Source: Candidatus Gastranaerophilales bacterium (lineage in GTDB: Bacteria > Cyanobacteriota > Vampirovibrionia > Gastranaerophilales > Gastranaerophilaceae). Taken from it: a DNA stretch of 44,077 nt. The position numbers were made by a program, and so were the translations under genes. The stretch's first letter is position 1. The number at the start of each line of letters is the position of its first letter. The notes beneath the pieces are model-generated. The model was not told the DNA's origin. It did no database searches and saw only the letters and a list, made by a program, of their open reading frames with translations. The stretch covers positions 1-44,077 of the forward strand of contig CALUTF010000013.1 in assembly GCA_944323595.1 (NCBI GenBank), in the 5' to 3' direction. Positions 1-44,077 of this stretch are shown one piece after another.

Positions 1-716
1 TAAGGCGGTTTGACCGGAGGGACAAACGGCGGATAAACAGGTTCCGGCGGTTTTTCTACAAAATCAGGCGGATCTGATAATTTATCTATCCAATCACCGT
101 ATGCGTGTTCCGGAGTTTTGCCGCCGAATTGATTTTTTAAATCATTTAAATTGTTATTGTGATTGTTTACGAGATTATCCCATGCTTCTTCTGTCAGAGT
201 ATCCCAATCTTGAGACCCCATATTTGTAAAGTTCGGATCAATTGCTCCGTTTGTTTTACCATACCATTCTTCGACATTGTTTTTGTCAAACCAATCTTCG
301 TAATTATCACCGTAAATCTCTTTTAAGTGGTTTTTATAAGCAGGGTTGTCGGTCATAGGAATACCGTATTTTTGTAAAAATTCACTCTTAGTTGCACTTG
401 TATCAAAATTAGTGCCGTCAAGATTTGTGACCATTAACCTGCCTGCATTATCCACAAGACCATACTGATTCTTCAATGACTGATAAGTATAAATTGTATT
501 GGCAGTCAAATTGTAAGAAGTTTGTTTCCCGTTAGCATCATAATACACATACTCAAATTTGGTAGCATTCAAGGCTTCCATATACTCATCACTGGCAGCC
601 TGAGTTTCGTTTGCAAGGCGAACTTTACTGTTCGCAACCATTTGCGAACGGTATTCGTTATTTGTTAACCGAGTTGTAATACTCAGCAACCTTGCCTGTG
701 ATGCTGCCATTCCCAT
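1..716 (-). CDS. Hypothetical protein, C-terminus cut off by window edge
   Basis: An open frame runs from an ATG at 716 to the window edge without a stop, giving 238 residues. The start reads MGMAASQARLLSITTRL, preceded by an AAGGA ribosome site about 11 nt upstream. A second ATG two codons later is the alternative start. The first 60 residues look like an amphipathic helical segment. The middle is polar and rich in Asn, Asp, Tyr and Trp. The last visible 25 residues form a Pro-rich stretch (PPEPVYPPFVPPVKPP) that may be a linker to an unseen domain. There is no signal peptide or membrane segment. From memory, N-termini of the MAASQARLL type recur in hypothetical proteins of gut Melainabacteria, but I know no function. 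Downstream genes lie outside the window. Confidence 0.75.
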   Translation of the reverse strand, partial: MGMAASQARLLSITTRLTNNEYRSQMVANSKVRLANETQAASDEYMEALNATKFEYVYYDANGKQTSYNLTANTIYTYQSLKNQYGLVDNAGRLMVTNLDGTNFDTSATKSEFLQKYGIPMTDNPAYKNHLKEIYGDNYEDWFDKNNVEEWYGKTNGAIDPNFTNMGSQDWDTLTEEAWDNLVNNHNNNLNDLKNQFGGKTPEHAYGDWIDKLSDPPDFVEKPPEPVYPPFVPPVKPP

Positions 717-811
717 TTTATCGATAAATCCTTTCGTATACACATGGTTTATCGGATTTTTCGCGGAAAAGTTTAATAATTTCAGAGCATTATTACAAAA
801 TATTACAAAGT

Positions 812-1726
812 TTATACAGTAATTTCCTGCCCTAATTTTTTTATAGTTTTTATATCTTCTTCGGGATTTTTGCCGACGGTTGTGAGGTAATTACCTATTA
901 AAATACCTTCAACGCAAGTTTTTAGCGCTTTTTCCTGATTTTCCGGAGATAATCGCATTCTGCCGCCACAAAATCTTATCACGGAATCCGGATTTGCTAT
1001 TTTAAACACTGCAATTGTTCTTAAGATATTTTCTTCATCAATTTTATCGTAGTAACTTTCAAAAGGCGTTTGAGCAATAGGCATCAAGATATTTATCGGA
1101 ATACTTTCCGGATGGATTTCCGAAAGTTCCATAGCCATTTCAATACGCTGCTCAACACTTTCGCCCATTCCGAGAATAACACCGCAGCACAATTCCATTC
1201 CGTACTTTTTGACCAATTTACAGGTATTTAATCTGTCCTGCCAGCTGTGAGTTGTGCAAACTTCAGGATAATACGATTCTGCAGTATTGATATTGTGATG
1301 AAATCTTTTCAAACCTGCATCTGCAAGCATTTTAGCCTGTTCTTCGTTTAAGATACCGATAGATGCACAGCTTTTTATACCGTCAATGGTATTTAATTCC
1401 TTTACCATTGCAATAATTTTATCGAAATCTTCTTCATCAGGGGTCTTTCCTGATGTTACAACCGCAAACCTTGTTGCAAGATTTGCCTTTGACTCCAGTG
1501 CAGCTTTTTTTATGATATCAAGTTCAACAAGCGGGTAAGATTCAATATCCGTCCGGTAGTGGGAACTTTGTGCACAATATTTGCAATTTTGGGAACATTT
1601 GCCGTTTCTGGCATTTACAATTGAGCAAAATTCTATTTTATTTGAATGAAATTCGGCAGCTCTATTTAAAAGTTCATCCAAGTCCAAGTTGTATAAATCA
1701 AGTAATTCTTCTTTTGTTAAACTCAT
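812..1726 (-). CDS. bioB: Biotin synthase, radical SAM
   Basis: BioB inserts sulfur into dethiobiotin, the last step of biotin synthesis, in the cytoplasm. The 304-residue protein has the radical SAM cluster motif C44-x3-C48-x2-C51 (GKCSQNCKYCAQS), the SAM-binding barrel and a C-terminal LTT/EED region typical of the family. Of the [2Fe-2S] ligands of E. coli BioB (C97, C128, C188, R260), the first is replaced here by A88 in the TRFA motif. C120, C180 (plus adjacent C181) and R251 are kept, and extra cysteines stand at C34 and C253. This suggests a different auxiliary cluster. The ATG at 1726 has an AAGGA ribosome site. bioD lies 19 kb away and no other bio genes are visible in the window. 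Confidence 0.95.
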   Translation of the reverse strand: MSLTKEELLDLYNLDLDELLNRAAEFHSNKIEFCSIVNARNGKCSQNCKYCAQSSHYRTDIESYPLVELDIIKKAALESKANLATRFAVVTSGKTPDEEDFDKIIAMVKELNTIDGIKSCASIGILNEEQAKMLADAGLKRFHHNINTAESYYPEVCTTHSWQDRLNTCKLVKKYGMELCCGVILGMGESVEQRIEMAMELSEIHPESIPINILMPIAQTPFESYYDKIDEENILRTIAVFKIANPDSVIRFCGGRMRLSPENQEKALKTCVEGILIGNYLTTVGKNPEEDIKTIKKLGQEITV

Positions 1727-1735
1727 TTTAATAAT

Positions 1736-1779
1736 CCTTATTCAATACAATTTTTAGCACGAATAAGGCTTATTTTCAA
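1736..1779 (-). promoter_or_regulatory. bioB promoter with overlapping dyad operator candidate
   Basis: On the minus strand a -35 TTGAAA (1779-1774) and a -10 TAAAAA (1756-1751) are 17 nt apart. A perfect 8-bp inverted repeat, CCTTATTC (1768-1761) and GAATAAGG (1743-1736) with a 17-nt gap, places one arm in the promoter spacer and the other at the transcript start. The second arm contains the AAGG of the ribosome site. It could be a repressor operator or an RNA hairpin hiding the ribosome site. It does not match the BirA box that I know. Confidence 0.5.
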
Positions 1780-1793
1780 ATCAAAACGATAGT

Positions 1794-2750
1794 TTACAAT
1801 TTAAGCCAGCAGGCAGCGGAATGGTTTTCATTGATGAGCATAAGTTCCGGAATTTCTCTTATGCATTTATCCATACAATATTCACATCTCGGATGAAAGC
1901 GGCAGCCCGTAATTTCCTGATAAATAGAGGGCGGTTGACCGTGAATAGTTTCAAGTTTGGCTCCGCGGTTGGACGGAATTGATTTTAAAAGCGCAAGAGA
2001 ATAAGGATGCTGAGGATTTAAGAAAAATTCTTTAGCCGGTGCGCTTTCTACCACTCTTCCGGCATACATAACAGAAATAAAATCCGCATTTTCCGAAACA
2101 AGAGCCAAATCATGTGTAATTAACAGAATTGAGACACCTGTTTCCGTTTTAATTTTTTGAAGAAGTTTCATAATTTGCGCCTGAATAGTAACATCAAGAG
2201 CGGTTGTAGGTTCATCAGCAATAAGGATTTCTGCATGGCAGGCAAGAGCCATTGCTATAATTGCACGCTGTTTCATTCCGCCTGAAAATTCGTGCGGATA
2301 GGAGTTAAACCGTTCTTCTGCACTTGGAATTTGTACTGTTTTAAGCGCCTCTATTGCTTTTTCGTATGCTGCATTCCCGCTAAGCCCCTGATGGATTTTT
2401 ATGACTTCCAAAAGCTGGTTTCCAACTGTGTAGAGAGGATTTAAAGACGTCATAGGATCTTGCGGGATAAGTGCAATTTTTGCACCGCGCAGGGTTGAAA
2501 GACGGGTTTTATCAAATTTCAAAACATCTTCGCCATTGTATAAAATTTCACCTGATTTTATAAGAGCATTTTTCGGTAAAAGGCGCAAAACACTCATTGC
2601 ACTAATCGTTTTGCCGCAACCGGATTCTCCAACAAGTGCATGCATTTCACCTTTATCAAGTGATAACGAAACATCCCATAAGGCTTGACGAAATCCGCTT
2701 TCCGTATTAAATCCCAAATTCAGATTTTTTATCTCTAAAATTTTATTCAT
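1794..2750 (-). CDS. Oligopeptide/dipeptide ABC transporter ATP-binding protein (OppD/DppD type)
   Basis: This is the ATPase subunit of a peptide or nickel importer of the Opp/Dpp family, acting at the inner face of the cytoplasmic membrane. In the 318 residues one sees Walker A GESGCGKT (about 41-48), the Q-loop in [12 protein letters not shown], the signature SGGMKQR, Walker [13 protein letters not shown] and the switch His in LLITHD. The C-terminal oligopeptide-transporter extension carries a Cys cluster ([15 protein letters not shown] and a later Cys), which in some homologs binds an Fe-S cluster. Partner permeases and the binding protein are not in this window. A TATAAT box sits 8 nt before the ATG and there is no ribosome site, so the mRNA may be leaderless or nearly so. 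Substrate cannot be told from sequence. Confidence 0.93.
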
Positions 2751-2758
2751 TTGAGAAT

Positions 2759-2764
2759 ATTATA
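2759..2764 (-). promoter_or_regulatory. -10 box of the ABC ATPase gene, near-leaderless
   Basis: Perfect TATAAT on the minus strand ends 8 nt before the ATG at 2750. No purine-rich ribosome site fits between them and no good -35 is seen. See the leaderless-promoter finding. Confidence 0.5.
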
Positions 2765-2948
2765 CAATAGAATTTATATTTTCCGTATTAATCTGTATGG
2801 CAAATATAATGTCTGATACAAGTAATATTTATACAATTTATAAAAGACCTTTTTGTAAAATTTTGTAAATAATACAGAAAATATTTAAAGATTTACAATA
2901 AAATTTCCGATTAAAAACCTATCAATTATAACCACGAGGGTATTTATA

Positions 2949-5900
2949 ATGTGTGATAAACTTTACGATAGTTTATTAGTTTCGGACACAAATAAACTTA
3001 AATTATTATTAGCGGCAATAATTGCGGGAACAATACCTGCAGGAGCGGTCGAATTAAATCAGACTCTTGGTGCTGAAAGTGCTTATAACATTGTTCCTGT
3101 TTCACAGGCAGAAGCAACCGAGGATTCTATCGTTACATATACTTATGAAAACGGTGAAACCGTTCCTCATTATTACAATATTAAGGTAAAAGACAATGTA
3201 ACGGGCAGTTCAACAAGATTTCAAAACGAAGATTTTTATGATACAAATGCTGACGGTCAGGCAGATGATATTACGGGAAACTTCTCCGGTAACACACAAA
3301 GCGGCACTAATGCTCTGGGGGGTGCGGTATTTAACTCTAACGAAGTAGGCAATATTAACGGGCACTATATTAATAACACAGCTACTACTTCCAGCAATTA
3401 TGCCGGCGGCGGCGCTATTATCAATTACAAGGATAAAAATAATTCAAGCATCCAGAATATCATGGGTGATATAACCGGCGATTTTATAGGTAACAGAGCG
3501 GTATCAACAAATACGTCTTCAAATATTAATAATAATTTTGCCACAGGCGGCGCCATTTTTAATGATGATTACGGTACGATTGGAAATATTAAAGGTGACT
3601 TTATTAGAAATAATGTAACATCTACTCTGGGAATTGCCGGCGGCGGTGCAATAAACAACAATGCCGGAGCTGTTATTAATTCAATAACAGGGAATTTCAT
3701 CGGAAATACTGCAACACCGTTATATGTCTACGGCTCCGGTGGAGCTATTTTCAACTCTGCAGACAGAGGGACTATTCCGAATGGATATATTGGATCAATT
3801 TCAGGCAATTTCATTAATAACGGGATTACAGCCGCAAGTCCGGTTGCTCAAAATTATCCTTTTGCGCAAGGAGGAGCAATCAGTAATGATGGTTCCATGG
3901 GCAGTATTAACGGATATTTCAGCGGGAATTACGTAATAAGCAATCTGAGTCAGGCTGTTGGAGGCGCTATTTGCAGCCTTGGTACAGTTGATAGTATCTC
4001 CGGTACTTTTATCAATAACTATGCCGTGTCAGGTCAAGATAGTTCTATAGGCGGCGCTTTATCTATCAAACAGGATACACAAAGCATAAAAGGAGATTTT
4101 ATCGGGAATTACGCTGAATCCTCCGGTGGTGCAGCCCAGGGTGGTGCGGTTGTTATTGTAGGAAACTTAGACAATCTTGAAGGTAATTTTTACGGGAATT
4201 ACGCAAAAGCAAACAACACCGCACAAGCAAGCGCAGGAGCTATTCATAATACCGGAAACATCATTGATATAAAAGCAAATTTTGTTTCAAACTATGCAGA
4301 AAGCGTTGATAAAAATTCTGGCGGGGGCGCTATATATAATGTTGGCACCATTGAAAATTTAACCGGAGACTTTACCGGTAACTATGTTTACGGAAAGAAT
4401 ACAGGCGTTGCCGGCGGTGCTGTATGGAATACAACTGACGGAGAAATGACTTTTACAAACGCAAATTTCTATGATAACTATGTCAAAACTGACAACCCCG
4501 ATATAAATATCCGCGGCGGTGCTATTTATAATGCAGGAGAAGTTAATGTAAACGCCGTTAACGGTAAAAGTGTTTTTAGCGGCAACAAAATAGTTAAAGG
4601 TGATACAACAGAACAAAATGCCATATATTCAGCAAGCTCAGGTATTGTAACCTTAAATGCCGAAGATAACGGTGAAGTTATATTTTATGATGAAATTGAC
4701 GGTACAGAGGGCTATACATTAAATATCACAGGAGATGATACAAGTACCGTCTCAATTAATAACAATATTAAAAATGCAAATATAACTAATACATCTTATG
4801 ATATGAATATTGCAGAGGGCAGTTACCTGAACAACAACAACTCTTTATCGCTAAACAGCGGTACAATTAATATCCAGCACATGGACCTGACACCGGTTGA
4901 TTTCAGAAATTTTGATATGGTTGACGGTGAAATAAATATCGCATCTGTTGATGTTGATTTAGCAACTCAACAAATGGGCAGGTTTACTGCAGATTCCTAC
5001 AACAATGTTACTGAAGATGCAAAAATTAACATTCAGGGTATGAATTTGTTATCTGACGCTCCCGAAGACAGAGATGTGACTGCATTATATTTCGCGCAGC
5101 CGGATATCAAAGAAAACGTTGCAACAAGGGAACTTAACCTGCCGGATTCTGGACAAAAAACATATACTCCCATCTATCAATACAACGTAGTATACGACAC
5201 AGAAAATGAATACAATAATCAAGGTGACGGAGGTTATTTTGTTTTTACCAGAGGAGATAAAATATTAACTCCCGGAGGTGGTACATCTTCAACCGGCAAT
5301 CCATCTGACGCTTTCAACCCTGCTGTTTTAGCTACTCCTGTCGGTAACCTCGCTGCTGGTCAGGCTGCTATGAACGAAGCATTCAAATACGTCTTCGAAC
5401 ACGCTGATGCGTTCACTCAATTACCAGCTATGGAGCGTTACGCTAAAATTAATGCTAACAAATATGCATTAAGTACTGACTTCAACAATAATTTGCCGGA
5501 TTATACTTCATATCCGGATAAAGGTGTCTGGTTCAGACCGTACACCACTTTTGAAACCATGAACATTAAAAACGGGCCTAAAGTTGATGCCATTACTTAC
5601 GGTTCGCTTGTTGGATATGATGGTGAATTCAAAGAAATGAAAAATGGCTGGCATAGAGTATTCACTGGTTATGCAGGCTATATGGGCTCTTCTTTGAATT
5701 ACTCCGGTGTTGATACCACTATGAACGGAGGTTTATTAGGCTTCACTGAAACTTTCTACAAAGGTAACTTCTGGACTGCTATCACTGCGTCTGCCGGCGC
5801 TTCCGTTGGTGAATCACATACTATGTACGGTAAAGAAGATTATACTAGTTTGTTAGCAGGCGTTGGCTCTAAAACAGGGTACAACTTTGAGTTTAAAGAC

Positions 5901-6341
5901 GGTAAGTTCATTATCCAGCCGATTATGTTCTTGTCTTATACCTTTGTTAACACCTTTGATTATAAAAATGCTGCCGGAGTTAGCATTGAATCTGACCCGT
6001 TGCACACTATTCAATTGAACCCGAGTGTTCGTTTCATTGCGAACCTCAAGGGCGGTTGGCAGCCGTACGCTTCTGTCGGTATGGTCTGGAACTTAATGAA
6101 TGAATCCAAAGTTACCGCTAATAACGTTAAGCTTCCTGAAATGAGTGTTAAACCTTATGTTGAATACGGGGTTGGTGTTCAACGTAACTGGGCTGACAAG
6201 TTCACTGCGTTCTTGCAAGCTATGATTCGTAACGGCGGCAGAAACGGTGTTGCTCTCACAGGCGGCTTCCGTTTCATGCTTGGCTCTGAACCTAAAAACT
6301 CCGACAAACCTAAGGTTAAAAAAGAGATTAAATCTCTTTGA
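2949..6341 (+). CDS. Pmp-like autotransporter (type V secretion) with beta-helix passenger
   Basis: A 1130-residue outer-membrane autotransporter. An N-terminal hydrophobic stretch (about 17-33, LKLLLAAIIAGTIPAGA) is a signal peptide with an unusually long 16-residue lead. The passenger (about 100-530) has about a dozen repeats combining GGAI/GGAV-(F/Y)N with GxFxGN, as in chlamydial Pmp proteins, which predicts a beta-helix. A less repetitive Asn-rich part follows to about 790. From about 860 to 1110 alternating aromatic strands form the barrel, ending GFRFML, after which an 18-residue Lys-rich tail continues. A GAGGG ribosome site lies 9 nt before the ATG. Codon use changes sharply near nt 5310, with Phe going from mostly TTT to mostly TTC. 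Likely role is a surface adhesin or other exposed protein; ligand unknown. Confidence 0.88.
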   Translation: MCDKLYDSLLVSDTNKLKLLLAAIIAGTIPAGAVELNQTLGAESAYNIVPVSQAEATEDSIVTYTYENGETVPHYYNIKVKDNVTGSSTRFQNEDFYDTNADGQADDITGNFSGNTQSGTNALGGAVFNSNEVGNINGHYINNTATTSSNYAGGGAIINYKDKNNSSIQNIMGDITGDFIGNRAVSTNTSSNINNNFATGGAIFNDDYGTIGNIKGDFIRNNVTSTLGIAGGGAINNNAGAVINSITGNFIGNTATPLYVYGSGGAIFNSADRGTIPNGYIGSISGNFINNGITAASPVAQNYPFAQGGAISNDGSMGSINGYFSGNYVISNLSQAVGGAICSLGTVDSISGTFINNYAVSGQDSSIGGALSIKQDTQSIKGDFIGNYAESSGGAAQGGAVVIVGNLDNLEGNFYGNYAKANNTAQASAGAIHNTGNIIDIKANFVSNYAESVDKNSGGGAIYNVGTIENLTGDFTGNYVYGKNTGVAGGAVWNTTDGEMTFTNANFYDNYVKTDNPDINIRGGAIYNAGEVNVNAVNGKSVFSGNKIVKGDTTEQNAIYSASSGIVTLNAEDNGEVIFYDEIDGTEGYTLNITGDDTSTVSINNNIKNANITNTSYDMNIAEGSYLNNNNSLSLNSGTINIQHMDLTPVDFRNFDMVDGEINIASVDVDLATQQMGRFTADSYNNVTEDAKINIQGMNLLSDAPEDRDVTALYFAQPDIKENVATRELNLPDSGQKTYTPIYQYNVVYDTENEYNNQGDGGYFVFTRGDKILTPGGGTSSTGNPSDAFNPAVLATPVGNLAAGQAAMNEAFKYVFEHADAFTQLPAMERYAKINANKYALSTDFNNNLPDYTSYPDKGVWFRPYTTFETMNIKNGPKVDAITYGSLVGYDGEFKEMKNGWHRVFTGYAGYMGSSLNYSGVDTTMNGGLLGFTETFYKGNFWTAITASAGASVGESHTMYGKEDYTSLLAGVGSKTGYNFEFKDGKFIIQPIMFLSYTFVNTFDYKNAAGVSIESDPLHTIQLNPSVRFIANLKGGWQPYASVGMVWNLMNESKVTANNVKLPEMSVKPYVEYGVGVQRNWADKFTAFLQAMIRNGGRNGVALTGGFRFMLGSEPKNSDKPKVKKEIKSL

Positions 6342-6368
6342 TGCAGACTGATAACATACCTCACCCTA

Positions 6369-6528
6369 CCCTCTCCTACTTAGGAGAGGGGTAAACGAAG
6401 CATTTGCATCAGTATGACTCTTCAATGTCGGAACAGTCGCCTGTATTAGGTGTTCAAGAAGTTTTTAATATCTTTGTATTGGCGGCTTTTATATAAACCA
6501 TTGTTCCCTCTCCTTTGCAAGGAGAGGG
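6369..6528 (+). repeat. Composite intergenic repeat, module R copy 1
   Basis: The copy is bounded by two near-identical hairpins, CCCTCTCCTA/TAGGAGAGGG (6369-6390) and CCCTCTCCTT/AAGGAGAGGG (6506-6528). Between them lies a core beginning tttgcatcagtatgactctt and containing cgcctgtattaggtgttcaa and ggcggctttt. The same core occurs at 21709-21845 and 21861-21996, and inverted at 27541-27690. Either hairpin could also end the autotransporter transcript. Confidence 0.8.
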
Positions 6529-6550
6529 GGGAGGTGCTAATGCGTAAGCA

Positions 6551-6614
6551 ATGTAGGTCGGATTTACTAATCCGACAATATATCTGATTTATTATCGGAC
6601 TTATTCACTCTTTA
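6551..6614 (+). repeat. Composite intergenic repeat, module C copy 1
   Basis: It contains the perfect hairpin GTCGGATT-TACT-AATCCGAC and then ctgatttattatcggactta ending in ttcactc. It matches parts of 27393-27533 (hairpin inverted there) and the end of 22020-22100. It reaches the last codon of recJ. Confidence 0.75.
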
Positions 6615-8972
6615 AATTTCCGCAAGCGCAAGATTTGAAAGTTCGTCTTCCAGCAAATTCTTCTGGAATGCTTCGCTCTCGTCTATTAAATCAAGCATCT
6701 CCCCGTAACGCGCCTCATGCAAAACTTTTGACAGTTCTCCGCCGCCGATATAATCAATCCTGTAATAATCAGGGTGTTTTTCTGTAATTTTGATTAAGCC
6801 TATATCCTCAAACATATCAAACAAAATCTCAAATACCTTAACCGGCTTGCCGAGAAAACTTGAACATCTTTTGAATTCCACCTTGCCGCCGTTATTATTA
6901 TGGGCATATTTCAACATGCCGGCACATGTTTTTAAAAACTCCTTTTCATCAAAGTATTTTATGTCATAGTTCATAAAATGTATTGCTTTAGGATTTGTAG
7001 CGTCCAGAATTTTGTTAAACAAAACTCTGTCGGCAGGATAATCAAAAAACATTAATGCGTCACAGCTGCGGAGATTATCTCTGGAAATTATTTTTTCCGT
7101 TAAATTTTTGTATGGACTAAGTTTATCCAAAACAGTTTTACTTTCTGCAAAAATTACTATATCCTGTTTGGTTGTCTTCACATAGTCATTTACCTGAGGC
7201 AAAATATTTGTTTTCTTTCTGTGATCATAAATCTTTAATTGATTTGTGCTTTCTTCTGTTTCTTTCAAATATTCTGAATGGATATCATCAATTATAAGCT
7301 GCACGCTGATGTTACCGTTATATTCGTTAATTTGCGGGTGGAATGCCAGATCAAGCGTATCACCGCTGACAAGCGAGATATCCCCTTTAGACCACCACAG
7401 ACACGTAAATTCTTCGTTTGCAGCCTGTACTTTTAATCTCAAATGATCTTTATTTTCACCGATAAGCCGTTTTTCTTTCAGCTTTAAATTCCGCATAACA
7501 AAAACCGGACTCGGATTTGATGCGCCAAACGGCTCAAGTTTGGAAATTTCTTCAACCAGATGTACATCAACTTCGCGCGGCGAAAGTTCAAGGTCTATGT
7601 TTATATAAGGTTTTATCTCTTTTCCGGATGTAAATTCTTTTATTGTTTTATTGAGTGCGGCTTTTACTTCATCAAAACTTGTTTTCTCAGGAGAAAAATA
7701 CAGTCCTGCAGCAAGAGAGTGCCCGCCAAATCCGTCAAACAACTCTGCATTTGCGTTTATTACATCATATAAATGTATCCCCTCAACACTTCTTGCAGAA
7801 CATCTCACCTGTTTTGTTTCTTCGGAATATGTCATCAAAAATACGGGCTTATAATATTTTTCCATTAATTTTGATGCCACAATTCCGACAATACCTACAT
7901 GCCAGTCTTTTTTAAACAATATAATTGCAGGATTTCTGTTGCCCTCCGCCTGCACCATTGCATCGGCTTCCATAAAAGTATCCTGACAAAGAGTCTGGCG
8001 AATTTTGTTAAAATCATTCAAAGCCTGAATAGCCATTTCAATCTCCTGATGATTGTCGGATATCAGAACTTTAAGAGCATCTTCAACAGTATCAAGGCGT
8101 CCGGAGGCGTTTATTCTCGGCGCAACGCCAAATGCGATTTGTTCGGCAGTAATCCCGTTTTCCACCTTATACCCCGCACTTTCAAGCAAACGTTTCAAAC
8201 CGTAATGCTTGCCGCTTGAAATAAGTTCAAGTCCTTTAGTGACAAAATATCTGTTTTCCCCAATCAAAGGCACCACATCGGCAACTGTTCCGACAGCCAC
8301 AAACGGCAAAATTTCATAAATATATGCTGTCTTATTATAATGTTCCAAAAGAGCCTGTGCCGTTTTAAAAGCAACACCGCATCCGGCAAGTGCTGTCAGA
8401 TGGCTAATTTCTTTGGCGGTTAAATTTTCGTTCAAAGCATTTTGTGCTTTAGGATTTATTATTGCGTAAGCGTTTGGCAGAACTTCCGGAGCCTCGTGGT
8501 GATCGGTTATTATAACATCAATTTTAAAACTGTTGATAAAATTTACTTCATCAACGTTAGAAATTCCGCAGTCAACTGATATGATAACTTTAGGTTTTGC
8601 CTGTGTCATTATTTTGACAAGAGCTTTTGTGTCAAAACCGTGCCCTTCTTTTTCTCTGTCCGGAATAAAATAATTTACATCAGCCCCTAAATATTTGAAA
8701 GTCCTGTACAAGACAGAAGTGGATGTAACACCGTCCGCATCAAAGTCCCCGTAAATAACTATCTTTTCTCCGTTATCAATGGCGCGGGAAAGTCTTTCTA
8801 CCGTTTTTTCCATACCGGTAAAAGCTCTCGGATGTGTTAGTTTCATCTCAAGCGGGTTTAAAAATTCTTTTATATCATTTTCACCCTTAATTCCGCGTGA
8901 GGCTAAAAGTCTTTCGCATAAAGACTTTTCATTCCCCTCATATTTATTTAAAATCCACTCTTTCATTGCCAT
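6612..8972 (-). CDS. recJ: Single-stranded-DNA-specific 5'-3' exonuclease RecJ
   Basis: RecJ degrades 5' single strands in recombination and mismatch repair. The 786-residue protein has DHH-family motifs: YGDFDADG (74-81), SVDCG with D134, the DHH triad at 157-159 and the NASGRLD motif of the DHHA1 part, followed by an OB-fold region and a long C-terminal domain. The length matches long RecJ forms such as that of Bacillus rather than the roughly 577 residues of E. coli. The start is ambiguous between ATG 8972 and ATG 8966, and no ribosome site precedes either. An AT-rich -10-like TATTAT lies 10 nt upstream. The gene stands alone between repeats and the efflux operon. The 3' end overlaps a repeat by one codon. 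Confidence 0.95.
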   Translation of the reverse strand: MAMKEWILNKYEGNEKSLCERLLASRGIKGENDIKEFLNPLEMKLTHPRAFTGMEKTVERLSRAIDNGEKIVIYGDFDADGVTSTSVLYRTFKYLGADVNYFIPDREKEGHGFDTKALVKIMTQAKPKVIISVDCGISNVDEVNFINSFKIDVIITDHHEAPEVLPNAYAIINPKAQNALNENLTAKEISHLTALAGCGVAFKTAQALLEHYNKTAYIYEILPFVAVGTVADVVPLIGENRYFVTKGLELISSGKHYGLKRLLESAGYKVENGITAEQIAFGVAPRINASGRLDTVEDALKVLISDNHQEIEMAIQALNDFNKIRQTLCQDTFMEADAMVQAEGNRNPAIILFKKDWHVGIVGIVASKLMEKYYKPVFLMTYSEETKQVRCSARSVEGIHLYDVINANAELFDGFGGHSLAAGLYFSPEKTSFDEVKAALNKTIKEFTSGKEIKPYINIDLELSPREVDVHLVEEISKLEPFGASNPSPVFVMRNLKLKEKRLIGENKDHLRLKVQAANEEFTCLWWSKGDISLVSGDTLDLAFHPQINEYNGNISVQLIIDDIHSEYLKETEESTNQLKIYDHRKKTNILPQVNDYVKTTKQDIVIFAESKTVLDKLSPYKNLTEKIISRDNLRSCDALMFFDYPADRVLFNKILDATNPKAIHFMNYDIKYFDEKEFLKTCAGMLKYAHNNNGGKVEFKRCSSFLGKPVKVFEILFDMFEDIGLIKITEKHPDYYRIDYIGGGELSKVLHEARYGEMLDLIDESEAFQKNLLEDELSNLALAEI

Positions 8973-9031
8973 TTCTATCTATATAATAGCATAAATAAAT
9001 CTCTGAGTTTAAATATACGGAAAATTCTTAT

Positions 9032-10612
9032 CTACTTTTTCTGTGAAGATACTTTATTTTCACTCTTCAATATAAATAATACCGGTATTAAAATAAAACA
9101 TCCGACAGCGAAAATTCTGAAAGAATCCATATATGCCCATAATCTACATTGCTGCAGCATTTGATTATATAATGTTGTCTGCGCCATGTACATTCCGGTA
9201 AAACTGTCGCTTACATACTGTGTGAAAGTTCCGGCATAGGCACTAAGTCTTTCCGCATAAATATTGTTTGTCGGCGTTAATGATTTAACCATCATGTACT
9301 GGTGCATTTGGGAAAATCTTGATATAAATGTCGCAACAAGCGATGTTCCGATGGAACCGCCGATTGTCTTCAAAAGATTTTGAAAACCGGAGGCATTTGT
9401 CATCTGTTCATTTCTAAGAGTAATACATGATAGCGTAACCAGAGGCATCATAGAAAATACCAGCCCTATCCCGAATATAAAGTTCGGAATAACAATGTTC
9501 ATCTGTGATATCTGCAGATTCAAATGCCCGAGCATCCATCCGCCTAAGCCTAAACAGAAAAATCCGATTACCGCATATATTTTGTATGGAACTCTGCCGC
9601 CTATTGCACCAAAGATTAATAATGATAATAAAGCGCCGACACCTCGCGGCATAATAGATAAACCGCTCGTAAACGCATCATAACCAAGTAAGTATTGAAG
9701 CATTTGAGGTAATATCGCTAATGATGCCAGTAATATTGCGTTTGACATAATCAGCATTATCGTACCAAACACAAAGTTTATATCTTTTAATACGTCAAAT
9801 TTGATAAAAGCATTATCTTTTTTGTTCATTACCTGTGAAATAAAGAATGCGATACCGCCAACAACGGCGATTGCTGTTAACCAGCATATAAATGTTGAAC
9901 CGAACCAGTCTTTATCGTTACCTTTATCAAAAACAACCTGCAAAGGTATAAGCCATACACAGAGCCAGAAAAAGCCCCATTTATCAAGTGTTGTACCTTT
10001 CTGACGTTTTGCGTATGGAGGATCTTCAAGGTACTTTTTGGCAAGCATTATAACTATCAAACCAAACGGAACGTTAATAAAGAAAATCCAAGGCCATGCC
10101 CAGTTATCCGTAATCCAGCCGCCCATTACAGGACCCAAAATAGGAGCTACAACTACAACAAGACCGAATACTGCCATTGCTTTGTTCAAAGAGTCACCTT
10201 TGAAACTCTCCATCGTAATTGCCTGAGAAAGCGGAATTAAACAACCGCCGCCGAAACCTTGCAAGGCACGTGCAATTACTATCATCCCTATAGAGTTCGA
10301 AACTCCGCAAAGAAAAGAGGCTATAGTAAACGTTAGAACACTCAAGATAAAATAATTTCTCCGTCCTAAAACTTTACAAAAGTAATCTATCATAGGGATT
10401 ACTATACTACTTGCCATCAAATAACTTGTTAATACCCAGATGGATTCCTGACTGCTGACAGAATACGAACCTGCAATGTGCGGCAATGCTACGTTTGCTA
10501 CTGTTTCGTCCAGTGCATACATAAATGTTGCAAGCATTGCCGGTAATATCATCAACCACGGGTTTCCGGACGGTTTCCATTCTTGTTCTGTTGTTACTGC
10601 TGTGTTTGACAT
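9032..10612 (-). CDS. emrB: MFS drug efflux permease, DHA2 (EmrB/QacA) family
   Basis: This is a proton-driven inner-membrane exporter of hydrophobic compounds. The 526 residues carry many hydrophobic segments consistent with the 14-TM DHA2 class. Visible motifs are LDETVANVALP in TM1 (motif D1), the motif-A-like loop GKVLGRRN and the antiporter motif C GPVMGGW near residue 155. A ribosome site AAAAGG precedes the ATG. It is the last gene of marR-emrA-emrB, and with the EmrA adaptor and the divergent outer-membrane channel it should form a tripartite pump. The 134-bp gap to emrA is long for this operon and holds a small inverted-repeat element. Substrates are unknown. Confidence 0.93.
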   Translation of the reverse strand: MSNTAVTTEQEWKPSGNPWLMILPAMLATFMYALDETVANVALPHIAGSYSVSSQESIWVLTSYLMASSIVIPMIDYFCKVLGRRNYFILSVLTFTIASFLCGVSNSIGMIVIARALQGFGGGCLIPLSQAITMESFKGDSLNKAMAVFGLVVVVAPILGPVMGGWITDNWAWPWIFFINVPFGLIVIMLAKKYLEDPPYAKRQKGTTLDKWGFFWLCVWLIPLQVVFDKGNDKDWFGSTFICWLTAIAVVGGIAFFISQVMNKKDNAFIKFDVLKDINFVFGTIMLIMSNAILLASLAILPQMLQYLLGYDAFTSGLSIMPRGVGALLSLLIFGAIGGRVPYKIYAVIGFFCLGLGGWMLGHLNLQISQMNIVIPNFIFGIGLVFSMMPLVTLSCITLRNEQMTNASGFQNLLKTIGGSIGTSLVATFISRFSQMHQYMMVKSLTPTNNIYAERLSAYAGTFTQYVSDSFTGMYMAQTTLYNQMLQQCRLWAYMDSFRIFAVGCFILIPVLFILKSENKVSSQKK

Positions 10613-10645
10613 TTTTCTAACCTTTTTAATATTTTTCTATAGCCA

Positions 10646-10720
10646 AATAGTGAACAGCCCGTGTCGAAAAGGAGATTCATCTTTTCTGCCTGAGGCATTA
10701 ATATCGGACTATTCACTAAT
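10646..10720. repeat. 75-bp MITE-like element with imperfect terminal inverted repeats
   Basis: The left end AATAGTGAACAGCCCG (10646-10661) matches the inverted right end (10720-10705) at 13 of 16 bases. The right end cggactattcact resembles the cggacttattcact end of module C at 6551 and 27393. It lies between emrA and emrB. No duplicated target site is clear. Confidence 0.45.
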
Positions 10721-10746
10721 TTAGCTTAATTTATTATATTTAAATC

Positions 10747-11754
10747 CTACTTAACTCTTACTTTCGGAACTACAGACATACCCGGTACAATATTATATTC
10801 ATTCGGATCAATTTCTTCAGTGAATACAATTTTTACAGGAACACGCTGTACAATTTTGACGAAAGAACCAACAGCATTTTCAGGCGGGAACAAACTTGCT
10901 TTTGCACCTGAACTTCTCTGGATACTGTCAATCTGACCTTTAAATACTTTATTCGGATAAGTATCAACTTTAATATCAACCGGCTGTCCCGGTTTCATGT
11001 GTCTTAACTGGTTTTCTTTAAAGTTTGCAACAACCCAGACATTGTGCGGAACGATTGTACACAGAGGAGAACCAACATTTACGTACATACCTTTTTCTAC
11101 TCTTCTTGATGCAATTGTTCCGGATTGAGGAGCTTTTATTGTTGTGTATGAAAGATTCAATTCAGCCTGTTCCATTGCGGCTTTTGCTTCTTTCAGGTCA
11201 GCATCAGCAACTTTATTATTTTCTTTTGATAACAAAGCCTGATCTGCATTTGTTAAGTTTGCAACTGCAGAATCATATTTTGTTTGGGCATTATCAAGTG
11301 CCTGTTTAGAAACAGCACCTGTTGCATAAAGATTTTTATATCTGTCTAAATCTGCTTTAGCACTGTCAATTGCTGATTGCATTGCATTGTAGTTAGCTTT
11401 TGCATTTTCCTGATTAAGAAGTATTCTCTCATAACGAGCCTTAGCAGAATCAAGAGCGACTTTATAATCAGTATCATCTATTTTAGCAATTTCGTCGCCT
11501 TCTTCTATCGGCTGGTTATCTGTTATCATAACTTCAACAATCTGACCGCTTACACGCGGAGCAACAGATACCGTAGTTGTTTCAACATAAGCATCATCCG
11601 TTGATTGAAACATCAAAGCTTCATGAACAAAATATCCGACTCCGAGAGCAGCCAGAATTATGATACCGATAAGCGTCGGTTTGTTAATTTTTTTCTTTTT
11701 ATCATTTTTTGCATCTTCTGCATGTTCTGTTGACTGATTTTTTTCTTCTTCCAT
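10747..11754 (-). CDS. emrA: HlyD/EmrA-family periplasmic adaptor (membrane fusion protein)
   Basis: This protein bridges an MFS permease and an outer-membrane channel. The 335 residues begin with a charged cytoplasmic tail rich in Lys and Glu, followed by one transmembrane segment (about 27-46). Next comes the family hallmark TDDAYVETTTVSVAPRVSG, a first lipoyl half, a long coiled-coil hairpin (about 78-185) rich in Ala, Lys and Asp, the second lipoyl half (TIKAPQSGTIASRRVEKG) and a beta-barrel region. An AGAGG ribosome site precedes the ATG. It follows marR by 26 bp on the same strand, so one transcript from the marR promoter is likely. Confidence 0.94.
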   Translation of the reverse strand: MEEEKNQSTEHAEDAKNDKKKKINKPTLIGIIILAALGVGYFVHEALMFQSTDDAYVETTTVSVAPRVSGQIVEVMITDNQPIEEGDEIAKIDDTDYKVALDSAKARYERILLNQENAKANYNAMQSAIDSAKADLDRYKNLYATGAVSKQALDNAQTKYDSAVANLTNADQALLSKENNKVADADLKEAKAAMEQAELNLSYTTIKAPQSGTIASRRVEKGMYVNVGSPLCTIVPHNVWVVANFKENQLRHMKPGQPVDIKVDTYPNKVFKGQIDSIQRSSGAKASLFPPENAVGSFVKIVQRVPVKIVFTEEIDPNEYNIVPGMSVVPKVRVK

Positions 11755-11780
11755 GATTACCTCTTTTTATATTGCTAATA

Positions 11781-12242
11781 TTATATATTCATTTCAAAAA
11801 CTTCTTCTAAATTACAACGAAATTTCTTTAAAGAGCAATGTAGATTTTCCAACTCCTCATCTGTTAATTTGCGTTTAGAGGAATTTATAAAGCCTTCTAT
11901 TTTTTTATTTATCTGCTGAATTTTTCTGACACCATTTTCGGTCAGACCCATTTTTTTTACAAGCCTGTTATTTTTTGTATCAATAAATCGTGTAATAAAT
12001 CCTTTTTCTTCTAATGAGTTCAATATTCTACCCGTATTAGCCCTATCTTTTAATATCAATTTTGCAAGATCACGCTGACATATACTGGAATTACATAATA
12101 TTGTGTCCAGAGCAACATACTCATCCGGTGTTACATCTATTTCCAGCTGTTCAAAAACTCTAACGCTTATCAACCGCAAAAGTCTTGCTACCTGTTCGAT
12201 TTCATAGTTCAGCGTATCTGTGTAATGAAGACTCTTTGGCAT
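11781..12242 (-). CDS. MarR-family transcriptional regulator of the efflux locus
   Basis: A 153-residue winged-helix regulator. The central part (about 40-105) fits the MarR fold, with CQRDLAKLILKDRANTGRILNSLEEKGFITR as helix-turn-helix and a wing with DTKNNR, flanked by N- and C-terminal dimerisation helices. It is first in the operon with emrA and emrB and is divergent from the outer-membrane channel gene. The shared 124-bp gap holds a perfect inverted repeat, so it most likely represses both units until a ligand binds. A GGGAATTAG ribosome-site-like stretch precedes the ATG. Confidence 0.92.
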   Translation of the reverse strand: MPKSLHYTDTLNYEIEQVARLLRLISVRVFEQLEIDVTPDEYVALDTILCNSSICQRDLAKLILKDRANTGRILNSLEEKGFITRFIDTKNNRLVKKMGLTENGVRKIQQINKKIEGFINSSKRKLTDEELENLHCSLKKFRCNLEEVFEMNI

Positions 12243-12267
12243 CTTTTCTAATTCCCTTTATTATTTT

Positions 12268-12321
12268 AATATTATGTTGTAAAAAAAATATGTTGCATTT
12301 ACAACAATATTATGCTAACAT
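12268..12321 (+). promoter_or_regulatory. Divergent efflux control region: candidate MarR operator and channel-gene promoter
   Basis: TGTTGTAAA (12275-12283) and TTTACAACA (12298-12306) form a perfect 9-bp inverted repeat with a 14-nt gap, flanked by near-symmetric aatatta and atattat. A promoter for the plus-strand channel gene overlaps it: -35 TTGCAT (12293-12298), 17-nt spacer, -10 TAACAT (12316-12321). A protein bound to the dyad would cover this -35, and probably also the promoter for marR. Confidence 0.6.
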
Positions 12322-12366
12322 ATTCATTGTAGAAATGCAAGTAGTTTAATTAGAGGAATTGAAAAA

Positions 12367-13764
12367 TTGAAAAAGATAATCACAATAGCACTATTAGCAG
12401 GGATTTTGAACATGAATTGCGGTACTTTAATGACACTTGCAAAAGAAGATTCAACCCCTAAAGCCCCGCATGAATTCAAAAGCATGGTCAAAAAGGACAA
12501 AAAATATGACCCGTCTTACAAATATGAATATACAAACATGGAATGGTGGAACCGTTTCAATGACAGTATTTTGACAGGTTATATAAATAAAGCGATTGAA
12601 AATAACTATGACCTGAAAGCAGCATCACTTGCGGTTCAGGAATACTACCAACAGACAAGAGCACAGTTTGCAAATGAATTGCCTCAAATCGGCGCAGGAT
12701 TTTTCCCCGGGTACGCAAAAATGCCTGGCACAACAGACAGTGACTGGTCTTTTGCCGTTCCGGGATTTGCTTCTTACGAAGTCGATATTTTCTTGAAAAA
12801 CAGAGATAAAACAAAATCTGTAAAGAAACTTTACGAAGGTTCAAAGTTTGATGAACGCGCAGCATATATCGCAATTGCGTCTGCTGTCGGAACTACTTAT
12901 TTGAACATTGTTAACCTCGACAAGACAATTGAAATTCAGCAGCAAATTGTTGATATAAGAAAAAATATTTATGAACTTATGCAGTTGAGCAATCAAGAGG
13001 GGCTTGTTTCAACAGCGGATGTAGTCAGAGCCAATAAGGAATATGTAGAAGGCATGACATCGCTGGTTGAGCTCACCAAACAGCGCGACAAACTTTTAAA
13101 TCAGCTTTGTGTTTTGATTGGCGAAAGCCCTGAAAATGCGTCCTCTTTACAGAGAGCATCTTTTGACAGCCTGAACTGCGATGTAACAGTACCGGAATCT
13201 ATTGCGACAGAAGTCATTGTCCAGAGACCGGATTACCTGAAAGCTGAAAAAATGGTTGAAAAAGCCGGTATAGATGTCAGGGTTGCGCGTAAAGAATTCC
13301 TCCCGTCAATCAACCTCGGCGGATTGTTGTTCTTTAATGCAAACGATTTAGGCAGCGTGTTCACAACCCGGAATGCTTTGATGGCGCTTGGCGGCGGACT
13401 TTTCTGGCCGTTATTCACAGGCGGGTCAAGAATGGCTAATTTAAAAATTAGAAAATACAGCTATGAACGCGTTTTGCAACAGTACTACAAAACAAACCTC
13501 ACCGCAATTCAGGAAGTCAACGACGCCCTTTTGTGTGTGAAAATGGATAAAGACAAACTTGATAAAGTCCAAAAACAAAGAGATTTAGAAGCTGAAGACT
13601 TTGAATATACCGAAGCTAAATTCAATCAGGGAACGATTTCCAAACTTGATTTAATTCAAAAACAGGAAAATCTGCTTGATATGGATAAAACTCTTGCACA
13701 AAACAAGGTTGAATTTATGGTAGACGCAATTGGTCTGTATAAAGCAACCGGAAGCAAAATTTAA
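12367..13764 (+). CDS. NodT/TolC-type outer-membrane efflux channel
   Basis: The outer-membrane exit duct of the pump. The 465-residue protein starts at a TTG with AGAGGA 9 nt upstream. A signal peptide (about 1-24, KKIITIALLAGILNMNC) carries a Cys at 18 that could be a weak lipobox; NodT-family channels are usually lipoproteins. The NodT hallmark WWNRFNDSILTGYINKAIENN follows, then two repeats of long coiled-coil helices with beta strands (GLLFFNAN, GGGLFWPLFTGG). It is divergent from marR-emrA-emrB with a shared operator, which ties it to that pump. A strong terminator follows. A second channel gene at 34841 is only distantly similar. Confidence 0.92.
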   Translation: MKKIITIALLAGILNMNCGTLMTLAKEDSTPKAPHEFKSMVKKDKKYDPSYKYEYTNMEWWNRFNDSILTGYINKAIENNYDLKAASLAVQEYYQQTRAQFANELPQIGAGFFPGYAKMPGTTDSDWSFAVPGFASYEVDIFLKNRDKTKSVKKLYEGSKFDERAAYIAIASAVGTTYLNIVNLDKTIEIQQQIVDIRKNIYELMQLSNQEGLVSTADVVRANKEYVEGMTSLVELTKQRDKLLNQLCVLIGESPENASSLQRASFDSLNCDVTVPESIATEVIVQRPDYLKAEKMVEKAGIDVRVARKEFLPSINLGGLLFFNANDLGSVFTTRNALMALGGGLFWPLFTGGSRMANLKIRKYSYERVLQQYYKTNLTAIQEVNDALLCVKMDKDKLDKVQKQRDLEAEDFEYTEAKFNQGTISKLDLIQKQENLLDMDKTLAQNKVEFMVDAIGLYKATGSKI

Positions 13765-13813
13765 AAAAAGAAAACTCCGTACACAAAATTAAATATATGT
13801 AATCACATCACCT

Positions 13814-13876
13814 CTTTACTTTAAATATTCTTTAAAGTAAAGCCGGCAAAAAAATCCACTTTTGCCGGTTTTTTAT
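13814..13876 (+). terminator. Double hairpin terminator after the efflux channel gene
   Basis: The first hairpin has perfect 12-bp arms CTTTACTTTAAA and TTTAAAGTAAAG (13814-13842). The second has 9-bp arms CCGGCAAAA and TTTTGCCGG (13843-13868) followed directly by a T tract. It also faces the convergent end of der. Confidence 0.9.
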
Positions 13877-13881
13877 TATGT

Positions 13882-15216
13882 TTATTTTTTATTTTTATCG
13901 CCGCGTGAGCGGACAGATATTCTGATTGGTGTGCCAAAGAAGCCGAAAGCTTCACGGAGTTTGTTTTCAATATAACGTTTGTAATGATCTTTCAACAATT
14001 CTTCATTATTAACAAACAGCACAAAAGACGGCGGCTGTACGTTAATCTGTGTAGTATATAAAATTTTGAGTCTTGCATTTTTAACGCTTTGAGGCGGGTT
14101 AAGAACGTATGCTTCGTTTATAACTTTGTTCAAAAGACCTGTTGAAACGCGTTTGGTGCATTGTTCATAAACCTCTACAGATTTTTCAAATATCTGATTC
14201 AAACGCTGTTTTGTCACAGCACTGATATAAATTTTCGGCGCAAAATCCAGAAACGGAATTTCATTAGCAATTTTCAAATCAAACTGATTGATTGTATTTG
14301 ATTTTTTATCTTCAATCAAGTCCCATTTATTAACGGCAACAATCAGCCCCTTACCGGCTTCTGTTATAATAGAAGAAATCTTTTTATCCTGATCGGAAAT
14401 TCCCTGAGTTGCATCTATTACAAGAACAGCAACATCACAATCTCTAATAGAACGGATTGCACGGTCGACCGCAAATTTTTCAACGCCCCATTCAACTTTT
14501 GCTTTTTTGCGAATTCCCGCAGTATCAACTATTATAAATTCCTTACCGTGGTATTTAATACGGCTGTCTATACTGTCGCGTGTTGTGCCTGATATATCGG
14601 AAACTATTACCCTGTCTTCATTTAAAAGAGCATTAACTATAGAAGATTTGCCAGCATTCGGACGTCCTACTATTGCGATTTTAATCGTTTCTTCGCTGTC
14701 AACATCTTCGATAATTTCAAAATCAGAAGTCACAGCATCAAGCAAATCACCGACCCCGCCGCTTCCGTGTAATGCAGAAATCCCGATAGGTTCACCGATT
14801 GCAAGCGAGTAAAAATCGCTCATCATAGCAAGGGAATCAGGGTTATCAAGTTTGTTCACGGCAAGAAAAACCGGCTTGTCAGATTGGCGGAGAATATTTG
14901 CAATATCTTCATCAACAGGATGAACCCCGTCTTTGCCGTCAACAACAAAAATAATCTTGTCAGCCTCATCGCAGGCAATTTTTGCCTGATCATAGATAGA
15001 CAGCATTATTTCATCTTCATCACCCGGAACAATTCCGCCCGTGTCTATTACGGTAAAAATTTTGTTCTGCCATTCAACATCAAAATATATTCTGTCTCTG
15101 GTAACCCCCGGACGGTCATCAACTATTGAATTCCGGTGGCCGATTAAACGGTTTACCAGAGTTGATTTCCCGACATTCGGGCGTCCTACTATTGCGACTA
15201 TCGGTTTTCTTTTCAT
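13882..15216 (-). CDS. der: Ribosome-assembly GTPase Der (EngA)
   Basis: Der is an essential GTPase with two G domains in tandem that helps assemble the 50S subunit. In the 444 residues the first P-loop GRPNVGKS is at 10-17 with DTGG and NKLD motifs. The second P-loop GRPNAGKS is near 184 with DTAG and NKWD. A C-terminal KH-like domain ends in a basic GTPIRISVRSRGDKNKK tail. The gene lies 24 bp behind aroC. A TACAAT box ends 6 nt before the ATG and no ribosome site is present, so der probably also has its own leaderless transcript. Confidence 0.97.
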   Translation of the reverse strand: MKRKPIVAIVGRPNVGKSTLVNRLIGHRNSIVDDRPGVTRDRIYFDVEWQNKIFTVIDTGGIVPGDEDEIMLSIYDQAKIACDEADKIIFVVDGKDGVHPVDEDIANILRQSDKPVFLAVNKLDNPDSLAMMSDFYSLAIGEPIGISALHGSGGVGDLLDAVTSDFEIIEDVDSEETIKIAIVGRPNAGKSSIVNALLNEDRVIVSDISGTTRDSIDSRIKYHGKEFIIVDTAGIRKKAKVEWGVEKFAVDRAIRSIRDCDVAVLVIDATQGISDQDKKISSIITEAGKGLIVAVNKWDLIEDKKSNTINQFDLKIANEIPFLDFAPKIYISAVTKQRLNQIFEKSVEVYEQCTKRVSTGLLNKVINEAYVLNPPQSVKNARLKILYTTQINVQPPSFVLFVNNEELLKDHYKRYIENKLREAFGFFGTPIRISVRSRGDKNKK

Positions 15217-15222
15217 AAAAAT

Positions 15223-15228
15223 ATTGTA
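15223..15228 (-). promoter_or_regulatory. -10 box of der, leaderless position
   Basis: TACAAT on the minus strand ends 6 nt before the ATG of der. Transcription starting about 7 nt after a -10 box would begin at the A of the start codon. The -35 is poor. Confidence 0.5.
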
Positions 15229-15240
15229 GCATGAATATTT

Positions 15241-16299
15241 TTAACTTTGACCGAAATTTCTCTTAATTTCATCAAGGCTGTCGCCCCCGAATTTTGTTAA
15301 AATTTCGTCTGCCAGTATCCAAGCAACACGACTTTCGGCAACCACAGCACATGCTTCTACCGCGCACGTGTCAGAGCGTTCAAAATGAGCCTCTGCCTCT
15401 GTCATCTCTTTTATATCAATAGATTTTAAAGGTTTTCTGAGCGTCGGAATCGGTTTCATAACGGCTTTTACCGTTATATTTTCACCGTTAGACATGCCGC
15501 CTTCTATACCTCCGGCGTTGTTTGTTCTGTGTTTCACGGCACCGTTTTCCAGATATATTTCGTCGTGGTACTGACTGCCTTTTATACCGAGCGGATTTGT
15601 ACCGATTTCAACAACTTTTACGGCAGGAATACTCATTACAGCCTGTGCAATTCTGCCGTCGAGCTTTCTGTCCCAGTGAACAAAAGAGCCTAAACCTACC
15701 GGAATATTTTCATATACAACTTCAAATTTTCCGCCTAAAGTATCACCTGAAGCTTTTGCGTTATCAATTTCACGGTGGAAATCTTCTTCCACAAGCCCTT
15801 TGCCTATCTGAATTATATAAGAGTGACCGTGGATATTAAATTCTTTAAGCAAAAGTTTTGCCACCGCGCCAACCGCAACTTCTATGGCTGTTTTCCGCGC
15901 ACTTGAGCGTTCAAGAACATTCCTCAAATCCTTATGATTATATTTAACACTACCTGCATAATCGGCATGCCCCGGACGTATTGTTGTAAAAGACTTTTCA
16001 TCAGTTTCATCTTCCGGTGAGGTACTCATAATTTTTTCCCAGTTAGCAAAATCTTTGTTTCTTATTACAAGACAAACCGGTGCTCCTGTAGTTTTGCCAA
16101 ACCTGACGCCCGAGGTAATTTCAACAGTATCTGTTTCAATTTTCATTCTGCCGCCGCGTCCATACCCCTGCTGGCGTCTTTTCAGTTCTTCGTTTATAAA
16201 ATCTTCATCAATTTCCAACCCTGACGGCAATCCCTCTATTATTGCCGTTAAACATTTTCCGTGGCTTTCTCCCGATGTTAAAAATCTGAATTTGTTCAT
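15241..16299 (-). CDS. aroC: Chorismate synthase
   Basis: AroC converts EPSP to chorismate, the last shared step of aromatic amino-acid synthesis, using reduced FMN. The 352-residue protein has the N-terminal signature GESHGKCLTAIIEGLPSG, the Arg-rich RRQQGYGRGGRMKIE stretch, the central ERSSARKTAIEVAVGAVAK and the C-terminal NNAGGIEGGMSNGE motif. The length is standard. An AGGAAAG ribosome site lies before the ATG. It is followed by der at 24 bp. The upstream gap holds a perfect 14-bp palindrome, AAACAAATTTGTTT (16358-16371), whose role is unclear. Confidence 0.97.
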   Translation of the reverse strand: MNKFRFLTSGESHGKCLTAIIEGLPSGLEIDEDFINEELKRRQQGYGRGGRMKIETDTVEITSGVRFGKTTGAPVCLVIRNKDFANWEKIMSTSPEDETDEKSFTTIRPGHADYAGSVKYNHKDLRNVLERSSARKTAIEVAVGAVAKLLLKEFNIHGHSYIIQIGKGLVEEDFHREIDNAKASGDTLGGKFEVVYENIPVGLGSFVHWDRKLDGRIAQAVMSIPAVKVVEIGTNPLGIKGSQYHDEIYLENGAVKHRTNNAGGIEGGMSNGENITVKAVMKPIPTLRKPLKSIDIKEMTEAEAHFERSDTCAVEACAVVAESRVAWILADEILTKFGGDSLDEIKRNFGQS

Positions 16300-16415
16300 A
16301 TTCTTTCCTGCTCTTTTTATCTTATGCCGGTTACAAAAAAGGTACCAATTTTGTTTTAAACAAATTTGTTTATTTGCATTATACCAAAATTAATACCTTT
16401 TTAAAAATTATAAAC

Positions 16416-16892
16416 TTATTTTGCGTATTTTAATAAAGCCTGAACTTTTGTCTGCATCATTTCTTCTGTGATAATCCAGTTTCCGTCAGGCTGTTTTTTT
16501 ACTATCATGTAAGTTTTAAGCCAGTAAGTCTCACCCGTCGGCTGTCTTTCAGAACTGATTTTGTAACCGGTGCCGGATTTTGATACGGTAATTTTTCTAT
16601 AAGTATTTTTGTATTTTCTCAATTTTGCGGTTGTTTGCCCCAGTTTCATCTGGGTTATATAAGTATTTGTGTCAGTATTCAAATCAACAAGAGTTCCGTC
16701 AGGTTTAACAACCTGTCTGATAATCTTTGCATCAGGGGAGTACATCTTTGTTATTGACGGATTGTAAGAATTAGCCGCCTCAACATATCTGTTAAAAAAC
16801 GCCAACGCCTCATTTGCTTCATCAGCGAATGCTTTCAAGCCTGCTGAAAGAAACATTGCGAAGATAAATATTACTGATAAAAACTTTTTCAT
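16416..16892 (-). CDS. Secreted NTF2/SnoaL-like protein of unknown function
   Basis: A 158-residue exported protein. A clear signal peptide (1-23, MKKFLSVIFIFAMFLSAG, cleavage probably after AFA) is followed by one compact domain. The helix EALAFFNRYVEAANSYN, strand KMYSPDAKIIRQV and the final strands YWLKTYMIVKKQPDGNWIITEEM are laid out like an NTF2-like cone fold. No catalytic residues can be named. The AAGGAG ribosome site is strong and a TATAAT box lies about 65 nt upstream, in contrast to the divergent leaderless lepA. It is not obviously linked to aroC, which is 116 bp downstream. Confidence 0.8.
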   Translation of the reverse strand: MKKFLSVIFIFAMFLSAGLKAFADEANEALAFFNRYVEAANSYNPSITKMYSPDAKIIRQVVKPDGTLVDLNTDTNTYITQMKLGQTTAKLRKYKNTYRKITVSKSGTGYKISSERQPTGETYWLKTYMIVKKQPDGNWIITEEMMQTKVQALLKYAK

Positions 16893-17030
16893 TTTTTTCT
16901 CCTTTTACACACCTTTTAAAACGAAAATTAAGTGCATTTTGTTCATTTGTATAAAATATTATAACACAAACCAGAATAAAAGACTTATCGACTCCGGCAG
17001 AGGCAAACGACCCGTTTTCGGCGGTAATAT

Positions 17031-17059
17031 TTGCAGATAAAGTTTTTTTCAAATATAAT
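17031..17059 (+). promoter_or_regulatory. lepA promoter, leaderless
   Basis: -35 TTGCAG (17031-17036), a 17-nt spacer and perfect -10 TATAAT (17054-17059). The lepA ATG starts at 17067, only 7 nt after the -10, which is where transcription should begin. No ribosome site is present. Confidence 0.75.
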
Positions 17060-17066
17060 AATAATT

Positions 17067-18869
17067 ATGAAATACAAAGAAAACGTAAGAAATTTTTGCA
17101 TAATTGCCCACATAGACCATGGAAAATCAACACTTGCCGACAGATTGCTGGAATTCACAGGAACTGTAGCACAGCGTGATATGCAGGATCAAATCCTTGA
17201 TTCCATGGACATTGAACGCGAACGCGGAATTACTATTAAACTCAATGCGGCAAGAATGAATTATAAAGCAAAAAACGGCAAAAATTATATTCTTAACCTC
17301 ATTGATACTCCGGGGCACGTTGATTTTTCTTACGAAGTTTCACGTTCACTTGCTGCCTGCGAGGGTGCACTCCTGATTGTGGACGCCACACAGGGGGTAG
17401 AGGCGCAAACTCTTGCCAACGTTTATATGGCAATTGAACAAAACCTTGAAATTATACCTGTTATCAACAAAATAGATTTACCGTCTGCGGATGTAGAAAG
17501 GGTTAAGCAGGAAATTGAAGAAATTCTGGGAATAGATGCCTCAATGGCAATCCCCGTCAGTGCCAAAGCTGGTATCGGGATAGAAGATGTTCTTGAAGCT
17601 GTTGTTGATTTCATTCCGCCTCCGGCAGATACAACCGATAAACCTCTCAGGGCTCTTGTTTTTGACAGTGCTTACGACCAATACCTAGGGACTTTATGCT
17701 TTTTCAAAATAATTGACGGTAAAATGAAACTCGGTGAAAAAGTTAAATTTATGGCGTCTGGCAAAGAGTACGAAATTGTTGAACTGGGATATCTTACACC
17801 TACAAGAGTACAGGTAGAAGAACTTGTCTGCGGAGATGTAGGTTATTTTGCCGGTTCTATAAAAGAATTAACGAGGTTTGTAGGTGATACGATAACAGAT
17901 GTTGAATTTCCGGCGGCAGAACCTCTGCCGGGATATAAAGAAGCTCTGCCTATGGTGTTTTCCGGAATGTATCCTGTTGATAATGATGATTACCATAACC
18001 TTAAAGAAGCTCTGGAAAAGCTTAAACTCAACGACAGCAGTATTACTTTTGAACCGGAAACATCAAGCGCATTAGGTTTTGGTTTCCGCTGCGGCTTTCT
18101 AGGAATGCTTCACATGGAAATCGCACAGGAAAGACTTGAGCGGGAATACAATCTTGCACTTGTTACAACCGCGCCATCAGTTGTCTATAAAGTGCACAAA
18201 ACTAACGGCGAAGTTGTTGAAATTGATAACCCTGCAAATCTGCCGCCGGCTCAGGTAAGAGATTTTATTGAAGAACCTTATGTAAGAGTACAAATAATTA
18301 CACCGAATGATTATGTCGGAACTCTAATGGATTTATGCCAGACCAAACGCGGAATTTTTCACAATATGACTTACCTTGATAAAGTCCGTGCCAGCCTTGA
18401 TTACGAAATACCTTTGAGTGAAGTTATCACTGACTTTTATGACCAGCTTAAATCACGTTCCAAAGGTTATGCAAGTCTTGATTATGAATTCAGCGATTAT
18501 AAACGCTCCAAACTTGTTAAGCTTGATATTATGCTGGCAGGAGAAGTCGTAGATGCCCTTTCAGTTATCTGTCACGAAGACAGCGCTTACTATATCGGAC
18601 AAAAATTAACAAACAAACTTAAAGAAATAATCCCGCGGCAATTGTTTGAAGTTCCTATTCAGGCAGCCATCGGCGGACGTGTAATTGCACGTACTAATAT
18701 TAAAGCAATGCGCAAAAACGTTCTTGATAAATGCTATGGCGGCGATATCACACGTAAACGCAAACTCCTTGAAAAACAAAAGAAAGGTAAAAAACGGATG
18801 AAATCCGTCGGACGTGTTGAAGTTCCGCAAGAAGCCTTTATGGCTGTATTAAGCCTGGATGATGATTAA
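17067..18869 (+). CDS. lepA: Elongation factor 4 (LepA)
   Basis: LepA is a ribosomal GTPase thought to aid initiation or back-translocation under stress. Starting at ATG 17067 gives 600 residues, against 599 in E. coli. The frame is open 12 codons further up, but those codons overlap the promoter and do not match the family. Near the N-terminus are the P-loop AHIDHGKST, the switch [10 protein letters not shown] and NKIDLP. The protein then shows EF-G-like domains and the LepA-specific C-terminus ending [17 protein letters not shown]. It is transcribed alone, divergent from the NTF2-like gene. Confidence 0.97.
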
Positions 18870-19066
18870 TTCTTATACTTGATTATCAAATCAATTCGTC
18901 TTTTTACTTTCAGCTTTTTTAATATAGCGCTGACATGTGCTTTTATTGTATGCTGCGTAACGAACATAAGTTCTGCTATCTCTTTATTTTTCTTCCCCTC
19001 TAGTAAATAAGTGAAGACTTTGAATTCTTTTTTGGTTAAGATTTCCTTTACTTCTTCAATGTCCAT
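18866..19066 (-). CDS. Stand-alone LuxR/GerE-type helix-turn-helix protein
   Basis: A 66-residue protein that is almost only a LuxR-type DNA-binding domain. [24 protein letters not shown] matches the first helices, and [20 protein letters not shown] is the recognition helix-turn-helix. There is no receiver or ligand domain, so it may act as a small dimer or be partnered by another protein. It overlaps the last four bases of lepA on the opposite strand. The ribosome site is weak. The target is unknown; the 408-bp divergent gap to the gene at 19475 is a natural candidate. Confidence 0.85.
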
Positions 19067-19474
19067 TTTTTATTATTGCCCCAAAAATCTCTTTCCACCT
19101 CTTGTTTCATCTTATTAAAATATTACCAACAAGGCTATTAGCCGTTAGTGTATATTATCTTACCCTAAAGTATAGGAAATTAAAGCCGTTACACCGTCTG
19201 TAACAATGAAAACCCTTTGTATAAGCGATTTTTAGATAAAATGTTAACAAATGTAAAATAAATATAAAAAATATATACTGTTTGAGCAATTTTTATATCG
19301 AAAAATACTTTATATAAATACGAGTATAAAAACAGATTTATGAAAAGGAATTAGAAAATCAATAATTATGTAAATTAATGTTACAAAAAACACAAAAAAT
19401 AGTCTTTTTATTAAAGATTATTATAAAAAATACCGATTAAGAGAATGTGAGTAAATTAAAAACGGAGAAAAGAA
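19067..19474. other. 408-bp intergenic region without a gene
   Basis: A very A/T-rich divergent region between the LuxR-type gene and the 161-residue gene. I see no open frame longer than about ten codons, no tRNA and no strong hairpin. Several TATA-rich stretches could be promoters but none has a convincing -35 partner. The length suggests regulation for one or both genes. Confidence 0.6.
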
Positions 19475-19960
19475 ATGGGCGACAAAAGAATTAATCCATT
19501 TATTACAGGACAAGCACAATACCCTGTAAAAACCAAAAAATCAGAAGTAACCGAACAGACAGCACCTAAAGAAACTGTTGAAGTAAAAGAAAATCCGGCA
19601 GCAGGCAAGGAACCCAAAGTTGCAATGACTGACAGTGAACTAATCAGCGCATATTTTGGTTTTAGTTCATCAAAAGGCGTGGCATTAGACCCTGAATTTG
19701 CTTCCGTATTAGGTGAAGTTTTGACAGACAAAGAATTAGCCGGCGTAAAAAGATATAACGCTGTCGCTAACGAAAACAGAATTACAGCAGCAATCAGCGA
19801 ATTTGAATCATTTGTACCGGTATCTGCAGCAGATCAGGAAGACGCATTTGAAGCAGCTCTTGCAAATGTAAATCCGAAATTTGTTACACCGGAAATCAGA
19901 GCAAGAATTGCAGATAGTATGCCTGAAATTGAAGATCAATTAAATCCGTTTTTCACATAG
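19475..19960 (+). CDS. Small acidic hypothetical protein
   Basis: I do not recognise this 161-residue protein. The first 55 residues are a flexible Lys/Glu/Pro-rich part (KPETVEVKENP-like). Residues about 55-161 look alpha-helical and acidic (DSELISAYFGF, DQEDAFEAALANVNPKF, IADSMPEIEDQLNPFFT). There is no signal peptide, membrane segment or cysteine. An ACGGAG ribosome site lies 8 nt before the ATG, and an intrinsic terminator follows, so it is a single-gene unit with apparently good expression signals. Confidence 0.8.
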   Translation: MGDKRINPFITGQAQYPVKTKKSEVTEQTAPKETVEVKENPAAGKEPKVAMTDSELISAYFGFSSSKGVALDPEFASVLGEVLTDKELAGVKRYNAVANENRITAAISEFESFVPVSAADQEDAFEAALANVNPKFVTPEIRARIADSMPEIEDQLNPFFT

Positions 19961-19993
19961 AACTTATAAATAAACATTTACTCACACATAATC

Positions 19994-20021
19994 AAGGCTG
20001 ATATAATTTTCAGCCTTTTTT
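19994..20021 (+). terminator. Intrinsic terminator after the 161-residue gene
   Basis: AAGGCTGA (19994-20001) pairs with TCAGCCTT (20010-20017) and is followed by a T run. It ends just before the -10 box of xerD. Confidence 0.85.
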
Positions 20022-20038
20022 ATTTGCCCGAAAAGTAT

Positions 20039-20044
20039 TATAAT
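20039..20044 (+). promoter_or_regulatory. -10 box of xerD, leaderless position
   Basis: Perfect TATAAT ends 6 nt before the ATG at 20051. There is no ribosome site. The -35 region falls in the T run of the preceding terminator and is not consensus-like. Confidence 0.55.
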
Positions 20045-20050
20045 AAGTTC

Positions 20051-20911
20051 ATGAATGTTCAGGTTTTATCGGAATATCTGGAATATTTAGAGATTGAAAA
20101 GGGTCTCAGTGAAAACACTATAGAGGCATACAGGCGGGATTTGTCTGATTTTTTGGATTTTTGTGATATGGACGTCACAGAAGTTCAGAGAAACAATCTT
20201 AATTCCTACATAAGAAATTTGAGGGAAAAAGAATACTCCGCCACAAGCGTAATGCGGAAAATAGCATCCTTAAGGGGATTTTTCAAATGGCTTTGCGCGT
20301 CTGAGATTTGCAAAACAAATCCTACGTTGACACTTGAACAGCCCAAAGTTCCCAAAAGACTGCCAAAAGTTATGACAGTACAGGAGATTGAAACCATTCT
20401 GAACGAAAACCTGAACAAGCGAGAACGAGTTATTGTAGAACTTTTGTACGGATGCGGACTCAGAGTTTCAGAACTTGTAAACCTTAAAGTAAATGACTTT
20501 GACATTAAAGCAAAGTATCTTCAAACAACAGGAAAAGGCTCTAAAGACAGGATAGTCCCGCTCGGGTCAAAGGCAATTAGTGCGATAAAAGATTACATGC
20601 AGGAGCGTGATTTTACACTGAAAAAATTCCGCATAGACACAAAAAATCTGCTTGTTAACGAACACGGCAGAAACTTGTCTCGTCAGGATGTTTATAATTT
20701 TATAAAAGAACAGGGTAAAAAAATTCACAAACACATTTCTCCACATACATTAAGGCACAGTTTTGCGACGCATCTTTTGGAAAATGGGGCTGATTTAAGA
20801 ATAGTACAGGAACTTCTCGGGCACAGCGATGTTGCAACAACACAGCTTTACACTCATATAAGCAAAAAGCGGCTTAAAGAAGTTTATTTTGCAATCAATA
20901 ATGAGTCATGA
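20051..20911 (+). CDS. xerD: Tyrosine recombinase XerC/XerD
   Basis: Xer recombinases resolve chromosome dimers at dif during division. From ATG 20051 the protein has 286 residues. It has an N-terminal SAM-like domain (LSENTIEAYRRDLSDFLDF, closer to XerD than XerC) and a catalytic domain with R138 (YGCGLRVSE), K162 (GKGSKDR), H232 and R235 (HTLRHSFATH), H258 (LGHSD) and nucleophile Y267. An upstream TTG frame extension would run over the -10 box and lacks homology. No second Xer gene is seen here. It may be the only Xer of the organism, in which case the C/D label is arbitrary. bioD follows after 12 bp. Confidence 0.94.
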   Translation: MNVQVLSEYLEYLEIEKGLSENTIEAYRRDLSDFLDFCDMDVTEVQRNNLNSYIRNLREKEYSATSVMRKIASLRGFFKWLCASEICKTNPTLTLEQPKVPKRLPKVMTVQEIETILNENLNKRERVIVELLYGCGLRVSELVNLKVNDFDIKAKYLQTTGKGSKDRIVPLGSKAISAIKDYMQERDFTLKKFRIDTKNLLVNEHGRNLSRQDVYNFIKEQGKKIHKHISPHTLRHSFATHLLENGADLRIVQELLGHSDVATTQLYTHISKKRLKEVYFAINNES

Positions 20912-20917
20912 TAGTAT
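20889..20917 (+). promoter_or_regulatory. bioD promoter, leaderless, inside xerD 3' end
   Basis: -35 TTGCAA (20889-20894), a 17-nt spacer and -10 TAGTAT (20912-20917), which ends 6 nt before the bioD ATG. The only purine run before the ATG is 3 nt away, too close for a ribosome site. Confidence 0.5.
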
Positions 20918-20923
20918 AAGGCT

Positions 20924-21643
20924 ATGTTAGAGTTATACGTTAGCGGAACAGAACAGAATTCGGGAAAAACGTTTATCACTGCCGGTCTTGCTGCAACTAT
21001 GCAGTGTTTAGGGTATTCCACCAGCGTATACAAGCCTGTTCAGACAAATGCAATAGAAAAAAACGGATTTATACAGGCGCCTGATTTAGCTTACGTAAAA
21101 TTCATAGACCCGTATATCAAAACCTATTTCAGCTATCTTTTTACGCAGGATGCAGCACCGGTGCTTGCGGCAGGAACCTCCGGAACAGAAATTAAGCGCG
21201 ACAAAATCGTTCAGGATTACGAACAAATTTTCCACGAAAGTGAATGTATTATAACCGACGGTTGTCAAGGATTAGGGGCACCATTGACAGCGGATTTGCT
21301 CGAAGCCGATATTATAAAATCACTAGGATTGCCTGTATTGCTTGTAGTTTCGCCGGAAAAAACCACCATTAACAATATCATAATGACTTTAAACTTTGCT
21401 AAAACACGTGATATACCTGTAAGAGGAGTAATCCTCAATGAATACCCTGATGATACAGTCGATTTAAACATAAAAAATCTTCCGCGGTTAGTTGAAGAAT
21501 ACACAGACGCAAAGGTACTGGGAATTCTACAGCATATTGAAAACCTGAAAAACATAAGACCGGACGATTTGATAACAAACATTTTATACGGAATAGATGT
21601 TGAGAGCGTATTCAACATCAAGATTGCCAAGTTGAGTATGTAA
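20924..21643 (+). CDS. bioD: Dethiobiotin synthetase
   Basis: BioD makes the ureido ring of dethiobiotin from DAPA, CO2 and ATP, just before BioB. The 239-residue protein has the P-loop variant GTEQNSGKTF (8-17), the substrate-binding SVYKPVQT around residue 37, the EC-IITDGCQGLGAP stretch equivalent to the EGAGG loop, and the adenine-binding GVILNEYP. The fold is the standard BioD/MinD type. It starts 12 bp after xerD. No bioA, bioF or bioH is visible. Downstream is an 825-bp gene-free region with repeats and the oriC-like sequence. Confidence 0.92.
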   Translation: MLELYVSGTEQNSGKTFITAGLAATMQCLGYSTSVYKPVQTNAIEKNGFIQAPDLAYVKFIDPYIKTYFSYLFTQDAAPVLAAGTSGTEIKRDKIVQDYEQIFHESECIITDGCQGLGAPLTADLLEADIIKSLGLPVLLVVSPEKTTINNIIMTLNFAKTRDIPVRGVILNEYPDDTVDLNIKNLPRLVEEYTDAKVLGILQHIENLKNIRPDDLITNILYGIDVESVFNIKIAKLSM

Positions 21644-21708
21644 ATAATTAGTACACCTATCCCCGCACTGCTATATAAACATAATGATTAGCAAACGTAA
21701 CGTTTGGC

Positions 21709-21845
21709 AAACATGATGTTTGCATCAACACGACTCTTCAACATTGGAATTAGCGCCTGTATTATAGGTGTTCAAAAAATTTTCAACATCTTTTAACAGG
21801 CGGCTTTTGTAGAAAATTGTGTTTCCCTCCCCCTCGAGGGGAGGG
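21709..21845 (+). repeat. Composite intergenic repeat, module R copy 2
   Basis: It begins catgatgtttgcatcaacac, keeps cgcctgtattataggtgttc and ggcggcttttgt, and ends in a CCCTCCCC/GGGGAGGG hairpin around TCGA (21825-21845). It contains one TGTAGAAAA (21808-21816), which is the reverse of the 9-mer clustered at 22118-22361. Confidence 0.8.
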
Positions 21846-21860
21846 AGTAAGGGAGGGGCA

Positions 21861-21996
21861 AACATGATGTTTGCATCAATATGACTATTCAACTTTTAAA
21901 AAAGCCGCCTTTCGAAGATATTCAAGAAGTTTTTAATATCTTTGTTGTAGCGGCTTTTGTTGAAACCGTTGTTCCCTCTCCTTTACAAGGAGAGGG
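21861..21996 (+). repeat. Composite intergenic repeat, module R copy 3
   Basis: A direct copy next to copy 2, with the same tgatgtttgcatcaa start and the hairpin CCCTCTCCTT/AAGGAGAGGG at 21974-21996. Its middle differs from copies 1 and 2: AAAAGCCGC and GCGGCTTTT flank a nested AAGATATT/AATATCTT, so the centre can fold as a long cruciform. Confidence 0.8.
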
Positions 21997-22019
21997 CTAG
22001 GGTGAGGTTCTAATGTGTA

Positions 22020-22100
22020 TGTATTCTTTTATTAAATCAGGCTCTGTGATATTTTTACTACAACTGATTTATTTGCGGAATTATTCACCTATTCACTTTG
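22020..22100 (+). repeat. Composite intergenic repeat, module C copy 2
   Basis: It holds AAATCAG and CTGATTT arms around ctctgtgatatttttactac and ends ggaattattcacc. It aligns with 27477-27533, which has the same arms with loop ctctgcgggaattttactac. Confidence 0.65.
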
Positions 22101-22117
22101 CACTCTAATTTAATCTT

Positions 22118-22361
22118 TGTAGAAAACTCTGTAGAATACTGTAGAAAAATTTATTGTTTTCTACAAGAAAGTATTGGTTTATATATTTTTCTTTTTTTCT
22201 ACAGAAAAACATCAAAGTTTTCTACAAAATTTTCTACGATGAAAACTATTGTCCTGCAAAACTTTCCTGTGTTTTTCTACAAATAATTGGAGCTTATTAT
22301 TACTATTAAATATTTATATTATTTATTATTAATAAATTAATAAGAAAAAATAAGTAGAAAA
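22118..22361. other. Candidate chromosomal replication origin (oriC)
   Basis: Nine 9-mers equal or close to TTTTCTACA lie in 244 bp just upstream of dnaN. Exact copies on plus are at 22157, 22195, 22218 and 22273; exact copies on minus are at 22118 and 22140. One-mismatch copies are at 22130 (minus), 22230 (plus) and 22353 (minus). Next to them, 22294-22353 is A or T at 58 of 60 positions, fitting a DNA unwinding element. The motif differs by one base from the cyanobacterial-type DnaA box TTTTCCACA. dnaA is not in the window. Gene direction favours minus on the left and plus on the right, but not strictly. Confidence 0.75.
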
Positions 22362-22433
22362 CTTAAAGCAAATCTTTGTTAAAAATGTTTACGCTGTTTT
22401 TGGAATTTAATACAGACACAAACATTTTTATAC

Positions 22434-22461
22434 TATAATTTTAATAATTAGAAAAGAGGAG
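22434..22461 (+). promoter_or_regulatory. dnaN -10 box and ribosome site
   Basis: TATAAT at 22434-22439 and a strong GAGGAG at 22456-22461, 7 nt before the ATG. This is a conventional led transcript, in contrast to the leaderless neighbours. Confidence 0.6.
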
Positions 22462-22468
22462 TAAGGAT

Positions 22469-23590
22469 ATGAAATTTGTTGTAAAAAAAGAGGATTTATA
22501 TAACGGGATTAAAATAGTAGAACGTGCTACAAGCATGAAAGCTCTGCAGCCGGTTTTGTTGAATATTTATATTGAAACTATTGATACATCTGCGATTAAA
22601 CTTATTGCAACAGATTTGGATTTTACAGTGACAGCTGTTGTTGATGCTCAAATAGAAGAAGCGGGAAAAATTACTCTTCCGTCTAAAACTTTGAATGAAA
22701 TTGTTTCCAAAACAGGTAATGAATTAATTACATTCTCAATGTTGGAAAGTGAAACTATTGTTAATATTAAAGCCCAAAATTCATCTTTTGATATTATCGG
22801 TATTGCAGCATCAGAATTTCCTCCGGAAATTGCAAATGTTGAACTTCATGAAGAAAACAGTTTTGAAATTGCAGTGAAACCTTTGACAAAAGCTGTTAAA
22901 CAGGCAGGTTTTGCAGCAGCGGGATACGAAACCAGTAATCTGCTTTCCGGTATTGTCTGCGATATCCGCGATGATATTCTGGAAATTGCATCAACCGATG
23001 GTAACAGACTTGCAAGAGTCAGAGAAAAAATAGTTAACAAAGACGGTTGTGCTCACCAGTTGATTATCCCGTCTAAAACTCTTAACGAATTTATTAAAAT
23101 GGCAGCTTTCATTGAAGATGAATCTGTTAGAATTTATATAGAAAAATCTAAAATTATTTTCAAAACAGAAAAAACAACAACAATTTCAAGACTTCTGGAG
23201 GGGCAATTCCCTAAATATAACCAGTTAATTCCTAACGAAAGCCCGAAAGAAGCTCTTGTTAACGTTTCTAAATTTATCTCTGCTCTTGAAAGAGTTGCCA
23301 TTATGGTTAACGAAAAAACAAATATTGTAAAATTTGATTTTGCCGATAATGTACTGACTCTGGCTGCAGATACTCCTGATGCAGGTAAATCAGAAGAACA
23401 TATTGATATAGATTATACTTCTGAACCAATTACTATTGCTTTTAATTACAAGTTTATTCTTGATGCTTTGAAAAATATTGAAAGCGACGAGGTTAAAATT
23501 GGCTTAAATTCAAGCTTATCTGCAACTGTTTTGAAACCAAACAGTGAAGATGACTTTGTTTGCCTGATTATGCCTGTTCAAATCAGATAG
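22469..23590 (+). CDS. dnaN: DNA polymerase III beta subunit (sliding clamp)
   Basis: DnaN forms the ring-shaped dimeric clamp that tethers DNA polymerase III. The 373-residue length is standard and the three repeated clamp domains can be followed: MKFVVKKEDLYNGIKIVERATS at the start, TLPSKTLNEIVSKTG in domain 1, GYETSNLLSGIVCDIRDDILEIASTDGNRLA in domain 2 and the C-terminal VCLIMPVQIR end. It is preceded by the oriC-like region and heads a tight plus-strand cluster: the next gene starts 14 bp after its stop. dnaN next to the origin without dnaA recalls Synechococcus elongatus. Confidence 0.97.
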   Translation: MKFVVKKEDLYNGIKIVERATSMKALQPVLLNIYIETIDTSAIKLIATDLDFTVTAVVDAQIEEAGKITLPSKTLNEIVSKTGNELITFSMLESETIVNIKAQNSSFDIIGIAASEFPPEIANVELHEENSFEIAVKPLTKAVKQAGFAAAGYETSNLLSGIVCDIRDDILEIASTDGNRLARVREKIVNKDGCAHQLIIPSKTLNEFIKMAAFIEDESVRIYIEKSKIIFKTEKTTTISRLLEGQFPKYNQLIPNESPKEALVNVSKFISALERVAIMVNEKTNIVKFDFADNVLTLAADTPDAGKSEEHIDIDYTSEPITIAFNYKFILDALKNIESDEVKIGLNSSLSATVLKPNSEDDFVCLIMPVQIR

Positions 23591-23604
23591 GAGGTTTTTG
23601 TAGT

Positions 23605-24009
23605 ATGTCATCTTTAAAAGATAAAGCAATAGACTATTTTATGAATGGTTATTCCTGTTCAGAAAGTATAGTTCAGGCTGCAATAGATGACGGACTCTGT
23701 GATGAGTCGCTTTTGCCTGTTGCTACATCTTTTTCCGGAGGAATGTCTTCAGGTTGTGTCTGTGGAGCTTTAGCGGCAGCACAAATCATATCCGGATATA
23801 ATTTCGGGCGTAATAATTCAAAGAATAATCCTGTTCAGGCAAGAGAAAATGCAAAAGCTCTTGTTGAAAGTTTTAAAGAACGTAACAAAGCTACCTGCTG
23901 CAAAATTCTTTCAGGCGGTCGTCAGGGAATGGAGAGAAAAATTCATTGTCAGAAAATGGTTGGCGATGCTTGCGAACTTGTAGAAAACATGTTTAAGGCG
24001 GTTGTTTAA
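23605..24009 (+). CDS. C_GCAxxG_C_C family redox-type protein
   Basis: A 134-residue member of the C_GCAxxG_C_C family, small cytoplasmic proteins proposed to be redox active or metal binding. Conserved elements are NGYSCSESIVQAA, the core SGCVCGALAAAQIISG, KATCCKIL and HCQKMVGDACELVE. The start at ATG 23605 is chosen because GGAGG ends 10 nt upstream; the frame is open further into dnaN. The gene overlaps neither neighbour, and crcB begins on the base after its stop. The reason for its place between dnaN and crcB is not clear. Confidence 0.88.
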   Translation: MSSLKDKAIDYFMNGYSCSESIVQAAIDDGLCDESLLPVATSFSGGMSSGCVCGALAAAQIISGYNFGRNNSKNNPVQARENAKALVESFKERNKATCCKILSGGRQGMERKIHCQKMVGDACELVENMFKAVV

Positions 24010-24384
24010 ATGCAAAATATTCTTGCAATATTTTTAGGAGGTGGAACAGGAGCTGTTTTAAGATATTTAACAGGTATTTTTATGTTAAAAAATTTGAGCG
24101 TAAATTTGCCGCTTGCTACTTTTTTTGTTAATTTTGCCGGCAGTTTTATTATTGGTATTTTGTATGTATTTTTTATTGATAAACCTGAAATAAATCCTGC
24201 ATTGAAATTATCATTGACGGTAGGCTTTTGCGGAGGGCTGACGACTTTCAGTACCTTTTCTCTGGAGTTAACCGAAATGATAAAAAATTCGCAGTTTCTT
24301 CATGCAGGAATTTATTCATTTTTGAGTGTAATAGTTTGTGTAATGGCTGTTTATGCGGGAGTATGGTGTGCAAAATTTATATAA
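24010..24384 (+). CDS. crcB: Fluoride channel Fluc/CrcB
   Basis: CrcB exports fluoride as a dual-topology dimer in the inner membrane. The 124-residue protein has four hydrophobic segments and the family motifs GGGTGAVLRYLTG, the TM3-type NFAGSFIIGIL and GFCGGLTTFSTFSLE with the conserved Phe and Thr of the pore. The ATG follows the previous stop directly, with AAGGCGG as ribosome site, so it is probably translated from the dnaN-led transcript. I saw no fluoride riboswitch upstream. Confidence 0.96.
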   Translation: MQNILAIFLGGGTGAVLRYLTGIFMLKNLSVNLPLATFFVNFAGSFIIGILYVFFIDKPEINPALKLSLTVGFCGGLTTFSTFSLELTEMIKNSQFLHAGIYSFLSVIVCVMAVYAGVWCAKFI

Positions 24385-25216
24385 CTTCGACAGATTAAAT
24401 TTTCTTACTGCAGGTATGCCTTTATCTACGGGAAAAGGCAGTTATAAGCGGGCTTTTGAAGTTTTAAAAGAAATGGATTTAGATGGCATGGAACTGGAGT
24501 TTGTCCACGGTGTCAGAATGAATGATGCTACAAGAAAACTTGTGGCTGAGTCTGTTAAACAAAATAATTTTTACCTCACCGCGCACGGTCCTTTCTATAT
24601 AAACTTAAACTCCAAAGAAGATGATAAAGTTGATGCCAGTGTGCAAAGAATAATTGAAACAGCTCTTGCTGCAAAAGATACAGGCGCTTTCAGCATAACA
24701 TACCATGCTGCTTTTTATATGGGGCAAGATAAGGATATTGTATTTGAAAAAGTAAAAAAACAAACTGAAAAAATTATTGAAATAGTAGAAAAGGAAGACA
24801 TCAAAACCTGGATAAGACCTGAAACGACAGGTAAACCTACTCAATGGGGTGATTTAGATGAAATTATAAAGCTGTCAAAAGAATTTAAACAGGTTCTTCC
24901 TTGCATAGATTTTTCTCACCTGCATGCAAGAACGGGCGGATTGGAAAATACTTATGATGAATTCTGTAAAACTCTTGAAAAACTTGCATCAGAACTTGGT
25001 GAGTATGCTCTGCATAATTTCCACGGTCACCTTGCCGGTATTGAATATACAGCAAAAGGAGAGCGTTTCCATCTTAATCTTGAAGATTCAGATATGAATT
25101 ATAAAGAGCTTTTAAAAGCTATGAAAACTTTTGGTGTGAAAGGTGTTTTGACCTGCGAAAGTCCAAACATTGAAGAAGATACAAAGCTCTTGAAAGATTA
25201 TTACATGAGTATTTAA
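24368..25216 (+). CDS. Xylose-isomerase-like TIM-barrel protein (AP endonuclease 2 family)
   Basis: A 282-residue TIM-barrel protein related to endonuclease IV and sugar isomerases, a metal-dependent fold. Visible are LTAGMPLSTGKGSYKRAFEVLKEMDLDGMELEFVHG at strands 1-2, YLTAHGPFYINLN (metal His), YHAAFYMG, RPETTGKPTQWG (Glu), CIDFSHLHAR (Asp, His), ALHNFHGH and VLTCESP (Glu). These fit the trinuclear metal site of endonuclease IV. The start is set at GTG 24368 because GGGAG lies 6 nt upstream; ATG 24353 is the alternative. It overlaps the crcB end by 17 bases. DNA repair or sugar metabolism cannot be told apart from sequence. Confidence 0.82.
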   Translation: MQNLYNFDRLNFLTAGMPLSTGKGSYKRAFEVLKEMDLDGMELEFVHGVRMNDATRKLVAESVKQNNFYLTAHGPFYINLNSKEDDKVDASVQRIIETALAAKDTGAFSITYHAAFYMGQDKDIVFEKVKKQTEKIIEIVEKEDIKTWIRPETTGKPTQWGDLDEIIKLSKEFKQVLPCIDFSHLHARTGGLENTYDEFCKTLEKLASELGEYALHNFHGHLAGIEYTAKGERFHLNLEDSDMNYKELLKAMKTFGVKGVLTCESPNIEEDTKLLKDYYMSI

Positions 25217-25261
25217 TAAAAAATAATTTTTATAAAAGTTGCGTAAATTAATTAATACCCC

Positions 25262-25303
25262 TTGAAAAAAACTGAAAAAAATGTTATACTACTAATGTAG
25301 TAT
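25262..25303 (+). promoter_or_regulatory. Promoter and palindromic operator candidate of the GGDEF/HD-GYP gene
   Basis: -35 TTGAAA (25262-25267), a 17-nt spacer and -10 TATACT (25285-25290). A perfect 18-bp palindrome, ATACTAC-TAAT-GTAGTAT (25286-25303), covers the -10 and the start site, a good position for a repressor. Confidence 0.65.
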
Positions 25304-25509
25304 GTAAATTGTGTAACCTCGGAAAGGATCTGTCTATACGTAATTAAAATGGTAAGCTTTACGCTATTACCATTGTTTGCCATCCGTATGATGTATTGCT
25401 AATAAGTATAAATACGGTAAAATTGTTTAAGGAATGTTAAGTTCCAGAACTAAAAAGGCAAATTTTTATATTGACAAGTTTTAAAAGTGTAAAAGTAGGT
25501 GGAATTATT
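25297..25509 (+). ncRNA. Long structured 5' leader of the GGDEF/HD-GYP mRNA
   Basis: About 210 nt separate the predicted start site from the TTG start codon. The leader holds AATGGTAA/TTACCATT (8-bp stem, 11-nt loop), CCGTAT/ATACGG around a further AT-rich stem, and GGAA/TTCC just before the gene. It does not match c-di-GMP-I or other riboswitch consensus that I can recall. It could be a new regulatory leader or simply a long untranslated region. Confidence 0.4.
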
Positions 25510-27384
25510 TTGAACGAAAATAGTAAAACTGAAACTAAAGCCAAAACGGTTAAAAAGACAGCCACAGCCTCGTCAAATCCGTTGAAAGCCCCTATATCTA
25601 ACCCGATACAAAAAGATGTCGGGATAGTTGAACGTTTGAATACTCTTAATAAAAATAAAACTACCAACAGACTTTATGGCGGCTATGTAAACAATCCGTC
25701 TGCAACTTCTAAAAATATTGATTACAATTCTCTTATAAGTGATTTGAATAAGAAATTGAATACAAAGACCAGTACAAATGAATTGTTTGCTACTTTTCAT
25801 GAAACATTATGTGCAAAATTAAATTGTGAATATACAGCATTTGGACTTTATCATGAAAAATCAAAATGTATTAATTTAAAACTAACAGATAAACTTGGCA
25901 GCAACTATTCGTTAAAAATTTTCATGTCAGATGATAAAAATCCTGTTGTGGAAGCATTTACAAAAGTTATTCCTGTAAATGTTAAAGACAACAAATTTTT
26001 AAAAATACCTTATATGCTTGATTCAGGAGCCTTAATTCTTCCGTTAATCTCTATAAAAAAATGTATAGGGGTCATGATTATCGGAAAAGATAATCTTGGT
26101 GCTAACGCAGATTTATTTTCGTTCATATCCAACTATGCGGCAATGTTTATTCATAATATAGAGCTTATAGAAAAAACTAATAAATACGCAAATACGGATA
26201 CATTAACCTCATTATACAATCATGGAGGTTTTCAGGAAATACTTAAAAATGAAATAGATAACGCGGAAAAAACATCCACGGACTTATCTATAATAATGTT
26301 TGACGTAAATAACATCTCAAAAATAAACAGAGAACTGGGGCATGCCAAGGGCGATGAAGTAATTAAATTACTGGCAGAAAAAATAAAACAGAATATTCGT
26401 TCAACAGACAAAGCCGGCAGATATGGCGGAGATGAGATTGCTGTAATTTTGCCAAATACAAATACGGCAGATGCAAAGTATCTTGCAGAATATATTACAT
26501 ACTGTTTGTCTTGTTGTTTTGTTGATGATGTAGGCCCGATAAAGGTTTCAGTTGGAATTTCTACATATCCGGAATGTACTAAAAATCAGGAGAAACTTCT
26601 TATTCTTGCAGAACAGGCAATGTATATTTCTCAGGCCAAAGGTTATAAAGAGGGGATGTCTGCAATAATAAGTTCATCAGATTTTAACTTCTGGGATGAT
26701 GTTGCTCTTGATTCTTTTGCAGAAGTTCTTGCAAAACGGCATTCACAAATAGGTATTAACTTTGAAGAAGAACTTGTCCATAAGTTTACCAACGAAAAAA
26801 TAATTTCCCAAAACCACCTGATGGAAATGGTAACATCACTGGCAGGAGCAATAGATGCGAAAGATCCTTATACAAAAGGTCATTCAACATCAGTTTCAAG
26901 ATATTCGGAAGCTCTTGCCAGATCTTTGAATTTACCGGAAGAGGAAGTTCAACGGATACGTCTTGGAGCGCTATTGCACGATGTCGGAAAAATAGGTATT
27001 CCTGAAAATGTACTTAAAAAGCCTGACAAATTGCTGGATGATGAATGGGAAATAATGAAACAGCATCCGGTAATTGGAGCCGAAAAAGTTTTGATGCCAA
27101 ATGAGGCACTCCATGAATTTATACCAATAGTAAAATATCACCACGAGCATTACGATGGAACGGGCTATCCTGAAAAATTAAAGGGGGAAGAAATTCCGTA
27201 TGCCGCAAGGATAGTATCTGTTGCAGATGCATACCATGCCCTGATTAGTGACAGACCGTACAGAAAGGGCATGAGTGTTGAAAAAGCGTGCGAAATTCTT
27301 AAAATGGGCTCCGGAATCCAATGGGATCCTGATTTGGTGAGACATTTTATAACAATTGCACCATCTCTTGCGACTATAATATAG
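25510..27384 (+). CDS. GAF-like, GGDEF and HD-GYP protein (cyclic-di-GMP turnover)
   Basis: A soluble 624-residue protein able in principle both to make and to break c-di-GMP. A polar N-terminal tail (1-75) is followed by a GAF-like sensor (about 85-220) and a GGDEF domain (about 225-390). That domain has the signature GGDEI at 306-310 and an RxxD inhibitory site (RSTD) five residues before it. An HD-GYP domain (about 435-620) has HD at 490-491 and GYP at 552-554 (YHHEHYDGTGYP). The start is TTG 25510 because AGGTGG lies 7-8 nt upstream. There are no membrane segments. Which activity dominates is unknown. Confidence 0.93.
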   Translation: MNENSKTETKAKTVKKTATASSNPLKAPISNPIQKDVGIVERLNTLNKNKTTNRLYGGYVNNPSATSKNIDYNSLISDLNKKLNTKTSTNELFATFHETLCAKLNCEYTAFGLYHEKSKCINLKLTDKLGSNYSLKIFMSDDKNPVVEAFTKVIPVNVKDNKFLKIPYMLDSGALILPLISIKKCIGVMIIGKDNLGANADLFSFISNYAAMFIHNIELIEKTNKYANTDTLTSLYNHGGFQEILKNEIDNAEKTSTDLSIIMFDVNNISKINRELGHAKGDEVIKLLAEKIKQNIRSTDKAGRYGGDEIAVILPNTNTADAKYLAEYITYCLSCCFVDDVGPIKVSVGISTYPECTKNQEKLLILAEQAMYISQAKGYKEGMSAIISSSDFNFWDDVALDSFAEVLAKRHSQIGINFEEELVHKFTNEKIISQNHLMEMVTSLAGAIDAKDPYTKGHSTSVSRYSEALARSLNLPEEEVQRIRLGALLHDVGKIGIPENVLKKPDKLLDDEWEIMKQHPVIGAEKVLMPNEALHEFIPIVKYHHEHYDGTGYPEKLKGEEIPYAARIVSVADAYHALISDRPYRKGMSVEKACEILKMGSGIQWDPDLVRHFITIAPSLATII

Positions 27385-27392
27385 TTTTAGAT

Positions 27393-27533
27393 TTATTGTC
27401 GGATTTACTAATCCGACCTACATTGCTTTTAGAGTCGATAAGTGAATGTGTGAATATGGGAATAAGTTCATATATAAAATCAGTCTCTGCGGGAATTTTA
27501 CTACGACTGATTAATTATCGGACTTATTCACTC
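27393..27533. repeat. Composite intergenic repeat, module C copy 3 (longest)
   Basis: It starts with the hairpin gtcggatttactaatccgac, the inverted counterpart of 6558-6577 with flanks attgt and ctacatt exchanged. It continues through AATCAGTC/GACTGATT arms and ends attatcggacttattcactc. Confidence 0.75.
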
Positions 27534-27540
27534 ATTCTAT

Positions 27541-27690
27541 ATTCCCTCGCCCCCTCCCTTACTTCCTCCCCTCGAGTGGGAGGGAAAATAGTCTGTGTAA
27601 AAGCCGCATCTTTAAAGATATTCAAAATTTTTTTGACTACCTAATACAGGCGCCCATTCAAATAATGAAGAGTCGTGTTGATGGAAAATT
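27541..27690 (-). repeat. Composite intergenic repeat, module R copy 4, inverted
   Basis: Read on minus it gives gttgatgg-like flank, catcaacacgactcttcatt, cgcctgtattaggtagtcaa, gcggctttt and then CCTCCC-CTCGAG hairpins, in the same order as copies 1-3. Together with module C at 27393 it makes a third composite locus in the opposite orientation. Confidence 0.75.
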
Positions 27691-27812
27691 ATTCAACAGA
27701 ACAAAATAATACTTTCGTTACAAAATGTTACAAAAATTGATGTTTACGCAATTATCATGAAAAAAAAACGTTATTATATGTATGAGAGTATAACTATAGG
27801 ATTATAGTATCT

Positions 27813-28718
27813 ATGTTAGTCATTGACGGTGATTACAATTATTTAATAAATAAGTTGAACCTGTCTCCGCAAAAACTTGCAGAGTACGGGACAAAAACCG
27901 TTGACGAAATTCTGGAAGCAGAAGCCGCCGCAGGTAATCAGGCTGCGATTAAGATTGTTAATGAAATGTATACGAATGTTGCATTTCTTGTCGAAATATT
28001 TAAGCTTGCTGATCCGGAAAATAAATATATGATACTTTCTCAAATGAGTTCCCAACAGCTTGAAGAATTTCTGCCGCTTATGGAAGAACAGGATTTGCTG
28101 CAGGGTCTTATGTATTTTTCTATGGATAAAATTCTCGATATGATGGAAGATTTGCCGCCTGAACAGCTTGTTAATGCGGTTTTCCAAATGTTCTCTCAGG
28201 AAGAAATTATCCAGTATATGCCGGAAGATCAGATTGATAAAGTTTTAACAGGACCTGAATTGGACAAAAATAAAGTTCTTGAGCACCTGAAATCTATTCC
28301 GCCTGAATATCTTGCACAAATGATAGAAAATGTTACAGGCGAACCGCTTGATGAAATGGACAGCCTCGATATGATTAACCAGATAGGCGGGTTTAATCCT
28401 ACCGAATATAAAGACGCTCTGACCGGAATGCAGTCTACTCAAAAGCAGCAATTAATGCTTTCTTTATGCAAAGAAAATCCGGAATTGTATCAATTATTTG
28501 CACCTGAAGAGTATACGGATATTATCAATACTTATAAACAAAAACCGCAGGTTGTAAAAGCACTTGAAGTTGTTGAAAAAGAAGAAATCATTAAGATGGT
28601 TCAAGAACTTCCGAATGATTTACTTTCTATGGTCATCACACAAATTGACCCTGATACTTTTGGAGATATGCTCCTCAAGAAACACGCAGATTTACTTGCT
28701 CAGGTTGTTATGATGTAA
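27813..28718 (+). CDS. Helical-repeat protein resembling MgtE N-terminal / FliG-type superhelix
   Basis: A 301-residue hydrophilic, acidic, all-helical protein. Repeated units such as QLEEFLPLMEEQDLLQGLMYF, KILDMMEDLPPEQLVNAVFQMF, EEIIQYMPEDQIDKVL and IIKMVQELPNDLLSMVITQI resemble the short helix pairs of MgtE_N and FliG middle domains. It has no CBS domain and no membrane helices, so it is not itself a magnesium channel. No function can be assigned; a scaffold role is a guess. AGGA lies 11 nt before the ATG. It stands alone downstream of the repeat locus. Confidence 0.8.
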   Translation: MLVIDGDYNYLINKLNLSPQKLAEYGTKTVDEILEAEAAAGNQAAIKIVNEMYTNVAFLVEIFKLADPENKYMILSQMSSQQLEEFLPLMEEQDLLQGLMYFSMDKILDMMEDLPPEQLVNAVFQMFSQEEIIQYMPEDQIDKVLTGPELDKNKVLEHLKSIPPEYLAQMIENVTGEPLDEMDSLDMINQIGGFNPTEYKDALTGMQSTQKQQLMLSLCKENPELYQLFAPEEYTDIINTYKQKPQVVKALEVVEKEEIIKMVQELPNDLLSMVITQIDPDTFGDMLLKKHADLLAQVVMM

Positions 28719-28734
28719 TACATTTTTTGTGTTG

Positions 28735-29049
28735 TCAGCTTTGAAGTTTATCAAGAAGAGTTTTGATTTCCATAATTTTCTGCTTGGCTTCTTCCTGATT
28801 AGAAAAAGATTCAACTACGCAATTTTCAAGATGTCTTTTTAGTATGCTGCTTTCAACCGATTTTACGGCAGAGCGGACAGCTTTTAATTGTATAAGTATT
28901 TCCGGACAGTATCTCTGCTCGTTTATCATTTTTTTTATACCCTCTAACTGCCCTATTGCGCGATTTAGCCGCGGAATTTCACTTTTGTGGCTGGGATTGA
29001 GATGTTCGCTGCAACAGCTTTCTTTTTGATGTGCTTTATTTTCTTCCAT
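28735..29049 (-). CDS. csoR: CsoR-family copper-sensing repressor
   Basis: A 104-residue four-helix DNA-binding protein of the CsoR/RcnR/FrmR family that releases DNA on metal binding. The Cu(I) ligands of CsoR are present with exact spacing: C48, H73 and C77 (YCPEILIQ ... KRHLENC). This makes copper more likely than nickel or formaldehyde as signal. The N-terminal tail has extra ligands, SCCSEH at 11-16, absent from the classical protein. A G-tract operator of the CsoR type lies at 29255-29273, upstream of the small Cys-rich gene on the same strand. A TATAAT box ends 6 nt before the ATG and no ribosome site is seen. Confidence 0.92.
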   Translation of the reverse strand: MEENKAHQKESCCSEHLNPSHKSEIPRLNRAIGQLEGIKKMINEQRYCPEILIQLKAVRSAVKSVESSILKRHLENCVVESFSNQEEAKQKIMEIKTLLDKLQS

Positions 29050-29055
29050 AAGTTA

Positions 29056-29061
29056 ATTATA
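29056..29061 (-). promoter_or_regulatory. -10 box of csoR, leaderless position
   Basis: Perfect TATAAT on minus ends 6 nt before the csoR ATG. Its -35 would fall within the upstream terminator hairpin and is poor. csoR may also be reached by read-through from the metallothionein promoter. Confidence 0.5.
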
Positions 29062-29066
29062 ACATT

Positions 29067-29091
29067 AAAAAAGGAGCAGATTTTCTGCTCC
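29067..29091 (-). terminator. Terminator/attenuator between the Cys-rich gene and csoR
   Basis: GGAGCAGA and TCTGCTCC (perfect 8-bp stem, 3-nt loop, 29073-29091) followed on the minus strand by six T. It should stop most transcripts of the metallothionein-like gene before csoR. Confidence 0.8.
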
Positions 29092-29099
29092 TGAAAAAA

Positions 29100-29228
29100 T
29101 TAATTTTTTTCTTCCGGCTGGCTTTTGTTGCAGCAGTCAGGACAATTACATTTATCGCCGTCACATGTGCAATTATCCCCGCAGGTGCAGTTGATGCATT
29201 TACATTTCGGATTTGAACATTTTGCCAT
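29100..29228 (-). CDS. Metallothionein-like 42-residue Cys-rich protein
   Basis: A 42-residue protein with 11 cysteines, starting MAKCSNPKCKCINCTCGDNC. Cysteines stand at 4, 9, 11, 14, 16, 20, 22, 27, 29, 32 and 33, mostly as C-x-C and C-x2-C pairs, with no aromatic residue, as in metal-buffering metallothioneins. AAAGGAG lies 7 nt before the ATG, and a consensus promoter with a CsoR-type operator in its spacer precedes it. Together with the adjacent csoR this argues for cytoplasmic sequestration of Cu(I). Exact family membership cannot be shown by eye; ferredoxin is excluded by the Cys spacing and size. Confidence 0.88.
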   Translation of the reverse strand: MAKCSNPKCKCINCTCGDNCTCDGDKCNCPDCCNKSQPEEKN

Positions 29229-29252
29229 AATTAAACTCCTTTCGTTATTCTT

Positions 29253-29281
29253 ATTATACCCCACAGGGGTATATTTGTCAA
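29253..29281 (-). promoter_or_regulatory. Metal-inducible promoter with CsoR-type operator
   Basis: On minus, consensus -35 TTGACA (29281-29276), a 17-nt spacer and -10 TATAAT (29258-29253). The spacer is filled by the perfect palindrome TATACCCC-ACA-GGGGTATA (29255-29273), matching the G-tract operators known for CsoR. Bound repressor would block RNA polymerase. Confidence 0.88.
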
Positions 29282-29359
29282 GAGTAACACTACGGACGTA
29301 ATAGAAAATATCCCCGTAAAATCTGATTTTACGAGAATTTTCAGAATTGTAAACTTTTA

Positions 29360-29884
29360 TTAGTCTTCTAAAATTTCAATAGCTGTTTTGAGAGCAAGTT
29401 CGCTGAAGTTATATTTCATAATTCTTCTGTCGAGGGTCGGATTTAGTTTAAATTCACGTATAACTATTTTGTCGTGATATTTTATGGAAATATAAACGAG
29501 ACCTACAGGTTTTTTAGCAGTGCCGCCGGTTGGACCTGCTATTCCTGTTGTACATATTGCAACATCACAGCCTGTACGTTTTGATAGTCCCTGTGCCATT
29601 TCAAATGCACATTCACTGCTTACCGCTCCGTATTTTTCGAGTGTTTCATTTGAGACCCCGAGGTTTTTGTGTTTAATTTCATTAGCGTAGGTGACGTAAG
29701 CTTCTTTAAAATAGTCTGAGCTTCCTGAAATATCGGTAATTCTTGATGCTACAAGACCGCCTGTACAGGATTCGGCTGTCGATACAGTAAGTTTTTTTTC
29801 TTTTAGGAGTTTGCCAAGACTTTCTTCTGTTTTGATACTGTTTTTATGCAGATTGTATTTTATGTTTTCAAAAAGTTTGTTCAT
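29360..29884 (-). CDS. pncC: Nicotinamide-nucleotide amidase PncC (CinA C-terminal domain)
   Basis: PncC deamidates nicotinamide mononucleotide to nicotinate mononucleotide in NAD recycling. The 174-residue stand-alone form has the family motif TVSTAESCTGGLVASRITDISGSS with the nucleophilic Ser, the VTYANEIK stretch and TTGIAGPTGGT-KPVGLVYIS. It lacks the N-terminal MoCF-like domain of full CinA. A perfect -35 TTGACA with -10 TAGAGT ends 7 nt before the ATG, so the mRNA is probably leaderless. It is divergent from dnaB. Confidence 0.94.
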   Translation of the reverse strand: MNKLFENIKYNLHKNSIKTEESLGKLLKEKKLTVSTAESCTGGLVASRITDISGSSDYFKEAYVTYANEIKHKNLGVSNETLEKYGAVSSECAFEMAQGLSKRTGCDVAICTTGIAGPTGGTAKKPVGLVYISIKYHDKIVIREFKLNPTLDRRIMKYNFSELALKTAIEILED

Positions 29885-29891
29885 AACTTTT

Positions 29892-29920
29892 ACTCTAGGT
29901 ACATTCGCCTAATTTGTCAA
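29892..29920 (-). promoter_or_regulatory. pncC promoter, leaderless
   Basis: On minus, -35 TTGACA (29920-29915), a 17-nt spacer and -10 TAGAGT (29897-29892), with 7 nt to the ATG at 29884. This is the strongest -35 support for the leaderless pattern in this window. Confidence 0.7.
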
Positions 29921-30001
29921 CTGCCCGGCTTAACTATTTGAAATAATTCTTGGATATCATTTTTGATTATAATATCATGTTCTAAAAGGAGCATGGAAAG
30001 C

Positions 30002-31378
30002 ATGGCAGTAAACGCAAAAAAACAGAATGATTTAAATCTTTTACCTCAAAATATTGAAGCAGAGGAAGCCATTTTAGGTGCAATTTTAGTAAATCCGGAT
30101 TGCATTACAAAGATAGTTGAACATTTGAAGCCTGAAAGTTTTTATAAACCTGCACACAGGTACGTTTATGAGGCTATGCTTGAACTTTTTAACAATAATG
30201 ACAGAATAGATATAGTTTCTGTTTCAGACGTCCTTAGTTACAGCCAAAAACTTGATATTGTCGGAGGACGTGCTTTTATTAACGATTTAAGTTACAAGAC
30301 AATTACAACTTCAAATGTGGAATATTACGCTAAAATTGTTCAGGAAAAAGCTATTAAAAGAGCATTAATTAATGCCGGTTCTGAAATTGTTGCCTTTGGT
30401 TATGATGTTAATCCTATTGATGAATCTTTAGACAGTGCTGAGAAGTTAATTTTTGATATAGCCGCCAACAAAGCAACAAGCGACCTTGTGCCGGCAAAAG
30501 ATCTTGTTTTAAAAACTTATGAAAAAATAGAGTACCGTTATGAGCATCAGGATGAACTTTTAGGGGTTCCGACCGGATTTTACGATCTTGATGAAACCTT
30601 GAACGGGCTCCAAAAATCTGACCTGATAATTCTTGCGGCACGTCCTGCAATGGGGAAAACGGCTTTTGCTCTTAACATAGCCCAGAATGTTGCAATCAGG
30701 GCAAAAGTTCCTGTTGCCATATTCTCTCTTGAAATGTCAAAAGACCAGCTTATGCACAGAATGCTTTGTTCAGAGGCGGAAGTTGATTCACAGCGTTTGA
30801 AAACAGGTAATATGCAAAGTAAAGACTGGGAAAAACTTGCAAATGCAATGAATGAATTTTCACAGGCACCAATTTATATTGATGACACTTCCGGCTGTAC
30901 GATTACAGATATACGTGCAAAGTGCAGACGGTTAAAAATGCAGGAGAAAGATTTAGGTTTAATCTTAATTGATTATCTGCAGTTAATGGAGGGCTCCGGC
31001 AGAGAAGATCGTATGCAGCAGATTTCTGCAATATCAAGAGGTTTGAAAATTCTTGCAAAAGAACTTGATGTTCCTGTAATTGCACTTTCGCAGCTTTCCC
31101 GTGCCGTAGAATCAAGAACAGACAAACGTCCGATGCTTTCGGATTTGAGAGAATCAGGTGCAATTGAGCAGGACGCTGATATTGTTATGTTTATATACAG
31201 AGATGAATATTACAGAAAGAATGAAGACGGAGAAGAAGAGGTTCAAAGAGCCGATACAAAAGGTGAATCAGAAATTATCATTGCAAAACACAGAAACGGC
31301 GGGCTTGCTAATATCAAGCTTATCTTTCAGGGTAATATTACGAAATTTAAAAATCCGATTAAAACGAATGTCTTTTAA
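30002..31378 (+). CDS. dnaB: Replicative DNA helicase
   Basis: DnaB is the hexameric helicase that opens the fork. From ATG 30002 the protein has 458 residues. The N-terminal domain begins LNLLPQNIEAEEAILGAIL, followed by a linker and the RecA-like domain with Walker A ARPAMGKTAF (GKT at 218-220), FSLEMSKDQLMHRML, Walker B LGLILIDYLQLM and the DnaB motifs QLSRAVESRTDKRPMLSDLRESG. No intein is present. The start is chosen because AAGGAG ends 10 nt upstream; two earlier in-frame starts are too close to or overlap the ribosome site. A TATAAT lies at 29967-29972. It is about 8 kb from the oriC candidate. Confidence 0.97.
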   Translation: MAVNAKKQNDLNLLPQNIEAEEAILGAILVNPDCITKIVEHLKPESFYKPAHRYVYEAMLELFNNNDRIDIVSVSDVLSYSQKLDIVGGRAFINDLSYKTITTSNVEYYAKIVQEKAIKRALINAGSEIVAFGYDVNPIDESLDSAEKLIFDIAANKATSDLVPAKDLVLKTYEKIEYRYEHQDELLGVPTGFYDLDETLNGLQKSDLIILAARPAMGKTAFALNIAQNVAIRAKVPVAIFSLEMSKDQLMHRMLCSEAEVDSQRLKTGNMQSKDWEKLANAMNEFSQAPIYIDDTSGCTITDIRAKCRRLKMQEKDLGLILIDYLQLMEGSGREDRMQQISAISRGLKILAKELDVPVIALSQLSRAVESRTDKRPMLSDLRESGAIEQDADIVMFIYRDEYYRKNEDGEEEVQRADTKGESEIIIAKHRNGGLANIKLIFQGNITKFKNPIKTNVF

Positions 31379-31465
31379 TAAGGTCATGTAAAATTAGACA
31401 AAGATTAATGACAACAGTCCTTAATTTTACTTTGATTATTAAAAAGTACAAAGTCAGGTAAAGTT

Positions 31466-32902
31466 TTATTTAATGACTTCAATAAATTCGTAATCATTCA
31501 AATAAGGCATGTGAGCTTCTGTAATCAGTTCTCCCGGAAGAAGAATAGCAATTCCCGGAGGGCATTCAGCAATTACTTCTGCAGAAATTCTGCCGACAGC
31601 CTGTGATTTTGGAATAGTTTCTTTTTCCGAATAAAAAGCCTCGCGTAAACTCATCTCAATAATAGGAGTCAGCATTGGCATATGTTTTTTATTTTCCAGA
31701 TGACAAATATCTGAATAATGTGTACGGTCAATAGTTTTCAAACATTCAACAAGATATTCTATATCAGAACGTTTGTTACCAATATTGGATAAAATCAACA
31801 AACCTGCATCTGAGGCGCTTTCTACTTCTATATTAAAATCAATTTCTAAAATAGATTCAAGACGTTTTCCGGAAAGACCGTCAGCCTTGATAAATACTTT
31901 TGTAATATCTGTCTTGTACCCAAAATCAGGTTTTAAATGATGTATGTGTTCCATTTTATCAATTTCGCGTCTTAAAAATTTTGCATTTGAAACAGCACGG
32001 GAAAGCTGCTTTCTTCCTCTTGGACTTTCAAGGTTTGCACGTGCAGCATCAAGACTTGCAAGAAGCATCAATGACGGGCTTGTTGTATGCAGAAGTTTCA
32101 AAGCTTTTTCAACAGCATCCGCATCAAGCATTGAATCGTGGGCGATATGAAGCATAGAACTCTGGCTCATACTGCCGCCGGTTTTGTGAAGTGAATGAAC
32201 AACAGCGTCAGCACCTAAATGCAGGGCTGACGTCGGCAAATGCTCATTAAAATTCCACAAACAAGCATGAGCTTCATCAACAATTAACGGCACTCCGTAT
32301 TTTTTGCAGATAGCGGCAATTGATTTAATGTCTGATACAACACCTTCGTATGTAGGGTTTGTAATCCAAACCATAGCAACGTCATCGTGGGTTTTAAGCA
32401 TTTCATCGACAGATTCAGGACTTACATTACCCCAGATACCCCATTCTTCAAATCTGTTCGGGATAAGCCAGAGCGGTTCTGCGCCGGAAATAATCATACC
32501 TGTCAATACAGAACGATGGCAGTTGCGGTTTGTAATAATTTTTTGACCTTTCTTTGTTAAACCCATTGCCAGAGCGAGGTTGCCGGCGGTTGAGCCATTT
32601 AAAAGAAAGAAAGTTTTTTTAGCACCAAAAGCTTTTGCTGCAAGTTCTTGAGCCTCTTTTATCGGCCCTGTTGCAGGGTGAAGTGTACCAAGATTATCAA
32701 ATTCATCCGTAGTATCAATGCACAAAGCCTTACGCCCCACAAGACTTTTAAATTCGGGCAGTGCGCCGTTTCCTTTTGTATGTCCCGGAATATGGAACTG
32801 ATACGTAGGGTTTTCGTACGCTTTTTTCAGGGCTTCTACTATCGGGGCAGCAACTTTTGTTGACTGTTTTCTTTTAGTTATTGTTCTTGTTACACTTGTC
32901 AT
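31466..32902 (-). CDS. Orn/Lys/Arg decarboxylase family PLP enzyme
   Basis: A fold-I PLP decarboxylase of the SpeA/LdcC-like group (Bacillus SpeA/YaaO type) that makes a polyamine precursor from a basic amino acid. From ATG 32902 it has 478 residues: YQFHIPGHTKG near the start, GSTAGNLALAMG, D209 and H212 in VDEAHACLW, the PLP lysine K240 in HSLHKTGGS, and the C-terminal domain with CPPGIAILLPGE. The open frame runs 12 codons further up but covers the promoter. Substrate (Arg, Lys or Orn) cannot be fixed. Promoter TTGAAA-N18-TATATT ends 6 nt before the ATG, so it is probably leaderless. It is divergent from the porin gene. Confidence 0.9.
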   Translation of the reverse strand: MTSVTRTITKRKQSTKVAAPIVEALKKAYENPTYQFHIPGHTKGNGALPEFKSLVGRKALCIDTTDEFDNLGTLHPATGPIKEAQELAAKAFGAKKTFFLLNGSTAGNLALAMGLTKKGQKIITNRNCHRSVLTGMIISGAEPLWLIPNRFEEWGIWGNVSPESVDEMLKTHDDVAMVWITNPTYEGVVSDIKSIAAICKKYGVPLIVDEAHACLWNFNEHLPTSALHLGADAVVHSLHKTGGSMSQSSMLHIAHDSMLDADAVEKALKLLHTTSPSLMLLASLDAARANLESPRGRKQLSRAVSNAKFLRREIDKMEHIHHLKPDFGYKTDITKVFIKADGLSGKRLESILEIDFNIEVESASDAGLLILSNIGNKRSDIEYLVECLKTIDRTHYSDICHLENKKHMPMLTPIIEMSLREAFYSEKETIPKSQAVGRISAEVIAECPPGIAILLPGELITEAHMPYLNDYEFIEVIK

Positions 32903-32908
32903 AATTAT

Positions 32909-32938
32909 AATATACAATAAAAAAATTATGAATTTCAA
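32909..32938 (-). promoter_or_regulatory. Decarboxylase promoter, leaderless
   Basis: On minus, -35 TTGAAA (32938-32933), an 18-nt spacer and -10 TATATT (32914-32909), which ends 6 nt before the ATG at 32902. Confidence 0.6.
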
Positions 32939-32950
32939 GTACTTTTATGA

Positions 32951-32956
32951 TATGAT
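32951..32956 (+). promoter_or_regulatory. Extended -10 box of the porin gene
   Basis: TGA-TATGAT is an extended -10. It ends 8 nt before the GTG start of the porin, and no ribosome site is present. Confidence 0.45.
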
Positions 32957-32964
32957 TAATATTT

Positions 32965-34257
32965 GTGAACCGTATTTTTGGAATAGCTATTATAATTACT
33001 GCTCTATTGCTTTCCCCGTCCGCTTTTGCAAAGAATAAAGCTGATAAAATTACCCCTGTGCAAATTCAAAATCAATCTCAGGAAGTTGTCGAACTTGATA
33101 TTTCAAAATCGGACGCAAAAACTGAGGAAGTAAAACGCAATTTTTACGAAGCAGACCGTGCACTTGATAACGTGGATGTTGAGTTTTCCATGTTTGACAA
33201 CCTTATCGACAGGGACAAAGACAGTGACCATCCGTTTAAGATAGAGGAAGAATCTCTTTTTGGAAGAATTTACAAAAAAGATATTACAAGAACTTCAATT
33301 CCGTCATATCTTCTGCAGGATGAATTGACGTTTAAATATAAAAAAGGTCCGGTTGACAAAGTACAATTTTACGGAGCATTTCAAGGGAATTTTAACAGCC
33401 TGTTTTTCCCGTCGGATTATGATACCAGTTACGATTTAAACGTGCTTGAAGCAGGTGTTATCGGGGATTTTAAAGATAAGAATACAGATTTTAAATTACA
33501 ATTTAATTTTAAAAATTCGGAAAATTATACCTTTTTGCAAGGACTGGTAACAGATGCCTACATTATGAATACACGTATTCCGCATCACAAAATAATTATA
33601 GGTAATTCACGTAATCAGGTTGGTGTAGACGGCGGTGCAAGTACATATACACTTCCGTTTGCATTCCGTTCACAAATAGGAAGAAATTTTGGTAACACAC
33701 GGGCTCTTGGTTTACGTGTTGTCGGTAATTATGACTTAATAGATTACAGTTTGGCGTTGAATACATCAGACCGTTTTTTCAGAACATTTTTTGCCGGCCC
33801 TGAATTTACGGGCTGGGTTAACTTTAAACCTCTTGGTAAAACTGACGGGAAATACGGAAGTTTTGTAATCGGCGGAGGTTTAAACGCAGGACATAATAAC
33901 ACTGATTATGTTGTAGGGGGCGCTTATGTCGGATATACTTACAAAAAATTTGCCGCAAATTTTGAATATGCAATAGCTGACGGTTACAACGGTCCGGTAA
34001 CCAGTACGGATAAGGCAACAGGGTTTTATACAACTTTATCTTACAGAATTACACAAAAGTTGCATGTGCTAGCAAGATTTGATCAATTTGATCCTAACAG
34101 GGATATTTCAGGAGATTTACGGAGAGAATACACGGCTGGCTTAAACTATTTTATAAAAGGACAGGCTTTAAGATTAATCCTCAACTATGTTTTCTGTCAG
34201 AACGAAAATACCGATGACAGCCACAGAATTATTTTCGGGACACAAATTGTTTTATAA
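32965..34257 (+). CDS. Outer-membrane porin, phosphate-selective porin O/P-like
   Basis: A 430-residue exported beta-barrel protein. The GTG start gives a clean signal peptide (1-22, MNRIFGIAIIITALLLSPSAFA). A polar, partly helical segment of about 100 residues with many Asp and Lys follows. Then come regularly alternating strands (VQFYGAFQGNF, FKLQFNFKNSENYTF, YVVGGAYVGYTYKKFAANFEY) up to a last strand IIFGTQIVL. The end of the chain, ARFDQFDPNRD and YTAGLNYFIKGQALRLILNYV, resembles porin O/P family members. Specificity is not visible. The next gene begins 169 bp downstream. Confidence 0.82.
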   Translation: MNRIFGIAIIITALLLSPSAFAKNKADKITPVQIQNQSQEVVELDISKSDAKTEEVKRNFYEADRALDNVDVEFSMFDNLIDRDKDSDHPFKIEEESLFGRIYKKDITRTSIPSYLLQDELTFKYKKGPVDKVQFYGAFQGNFNSLFFPSDYDTSYDLNVLEAGVIGDFKDKNTDFKLQFNFKNSENYTFLQGLVTDAYIMNTRIPHHKIIIGNSRNQVGVDGGASTYTLPFAFRSQIGRNFGNTRALGLRVVGNYDLIDYSLALNTSDRFFRTFFAGPEFTGWVNFKPLGKTDGKYGSFVIGGGLNAGHNNTDYVVGGAYVGYTYKKFAANFEYAIADGYNGPVTSTDKATGFYTTLSYRITQKLHVLARFDQFDPNRDISGDLRREYTAGLNYFIKGQALRLILNYVFCQNENTDDSHRIIFGTQIVL

Positions 34258-34426
34258 TGTGTGCAGGCAGTGTTTTTTATTAATCATCCGTTTGTAGGAT
34301 TAAAATAAAAACTTGAACGGTTATAATAAAAGTACGGGGTCAAATAACTATAATCAATTAAAACTAAAACAGCTTAACGCAATGCTGATTAATGTTTTCT
34401 AACAAACTAACGGAGGGGAAAGCTTT

Positions 34427-34660
34427 ATGGAAAGTATGGATATTATTGAAGATGAAGAATTTTACCCTCAAAACAACGGAGAGATTTCCGAATCAATTAC
34501 GCAAAACTGGACAGAACAGGCAATAGAGTGTTATACGGTTTGCGGAGATTGCAAAAAATGTTCACTATCAAAGGGAAATTACTCCTTTATATGTCAGATG
34601 CCGAGAGTTGTAAAACAACTTTTGGCATCGTGTGGTAAACCACAATTAACTCCTATTTAA
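34427..34660 (+). CDS. Small Cys-rich hypothetical protein
   Basis: I do not recognise this 77-residue protein. After an acidic N-terminus (MDIIEDEEFYPQ) it has a Cys array, CYTVCGDCKKC (C35, C39, C42, C45), followed by KGNYSFICQMPRVVKQLLASCG (C56, C69). The first four could bind zinc or an Fe-S cluster. There is no signal peptide. A strong GGAGGGGA ribosome site precedes ATG 34427; ATG 34436 is an alternative. An intrinsic terminator follows, so it is its own unit. The clear signals argue that it is real. Confidence 0.82.
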   Translation: MESMDIIEDEEFYPQNNGEISESITQNWTEQAIECYTVCGDCKKCSLSKGNYSFICQMPRVVKQLLASCGKPQLTPI

Positions 34661-34698
34661 AAACCAATTTTTCTTGTGCTGACAGAAAAGTGTCTGGA

Positions 34699-34722
34699 GG
34701 GAGAAATTTTTCTCCCTTTTTT
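34699..34722 (+). terminator. Intrinsic terminator after the Cys-rich small gene
   Basis: GGGAGAAA and TTTCTCCC (8-bp stem, 2-nt loop) followed by six T. Confidence 0.9.
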
Positions 34723-34840
34723 ATTTGCCGGTTGAATTTAGCGTTTTTGTAAAGAAAATAGAAAATATGTAAAATTTTCCACGAGACTTATTAACAAAAA
34801 ATATTCTTTTAACTACTATTATATTGTTTTGGGAAATAAT

Positions 34841-36109
34841 ATGAAAAAAGTTTTATTCCTGATAACATTCGTAATAACACTGGCTCTTCCAGCAAACTGC
34901 GAGGTGCAGAAAGTTTCATTAGATGAAGCTATAGAAATTGCTCTGTCGCAGAATCTTGAATTGCAGGCAAAACGTAAGGATTATGAAATATATAAACAGG
35001 AAGTAAAAATTGTTAATGCATTAAAAAATCCGCAGTTTCAATCAAATTTCCTGCTGGGAAAAGTTAATACAGGAAATTCAAGCCAATTCGGGCTTGCTTT
35101 ACCTATAGAAATAGCAAAAAGAGGTGTTCGTAAAAAGTCTGCAGAAGCAAAACTTAAATCTGTTGAAAATGAAATTCGCTTAGCGGAGCATAACGTTAAA
35201 ATCAATGTTATGGAAGAATATTTTAATGTACTTTATATGAAGTCGCTTTTAAAAATAGCAAACGACAGAGAAGATATTTTTAAAGAAATGTCAGACATCG
35301 CTCATTCAAAACCGGCAACTTCATTAAATTACAAAATAGATATTTTACAATCTGATATCAAACATAAAAAATTGCTGGTACAGTTAAATGCGGCAAAAGC
35401 AAACCTGCTCCGCGCTCAATTTGATTTAAACCGTGCGATGGATGTTGAAGATGATATTATTTTATACGATACAATGGAAAAATCTCTTTTCGGAGATGTC
35501 AGTATATTGAATATAGAATTACCATCATATGAAACGATAGAGGCAATAGCTTTTAAATACAGTTACTCTATAAAAATTGCAGATTCCGATATAGAAAAAT
35601 TATCACGCGATATAAAAGTAGAAAAACACAAAGTTATTCCTGATGTGACCATTGCATCGGGTTATGCCTATCAAACCGCACATCAAACCGGCAAAGAAGC
35701 ACTTCCCGGTGCATATATAGGAGTTTTTGCAGATATTCCGGTTTTATATACTTATCGTCCTGAAGTTAAAAGAGCTACTTTTATTTATGAAAAAGCCAAG
35801 ATGGATAAAAAATCATACGAAAATAAACTTAAATTAGCACTAAAGACAAATTACAACGATTTTATTTATACAAAAGAAAACATGGAATATTATCAGGATA
35901 TTCTTGATTATTCAAAAGAAATATTGAAAATGTCCACAGAGCGTTACCGTAGAGGTGAAACAACTCTACTTGGATTAATGTGGAATGAGAATGCCTATCA
36001 GGAAACAATGCATGAGTATCTAGATATGCTAAACACTTATTACAGCGCATATTTAAGTTTAATGCACAATATGGGGCATGATTTTATTTTAGAGGATGAT
36101 ATAATCTAA
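34841..36109 (+). CDS. TolC/CzcC-like outer-membrane efflux protein
   Basis: A 422-residue outer-membrane channel protein. The signal peptide (1-21, KKVLFLITFVITLALPANC) has a terminal Cys but no good lipobox. Two long coiled-coil repeats follow: SLDEAIEIALSQNLELQAKR at the first, and SDIEKLSRDIKVEKHKVIPDVTIASGYAYQ at the second, with PIEIAKRGVRKKSAEAKL typical of the heavy-metal CzcC/CusC branch. The start ATG 34841 follows the weak ribosome site GGGA; a TTG 12 nt upstream is less likely. No adaptor or RND pump lies next to it, so its partner is elsewhere. It ends 24 bp from the convergent GH13-like gene. Confidence 0.87.
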   Translation: MKKVLFLITFVITLALPANCEVQKVSLDEAIEIALSQNLELQAKRKDYEIYKQEVKIVNALKNPQFQSNFLLGKVNTGNSSQFGLALPIEIAKRGVRKKSAEAKLKSVENEIRLAEHNVKINVMEEYFNVLYMKSLLKIANDREDIFKEMSDIAHSKPATSLNYKIDILQSDIKHKKLLVQLNAAKANLLRAQFDLNRAMDVEDDIILYDTMEKSLFGDVSILNIELPSYETIEAIAFKYSYSIKIADSDIEKLSRDIKVEKHKVIPDVTIASGYAYQTAHQTGKEALPGAYIGVFADIPVLYTYRPEVKRATFIYEKAKMDKKSYENKLKLALKTNYNDFIYTKENMEYYQDILDYSKEILKMSTERYRRGETTLLGLMWNENAYQETMHEYLDMLNTYYSAYLSLMHNMGHDFILEDDII

Positions 36110-36133
36110 TAAATTTTTCTATACCAAAACATC

Positions 36134-37603
36134 CTATCTGAACATAACGTGTTCAAAAAGATGATAAACATCATTTCTGTAATTTTGAGCCGGCCAATCT
36201 GTGTTAAAAATACCGTCCCAATGACGTTCGCATTCAGTCCAAGCATCAGAGCCTCTCATCTCTTTTACACGCTCCATTTGTTCATGGGTATTGGTATAAT
36301 TGGAAAGCGGCAGAATATCATTAATCTGCATATAAGTAGGTAATTTGTCCGCAATATGGTCGTATCCGAAAAGACAATTTGCAATTCTGTTTAAACGTTG
36401 TTCATACCAGATATTCCCGTAGTCGTTATCATTAGAAACTTCCGGTCCACCTGCATAATCACGGTTGCTTTTCTGTTTTCTGGACTCCCATAATACACTT
36501 CCGAAATCGTCAGCTTGTCCCCAGTGTGTACCGGCTGTCATACCCATTTCTTTGTATGCGTATTCATCATTACATTTTTCGCCTATAAATGCGATATCGC
36601 TTCTGCCGGTTTCGCGTCTTATGGCTTCTGTTATTCTCTGCATCTGGCAAAAATCAGGCAATGCTCCGACTCCGCAGTATCCGTTATAATCTACAACGTG
36701 TTTTGCACTGTCAAAATATATTGCATCAAAACCTAATTCAACAAGATTTTTGCAGGCGTCAATATAAGCTCTTTCATCTTTCCACCAATCAAATCCACGG
36801 CCTTGAACCTGCAATTGTCCTGCTGAAAGCGGCATTCTGGCTCCTGTCTTAAACCCCATAAGATGCGCCAGATCATTAAAAGCTTTTACCTGTTCATCTT
36901 CACCCATTTTGCAATATAATCCCGGAGAGGTTAAATTTCTGCTTATTCCTGTGTGTAAATTGGCGGTATAAAGTCCGTTACCATCCATATATCCGTCACC
37001 GTAGGTACTTGGAAAAACCTGTGACAGAAGTATACAATTGGCGAAACTTCTTGGAGAGGGAGGAATTGCCGGCAAAAGTTTCATCACCTGAAATAACCCC
37101 TCTGAAACCTGTCCGTTTTCATATTTTGCAATCGCACGCGGGTTAATTTCTATATAATTGGCATGCCTGCCCCATTTATCACCGTAACTTGGAGAATAAA
37201 TACAAGGCGGAATTCCAGGATACTGGTAAGGCGGCTTAACCAGAGTTAAAATGGATTGCATTGCCTGTTCCGGTGTGCGTTTTAAAAGGTCATTAGGAGA
37301 TGCATTTACCCATTTTTTGAAACCTACCTGATAAAGATGTTCATTTGTCCAGTTGTCTTCATAAACATCATTTCTGCCCGTTAAATTCCAGAAAAGTTTC
37401 TTCGCAGGCTGCTGATCTCCGTAATATCCTTTAAAAGAAATATTTGCTTTATTAAGCATAGCCTGATAGTTGTCAAACGCTTTAAAATTCGGGTTTGACA
37501 TGTGTGTGTTACGCTGTGAATCAATTTTTTCGTTATCTTTTTTATAGGATTGCAGAAAATTGTTCGGGGTAACAATATTATATTGTATTTTTTGAGTTCT
37601 CAT
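36134..37603 (-). CDS. GH13-like (alpha-amylase clan) TIM-barrel protein, intracellular
   Basis: A 489-residue protein without signal peptide. Residues about 240-440 carry a diverged alpha-amylase pattern: GFDAIYFDSAKHV with D298 at the strand-4 nucleophile position, DIAFIGEKC with E342 at the strand-5 acid position, and PEVSNDNDYG (390-394) in place of the NHD of strand 7. The first 90 residues include NPNFKAF and ISFKGYYGDQQPAKKLFW, which I recall from unrelated proteins of this lineage. It may be a targeting or adaptor segment. It could be a glycosidase or a catalytically altered relative; the substrate is unknown. TAAAAT ends 7 nt before the ATG and there is no ribosome site. Confidence 0.75.
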   Translation of the reverse strand: MRTQKIQYNIVTPNNFLQSYKKDNEKIDSQRNTHMSNPNFKAFDNYQAMLNKANISFKGYYGDQQPAKKLFWNLTGRNDVYEDNWTNEHLYQVGFKKWVNASPNDLLKRTPEQAMQSILTLVKPPYQYPGIPPCIYSPSYGDKWGRHANYIEINPRAIAKYENGQVSEGLFQVMKLLPAIPPSPRSFANCILLSQVFPSTYGDGYMDGNGLYTANLHTGISRNLTSPGLYCKMGEDEQVKAFNDLAHLMGFKTGARMPLSAGQLQVQGRGFDWWKDERAYIDACKNLVELGFDAIYFDSAKHVVDYNGYCGVGALPDFCQMQRITEAIRRETGRSDIAFIGEKCNDEYAYKEMGMTAGTHWGQADDFGSVLWESRKQKSNRDYAGGPEVSNDNDYGNIWYEQRLNRIANCLFGYDHIADKLPTYMQINDILPLSNYTNTHEQMERVKEMRGSDAWTECERHWDGIFNTDWPAQNYRNDVYHLFEHVMFR

Positions 37604-37610
37604 CTTGTTA

Positions 37611-37616
37611 ATTTTA
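37611..37616 (-). promoter_or_regulatory. -10-like box of the GH13-like gene
   Basis: TAAAAT on minus ends 7 nt before the ATG at 37603. No ribosome site and no clear -35 are present. Confidence 0.35.
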
Positions 37617-37647
37617 AAATCTGTGAAAAAATTTTTTTGTTAGTTTG

Positions 37648-37680
37648 AACGAAAAACAGGAAAAAATCCTGTTTTTCGTT
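37648..37680. terminator. Strong hairpin downstream of ferritin
   Basis: AACGAAAAACAGGA and TCCTGTTTTTCGTT form a perfect 14-bp stem with a 5-nt A loop. It lies 11 bp after the ferritin stop and most likely ends that transcript. Confidence 0.7.
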
Positions 37681-37691
37681 ACAAAAATTAA

Positions 37692-38201
37692 CTATCCTAT
37701 AACAGGAGCAGTGAAAGTTCTTGCTGCAAGATCTTTATCAAGCATCAAGAGTGCTTTTGAATCGTCTTTAATGAGTTTCAATGTAGCCAGAACATCACCA
37801 ACGGTTGATTCTTCTTCAACTTGTTCTTTCAAATACCAGTCAAGGAATGATAATGCTGCTCTGTCTTTAACTTCTTCGGCAACATCCATCAGTGCATTTA
37901 TTCTTGAAGTTACAAATTCTTCGTGTTTCAAAACTTCTTCAAAGCATTGGAGCGGAGAAGACCAGTTTGTTACAGGTTTTTCAATAGCTTCAAGTTCAAC
38001 GTGACCGCCGCGTTGGTGTACATAATCAAACATACCCATTGCATGTGCACGTTCTTCCTGTACCTGTACTGTAAACCAGTTTACAAAACCTTTAAGATTT
38101 AATCTTTCAAAATATGCCTGCATTGCAAGATACAGGTATTCGGAATAGAATTCTTTGTTAATTTGATCATTGAAAGCTTTTTCTAATTTTTCATTAATCA
38201 T
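37692..38201 (-). CDS. ftnA: Bacterial non-haem ferritin
   Basis: Ferritin stores iron in a 24-subunit shell and oxidises Fe(II) at a di-iron site. In the 169 residues the ferroxidase ligands match E. coli FtnA: E17, E50, H53 (EERAHAMGMFDY), E94 and Q127 (LKEQVEEE, with E130 for the third iron). The four-helix bundle and short fifth helix are complete and no haem-ligand Met of bacterioferritin stands at position 52. AAAGGAG precedes the ATG, a conventional ribosome site. Iron storage fits an anaerobe facing brief oxygen. It is probably a single-gene unit. Confidence 0.96.
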   Translation of the reverse strand: MINEKLEKAFNDQINKEFYSEYLYLAMQAYFERLNLKGFVNWFTVQVQEERAHAMGMFDYVHQRGGHVELEAIEKPVTNWSSPLQCFEEVLKHEEFVTSRINALMDVAEEVKDRAALSFLDWYLKEQVEEESTVGDVLATLKLIKDDSKALLMLDKDLAARTFTAPVIG

Positions 38202-38262
38202 AATTTCTCTCCTTTTCTAAGCATATTAAGTCTAACACGTAAATAAACTTATACAAGCAAAA

Positions 38263-39540
38263 TTATTTTTGGATGTCAAAAAAGCCTGATATTTTTCTGT
38301 ACATATCAAGAATGTCGCCCATATCAAAATTTTCAAAGGCGTCTTTCGCTCCTGTTTCGGGTTTTATTCCGCAGGAATTTTTCAGTAAATCACAGCAGAC
38401 TTCAAATTTTTCGTCAACATTCATTTCCATAAATCGGCGGCAGAGTTCTTCGCGGTTTTCAAGTTTTGGTTTAGTTTTGTTTCTCAGACCTTCCTGACGG
38501 GTCATGTTGCTGTATTTATACATTGAAGATTTTTTTATGGTTTTTAAAATACTTTCGGGCAAAGTATTTATCAAAACTTTGCCGCCGCGCAGCATTTCTA
38601 CAAAAAATCCGGCTTCACAAATCATGTTTTTCTCTTCAATACTTGATAATTGCTCTGACAAATCTATGTTGAACAGACCGGCTTTCAGATAACTTTTTCC
38701 GTCGTATAAAATATTATTTTCATATTCAGCTATTTTTTCAGCAGTTGCAAAGTTAGGAAAAATTTCATCAACTTTATCTATATATTTTAGCAACTCTTCA
38801 AGCGGATAGACTTCCGGATAATGCTCTCCGGTTGTATCTAACAGACGTTGGTTTATGGAATTTCCGAAAGCGAACCTGTTTACTTTTTCTGAAAGACCAT
38901 TTTCAACTACAACAAACAATCCGTCACAGTCGCTGCCGGGGAAAGCTTTGCCCCGTCCAATTGAGCAATTACTGTCATAGGCTGCAAATAAAACCCTGTT
39001 ACCTGTTCCTTGTACCATATTGTCAAGTTGGGTGAGAATTTCCTGATGCATATTTTCGTTTATTCTGTCGATATAAGGAAATCCTGTCATCTTGCAGTAT
39101 TCCTGAATAAATGCTTTTTTATCAGTTTCCGGAAGATTAAAAGAAAGCGGTCTTAATAGATTTTCTGCCTGCGGGTTACTCACGGTTTTTCCACCTTCCC
39201 AGATATGTGCCGGAAAGTCTTTTATCTGATTAAACCAATCTCTGTATCGGGTAAGAGTTTCTTCCGGCAGCGTTTCTTGAAAGATTTTAATCCCCTGCGG
39301 TTTAATGTCTGTTGTTTGGATTGCAGGTGTTTTTAACCCTTTTCCCTTAAAAGCTCTTACTCCGGCATACCCAAGAATCGCCAGTCCTGCAAGCGCGCCA
39401 GTAAGTTTGACGCTCTGTGACAGGGCTGCAGGTTTATTTTTATGTTCTGTCGGATGTGGTTCTTCTTTTTTCACTTCGGATTGAACATAATATGGAATAT
39501 TTACTTTCTCAAACCCCGGTATCATATTCATACAAAACAT
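38263..39540 (-). CDS. Membrane-anchored nucleotidyltransferase-like hypothetical protein
   Basis: A 425-residue protein of unknown function. A polar N-terminus is followed by one hydrophobic segment (about 45-62, LTGALAGLAILGYAGV) and then a basic stop (RAFKGKGLK), suggesting a single anchor. The rest is soluble. CSIGRGKAFPGSDCDGLFVV (192-211) resembles the GRG-x3-P-x-SD-x-D core of GlnD-like nucleotidyltransferases, with D204 and D206 as possible metal ligands. The remaining chain is helical. The start is uncertain: ATG 39540, 39531 and 39525 are all possible and no ribosome site favours one. It lies 88 bp behind the helicase gene on the same strand. Confidence 0.7.
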   Translation of the reverse strand: MFCMNMIPGFEKVNIPYYVQSEVKKEEPHPTEHKNKPAALSQSVKLTGALAGLAILGYAGVRAFKGKGLKTPAIQTTDIKPQGIKIFQETLPEETLTRYRDWFNQIKDFPAHIWEGGKTVSNPQAENLLRPLSFNLPETDKKAFIQEYCKMTGFPYIDRINENMHQEILTQLDNMVQGTGNRVLFAAYDSNCSIGRGKAFPGSDCDGLFVVVENGLSEKVNRFAFGNSINQRLLDTTGEHYPEVYPLEELLKYIDKVDEIFPNFATAEKIAEYENNILYDGKSYLKAGLFNIDLSEQLSSIEEKNMICEAGFFVEMLRGGKVLINTLPESILKTIKKSSMYKYSNMTRQEGLRNKTKPKLENREELCRRFMEMNVDEKFEVCCDLLKNSCGIKPETGAKDAFENFDMGDILDMYRKISGFFDIQK

Positions 39541-39628
39541 GAACAGAAAAATTTTTGCGCTTTTTTATATTTCTAATTGCTGTTCCGACCTGCGGGTCAT
39601 TGCGGGCTGCTGTGTATGACAGAATTTT

Positions 39629-42600
39629 TTACAAATCAGCAAGCACTCTGTCGAGGCAGGCTTTTTGAGAATACTGCCATTCGCGGAATGTAATACGGTT
39701 AACTTTAAATCCGCAGCGTTCAAGAATTGCCTGTTTTTTCATATTAGAAACATGGTGGTGGGTTTTTACGTTATCTTCAAGACCGTCTACTTCTATAATG
39801 ATTTTTTTATCAACAAGTAAGTCTGCACTCAAATCAGCAATTTCTACACCTGCCTGAACTTCATGTCCGAGTTCTCTTATTTGTGAGGCTATTTCACGTT
39901 CAAGCGGATTTTTATAAATATTTTCGTCTATCTGATTATTTTGAAGCGCCTGTTGTTTATTCTCATATTCTGCAAGATAATTCATGTAATTCCTGAAATG
40001 ACCGTCCGGCAAATCTTTTGGATTTCTGGAAATAAAGTTAATCATCTTGGAGCAGGCTCTTGTGATAGCAACGTTAAAGAGGTTTGGTTTTTGCAAAAAT
40101 GTCAGGCTCTGGGTGTAACTGTTGTTTGCAAAAGCCCACGAAATCAGCATAATATCACGTTCATCACCCTGAAAAGTATGTGCTGTTCCGATTTCTATTC
40201 GATGTTTTCTTATCATGTGGTCTGACAGAACTTTTGATACAGAAGTTTTCAGCTGTTCAACCTGTGCTCTAAACGGTGAAATTATACCTATGGAAACGGG
40301 GTTATCAGGATTTTTGCGTTCATCTTCTATAACTATTTCGTGTAGTTTTTTGACGACGGCTTCCACTTCAGGAATATTTCTTGTCGCATCAAAGTCTACT
40401 TTGCCATCCGGAACTTCAATAAGTTCAAGCACCTTGTCCCCTGCAAAATCTTTTTTCATAACTCTTATTCTGCCGCCGTAAAATTCTTCGTTTGAAAAAT
40501 CAATAATAGGCGGAAGACTTCTGAAATGTTCGTCAAGCATTACTGAATTCATTGAATAATAGTCCGCAAGATCAAACATGGAATTTGTTCTGAATCGCCA
40601 CATTAACTGGTATTTATCAGGAATTCCATATTGTGAAAGGAAAGATTGTTCTTTTGCTTTTTCAAGGAAAGAAAGATGCGGAAGCTGCTTGTCATCACCT
40701 ACAATTACGGCACGTTTTGCGCGGAAAAGTATAGGGAAACAGCTTGCAATATCGCATTGGGAAGCTTCATCTATTATTGCAACGTCAAACATTCCGGGTT
40801 TTAGCGGAAGAGAATCCGATACGGCATAAGTTGTAACGCACCAGCACGGGAATGCCTCTAAAAGCGGTTTAAAGTCTTCACCCTCCAGTATATTTGTCTG
40901 GAGGCGTTTTCTGCGTTCAACGAGAGAACGGGCATGGACTTTAAGACGCTGGCATTTTACTGCATCGCGCAGAAGACCCCTGATTGATTCGCGGCGCTGA
41001 TGTTTCAGAATATTTATCGCTAAGGTTTTTTGTTTCTTTTTCATCTGGCGGATTTGTTCTGAGAGAACGTGTAAATTTCCGGTGTTCTGGATTTCCGCTT
41101 CAATTCTGCGGAGTCTTGAAACATAGCCTGCAACCTCAAGTTCGGCTTTCAAGCATCCCAGGTTTTCGTAAGTTACGTCAAAATGTTTAAGTTTCAGTAT
41201 ATTTTTAATTGTTTTGACGCTTGTGTAGTTAGCTATATTGGTGAAAAATCCGGATTTTTCAATGTTTTTTTCCAATGCACCAAGGGCAAGCGAAATTGCA
41301 TCAAGTTCTGATTTTTTTAGAGTTGTCTTGATGAATTGCATCTTACCGTTGGCTTTTTCCTGCTCTTCTGTTTCTACGGAAAGGTCGTGCCAGTCTTTTT
41401 CAAGTTTAATAATTTGTTCGCATTTGTTTTCCATGCCCTTAACCATGTCGAGATGTTTTTTCATATCATCTACACCGGCAAACATTGTATCTTCGGCATC
41501 ACTGTCAACATCAACTTTTCCGGCAAGCAAATCATTAAGCTGATAACTCAATTGTTTCTGGTAATTCAACCGTCCTGCACGGAGAGCAAGGTAAGGTGCG
41601 CCCAGAGCATTTAATCTGTCTGCAACAACGTCAACGGCTTTGTCCATGCGCGATGCGACAAGAACGGTTTTTCCGTTGGCAATCAGGTGGGCTACCAGAT
41701 TAACTATTGTTTGTGATTTACCGGTTCCGGGGGGGCCTTGAACTGCGATAAGCTTGCTGTATTCTATATTTTTAATAACTTTTTCCTGTGAATCGCTCAA
41801 AGATAGTGGTGTTATGGGATAGAAATCTTTTATTTCTTTGATATTTTGAAGTGGAACGGATTTTTCTTTGGACTGCGTGTATTCATCATTGATTATACTC
41901 AGGGCAGTTTCGCGGTAAATTCCGCTTGGTTTTTCCGCTATCTGGGTTAATTCATGCAAGACTCCTGCTGTAACGGACGGACGTTTTGTAAGTATTATTG
42001 CGCACTGGTTAGTTACGGAAACTTTTTCCAGTTTTACCTGAGGTTTTGAATTAGCTTCCTCTTCTTCTATGATTTCATCAACGTTTTCGCCGTCAACCTT
42101 ATAAAAATCTTTTGAGTGGGATGTTTCTTTTGAAATATTATCTTCTTCAACGTCGTCTTTATGGTCAAAGCTTATTTCAACATCCGGAATAACGGATTTT
42201 AATGTAGTCAAAAATATTTCCAGCTTTTCATTTGTAAGAGGTAAATCCGGCACTACATCTAAAATCCCCTCCAGAAGCAAATCAACTTCATCTTCATCAT
42301 CATTTTTTTTCATCAAAGCTGCAAGTGCGCCGGTATTTAGCGAAAGCATCTCATCCAGCGGAATGCAGTTTATATTAACCCCGTTGCGTTCAAGTTTGCA
42401 GGGCATATATAAAAGCGGGGTCAAAAATTCGTTAGCCTTTTTAGACTTGGAGCTCTTTCCTACAAGAAAAAGATAACCGTAAATCAGGTATTTATCTTTT
42501 GAGCCTAATTCTGACTGAATCATGAGTTCTGTAAGTTTAGGGTCGCTTCCGTCAAGCTTTAGATAGTCATCGTAGCAGGTAAAAAGCTGTTCTTCGCCTT

Positions 42601-42757
42601 TTAAGAAAATCCATTTGTTATCTTTATCCCCTTTAAGGTTTCTGAAAGTTGAGCTTTTTACTTCTTCACGTACGCAATCATGGAGGTACTGGCTTAACTT
42701 TTTGATAAAACTGTTATTAAATGCCGAATTGATGGCTCTCGTTGCTTCCTGTAACAT
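39629..42757 (-). CDS. SF1 (UPF1-like) helicase fused to a C-terminal Vsr/DUF559-like nuclease
   Basis: A 1042-residue fusion. The N-terminal 250 residues have an acidic insert (about 195-235). An AAA_11/AAA_12 helicase follows: Walker A GPPGTGKS (341-348), a long coiled-coil insert (about 420-610), Walker B IIDEASQ (near 661-667), GDDKQLPH (about 687-694), GIISPFRAQVEQLK, GTAHTFQGDERD and NVAITRA (894-900). Residues about 950-1042 (NPLEREIASQI, DLLVDKKIIIEVDG) form a PD-(D/E)xK fold like Vsr or DUF559. GAGGGAAG is a good ribosome site and a TACAAT box lies upstream. Some helicase-Vsr fusions act in phage defence; a repair role is equally possible. Confidence 0.92.
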   Translation of the reverse strand: MLQEATRAINSAFNNSFIKKLSQYLHDCVREEVKSSTFRNLKGDKDNKWIFLKGEEQLFTCYDDYLKLDGSDPKLTELMIQSELGSKDKYLIYGYLFLVGKSSKSKKANEFLTPLLYMPCKLERNGVNINCIPLDEMLSLNTGALAALMKKNDDEDEVDLLLEGILDVVPDLPLTNEKLEIFLTTLKSVIPDVEISFDHKDDVEEDNISKETSHSKDFYKVDGENVDEIIEEEEANSKPQVKLEKVSVTNQCAIILTKRPSVTAGVLHELTQIAEKPSGIYRETALSIINDEYTQSKEKSVPLQNIKEIKDFYPITPLSLSDSQEKVIKNIEYSKLIAVQGPPGTGKSQTIVNLVAHLIANGKTVLVASRMDKAVDVVADRLNALGAPYLALRAGRLNYQKQLSYQLNDLLAGKVDVDSDAEDTMFAGVDDMKKHLDMVKGMENKCEQIIKLEKDWHDLSVETEEQEKANGKMQFIKTTLKKSELDAISLALGALEKNIEKSGFFTNIANYTSVKTIKNILKLKHFDVTYENLGCLKAELEVAGYVSRLRRIEAEIQNTGNLHVLSEQIRQMKKKQKTLAINILKHQRRESIRGLLRDAVKCQRLKVHARSLVERRKRLQTNILEGEDFKPLLEAFPCWCVTTYAVSDSLPLKPGMFDVAIIDEASQCDIASCFPILFRAKRAVIVGDDKQLPHLSFLEKAKEQSFLSQYGIPDKYQLMWRFRTNSMFDLADYYSMNSVMLDEHFRSLPPIIDFSNEEFYGGRIRVMKKDFAGDKVLELIEVPDGKVDFDATRNIPEVEAVVKKLHEIVIEDERKNPDNPVSIGIISPFRAQVEQLKTSVSKVLSDHMIRKHRIEIGTAHTFQGDERDIMLISWAFANNSYTQSLTFLQKPNLFNVAITRACSKMINFISRNPKDLPDGHFRNYMNYLAEYENKQQALQNNQIDENIYKNPLEREIASQIRELGHEVQAGVEIADLSADLLVDKKIIIEVDGLEDNVKTHHHVSNMKKQAILERCGFKVNRITFREWQYSQKACLDRVLADL

Positions 42758-42796
42758 CTTCTTCCCTCATGTATTCCATATTGTAGCATTTTATCG

Positions 42797-42802
42797 TAAA
42801 AT
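42797..42802 (+). promoter_or_regulatory. -10 box of cca, leaderless position
   Basis: TAAAAT ends 7 nt before the ATG at 42810. A weak -35 TTCCAT (42774-42779) lies 17 nt further up. There is no ribosome site. Confidence 0.5.
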
Positions 42803-42809
42803 AAACAAT

Positions 42810-43907
42810 ATGAATATCGTAAATATAAAGGATACTTCGGGCAAATTATACTACATCGGCGGAGTTGTCAGAGATGAACTTCTCGGGCGCGAAAGTTTTG
42901 ATATTGACATAACTTATGTTGGTAATGCCATCGAATACTGTGCAAAGTTCGGGGAAGTAATCCGTGTTAATCCTGATTTTGGCACAATAAGGGTTAATGT
43001 CTGCGGTCGGGAAGTAGATTTTGCATCTACACGGGCAGAAGTTTATGACAGAAAAGGACATTTGCCAAGGATTACAAAAATAGGATGCGGGCTTAAGGAG
43101 GATGTTTTACGCCGTGACTTTACGGTCAATGCGCTTGCAAAGTCAATCACAACAGGCGAAATTATTGACTACACCGGCGGGTTGGATGATTTAAAAAATA
43201 AAACACTCCGTGTTCTCCATGACGGAAGTTTTATAGATGACCCGACAAGGATTATACGCGGATTAAAATTTTCTGTAAGGTTCGGGTTTGAACTTGATGA
43301 ACATACAAAAAAGCTTCAGGATGAGTATCTTTCGGCTGTAAATTACGATATGTGCTACAAACGCGTCAAAAAAGAACTTATGGAAACATTTAACCTGAAT
43401 TCACAGGAAGCTTTTGAACGTTTTATTAGAGATGGCATTTACAAACTGGTAACAGAAAAAAAAGTTGTTCTGCCTGTTGTTAATATAGAAGAATTAATAA
43501 AAAAATATCCTGTACAGAATGTATGGCTTGTTTATGCGGGTGTTCTGCGTGACCTGTCAAGGCTTGAACTTACCCGTCAGGAAAAGAAAATCCTTGATGA
43601 TTTTGCCGTGCTGGAAAATTCACGGATGAATAATGATTTTGAAATCTACAGGGCATTTGAAAATGCGGAACAGGAAAGCATTCTACTGTATGCAATTTTG
43701 AAAGACAAAGACAGGGCATGCCGCTATCTTGATAATTTGCGCAATATAAAAATTCAGACAAACGGCGAAGATTTGCAAAAACTTGGGATAAAACCGTCTC
43801 CTGAATACAAAAAGATTTTTGATGCAATACTGACGGCTAAATTGGCAAACCCGCAAATGACAGGCGCTGACGAGATTAATATCGTGAAAAACTACTTAAA
43901 TTCTTAA
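42810..43907 (+). CDS. cca: tRNA nucleotidyltransferase (CCA-adding or A-adding class II)
   Basis: It adds or repairs the 3' CCA end of tRNA. From ATG 42810 the protein has 365 residues. Motif A is GGVVRDELLGRESFDIDITYVG with the metal-binding DID. Next come the VRVNPDFGTIRV strand region, RRDFTVNALA (motif B), DPTRIIRGLKFSVRFGFELD (motifs D/E) and a helical body. The frame is open for 65 more codons upstream, but these overlap the helicase gene and do not match the family. Class II enzymes may be full CCA-adding or split CC- and A-adding, which cannot be decided by eye. Divergent from the helicase gene. Confidence 0.93.
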   Translation: MNIVNIKDTSGKLYYIGGVVRDELLGRESFDIDITYVGNAIEYCAKFGEVIRVNPDFGTIRVNVCGREVDFASTRAEVYDRKGHLPRITKIGCGLKEDVLRRDFTVNALAKSITTGEIIDYTGGLDDLKNKTLRVLHDGSFIDDPTRIIRGLKFSVRFGFELDEHTKKLQDEYLSAVNYDMCYKRVKKELMETFNLNSQEAFERFIRDGIYKLVTEKKVVLPVVNIEELIKKYPVQNVWLVYAGVLRDLSRLELTRQEKKILDDFAVLENSRMNNDFEIYRAFENAEQESILLYAILKDKDRACRYLDNLRNIKIQTNGEDLQKLGIKPSPEYKKIFDAILTAKLANPQMTGADEINIVKNYLNS

Positions 43908-43966
43908 CAGATTTACTATTTTTTCATCTTGATTTGTTAATCATAAAAAAATATAGCCTTTACCAG

Positions 43967-44051
43967 TTGACAAATAAAAAATTTAATGTTAAAATAAATG
44001 TGGGGTAAATGTATATTTATAAGTCTTGTCAAATGACGAGACTTTCTTTTT
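43967..44051 (+). ncRNA. Promoter with immediate terminator: small RNA or attenuator
   Basis: Consensus -35 TTGACA (43967-43972), a 17-nt spacer and -10 TAAAAT (43990-43995) predict a start near 44002. Only about 20 nt later AAGTCTTGTC (44021-44030) pairs with GACGAGACTT (44035-44044), a 10-bp stem with one U-G pair, followed by TCTTTTT. A transcript of about 50 nt would result, unless read-through feeds a gene beyond the window edge. Confidence 0.5.
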
Positions 44052-44077
44052 CGCTACATCGTTTTTTGCTAATATAT

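Follow-up and report, generated by a model that had tools for sequence, protein, structure and literature searches.

The region 22118-22361 of the 44,077-nucleotide stretch of Candidatus Gastranaerophilales bacterium DNA analysed here (the window) is, judging by its sequence, very probably an origin of replication (oriC) with a lineage-specific DnaA box. This predicted oriC appears to belong to the cyanobacterial dnaN-linked type, with a derived, order-wide box and a matching change in DnaA. What is new is that most of the order has Lys, and rarely Arg, in DnaA at the position of E. coli D433, together with the change in the box. We directly observed the box cluster, its uniqueness in the genome, its anatomy and conservation, the residue change, and two concordant changes on the tree, and an oriC that combines a box array, trio-based opening, and a derived box accompanied by a change at residue 433 is very likely the best explanation of these observations as a whole.

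A genome-unique cluster of variant DnaA boxes upstream of dnaN

Six exact copies of TTTTCTACA lie within 164 bp upstream of dnaN. On the minus strand, they occupy 22118-22126, at the distal end, where minus boxes are also kept in relatives, and 22140-22148; on the plus strand, they occupy 22157-22165, 22195-22203, 22218-22226, and 22273-22281, after which a trio tract follows. Three weaker boxes, each with one mismatch, were found at 22130-22138 (TATTCTACA, minus strand), at 22230-22238 (TTTTCTACG, plus strand), in tandem with the box at 22218-22226, and at 22353-22361 (TTTTCTACT, minus strand), on the far side of an AT-rich stretch, where the sister species G001 and G002 have an exact minus box. 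The initial annotation had reported six exact and three one-mismatch copies in both orientations within 244 bp, and all were re-found at its coordinates. It had also described the sixth base as altered in every copy, and position 6 is indeed T in all nine, the one-mismatch copies departing from TTTTCTACA at position 9 in two cases and at position 2 in one. No copy therefore has the C at position 6 of the canonical box, TTWTNCACA.

Windows simulated with a first-order Markov model (100 runs) contained a mean of 0.95 copies of TTTTCTACA, in keeping with the earlier estimate of about one chance copy per window, and a maximum of 2 per 250 bp. For six copies falling within 164 bp at any place in the genome, the Poisson bound is 3e-10. 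Genome-wide, TTTTCTACA occurs 87 times versus 91 times for a reversed-pattern control, and no second cluster of at least three was found in the 2.05-Mb draft; the genome-wide count that had been suggested as a check thus revealed clustering at no other locus. Elsewhere in the window, TTTTCTACA is present at 52-60 and 21808-21816, both correctly listed before, and additionally at 23979. The copy at 21808-21816 (minus strand) sits in a direct repeat and is probably not an origin box. Two diverged direct repeats of 49 and 61 nt, spaced by about 150 and with a palindromic GCAAACATGATGTTTGC core, are located at 21706-21976, just upstream of the predicted origin, and it is the 61-nt repeat that contains this copy.

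The gene downstream of the array, dnaN (22469-23590, plus strand), encodes the 373-aa sliding clamp of DNA polymerase III (TIGR00663, E 4e-80; Pfam), and the nearest matches to DnaN in named genomes are from Candidatus Gastranaerophilales or Melainabacteria MAGs, at 95-97% identity. Between the array and the dnaN start the distance is 108-351 bp, and the array is itself preceded by lepA (17031-18869), a xerD-like gene (20024-20911), and a bioD-like gene (20924-21643). In the 77-contig draft, dnaA is single copy and located on a different contig from dnaN, so that the region combines the dnaN adjacency and unlinked dnaA that define a cyanobacterial dnaN-linked oriC. A conventional origin at dnaA, the possibility that the initial annotation had raised against itself, was ruled out, as no box cluster was found around dnaA and the 67 occurrences of TTWTCCACA in the genome include no cluster of three or more. 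The 205-aa ORF adjoining dnaA is one that we take to be ruvA-like. The cyanobacterial box TTTTCCACA is absent within 1 kb upstream of dnaN. With regard to gene order and copy number in relatives, G096 (locus L189, genus g15) departs from the other members of the order in that its dnaA precedes dnaN by approximately 1.3 kb, with the box array and a response-regulator-like ORF between the two genes, and a second, divergent dnaN-like gene scores above the family cut-off in G028, G050, G055, G083, and G085.

The array adjoins a DnaA-trio tract and an AT-rich stretch

The last plus-strand box is followed by a 12-bp spacer (AATAATTGGAGC, 22282-22293) and, on the minus strand, by a DnaA-trio tract of five trios at 22294-22308 (5'-TAATAGTAATAATAA-3'), such that the tract previously suspected near 22294-22309 proved to be real. 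It reads TTA-TTA-TTA-CTA-TTA on the plus strand and 3'-AAT-AAT-AAT-GAT-AAT-5' on the minus strand. Box array, spacer, trio tract, and AT-rich stretch follow one another as published for a basal unwinding system (BUS; PMC8287927), whose spacers peak at 10-13 bp, with at most 16 bp. A BUS is defined by three or more 3'-NAN-5' trios no further than 16 bp from a box, and the five trios here lie 12 bp away. The tract forms one end of a candidate unwinding element at 22294-22353, in which 58 of 60 positions are A/T; this stretch was noted earlier for the same composition, and no other 60 bp in the window has a higher A/T content. A genome-unique box cluster and an adjoining AT-rich element are both features of a DnaA-dependent oriC.

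From established DnaA biology we infer that ATP-DnaA would bind the TTTTCTACA array through domain IV, and that a DnaA filament extending from the last plus box at 22273-22281 would run onto the trio tract 12 bp away, melting the AT-rich stretch, where the helicase would be loaded and replication initiated. The sequence features that support these steps are the array, the spacer, the trio tract, the AT-rich stretch, and the matched change in the recognition helix of DnaA.

The predicted origin is conserved across the order

Of the 73 named relatives in Gastranaerophilales whose dnaN locus is preceded by 600 bp or more of sequence, 68 have at least three copies of TTTTCTACA within 1.5 kb upstream of dnaN, versus none of 258 background tiles of equal size. 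Relatives share a common plan consisting of two to three minus boxes, three to four plus boxes, a last plus box, a spacer, a tract, AT-rich DNA, and dnaN; the window has, in order, minus-strand boxes, plus-strand boxes ending in one that a 12-bp spacer separates from the trio tract, AT-rich DNA, and dnaN. The tract in relatives is of the type CTTATTATTACTATTA on the plus strand, giving trios with a middle A on the minus strand. A box followed by trios was found in 38 rows from the order, in 29 of which the distance from box to tract is 11-14 bp, versus 1 of 27 control background sites containing TTTTCTACA. This comparison of dnaN upstream regions, which had been proposed earlier, revealed that the box is lineage-wide. 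The suggestion of a lineage-specific box thus held with respect to a derived box, whose lineage is the order Gastranaerophilales and not one species, but a sub-clade with Asn at residue 433 of DnaA has C at position 6 again. In genera g13 and f3g32, the arrays upstream of dnaN contain TTTTGAACA mixed with TTTTCTACA, so that the letters at box positions 5 and 6 seem to be exchanged as a pair, CT or GA. No clear cluster near dnaN was seen in g14, g19, G105, or the sister order f8.

The change in the box is accompanied by a change at DnaA residue 433

Base-contacting residues of E. coli DnaA are 399, 423, 432-435, and 438-439 (PMC5043019), of which D433 is reported to be strongly conserved whatever the class (PMC8235120). 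Domain IV of DnaA from the window's genome was aligned with that of E. coli (1J1V) and anchored on H434-T435-T436, the alignment at this motif being free of gaps in families f2-f4. This revealed that R399, H434, T435, and L438 are retained, while the canonical Asp433 is replaced by Lys and P423 by Glu. The initial annotation had proposed looking for a change in domain IV, and one is present at the position corresponding to D433 of E. coli. Lys is found at this position in nearly all genera of families f1-f7 and Arg in a few; genera g17, g18, and g22 have Asn, with one Thr (G089), and the sister order f8 has Thr. The window's own class has K, R, N, or T here, while Asp is present in 40 of 40 DnaAs from Cyanobacteria and further classes within the phylum, as it is in E. 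coli.

We counted the variable letters 5 and 6 of TTTTNNACA within 700 bp upstream of dnaN. At the 267 sites from K433 genomes, the commonest pairs are CT (141), GA (44), AT (36), and AA (13), with T or A at position 6 in 260 and C in 4, whereas the 23 sites from N433 genomes include GC (10), AC (5), and CC (2), with C at position 6 in 17. In the D433 outgroup genomes, 80 of 97 sites have CC, and in a genomic control the letters are spread over all 16 pairs (TT 115, CA 92, TA 71, CT 65, GA 64, and the remainder dispersed). On a tree that excluded domain IV and was built from DnaA domain III and DnaN, the N433 clade is nested within the K433 order (SH-aLRT 100), and the fewest changes required are two in residue class and two in the box, both independent pairs being concordant. 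Statistical significance is out of reach with only two independent changes, for which the sign test gives p = 0.5. The sister order f8 was sought as a third independent change by virtue of its T433, and was left out of the count because no repeated box was identified there. In two f8 genomes, a trio-proximal TTTCTTACA precedes the tract by 11-14 bp, and most loci of this sister order (L355-L363) have a clear trio tract upstream of dnaN.

Residue 433 is not the sole candidate for reading the altered base, because other contact positions of domain IV also vary within the order, namely T435 to Pro and P423 to Glu; in G001 and G002, from the window's own genus, which have the former, the box is unchanged. 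Families f2-f4, however, have K433 together with P423 and an unchanged GGR loop and already use TTTTCTACA, making 433 the best candidate among the contact positions that differ from Cyanobacteria. The most serious alternative accepts the origin and attributes the change from C6 to T6 to AT mutation pressure or to other changes in DnaA, with residue 433 as a bystander. The small number of independent changes (just two), the variation at 423 and other contact positions inside the order, and a report that places the D433 contact at box position 7 and not 6 (PMC8235120) all lend it some weight, but drift would yield mixtures, whereas C6 is found at 4 of 267 sites with K433 and at 17 of 23 in the nested N433 clade, where the upstream DNA is similarly AT-rich, and the retention of P423 in f2-f4 alongside K433 and T6 indicates that a change at 423 is not needed. 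We regard the bystander explanation as rather unlikely.

Co-adaptation of residue 433 and the box is thus well supported but not proven, and residue 433 is probably the specificity switch; as there are only two changes, we do not rate this causal role any higher. We hypothesize that the box was derived from the cyanobacterial TTTTCCACA by a change of C6 to T, or in some lineages to G5A6, which would have accompanied the change of D433 to Lys at the base of the lineage or close to it, and that a sub-clade arising later exchanged Lys433 for Asn and regained C6. On chemical grounds, the amino group of cytosine could donate a hydrogen bond to Asp or Asn, and Lys could donate one to O4 of thymine on either strand, such that A6 would also be allowed. 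A one-residue switch thrown twice in this way, from D to K with C6 to T or A and from K to N with C6 back in one clade, would mean that initiator and origin throughout the order use a code poorly legible to canonical DnaA, a reading that we favour slightly less firmly. Few protein-DNA pairs in bacteria are as strongly conserved as the DnaA box with the residues that recognize it. An order-wide replacement that comes with a matching box change and is reversed in a nested clade constitutes a natural experiment in the joint evolution of an essential initiator and the site that it binds in multiple copies.

Displaced arrays and GC skew

In genus g5, the region upstream of dnaN is without boxes, and a complete array is found 5.2, 6.3, and 9.4 kb away in three genomes, with a trio tract readable beside it, as in the TTTTCTACA-AACAATGCATG-CTTATGATGAATGATTATT of G057. 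The displaced array occurs in either orientation relative to dnaN in these genomes (G030, G104, and G057; loci L179, L145, and L180). An array 5-9 kb from dnaN is not merely a dnaN promoter, and although a position 108-351 bp upstream of the dnaN start would suit a DnaA-regulated promoter array, the displaced g5 clusters led us to reject this as the function of the region in place of an origin, and the preservation of the trio tract and AT-rich stretch at fixed spacing, together with a skew switch at dnaN in the relative G016, leaves it highly improbable. Even less probable is a datA- or DARS-like site for DnaA titration or reactivation, since, while such sites are likewise clusters of DnaA boxes, the array is the sole box cluster of the genome and has a trio tract, an AT-rich stretch, and dnaN beside it.

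For the predicted oriC, the GC-skew check proposed by the initial annotation was borne out in one relative and gave a mixed picture in another. On contig G016:C1 (852 kb, family f7), skew is -0.13 to -0.17 in four 20-kb samples to the left of dnaN, near zero in the sample across dnaN, and positive in the seven samples to its right (+0.08 to +0.16); the array at dnaN in this genome is weaker, with six copies of TTTTNNACA, two being CT or GA. Contig G034:C1 (740 kb) has a cumulative minimum near 317 kb, with the array at 313.8-314.0 kb, but also a deeper second minimum near 491 kb, at the end of a region of about 419-491 kb, where no TTTTCTACA cluster was seen and which is perhaps due to an inversion. 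Within the window, which spans only 44 kb, the cumulative minimum falls at about 17-19 kb, which places it within several kb of the array.

Comparison with known origins

The box TTTTCCACA and the dnaN-linked location of the origin are documented for cyanobacteria (PMC4674748, PMC7198777), and we compared these origins alongside. The oriC regions of Synechococcus elongatus, Anabaena 7120, and Cyanothece 51142 follow the same plan, lying upstream of dnaN with dnaA unlinked and consisting of a box array, a trio tract, and AT-rich DNA (PMC4674748, PMC7198777), but they pair TTTTCCACA with D433, whereas the window's genome pairs TTTTCTACA with K433. The region also resembles the BUS of Bacillus subtilis and others in having a DnaA box, a spacer within the 10-13 bp range, and trios with a middle adenine on the appropriate strand (PMC8287927, PMC6669920), but its box falls outside the TTWTNCACA consensus. 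We found no literature on Melainabacteria origins, and among the ten best-ranked of 160 papers containing the string there was no report of TTTTCTACA as a DnaA box. Origin finders that rely on TTATCCACA are likely to overlook this origin. Its predicted location in a large uncultured gut order of non-photosynthetic cyanobacterial relatives should aid growth-rate estimates from read depth, genome closing, and plasmid design.

Deviant boxes are also known elsewhere. In Thermotoga maritima, DnaA likewise lacks D433 (FNRSHPVVV, with S433 and P435) and the oriC has the deviant box ACCTACCAC (PMC10316083), but as the residue at 433 is a different one and the register of the box relative to the 9-mer is ambiguous, we regard this case as a lead and not as a test. 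Epsilonproteobacteria have a lineage-specific box, TCATTCACA, which has been tied to changes in the recognition helix; they differ in keeping D433 and C6, and the authors point to residues 435, 438, and 439 (PMC5043019). At the first of these positions, the replacement of T435 by Pro in the HPT motif was also observed in the DnaAs of genera g5, g15, g16, and g21, and Thermotoga maritima likewise has Pro.

Follow-up and report, generated by a model that had tools for sequence, protein, structure and literature searches.

The window, i.e. the whole stretch of DNA analysed (44,077 nt), represents the complete contig 13 of a genome of 2.05 Mb (98.5% complete). Members of the host family appear in a named collection as Candidatus Gastranaerophilales. 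Two neighbouring genes on the minus strand, mt and csoR, code for a small Cys-rich protein and a CsoR-type repressor. A summary of the locus is given in Table 1.

Table 1. Features of the mt-csoR locus with their positions in the window
Feature	Position	Strand	Basis or details
Insert of ~640 bp, with mt, csoR and their control regions as sole content	28719..29355		between two convergent genes
csoR, DUF156 repressor, 104 aa	28735..29049	-	X=C48, Y=H73, Z=C77, A=Y47, B=E94, RLNR 27-30, Q54
TATAAT, putative leaderless csoR promoter	29056..29061	-	exactly 6 nt before csoR ATG
Predicted intrinsic terminator separating mt from csoR, stem of 9 bp with T tract	29072..29092	-	sequence; hairpins in relatives
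mt, metallothionein-like protein, 42 aa, 11 Cys	29100..29228	-	ORF, orthologues, alignment, dN/dS
mt ribosome-binding site AAAGGAG	29236..29242	-	sequence; AGGAG-type site before mt in most relatives
mt sigma-70 promoter TTGACA-17-TATAAT	29253..29281	-	12/12 consensus match; conserved in relatives
Predicted CsoR type 2 operator TATACCCC-N3-GGGGTATA	29255..29273		match to type 2 consensus ATATACCCCTNAGGGGTATAT

The small protein, its promoter and the sensor

The mt product (MAKCSNPKCKCINCTCGDNCTCDGDKCNCPDCCNKSQPEEKN, P0002) consists to 26% of Cys, contains repeated CxC motifs and has neither His nor aromatic residues. Small size, Cys richness, CxC motifs and a lack of aromatics are what is expected of a metallothionein. 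A likeness to a described metallothionein family was not found: the protein has no match in Pfam or NCBIfam up to an E-value of 10 and none in the PDB, and none of its longer relatives reaches any Pfam or NCBIfam cut-off. In the Gastranaerophilales alignment nine Cys among the first 29 residues are invariant. The 11th Cys is lineage-specific and not conserved in relatives. Judged from sequence, mt represents a new, conserved, putative metallothionein family that lies outside every current family model.

A preliminary description of this DNA had reported the ORF of 42 residues and 11 Cys, and both its coordinates and its composition were verified. It had moreover called the gene too small for routine gene calling, which is not supported. 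Gene callers usually work with a minimum ORF length of 90 nt, and mt comprises 129 nt. The same description placed mt behind a consensus promoter with a 17-bp spacer filled by a CsoR-type operator. Promoter, spacer length and the type of palindrome are as described; however, the palindrome (TATACCCCACAGGGGTATA) covers 15 of the 17 spacer bases and extends into the -10 hexamer.

With TGT as its central N3, the predicted operator reads TATACCCC-TGT-GGGGTATA. The CsoR type 2 operator of Streptomyces lividans has the consensus ATATACCCCTNAGGGGTATAT with TAC-X9-GTA spacing (PMC3902906). The site at the mt promoter (TATACCCCTGTGGGGTATA) is nearly identical to it, including the TAC-9-GTA spacing and the G tracts. 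The palindrome is the sole match in the window at up to three mismatches (chance mean 0.06), and it is found 5’ of mt in 50 of 52 loci (L098-L149). In many loci a second palindrome lies between the -10 hexamer and the start codon, while the window contains a single palindrome. In the 2.05-Mb genome the exact core occurs in only three places, the window's included. The two others lie on contig 52 in a transposon promoter 99% identical to that of L070, with mt and csoR missing, and were hence rejected as a second CsoR target. This transposon copy (L068, 2310-2999) keeps the double-operator promoter, and another ORF replaces mt and csoR. One near-match on contig 21 is located close to ribosomal-protein genes.

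The csoR product matches Pfam Trns_repr_metal (PF02583) with 90.6 bits at a cut-off of 22.8. Sensors of the CsoR/RcnR type are classified by a W-X-Y-Z-(A-B-C) metal fingerprint (PMC4235346). The Cys-His-Cys ligands at X-Y-Z occupy the positions given in the preliminary description and are conserved in all mt-linked CsoRs. Both second-shell residues, Tyr47 and Glu94 (aligned to Glu98 of InrS), are present. The C position is absent, as in the copper-sensing CsoR of Mycobacterium tuberculosis. The DNA-contact residues, an RLXR motif and a Gln, are present as well.

At the N-terminal W position H16 aligns with His21 of InrS, but H16 is not conserved in relatives. The His kept across the mt-linked clade is H21, located in a (H/N)PxH motif 27 residues before the X Cys and 5 residues off the canonical W position. 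It could shift the metal preference. The N-terminal SCCSEH, earlier put forward as a possible additional metal site, is shared only with the close clade L004/L006 and varies among the other relatives, so that this assignment was dropped. In a tree all Gastranaerophilales mt-linked CsoRs group apart from the CDF-linked CsoRs of the same bacterial family, which carry RDC or REC (Asp or Glu) where the mt-linked ones have RYC. Based on the X-Y-Z/A/B fingerprint, RLXR and Gln, the type 2 operator and the separate CDF-linked group, we infer copper as the best candidate for the sensed metal.

The two genes are seemingly transcribed in separate units. Many Gastranaerophilales loci have hairpins with other stem sequences at the place of the window's terminator, and in many of them TATAAT directly follows the hairpin and T tract predicted to end the mt transcript. 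The motif stands 6 nt before csoR in 42 of 60 loci, i.e. in every locus of the Gastranaerophilales type except L141 and L146. In 409 kb of related sequence TATAAT-N6/7-ATG is also enriched at ORFs other than csoR, with 9 and 8 cases versus typically 0-5 at other spacings. Therefore leaderless genes seem to be ordinary in this lineage, and csoR probably has its own leaderless promoter behind the terminator. Unrelated start codons with TATAAT 6-7 nt upstream include those of lepA-like and recombinase-like ORFs (window, L070-L097). A search for an RNA regulator at the locus yielded no Rfam match.

Alternatively, csoR and mt might form a simple autoregulated bicistronic operon with terminator and TATAAT being incidental. 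Such a layout would suit the Alphaproteobacteria, where the intergenic distance mostly ranges from a few to 60 nt and TATAAT is missing, and likewise L141/L146 (0-60 nt). It is however at odds with the exact N6 position of TATAAT in 42 loci, with the preceding terminators whose stems have diverged, and with the enrichment of the same spacing before unrelated genes. We regard a simple operon as unlikely.

Occurrence, selection and mobility

In a six-frame search, 29 of the 191 genomes from the same family gave an mt match, and some 25 of these are clear orthologues. The search for the small gene beside csoR in relatives, as suggested in the preliminary description, thereby found the frame conserved, linked and preceded by the same operator in ~25 of these 191 genomes. 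A scan of 84,980 species genomes, partly overlapping with the family set, revealed 80 loci, with mt in Gastranaerophilales, gut Alphaproteobacteria and one member of the Elusimicrobiaceae. In dozens of named gut MAGs mt adjoins csoR and has the same operator. csoR lies at most 400 nt downstream of mt in 60 loci including the window, and one gene separates the two in two or three further loci. Across L098-L149 csoR is present except in L115, whose contig ends there. Weaker matches without csoR among the 80 loci stem from Mucilaginibacter, Flavobacterium and Fimbriimonadaceae.

The median dN/dS is 0.06 over 191 mt pairs, and variation is concentrated at third codon positions (0.36 vs 0.07 and 0.09). 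By these measures mt is a real gene under purifying selection. The arrangement of mt, operator and csoR is beyond chance: dozens of genomes show it again, promoter included, at this low dN/dS. The alphaproteobacterial versions of mt are longer (57-66 aa, 16-19 Cys). Gut Alphaproteobacteria and Pseudomonadota also harbour mt-CDF-csoR and mt-(MerT-like small membrane protein)-csoR operons (L142, L144, L172).

In the congeners G035 and G094 the flanking genes abut, with window position 28717 joined to 29356 and 29375. Three congeners lack the module, with no PF02583 match in any of them. So the ~640-bp module was either gained recently in the genome of the window or precisely lost in its congeners. 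No element-end motif was found in the window, and a current transposon insertion was rejected for this copy. Carriage by plasmids or phages was likewise rejected, as neither PLSDB nor INPHARED yielded a tblastn match.

Five other genera carry the module as cargo of a ~2.33-kb unit (~99% identical) with sharp boundaries. Besides mt and csoR, this unit encodes only an MBL-fold protein and an HxlR-type regulator. It contains no transposase gene (module in L122-L139 and L127) and is hence termed non-autonomous. Its ends read TGTAG...TACA with tandem ~22-bp repeats at the right end, and the flanks differ between copies. The copies in L122-L139 and L127 behave as expected of a transposon, with sharp shared ends, target-site duplication and different insertion sites. 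A script matched both ends in eight copies; two of them (L136, L139) show a 5-bp duplication, with 0.008 expected. A third, AACAA in L127, was read by eye, and none is present in the other copies.

Of 146 genomes from the family, 70 contain the left end of the element, beside many different ORFs. Around 30 copies of the left end, the ORFs up to about 1.5 kb away were inspected, and no transposase was seen among them. Single genes seen by eye next to left ends include MATE, dehydrogenase, acetyltransferase, MBL and SnoaL-like genes. Gastranaerophilales elements with the ends TGTAGTTTTTTGTCCAGG...TTCTTTTACA are represented by L070-L074, L122-L139 and L127, and by left ends in L192-L221. These small elements possibly constitute an undescribed family of non-autonomous transposons.

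L127 is a 331-kb contig filed as Alphaproteobacteria that carries the ~2.33-kb unit. Its flanking DnaB is only 42% identical to that of the window, and the flank matches 11 of 19 genomes (itself included) of a search centred on that MAG. The L127 genome also carries a CsoR resembling alphaproteobacterial CsoRs. The contig may be chimeric; on its present assignment the ~2.33-kb transposon appears to have crossed between phyla. A Gastranaerophilales-type element with mt was also found in L126 (FR900467.1), titled Fusobacterium sp. CAG:439, a name that is probably a mislabel.

Proposed function and alternatives

No CopA-type ATPase was found in the 98.5% complete assembly of the window's genome, nor was any HMA-domain protein. 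The only heavy-metal P1B ATPase is of the ZntA/CadA type (TIGR01512 548 bits vs 410 for the Cu model). It has 4umv (ZntA) as best PDB match and adjoins an ArsR/SmtB regulator. With this ATPase and one CDF gene as the only candidates elsewhere in the genome, a distant CopA was rejected.

The explanation we favour, and hold to be fairly likely, is a metal-inducible, copper-sensed sequestration module. Apo-CsoR would bind the type 2 operator over the spacer and -10 hexamer and thereby block the strong mt promoter. Cytosolic Cu(I) would fill the C48/H73’/C77’ site, upon which CsoR would leave the DNA and mt would be transcribed at a high level as far as the terminator. The thiol-rich protein could then buffer copper by holding it in a Cu(I)-thiolate cluster. 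Expression of csoR would be low and probably constitutive, driven by its leaderless promoter with some read-through from mt. As the genome has no CopA-type exporter, the CsoR-controlled copper defence would consist in sequestration rather than efflux. The module is moreover horizontally mobile, by the recent gain (or the precise loss in congeners) of ~640 bp here and as cargo of a small non-autonomous transposon elsewhere. The preliminary description had proposed a compact sense-and-sequester copper module without an evident copper ATPase. Linkage, operator, copper-type residues and the lack of CopA support this in part; repression, Cu(I) as the inducer, metal binding and sequestration are the parts that we infer.

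The metal sensed and buffered might instead be divalent (Ni, Co, Zn or Cd); the sensor would then be of the InrS/DmeR kind and control a metallothionein of the Zn/Cd type. In the gut Alphaproteobacteria L142/L144 the gene of a CDF exporter (ZitB/DmeF-like) separates mt from csoR, which hints at a divalent metal there, the CDF family moving such metals, but among the more than 60 linked loci only these two have it. InrS, the top PDB match of CsoR, uses the same triad for Ni(II); it has however no Tyr at the A position, whereas Tyr47 and Glu94 fit the second shell of a Cu(I)-CsoR. Among the CsoRs of the same family it is the CDF-linked ones that have Asp or Glu in place of this Tyr. The conserved N-terminal His 27 residues before the X Cys would suit a divalent metal, but does not coincide with the canonical W position. 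The cyanobacterial metallothionein SmtA is controlled by the zinc-responsive repressor SmtB, but the operator found here is a type 2 site of copper CsoRs. Overall a divalent metal seems rather improbable. A different role of the protein is to be considered as well: rather than sequestering metal in bulk, it might serve in redox chemistry or metal transfer, as a thiol buffer or as a metallochaperone that supplies CsoR or some other target. Only ten Cys are conserved, so the capacity would be modest; mt is nearly always tied to the sensor gene, and in Bacteroidota and Fimbriimonadaceae there are Cys-rich homologues that occur without csoR. Yet the 12/12 promoter and the good ribosome-binding site imply high expression, the protein is rich in CxC without aromatic residues, and its enlargement in Alphaproteobacteria is as expected for capacity. 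We consider such a role very unlikely.

Relation to known systems

In M. tuberculosis the CsoR paralogue RicR controls mymT, a copper metallothionein whose mutant shows the strongest copper-sensitive phenotype among the RicR-regulon genes (PMC10470581, PMC7558416). As predicted here, a CsoR-family copper repressor thus acts on a small cytosolic Cu(I)-thiolate metallothionein, and the kind of system is therefore known. However, RicR has several targets, of which mymT is one, and the exporter system CsoR-CtpV is present in M. tuberculosis as well. In contrast, the module in the window has its metallothionein gene directly linked to csoR, fits no family model, belongs to a genome devoid of a CopA-type pump, and is mobile.

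The CsoR of S. lividans shares the operator, TAC-X9-GTA, RLXR and the Gln contact (PMC3902906) but controls copZA export operons, whereas the target in the window is a metallothionein gene. InrS of Synechocystis is the closest solved relative (5fmn, E 4.5e-13), with C-H-C triad and Glu at B. It is however a nickel sensor of an exporter with a His-rich N-terminus, which also binds Cu(I) and Zn(II) tightly (PMC4235346). SmtB-smtA and BxmR-bmtA of cyanobacteria likewise pair a repressor gene with a metallothionein gene (PMC8790569). These differ by ArsR/SmtB-family repressors, 12-2-12 operators and another metallothionein family. New are the protein family, the fact that metallothionein and sensor genes are directly linked, a setting with sequestration only, and the mobility; the core interpretation is probable.

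The locus adds a metallothionein family that is coupled directly to a sensor of the copper type, in a gut lineage for which experimental genetics hardly exists, and suggests copper defence by sequestration alone. The sensor-effector cassette moves horizontally in ready-made form, and seemingly across phylum borders too, so that metal tolerance in the gut can be tested as a trait that is mobile. A still wider reading, on which we are evenly divided, takes mt-csoR as one of the cargoes of small transposase-less transposons that would form a large and apparently undescribed family. These would move single genes or operons across gut Gastranaerophilales and between phyla. In anaerobes lacking a copper pump they would thereby spread a copper defence based only on sequestration, together with a metallothionein family not described before.

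Apart from mt, secreted-looking Cys-rich proteins of 94 aa and of 197 aa with 35 Cys are encoded in relatives (L059, 179-463; L169, L173). One of them adjoins a CDF exporter; possibly they represent periplasmic metallothionein-like proteins.
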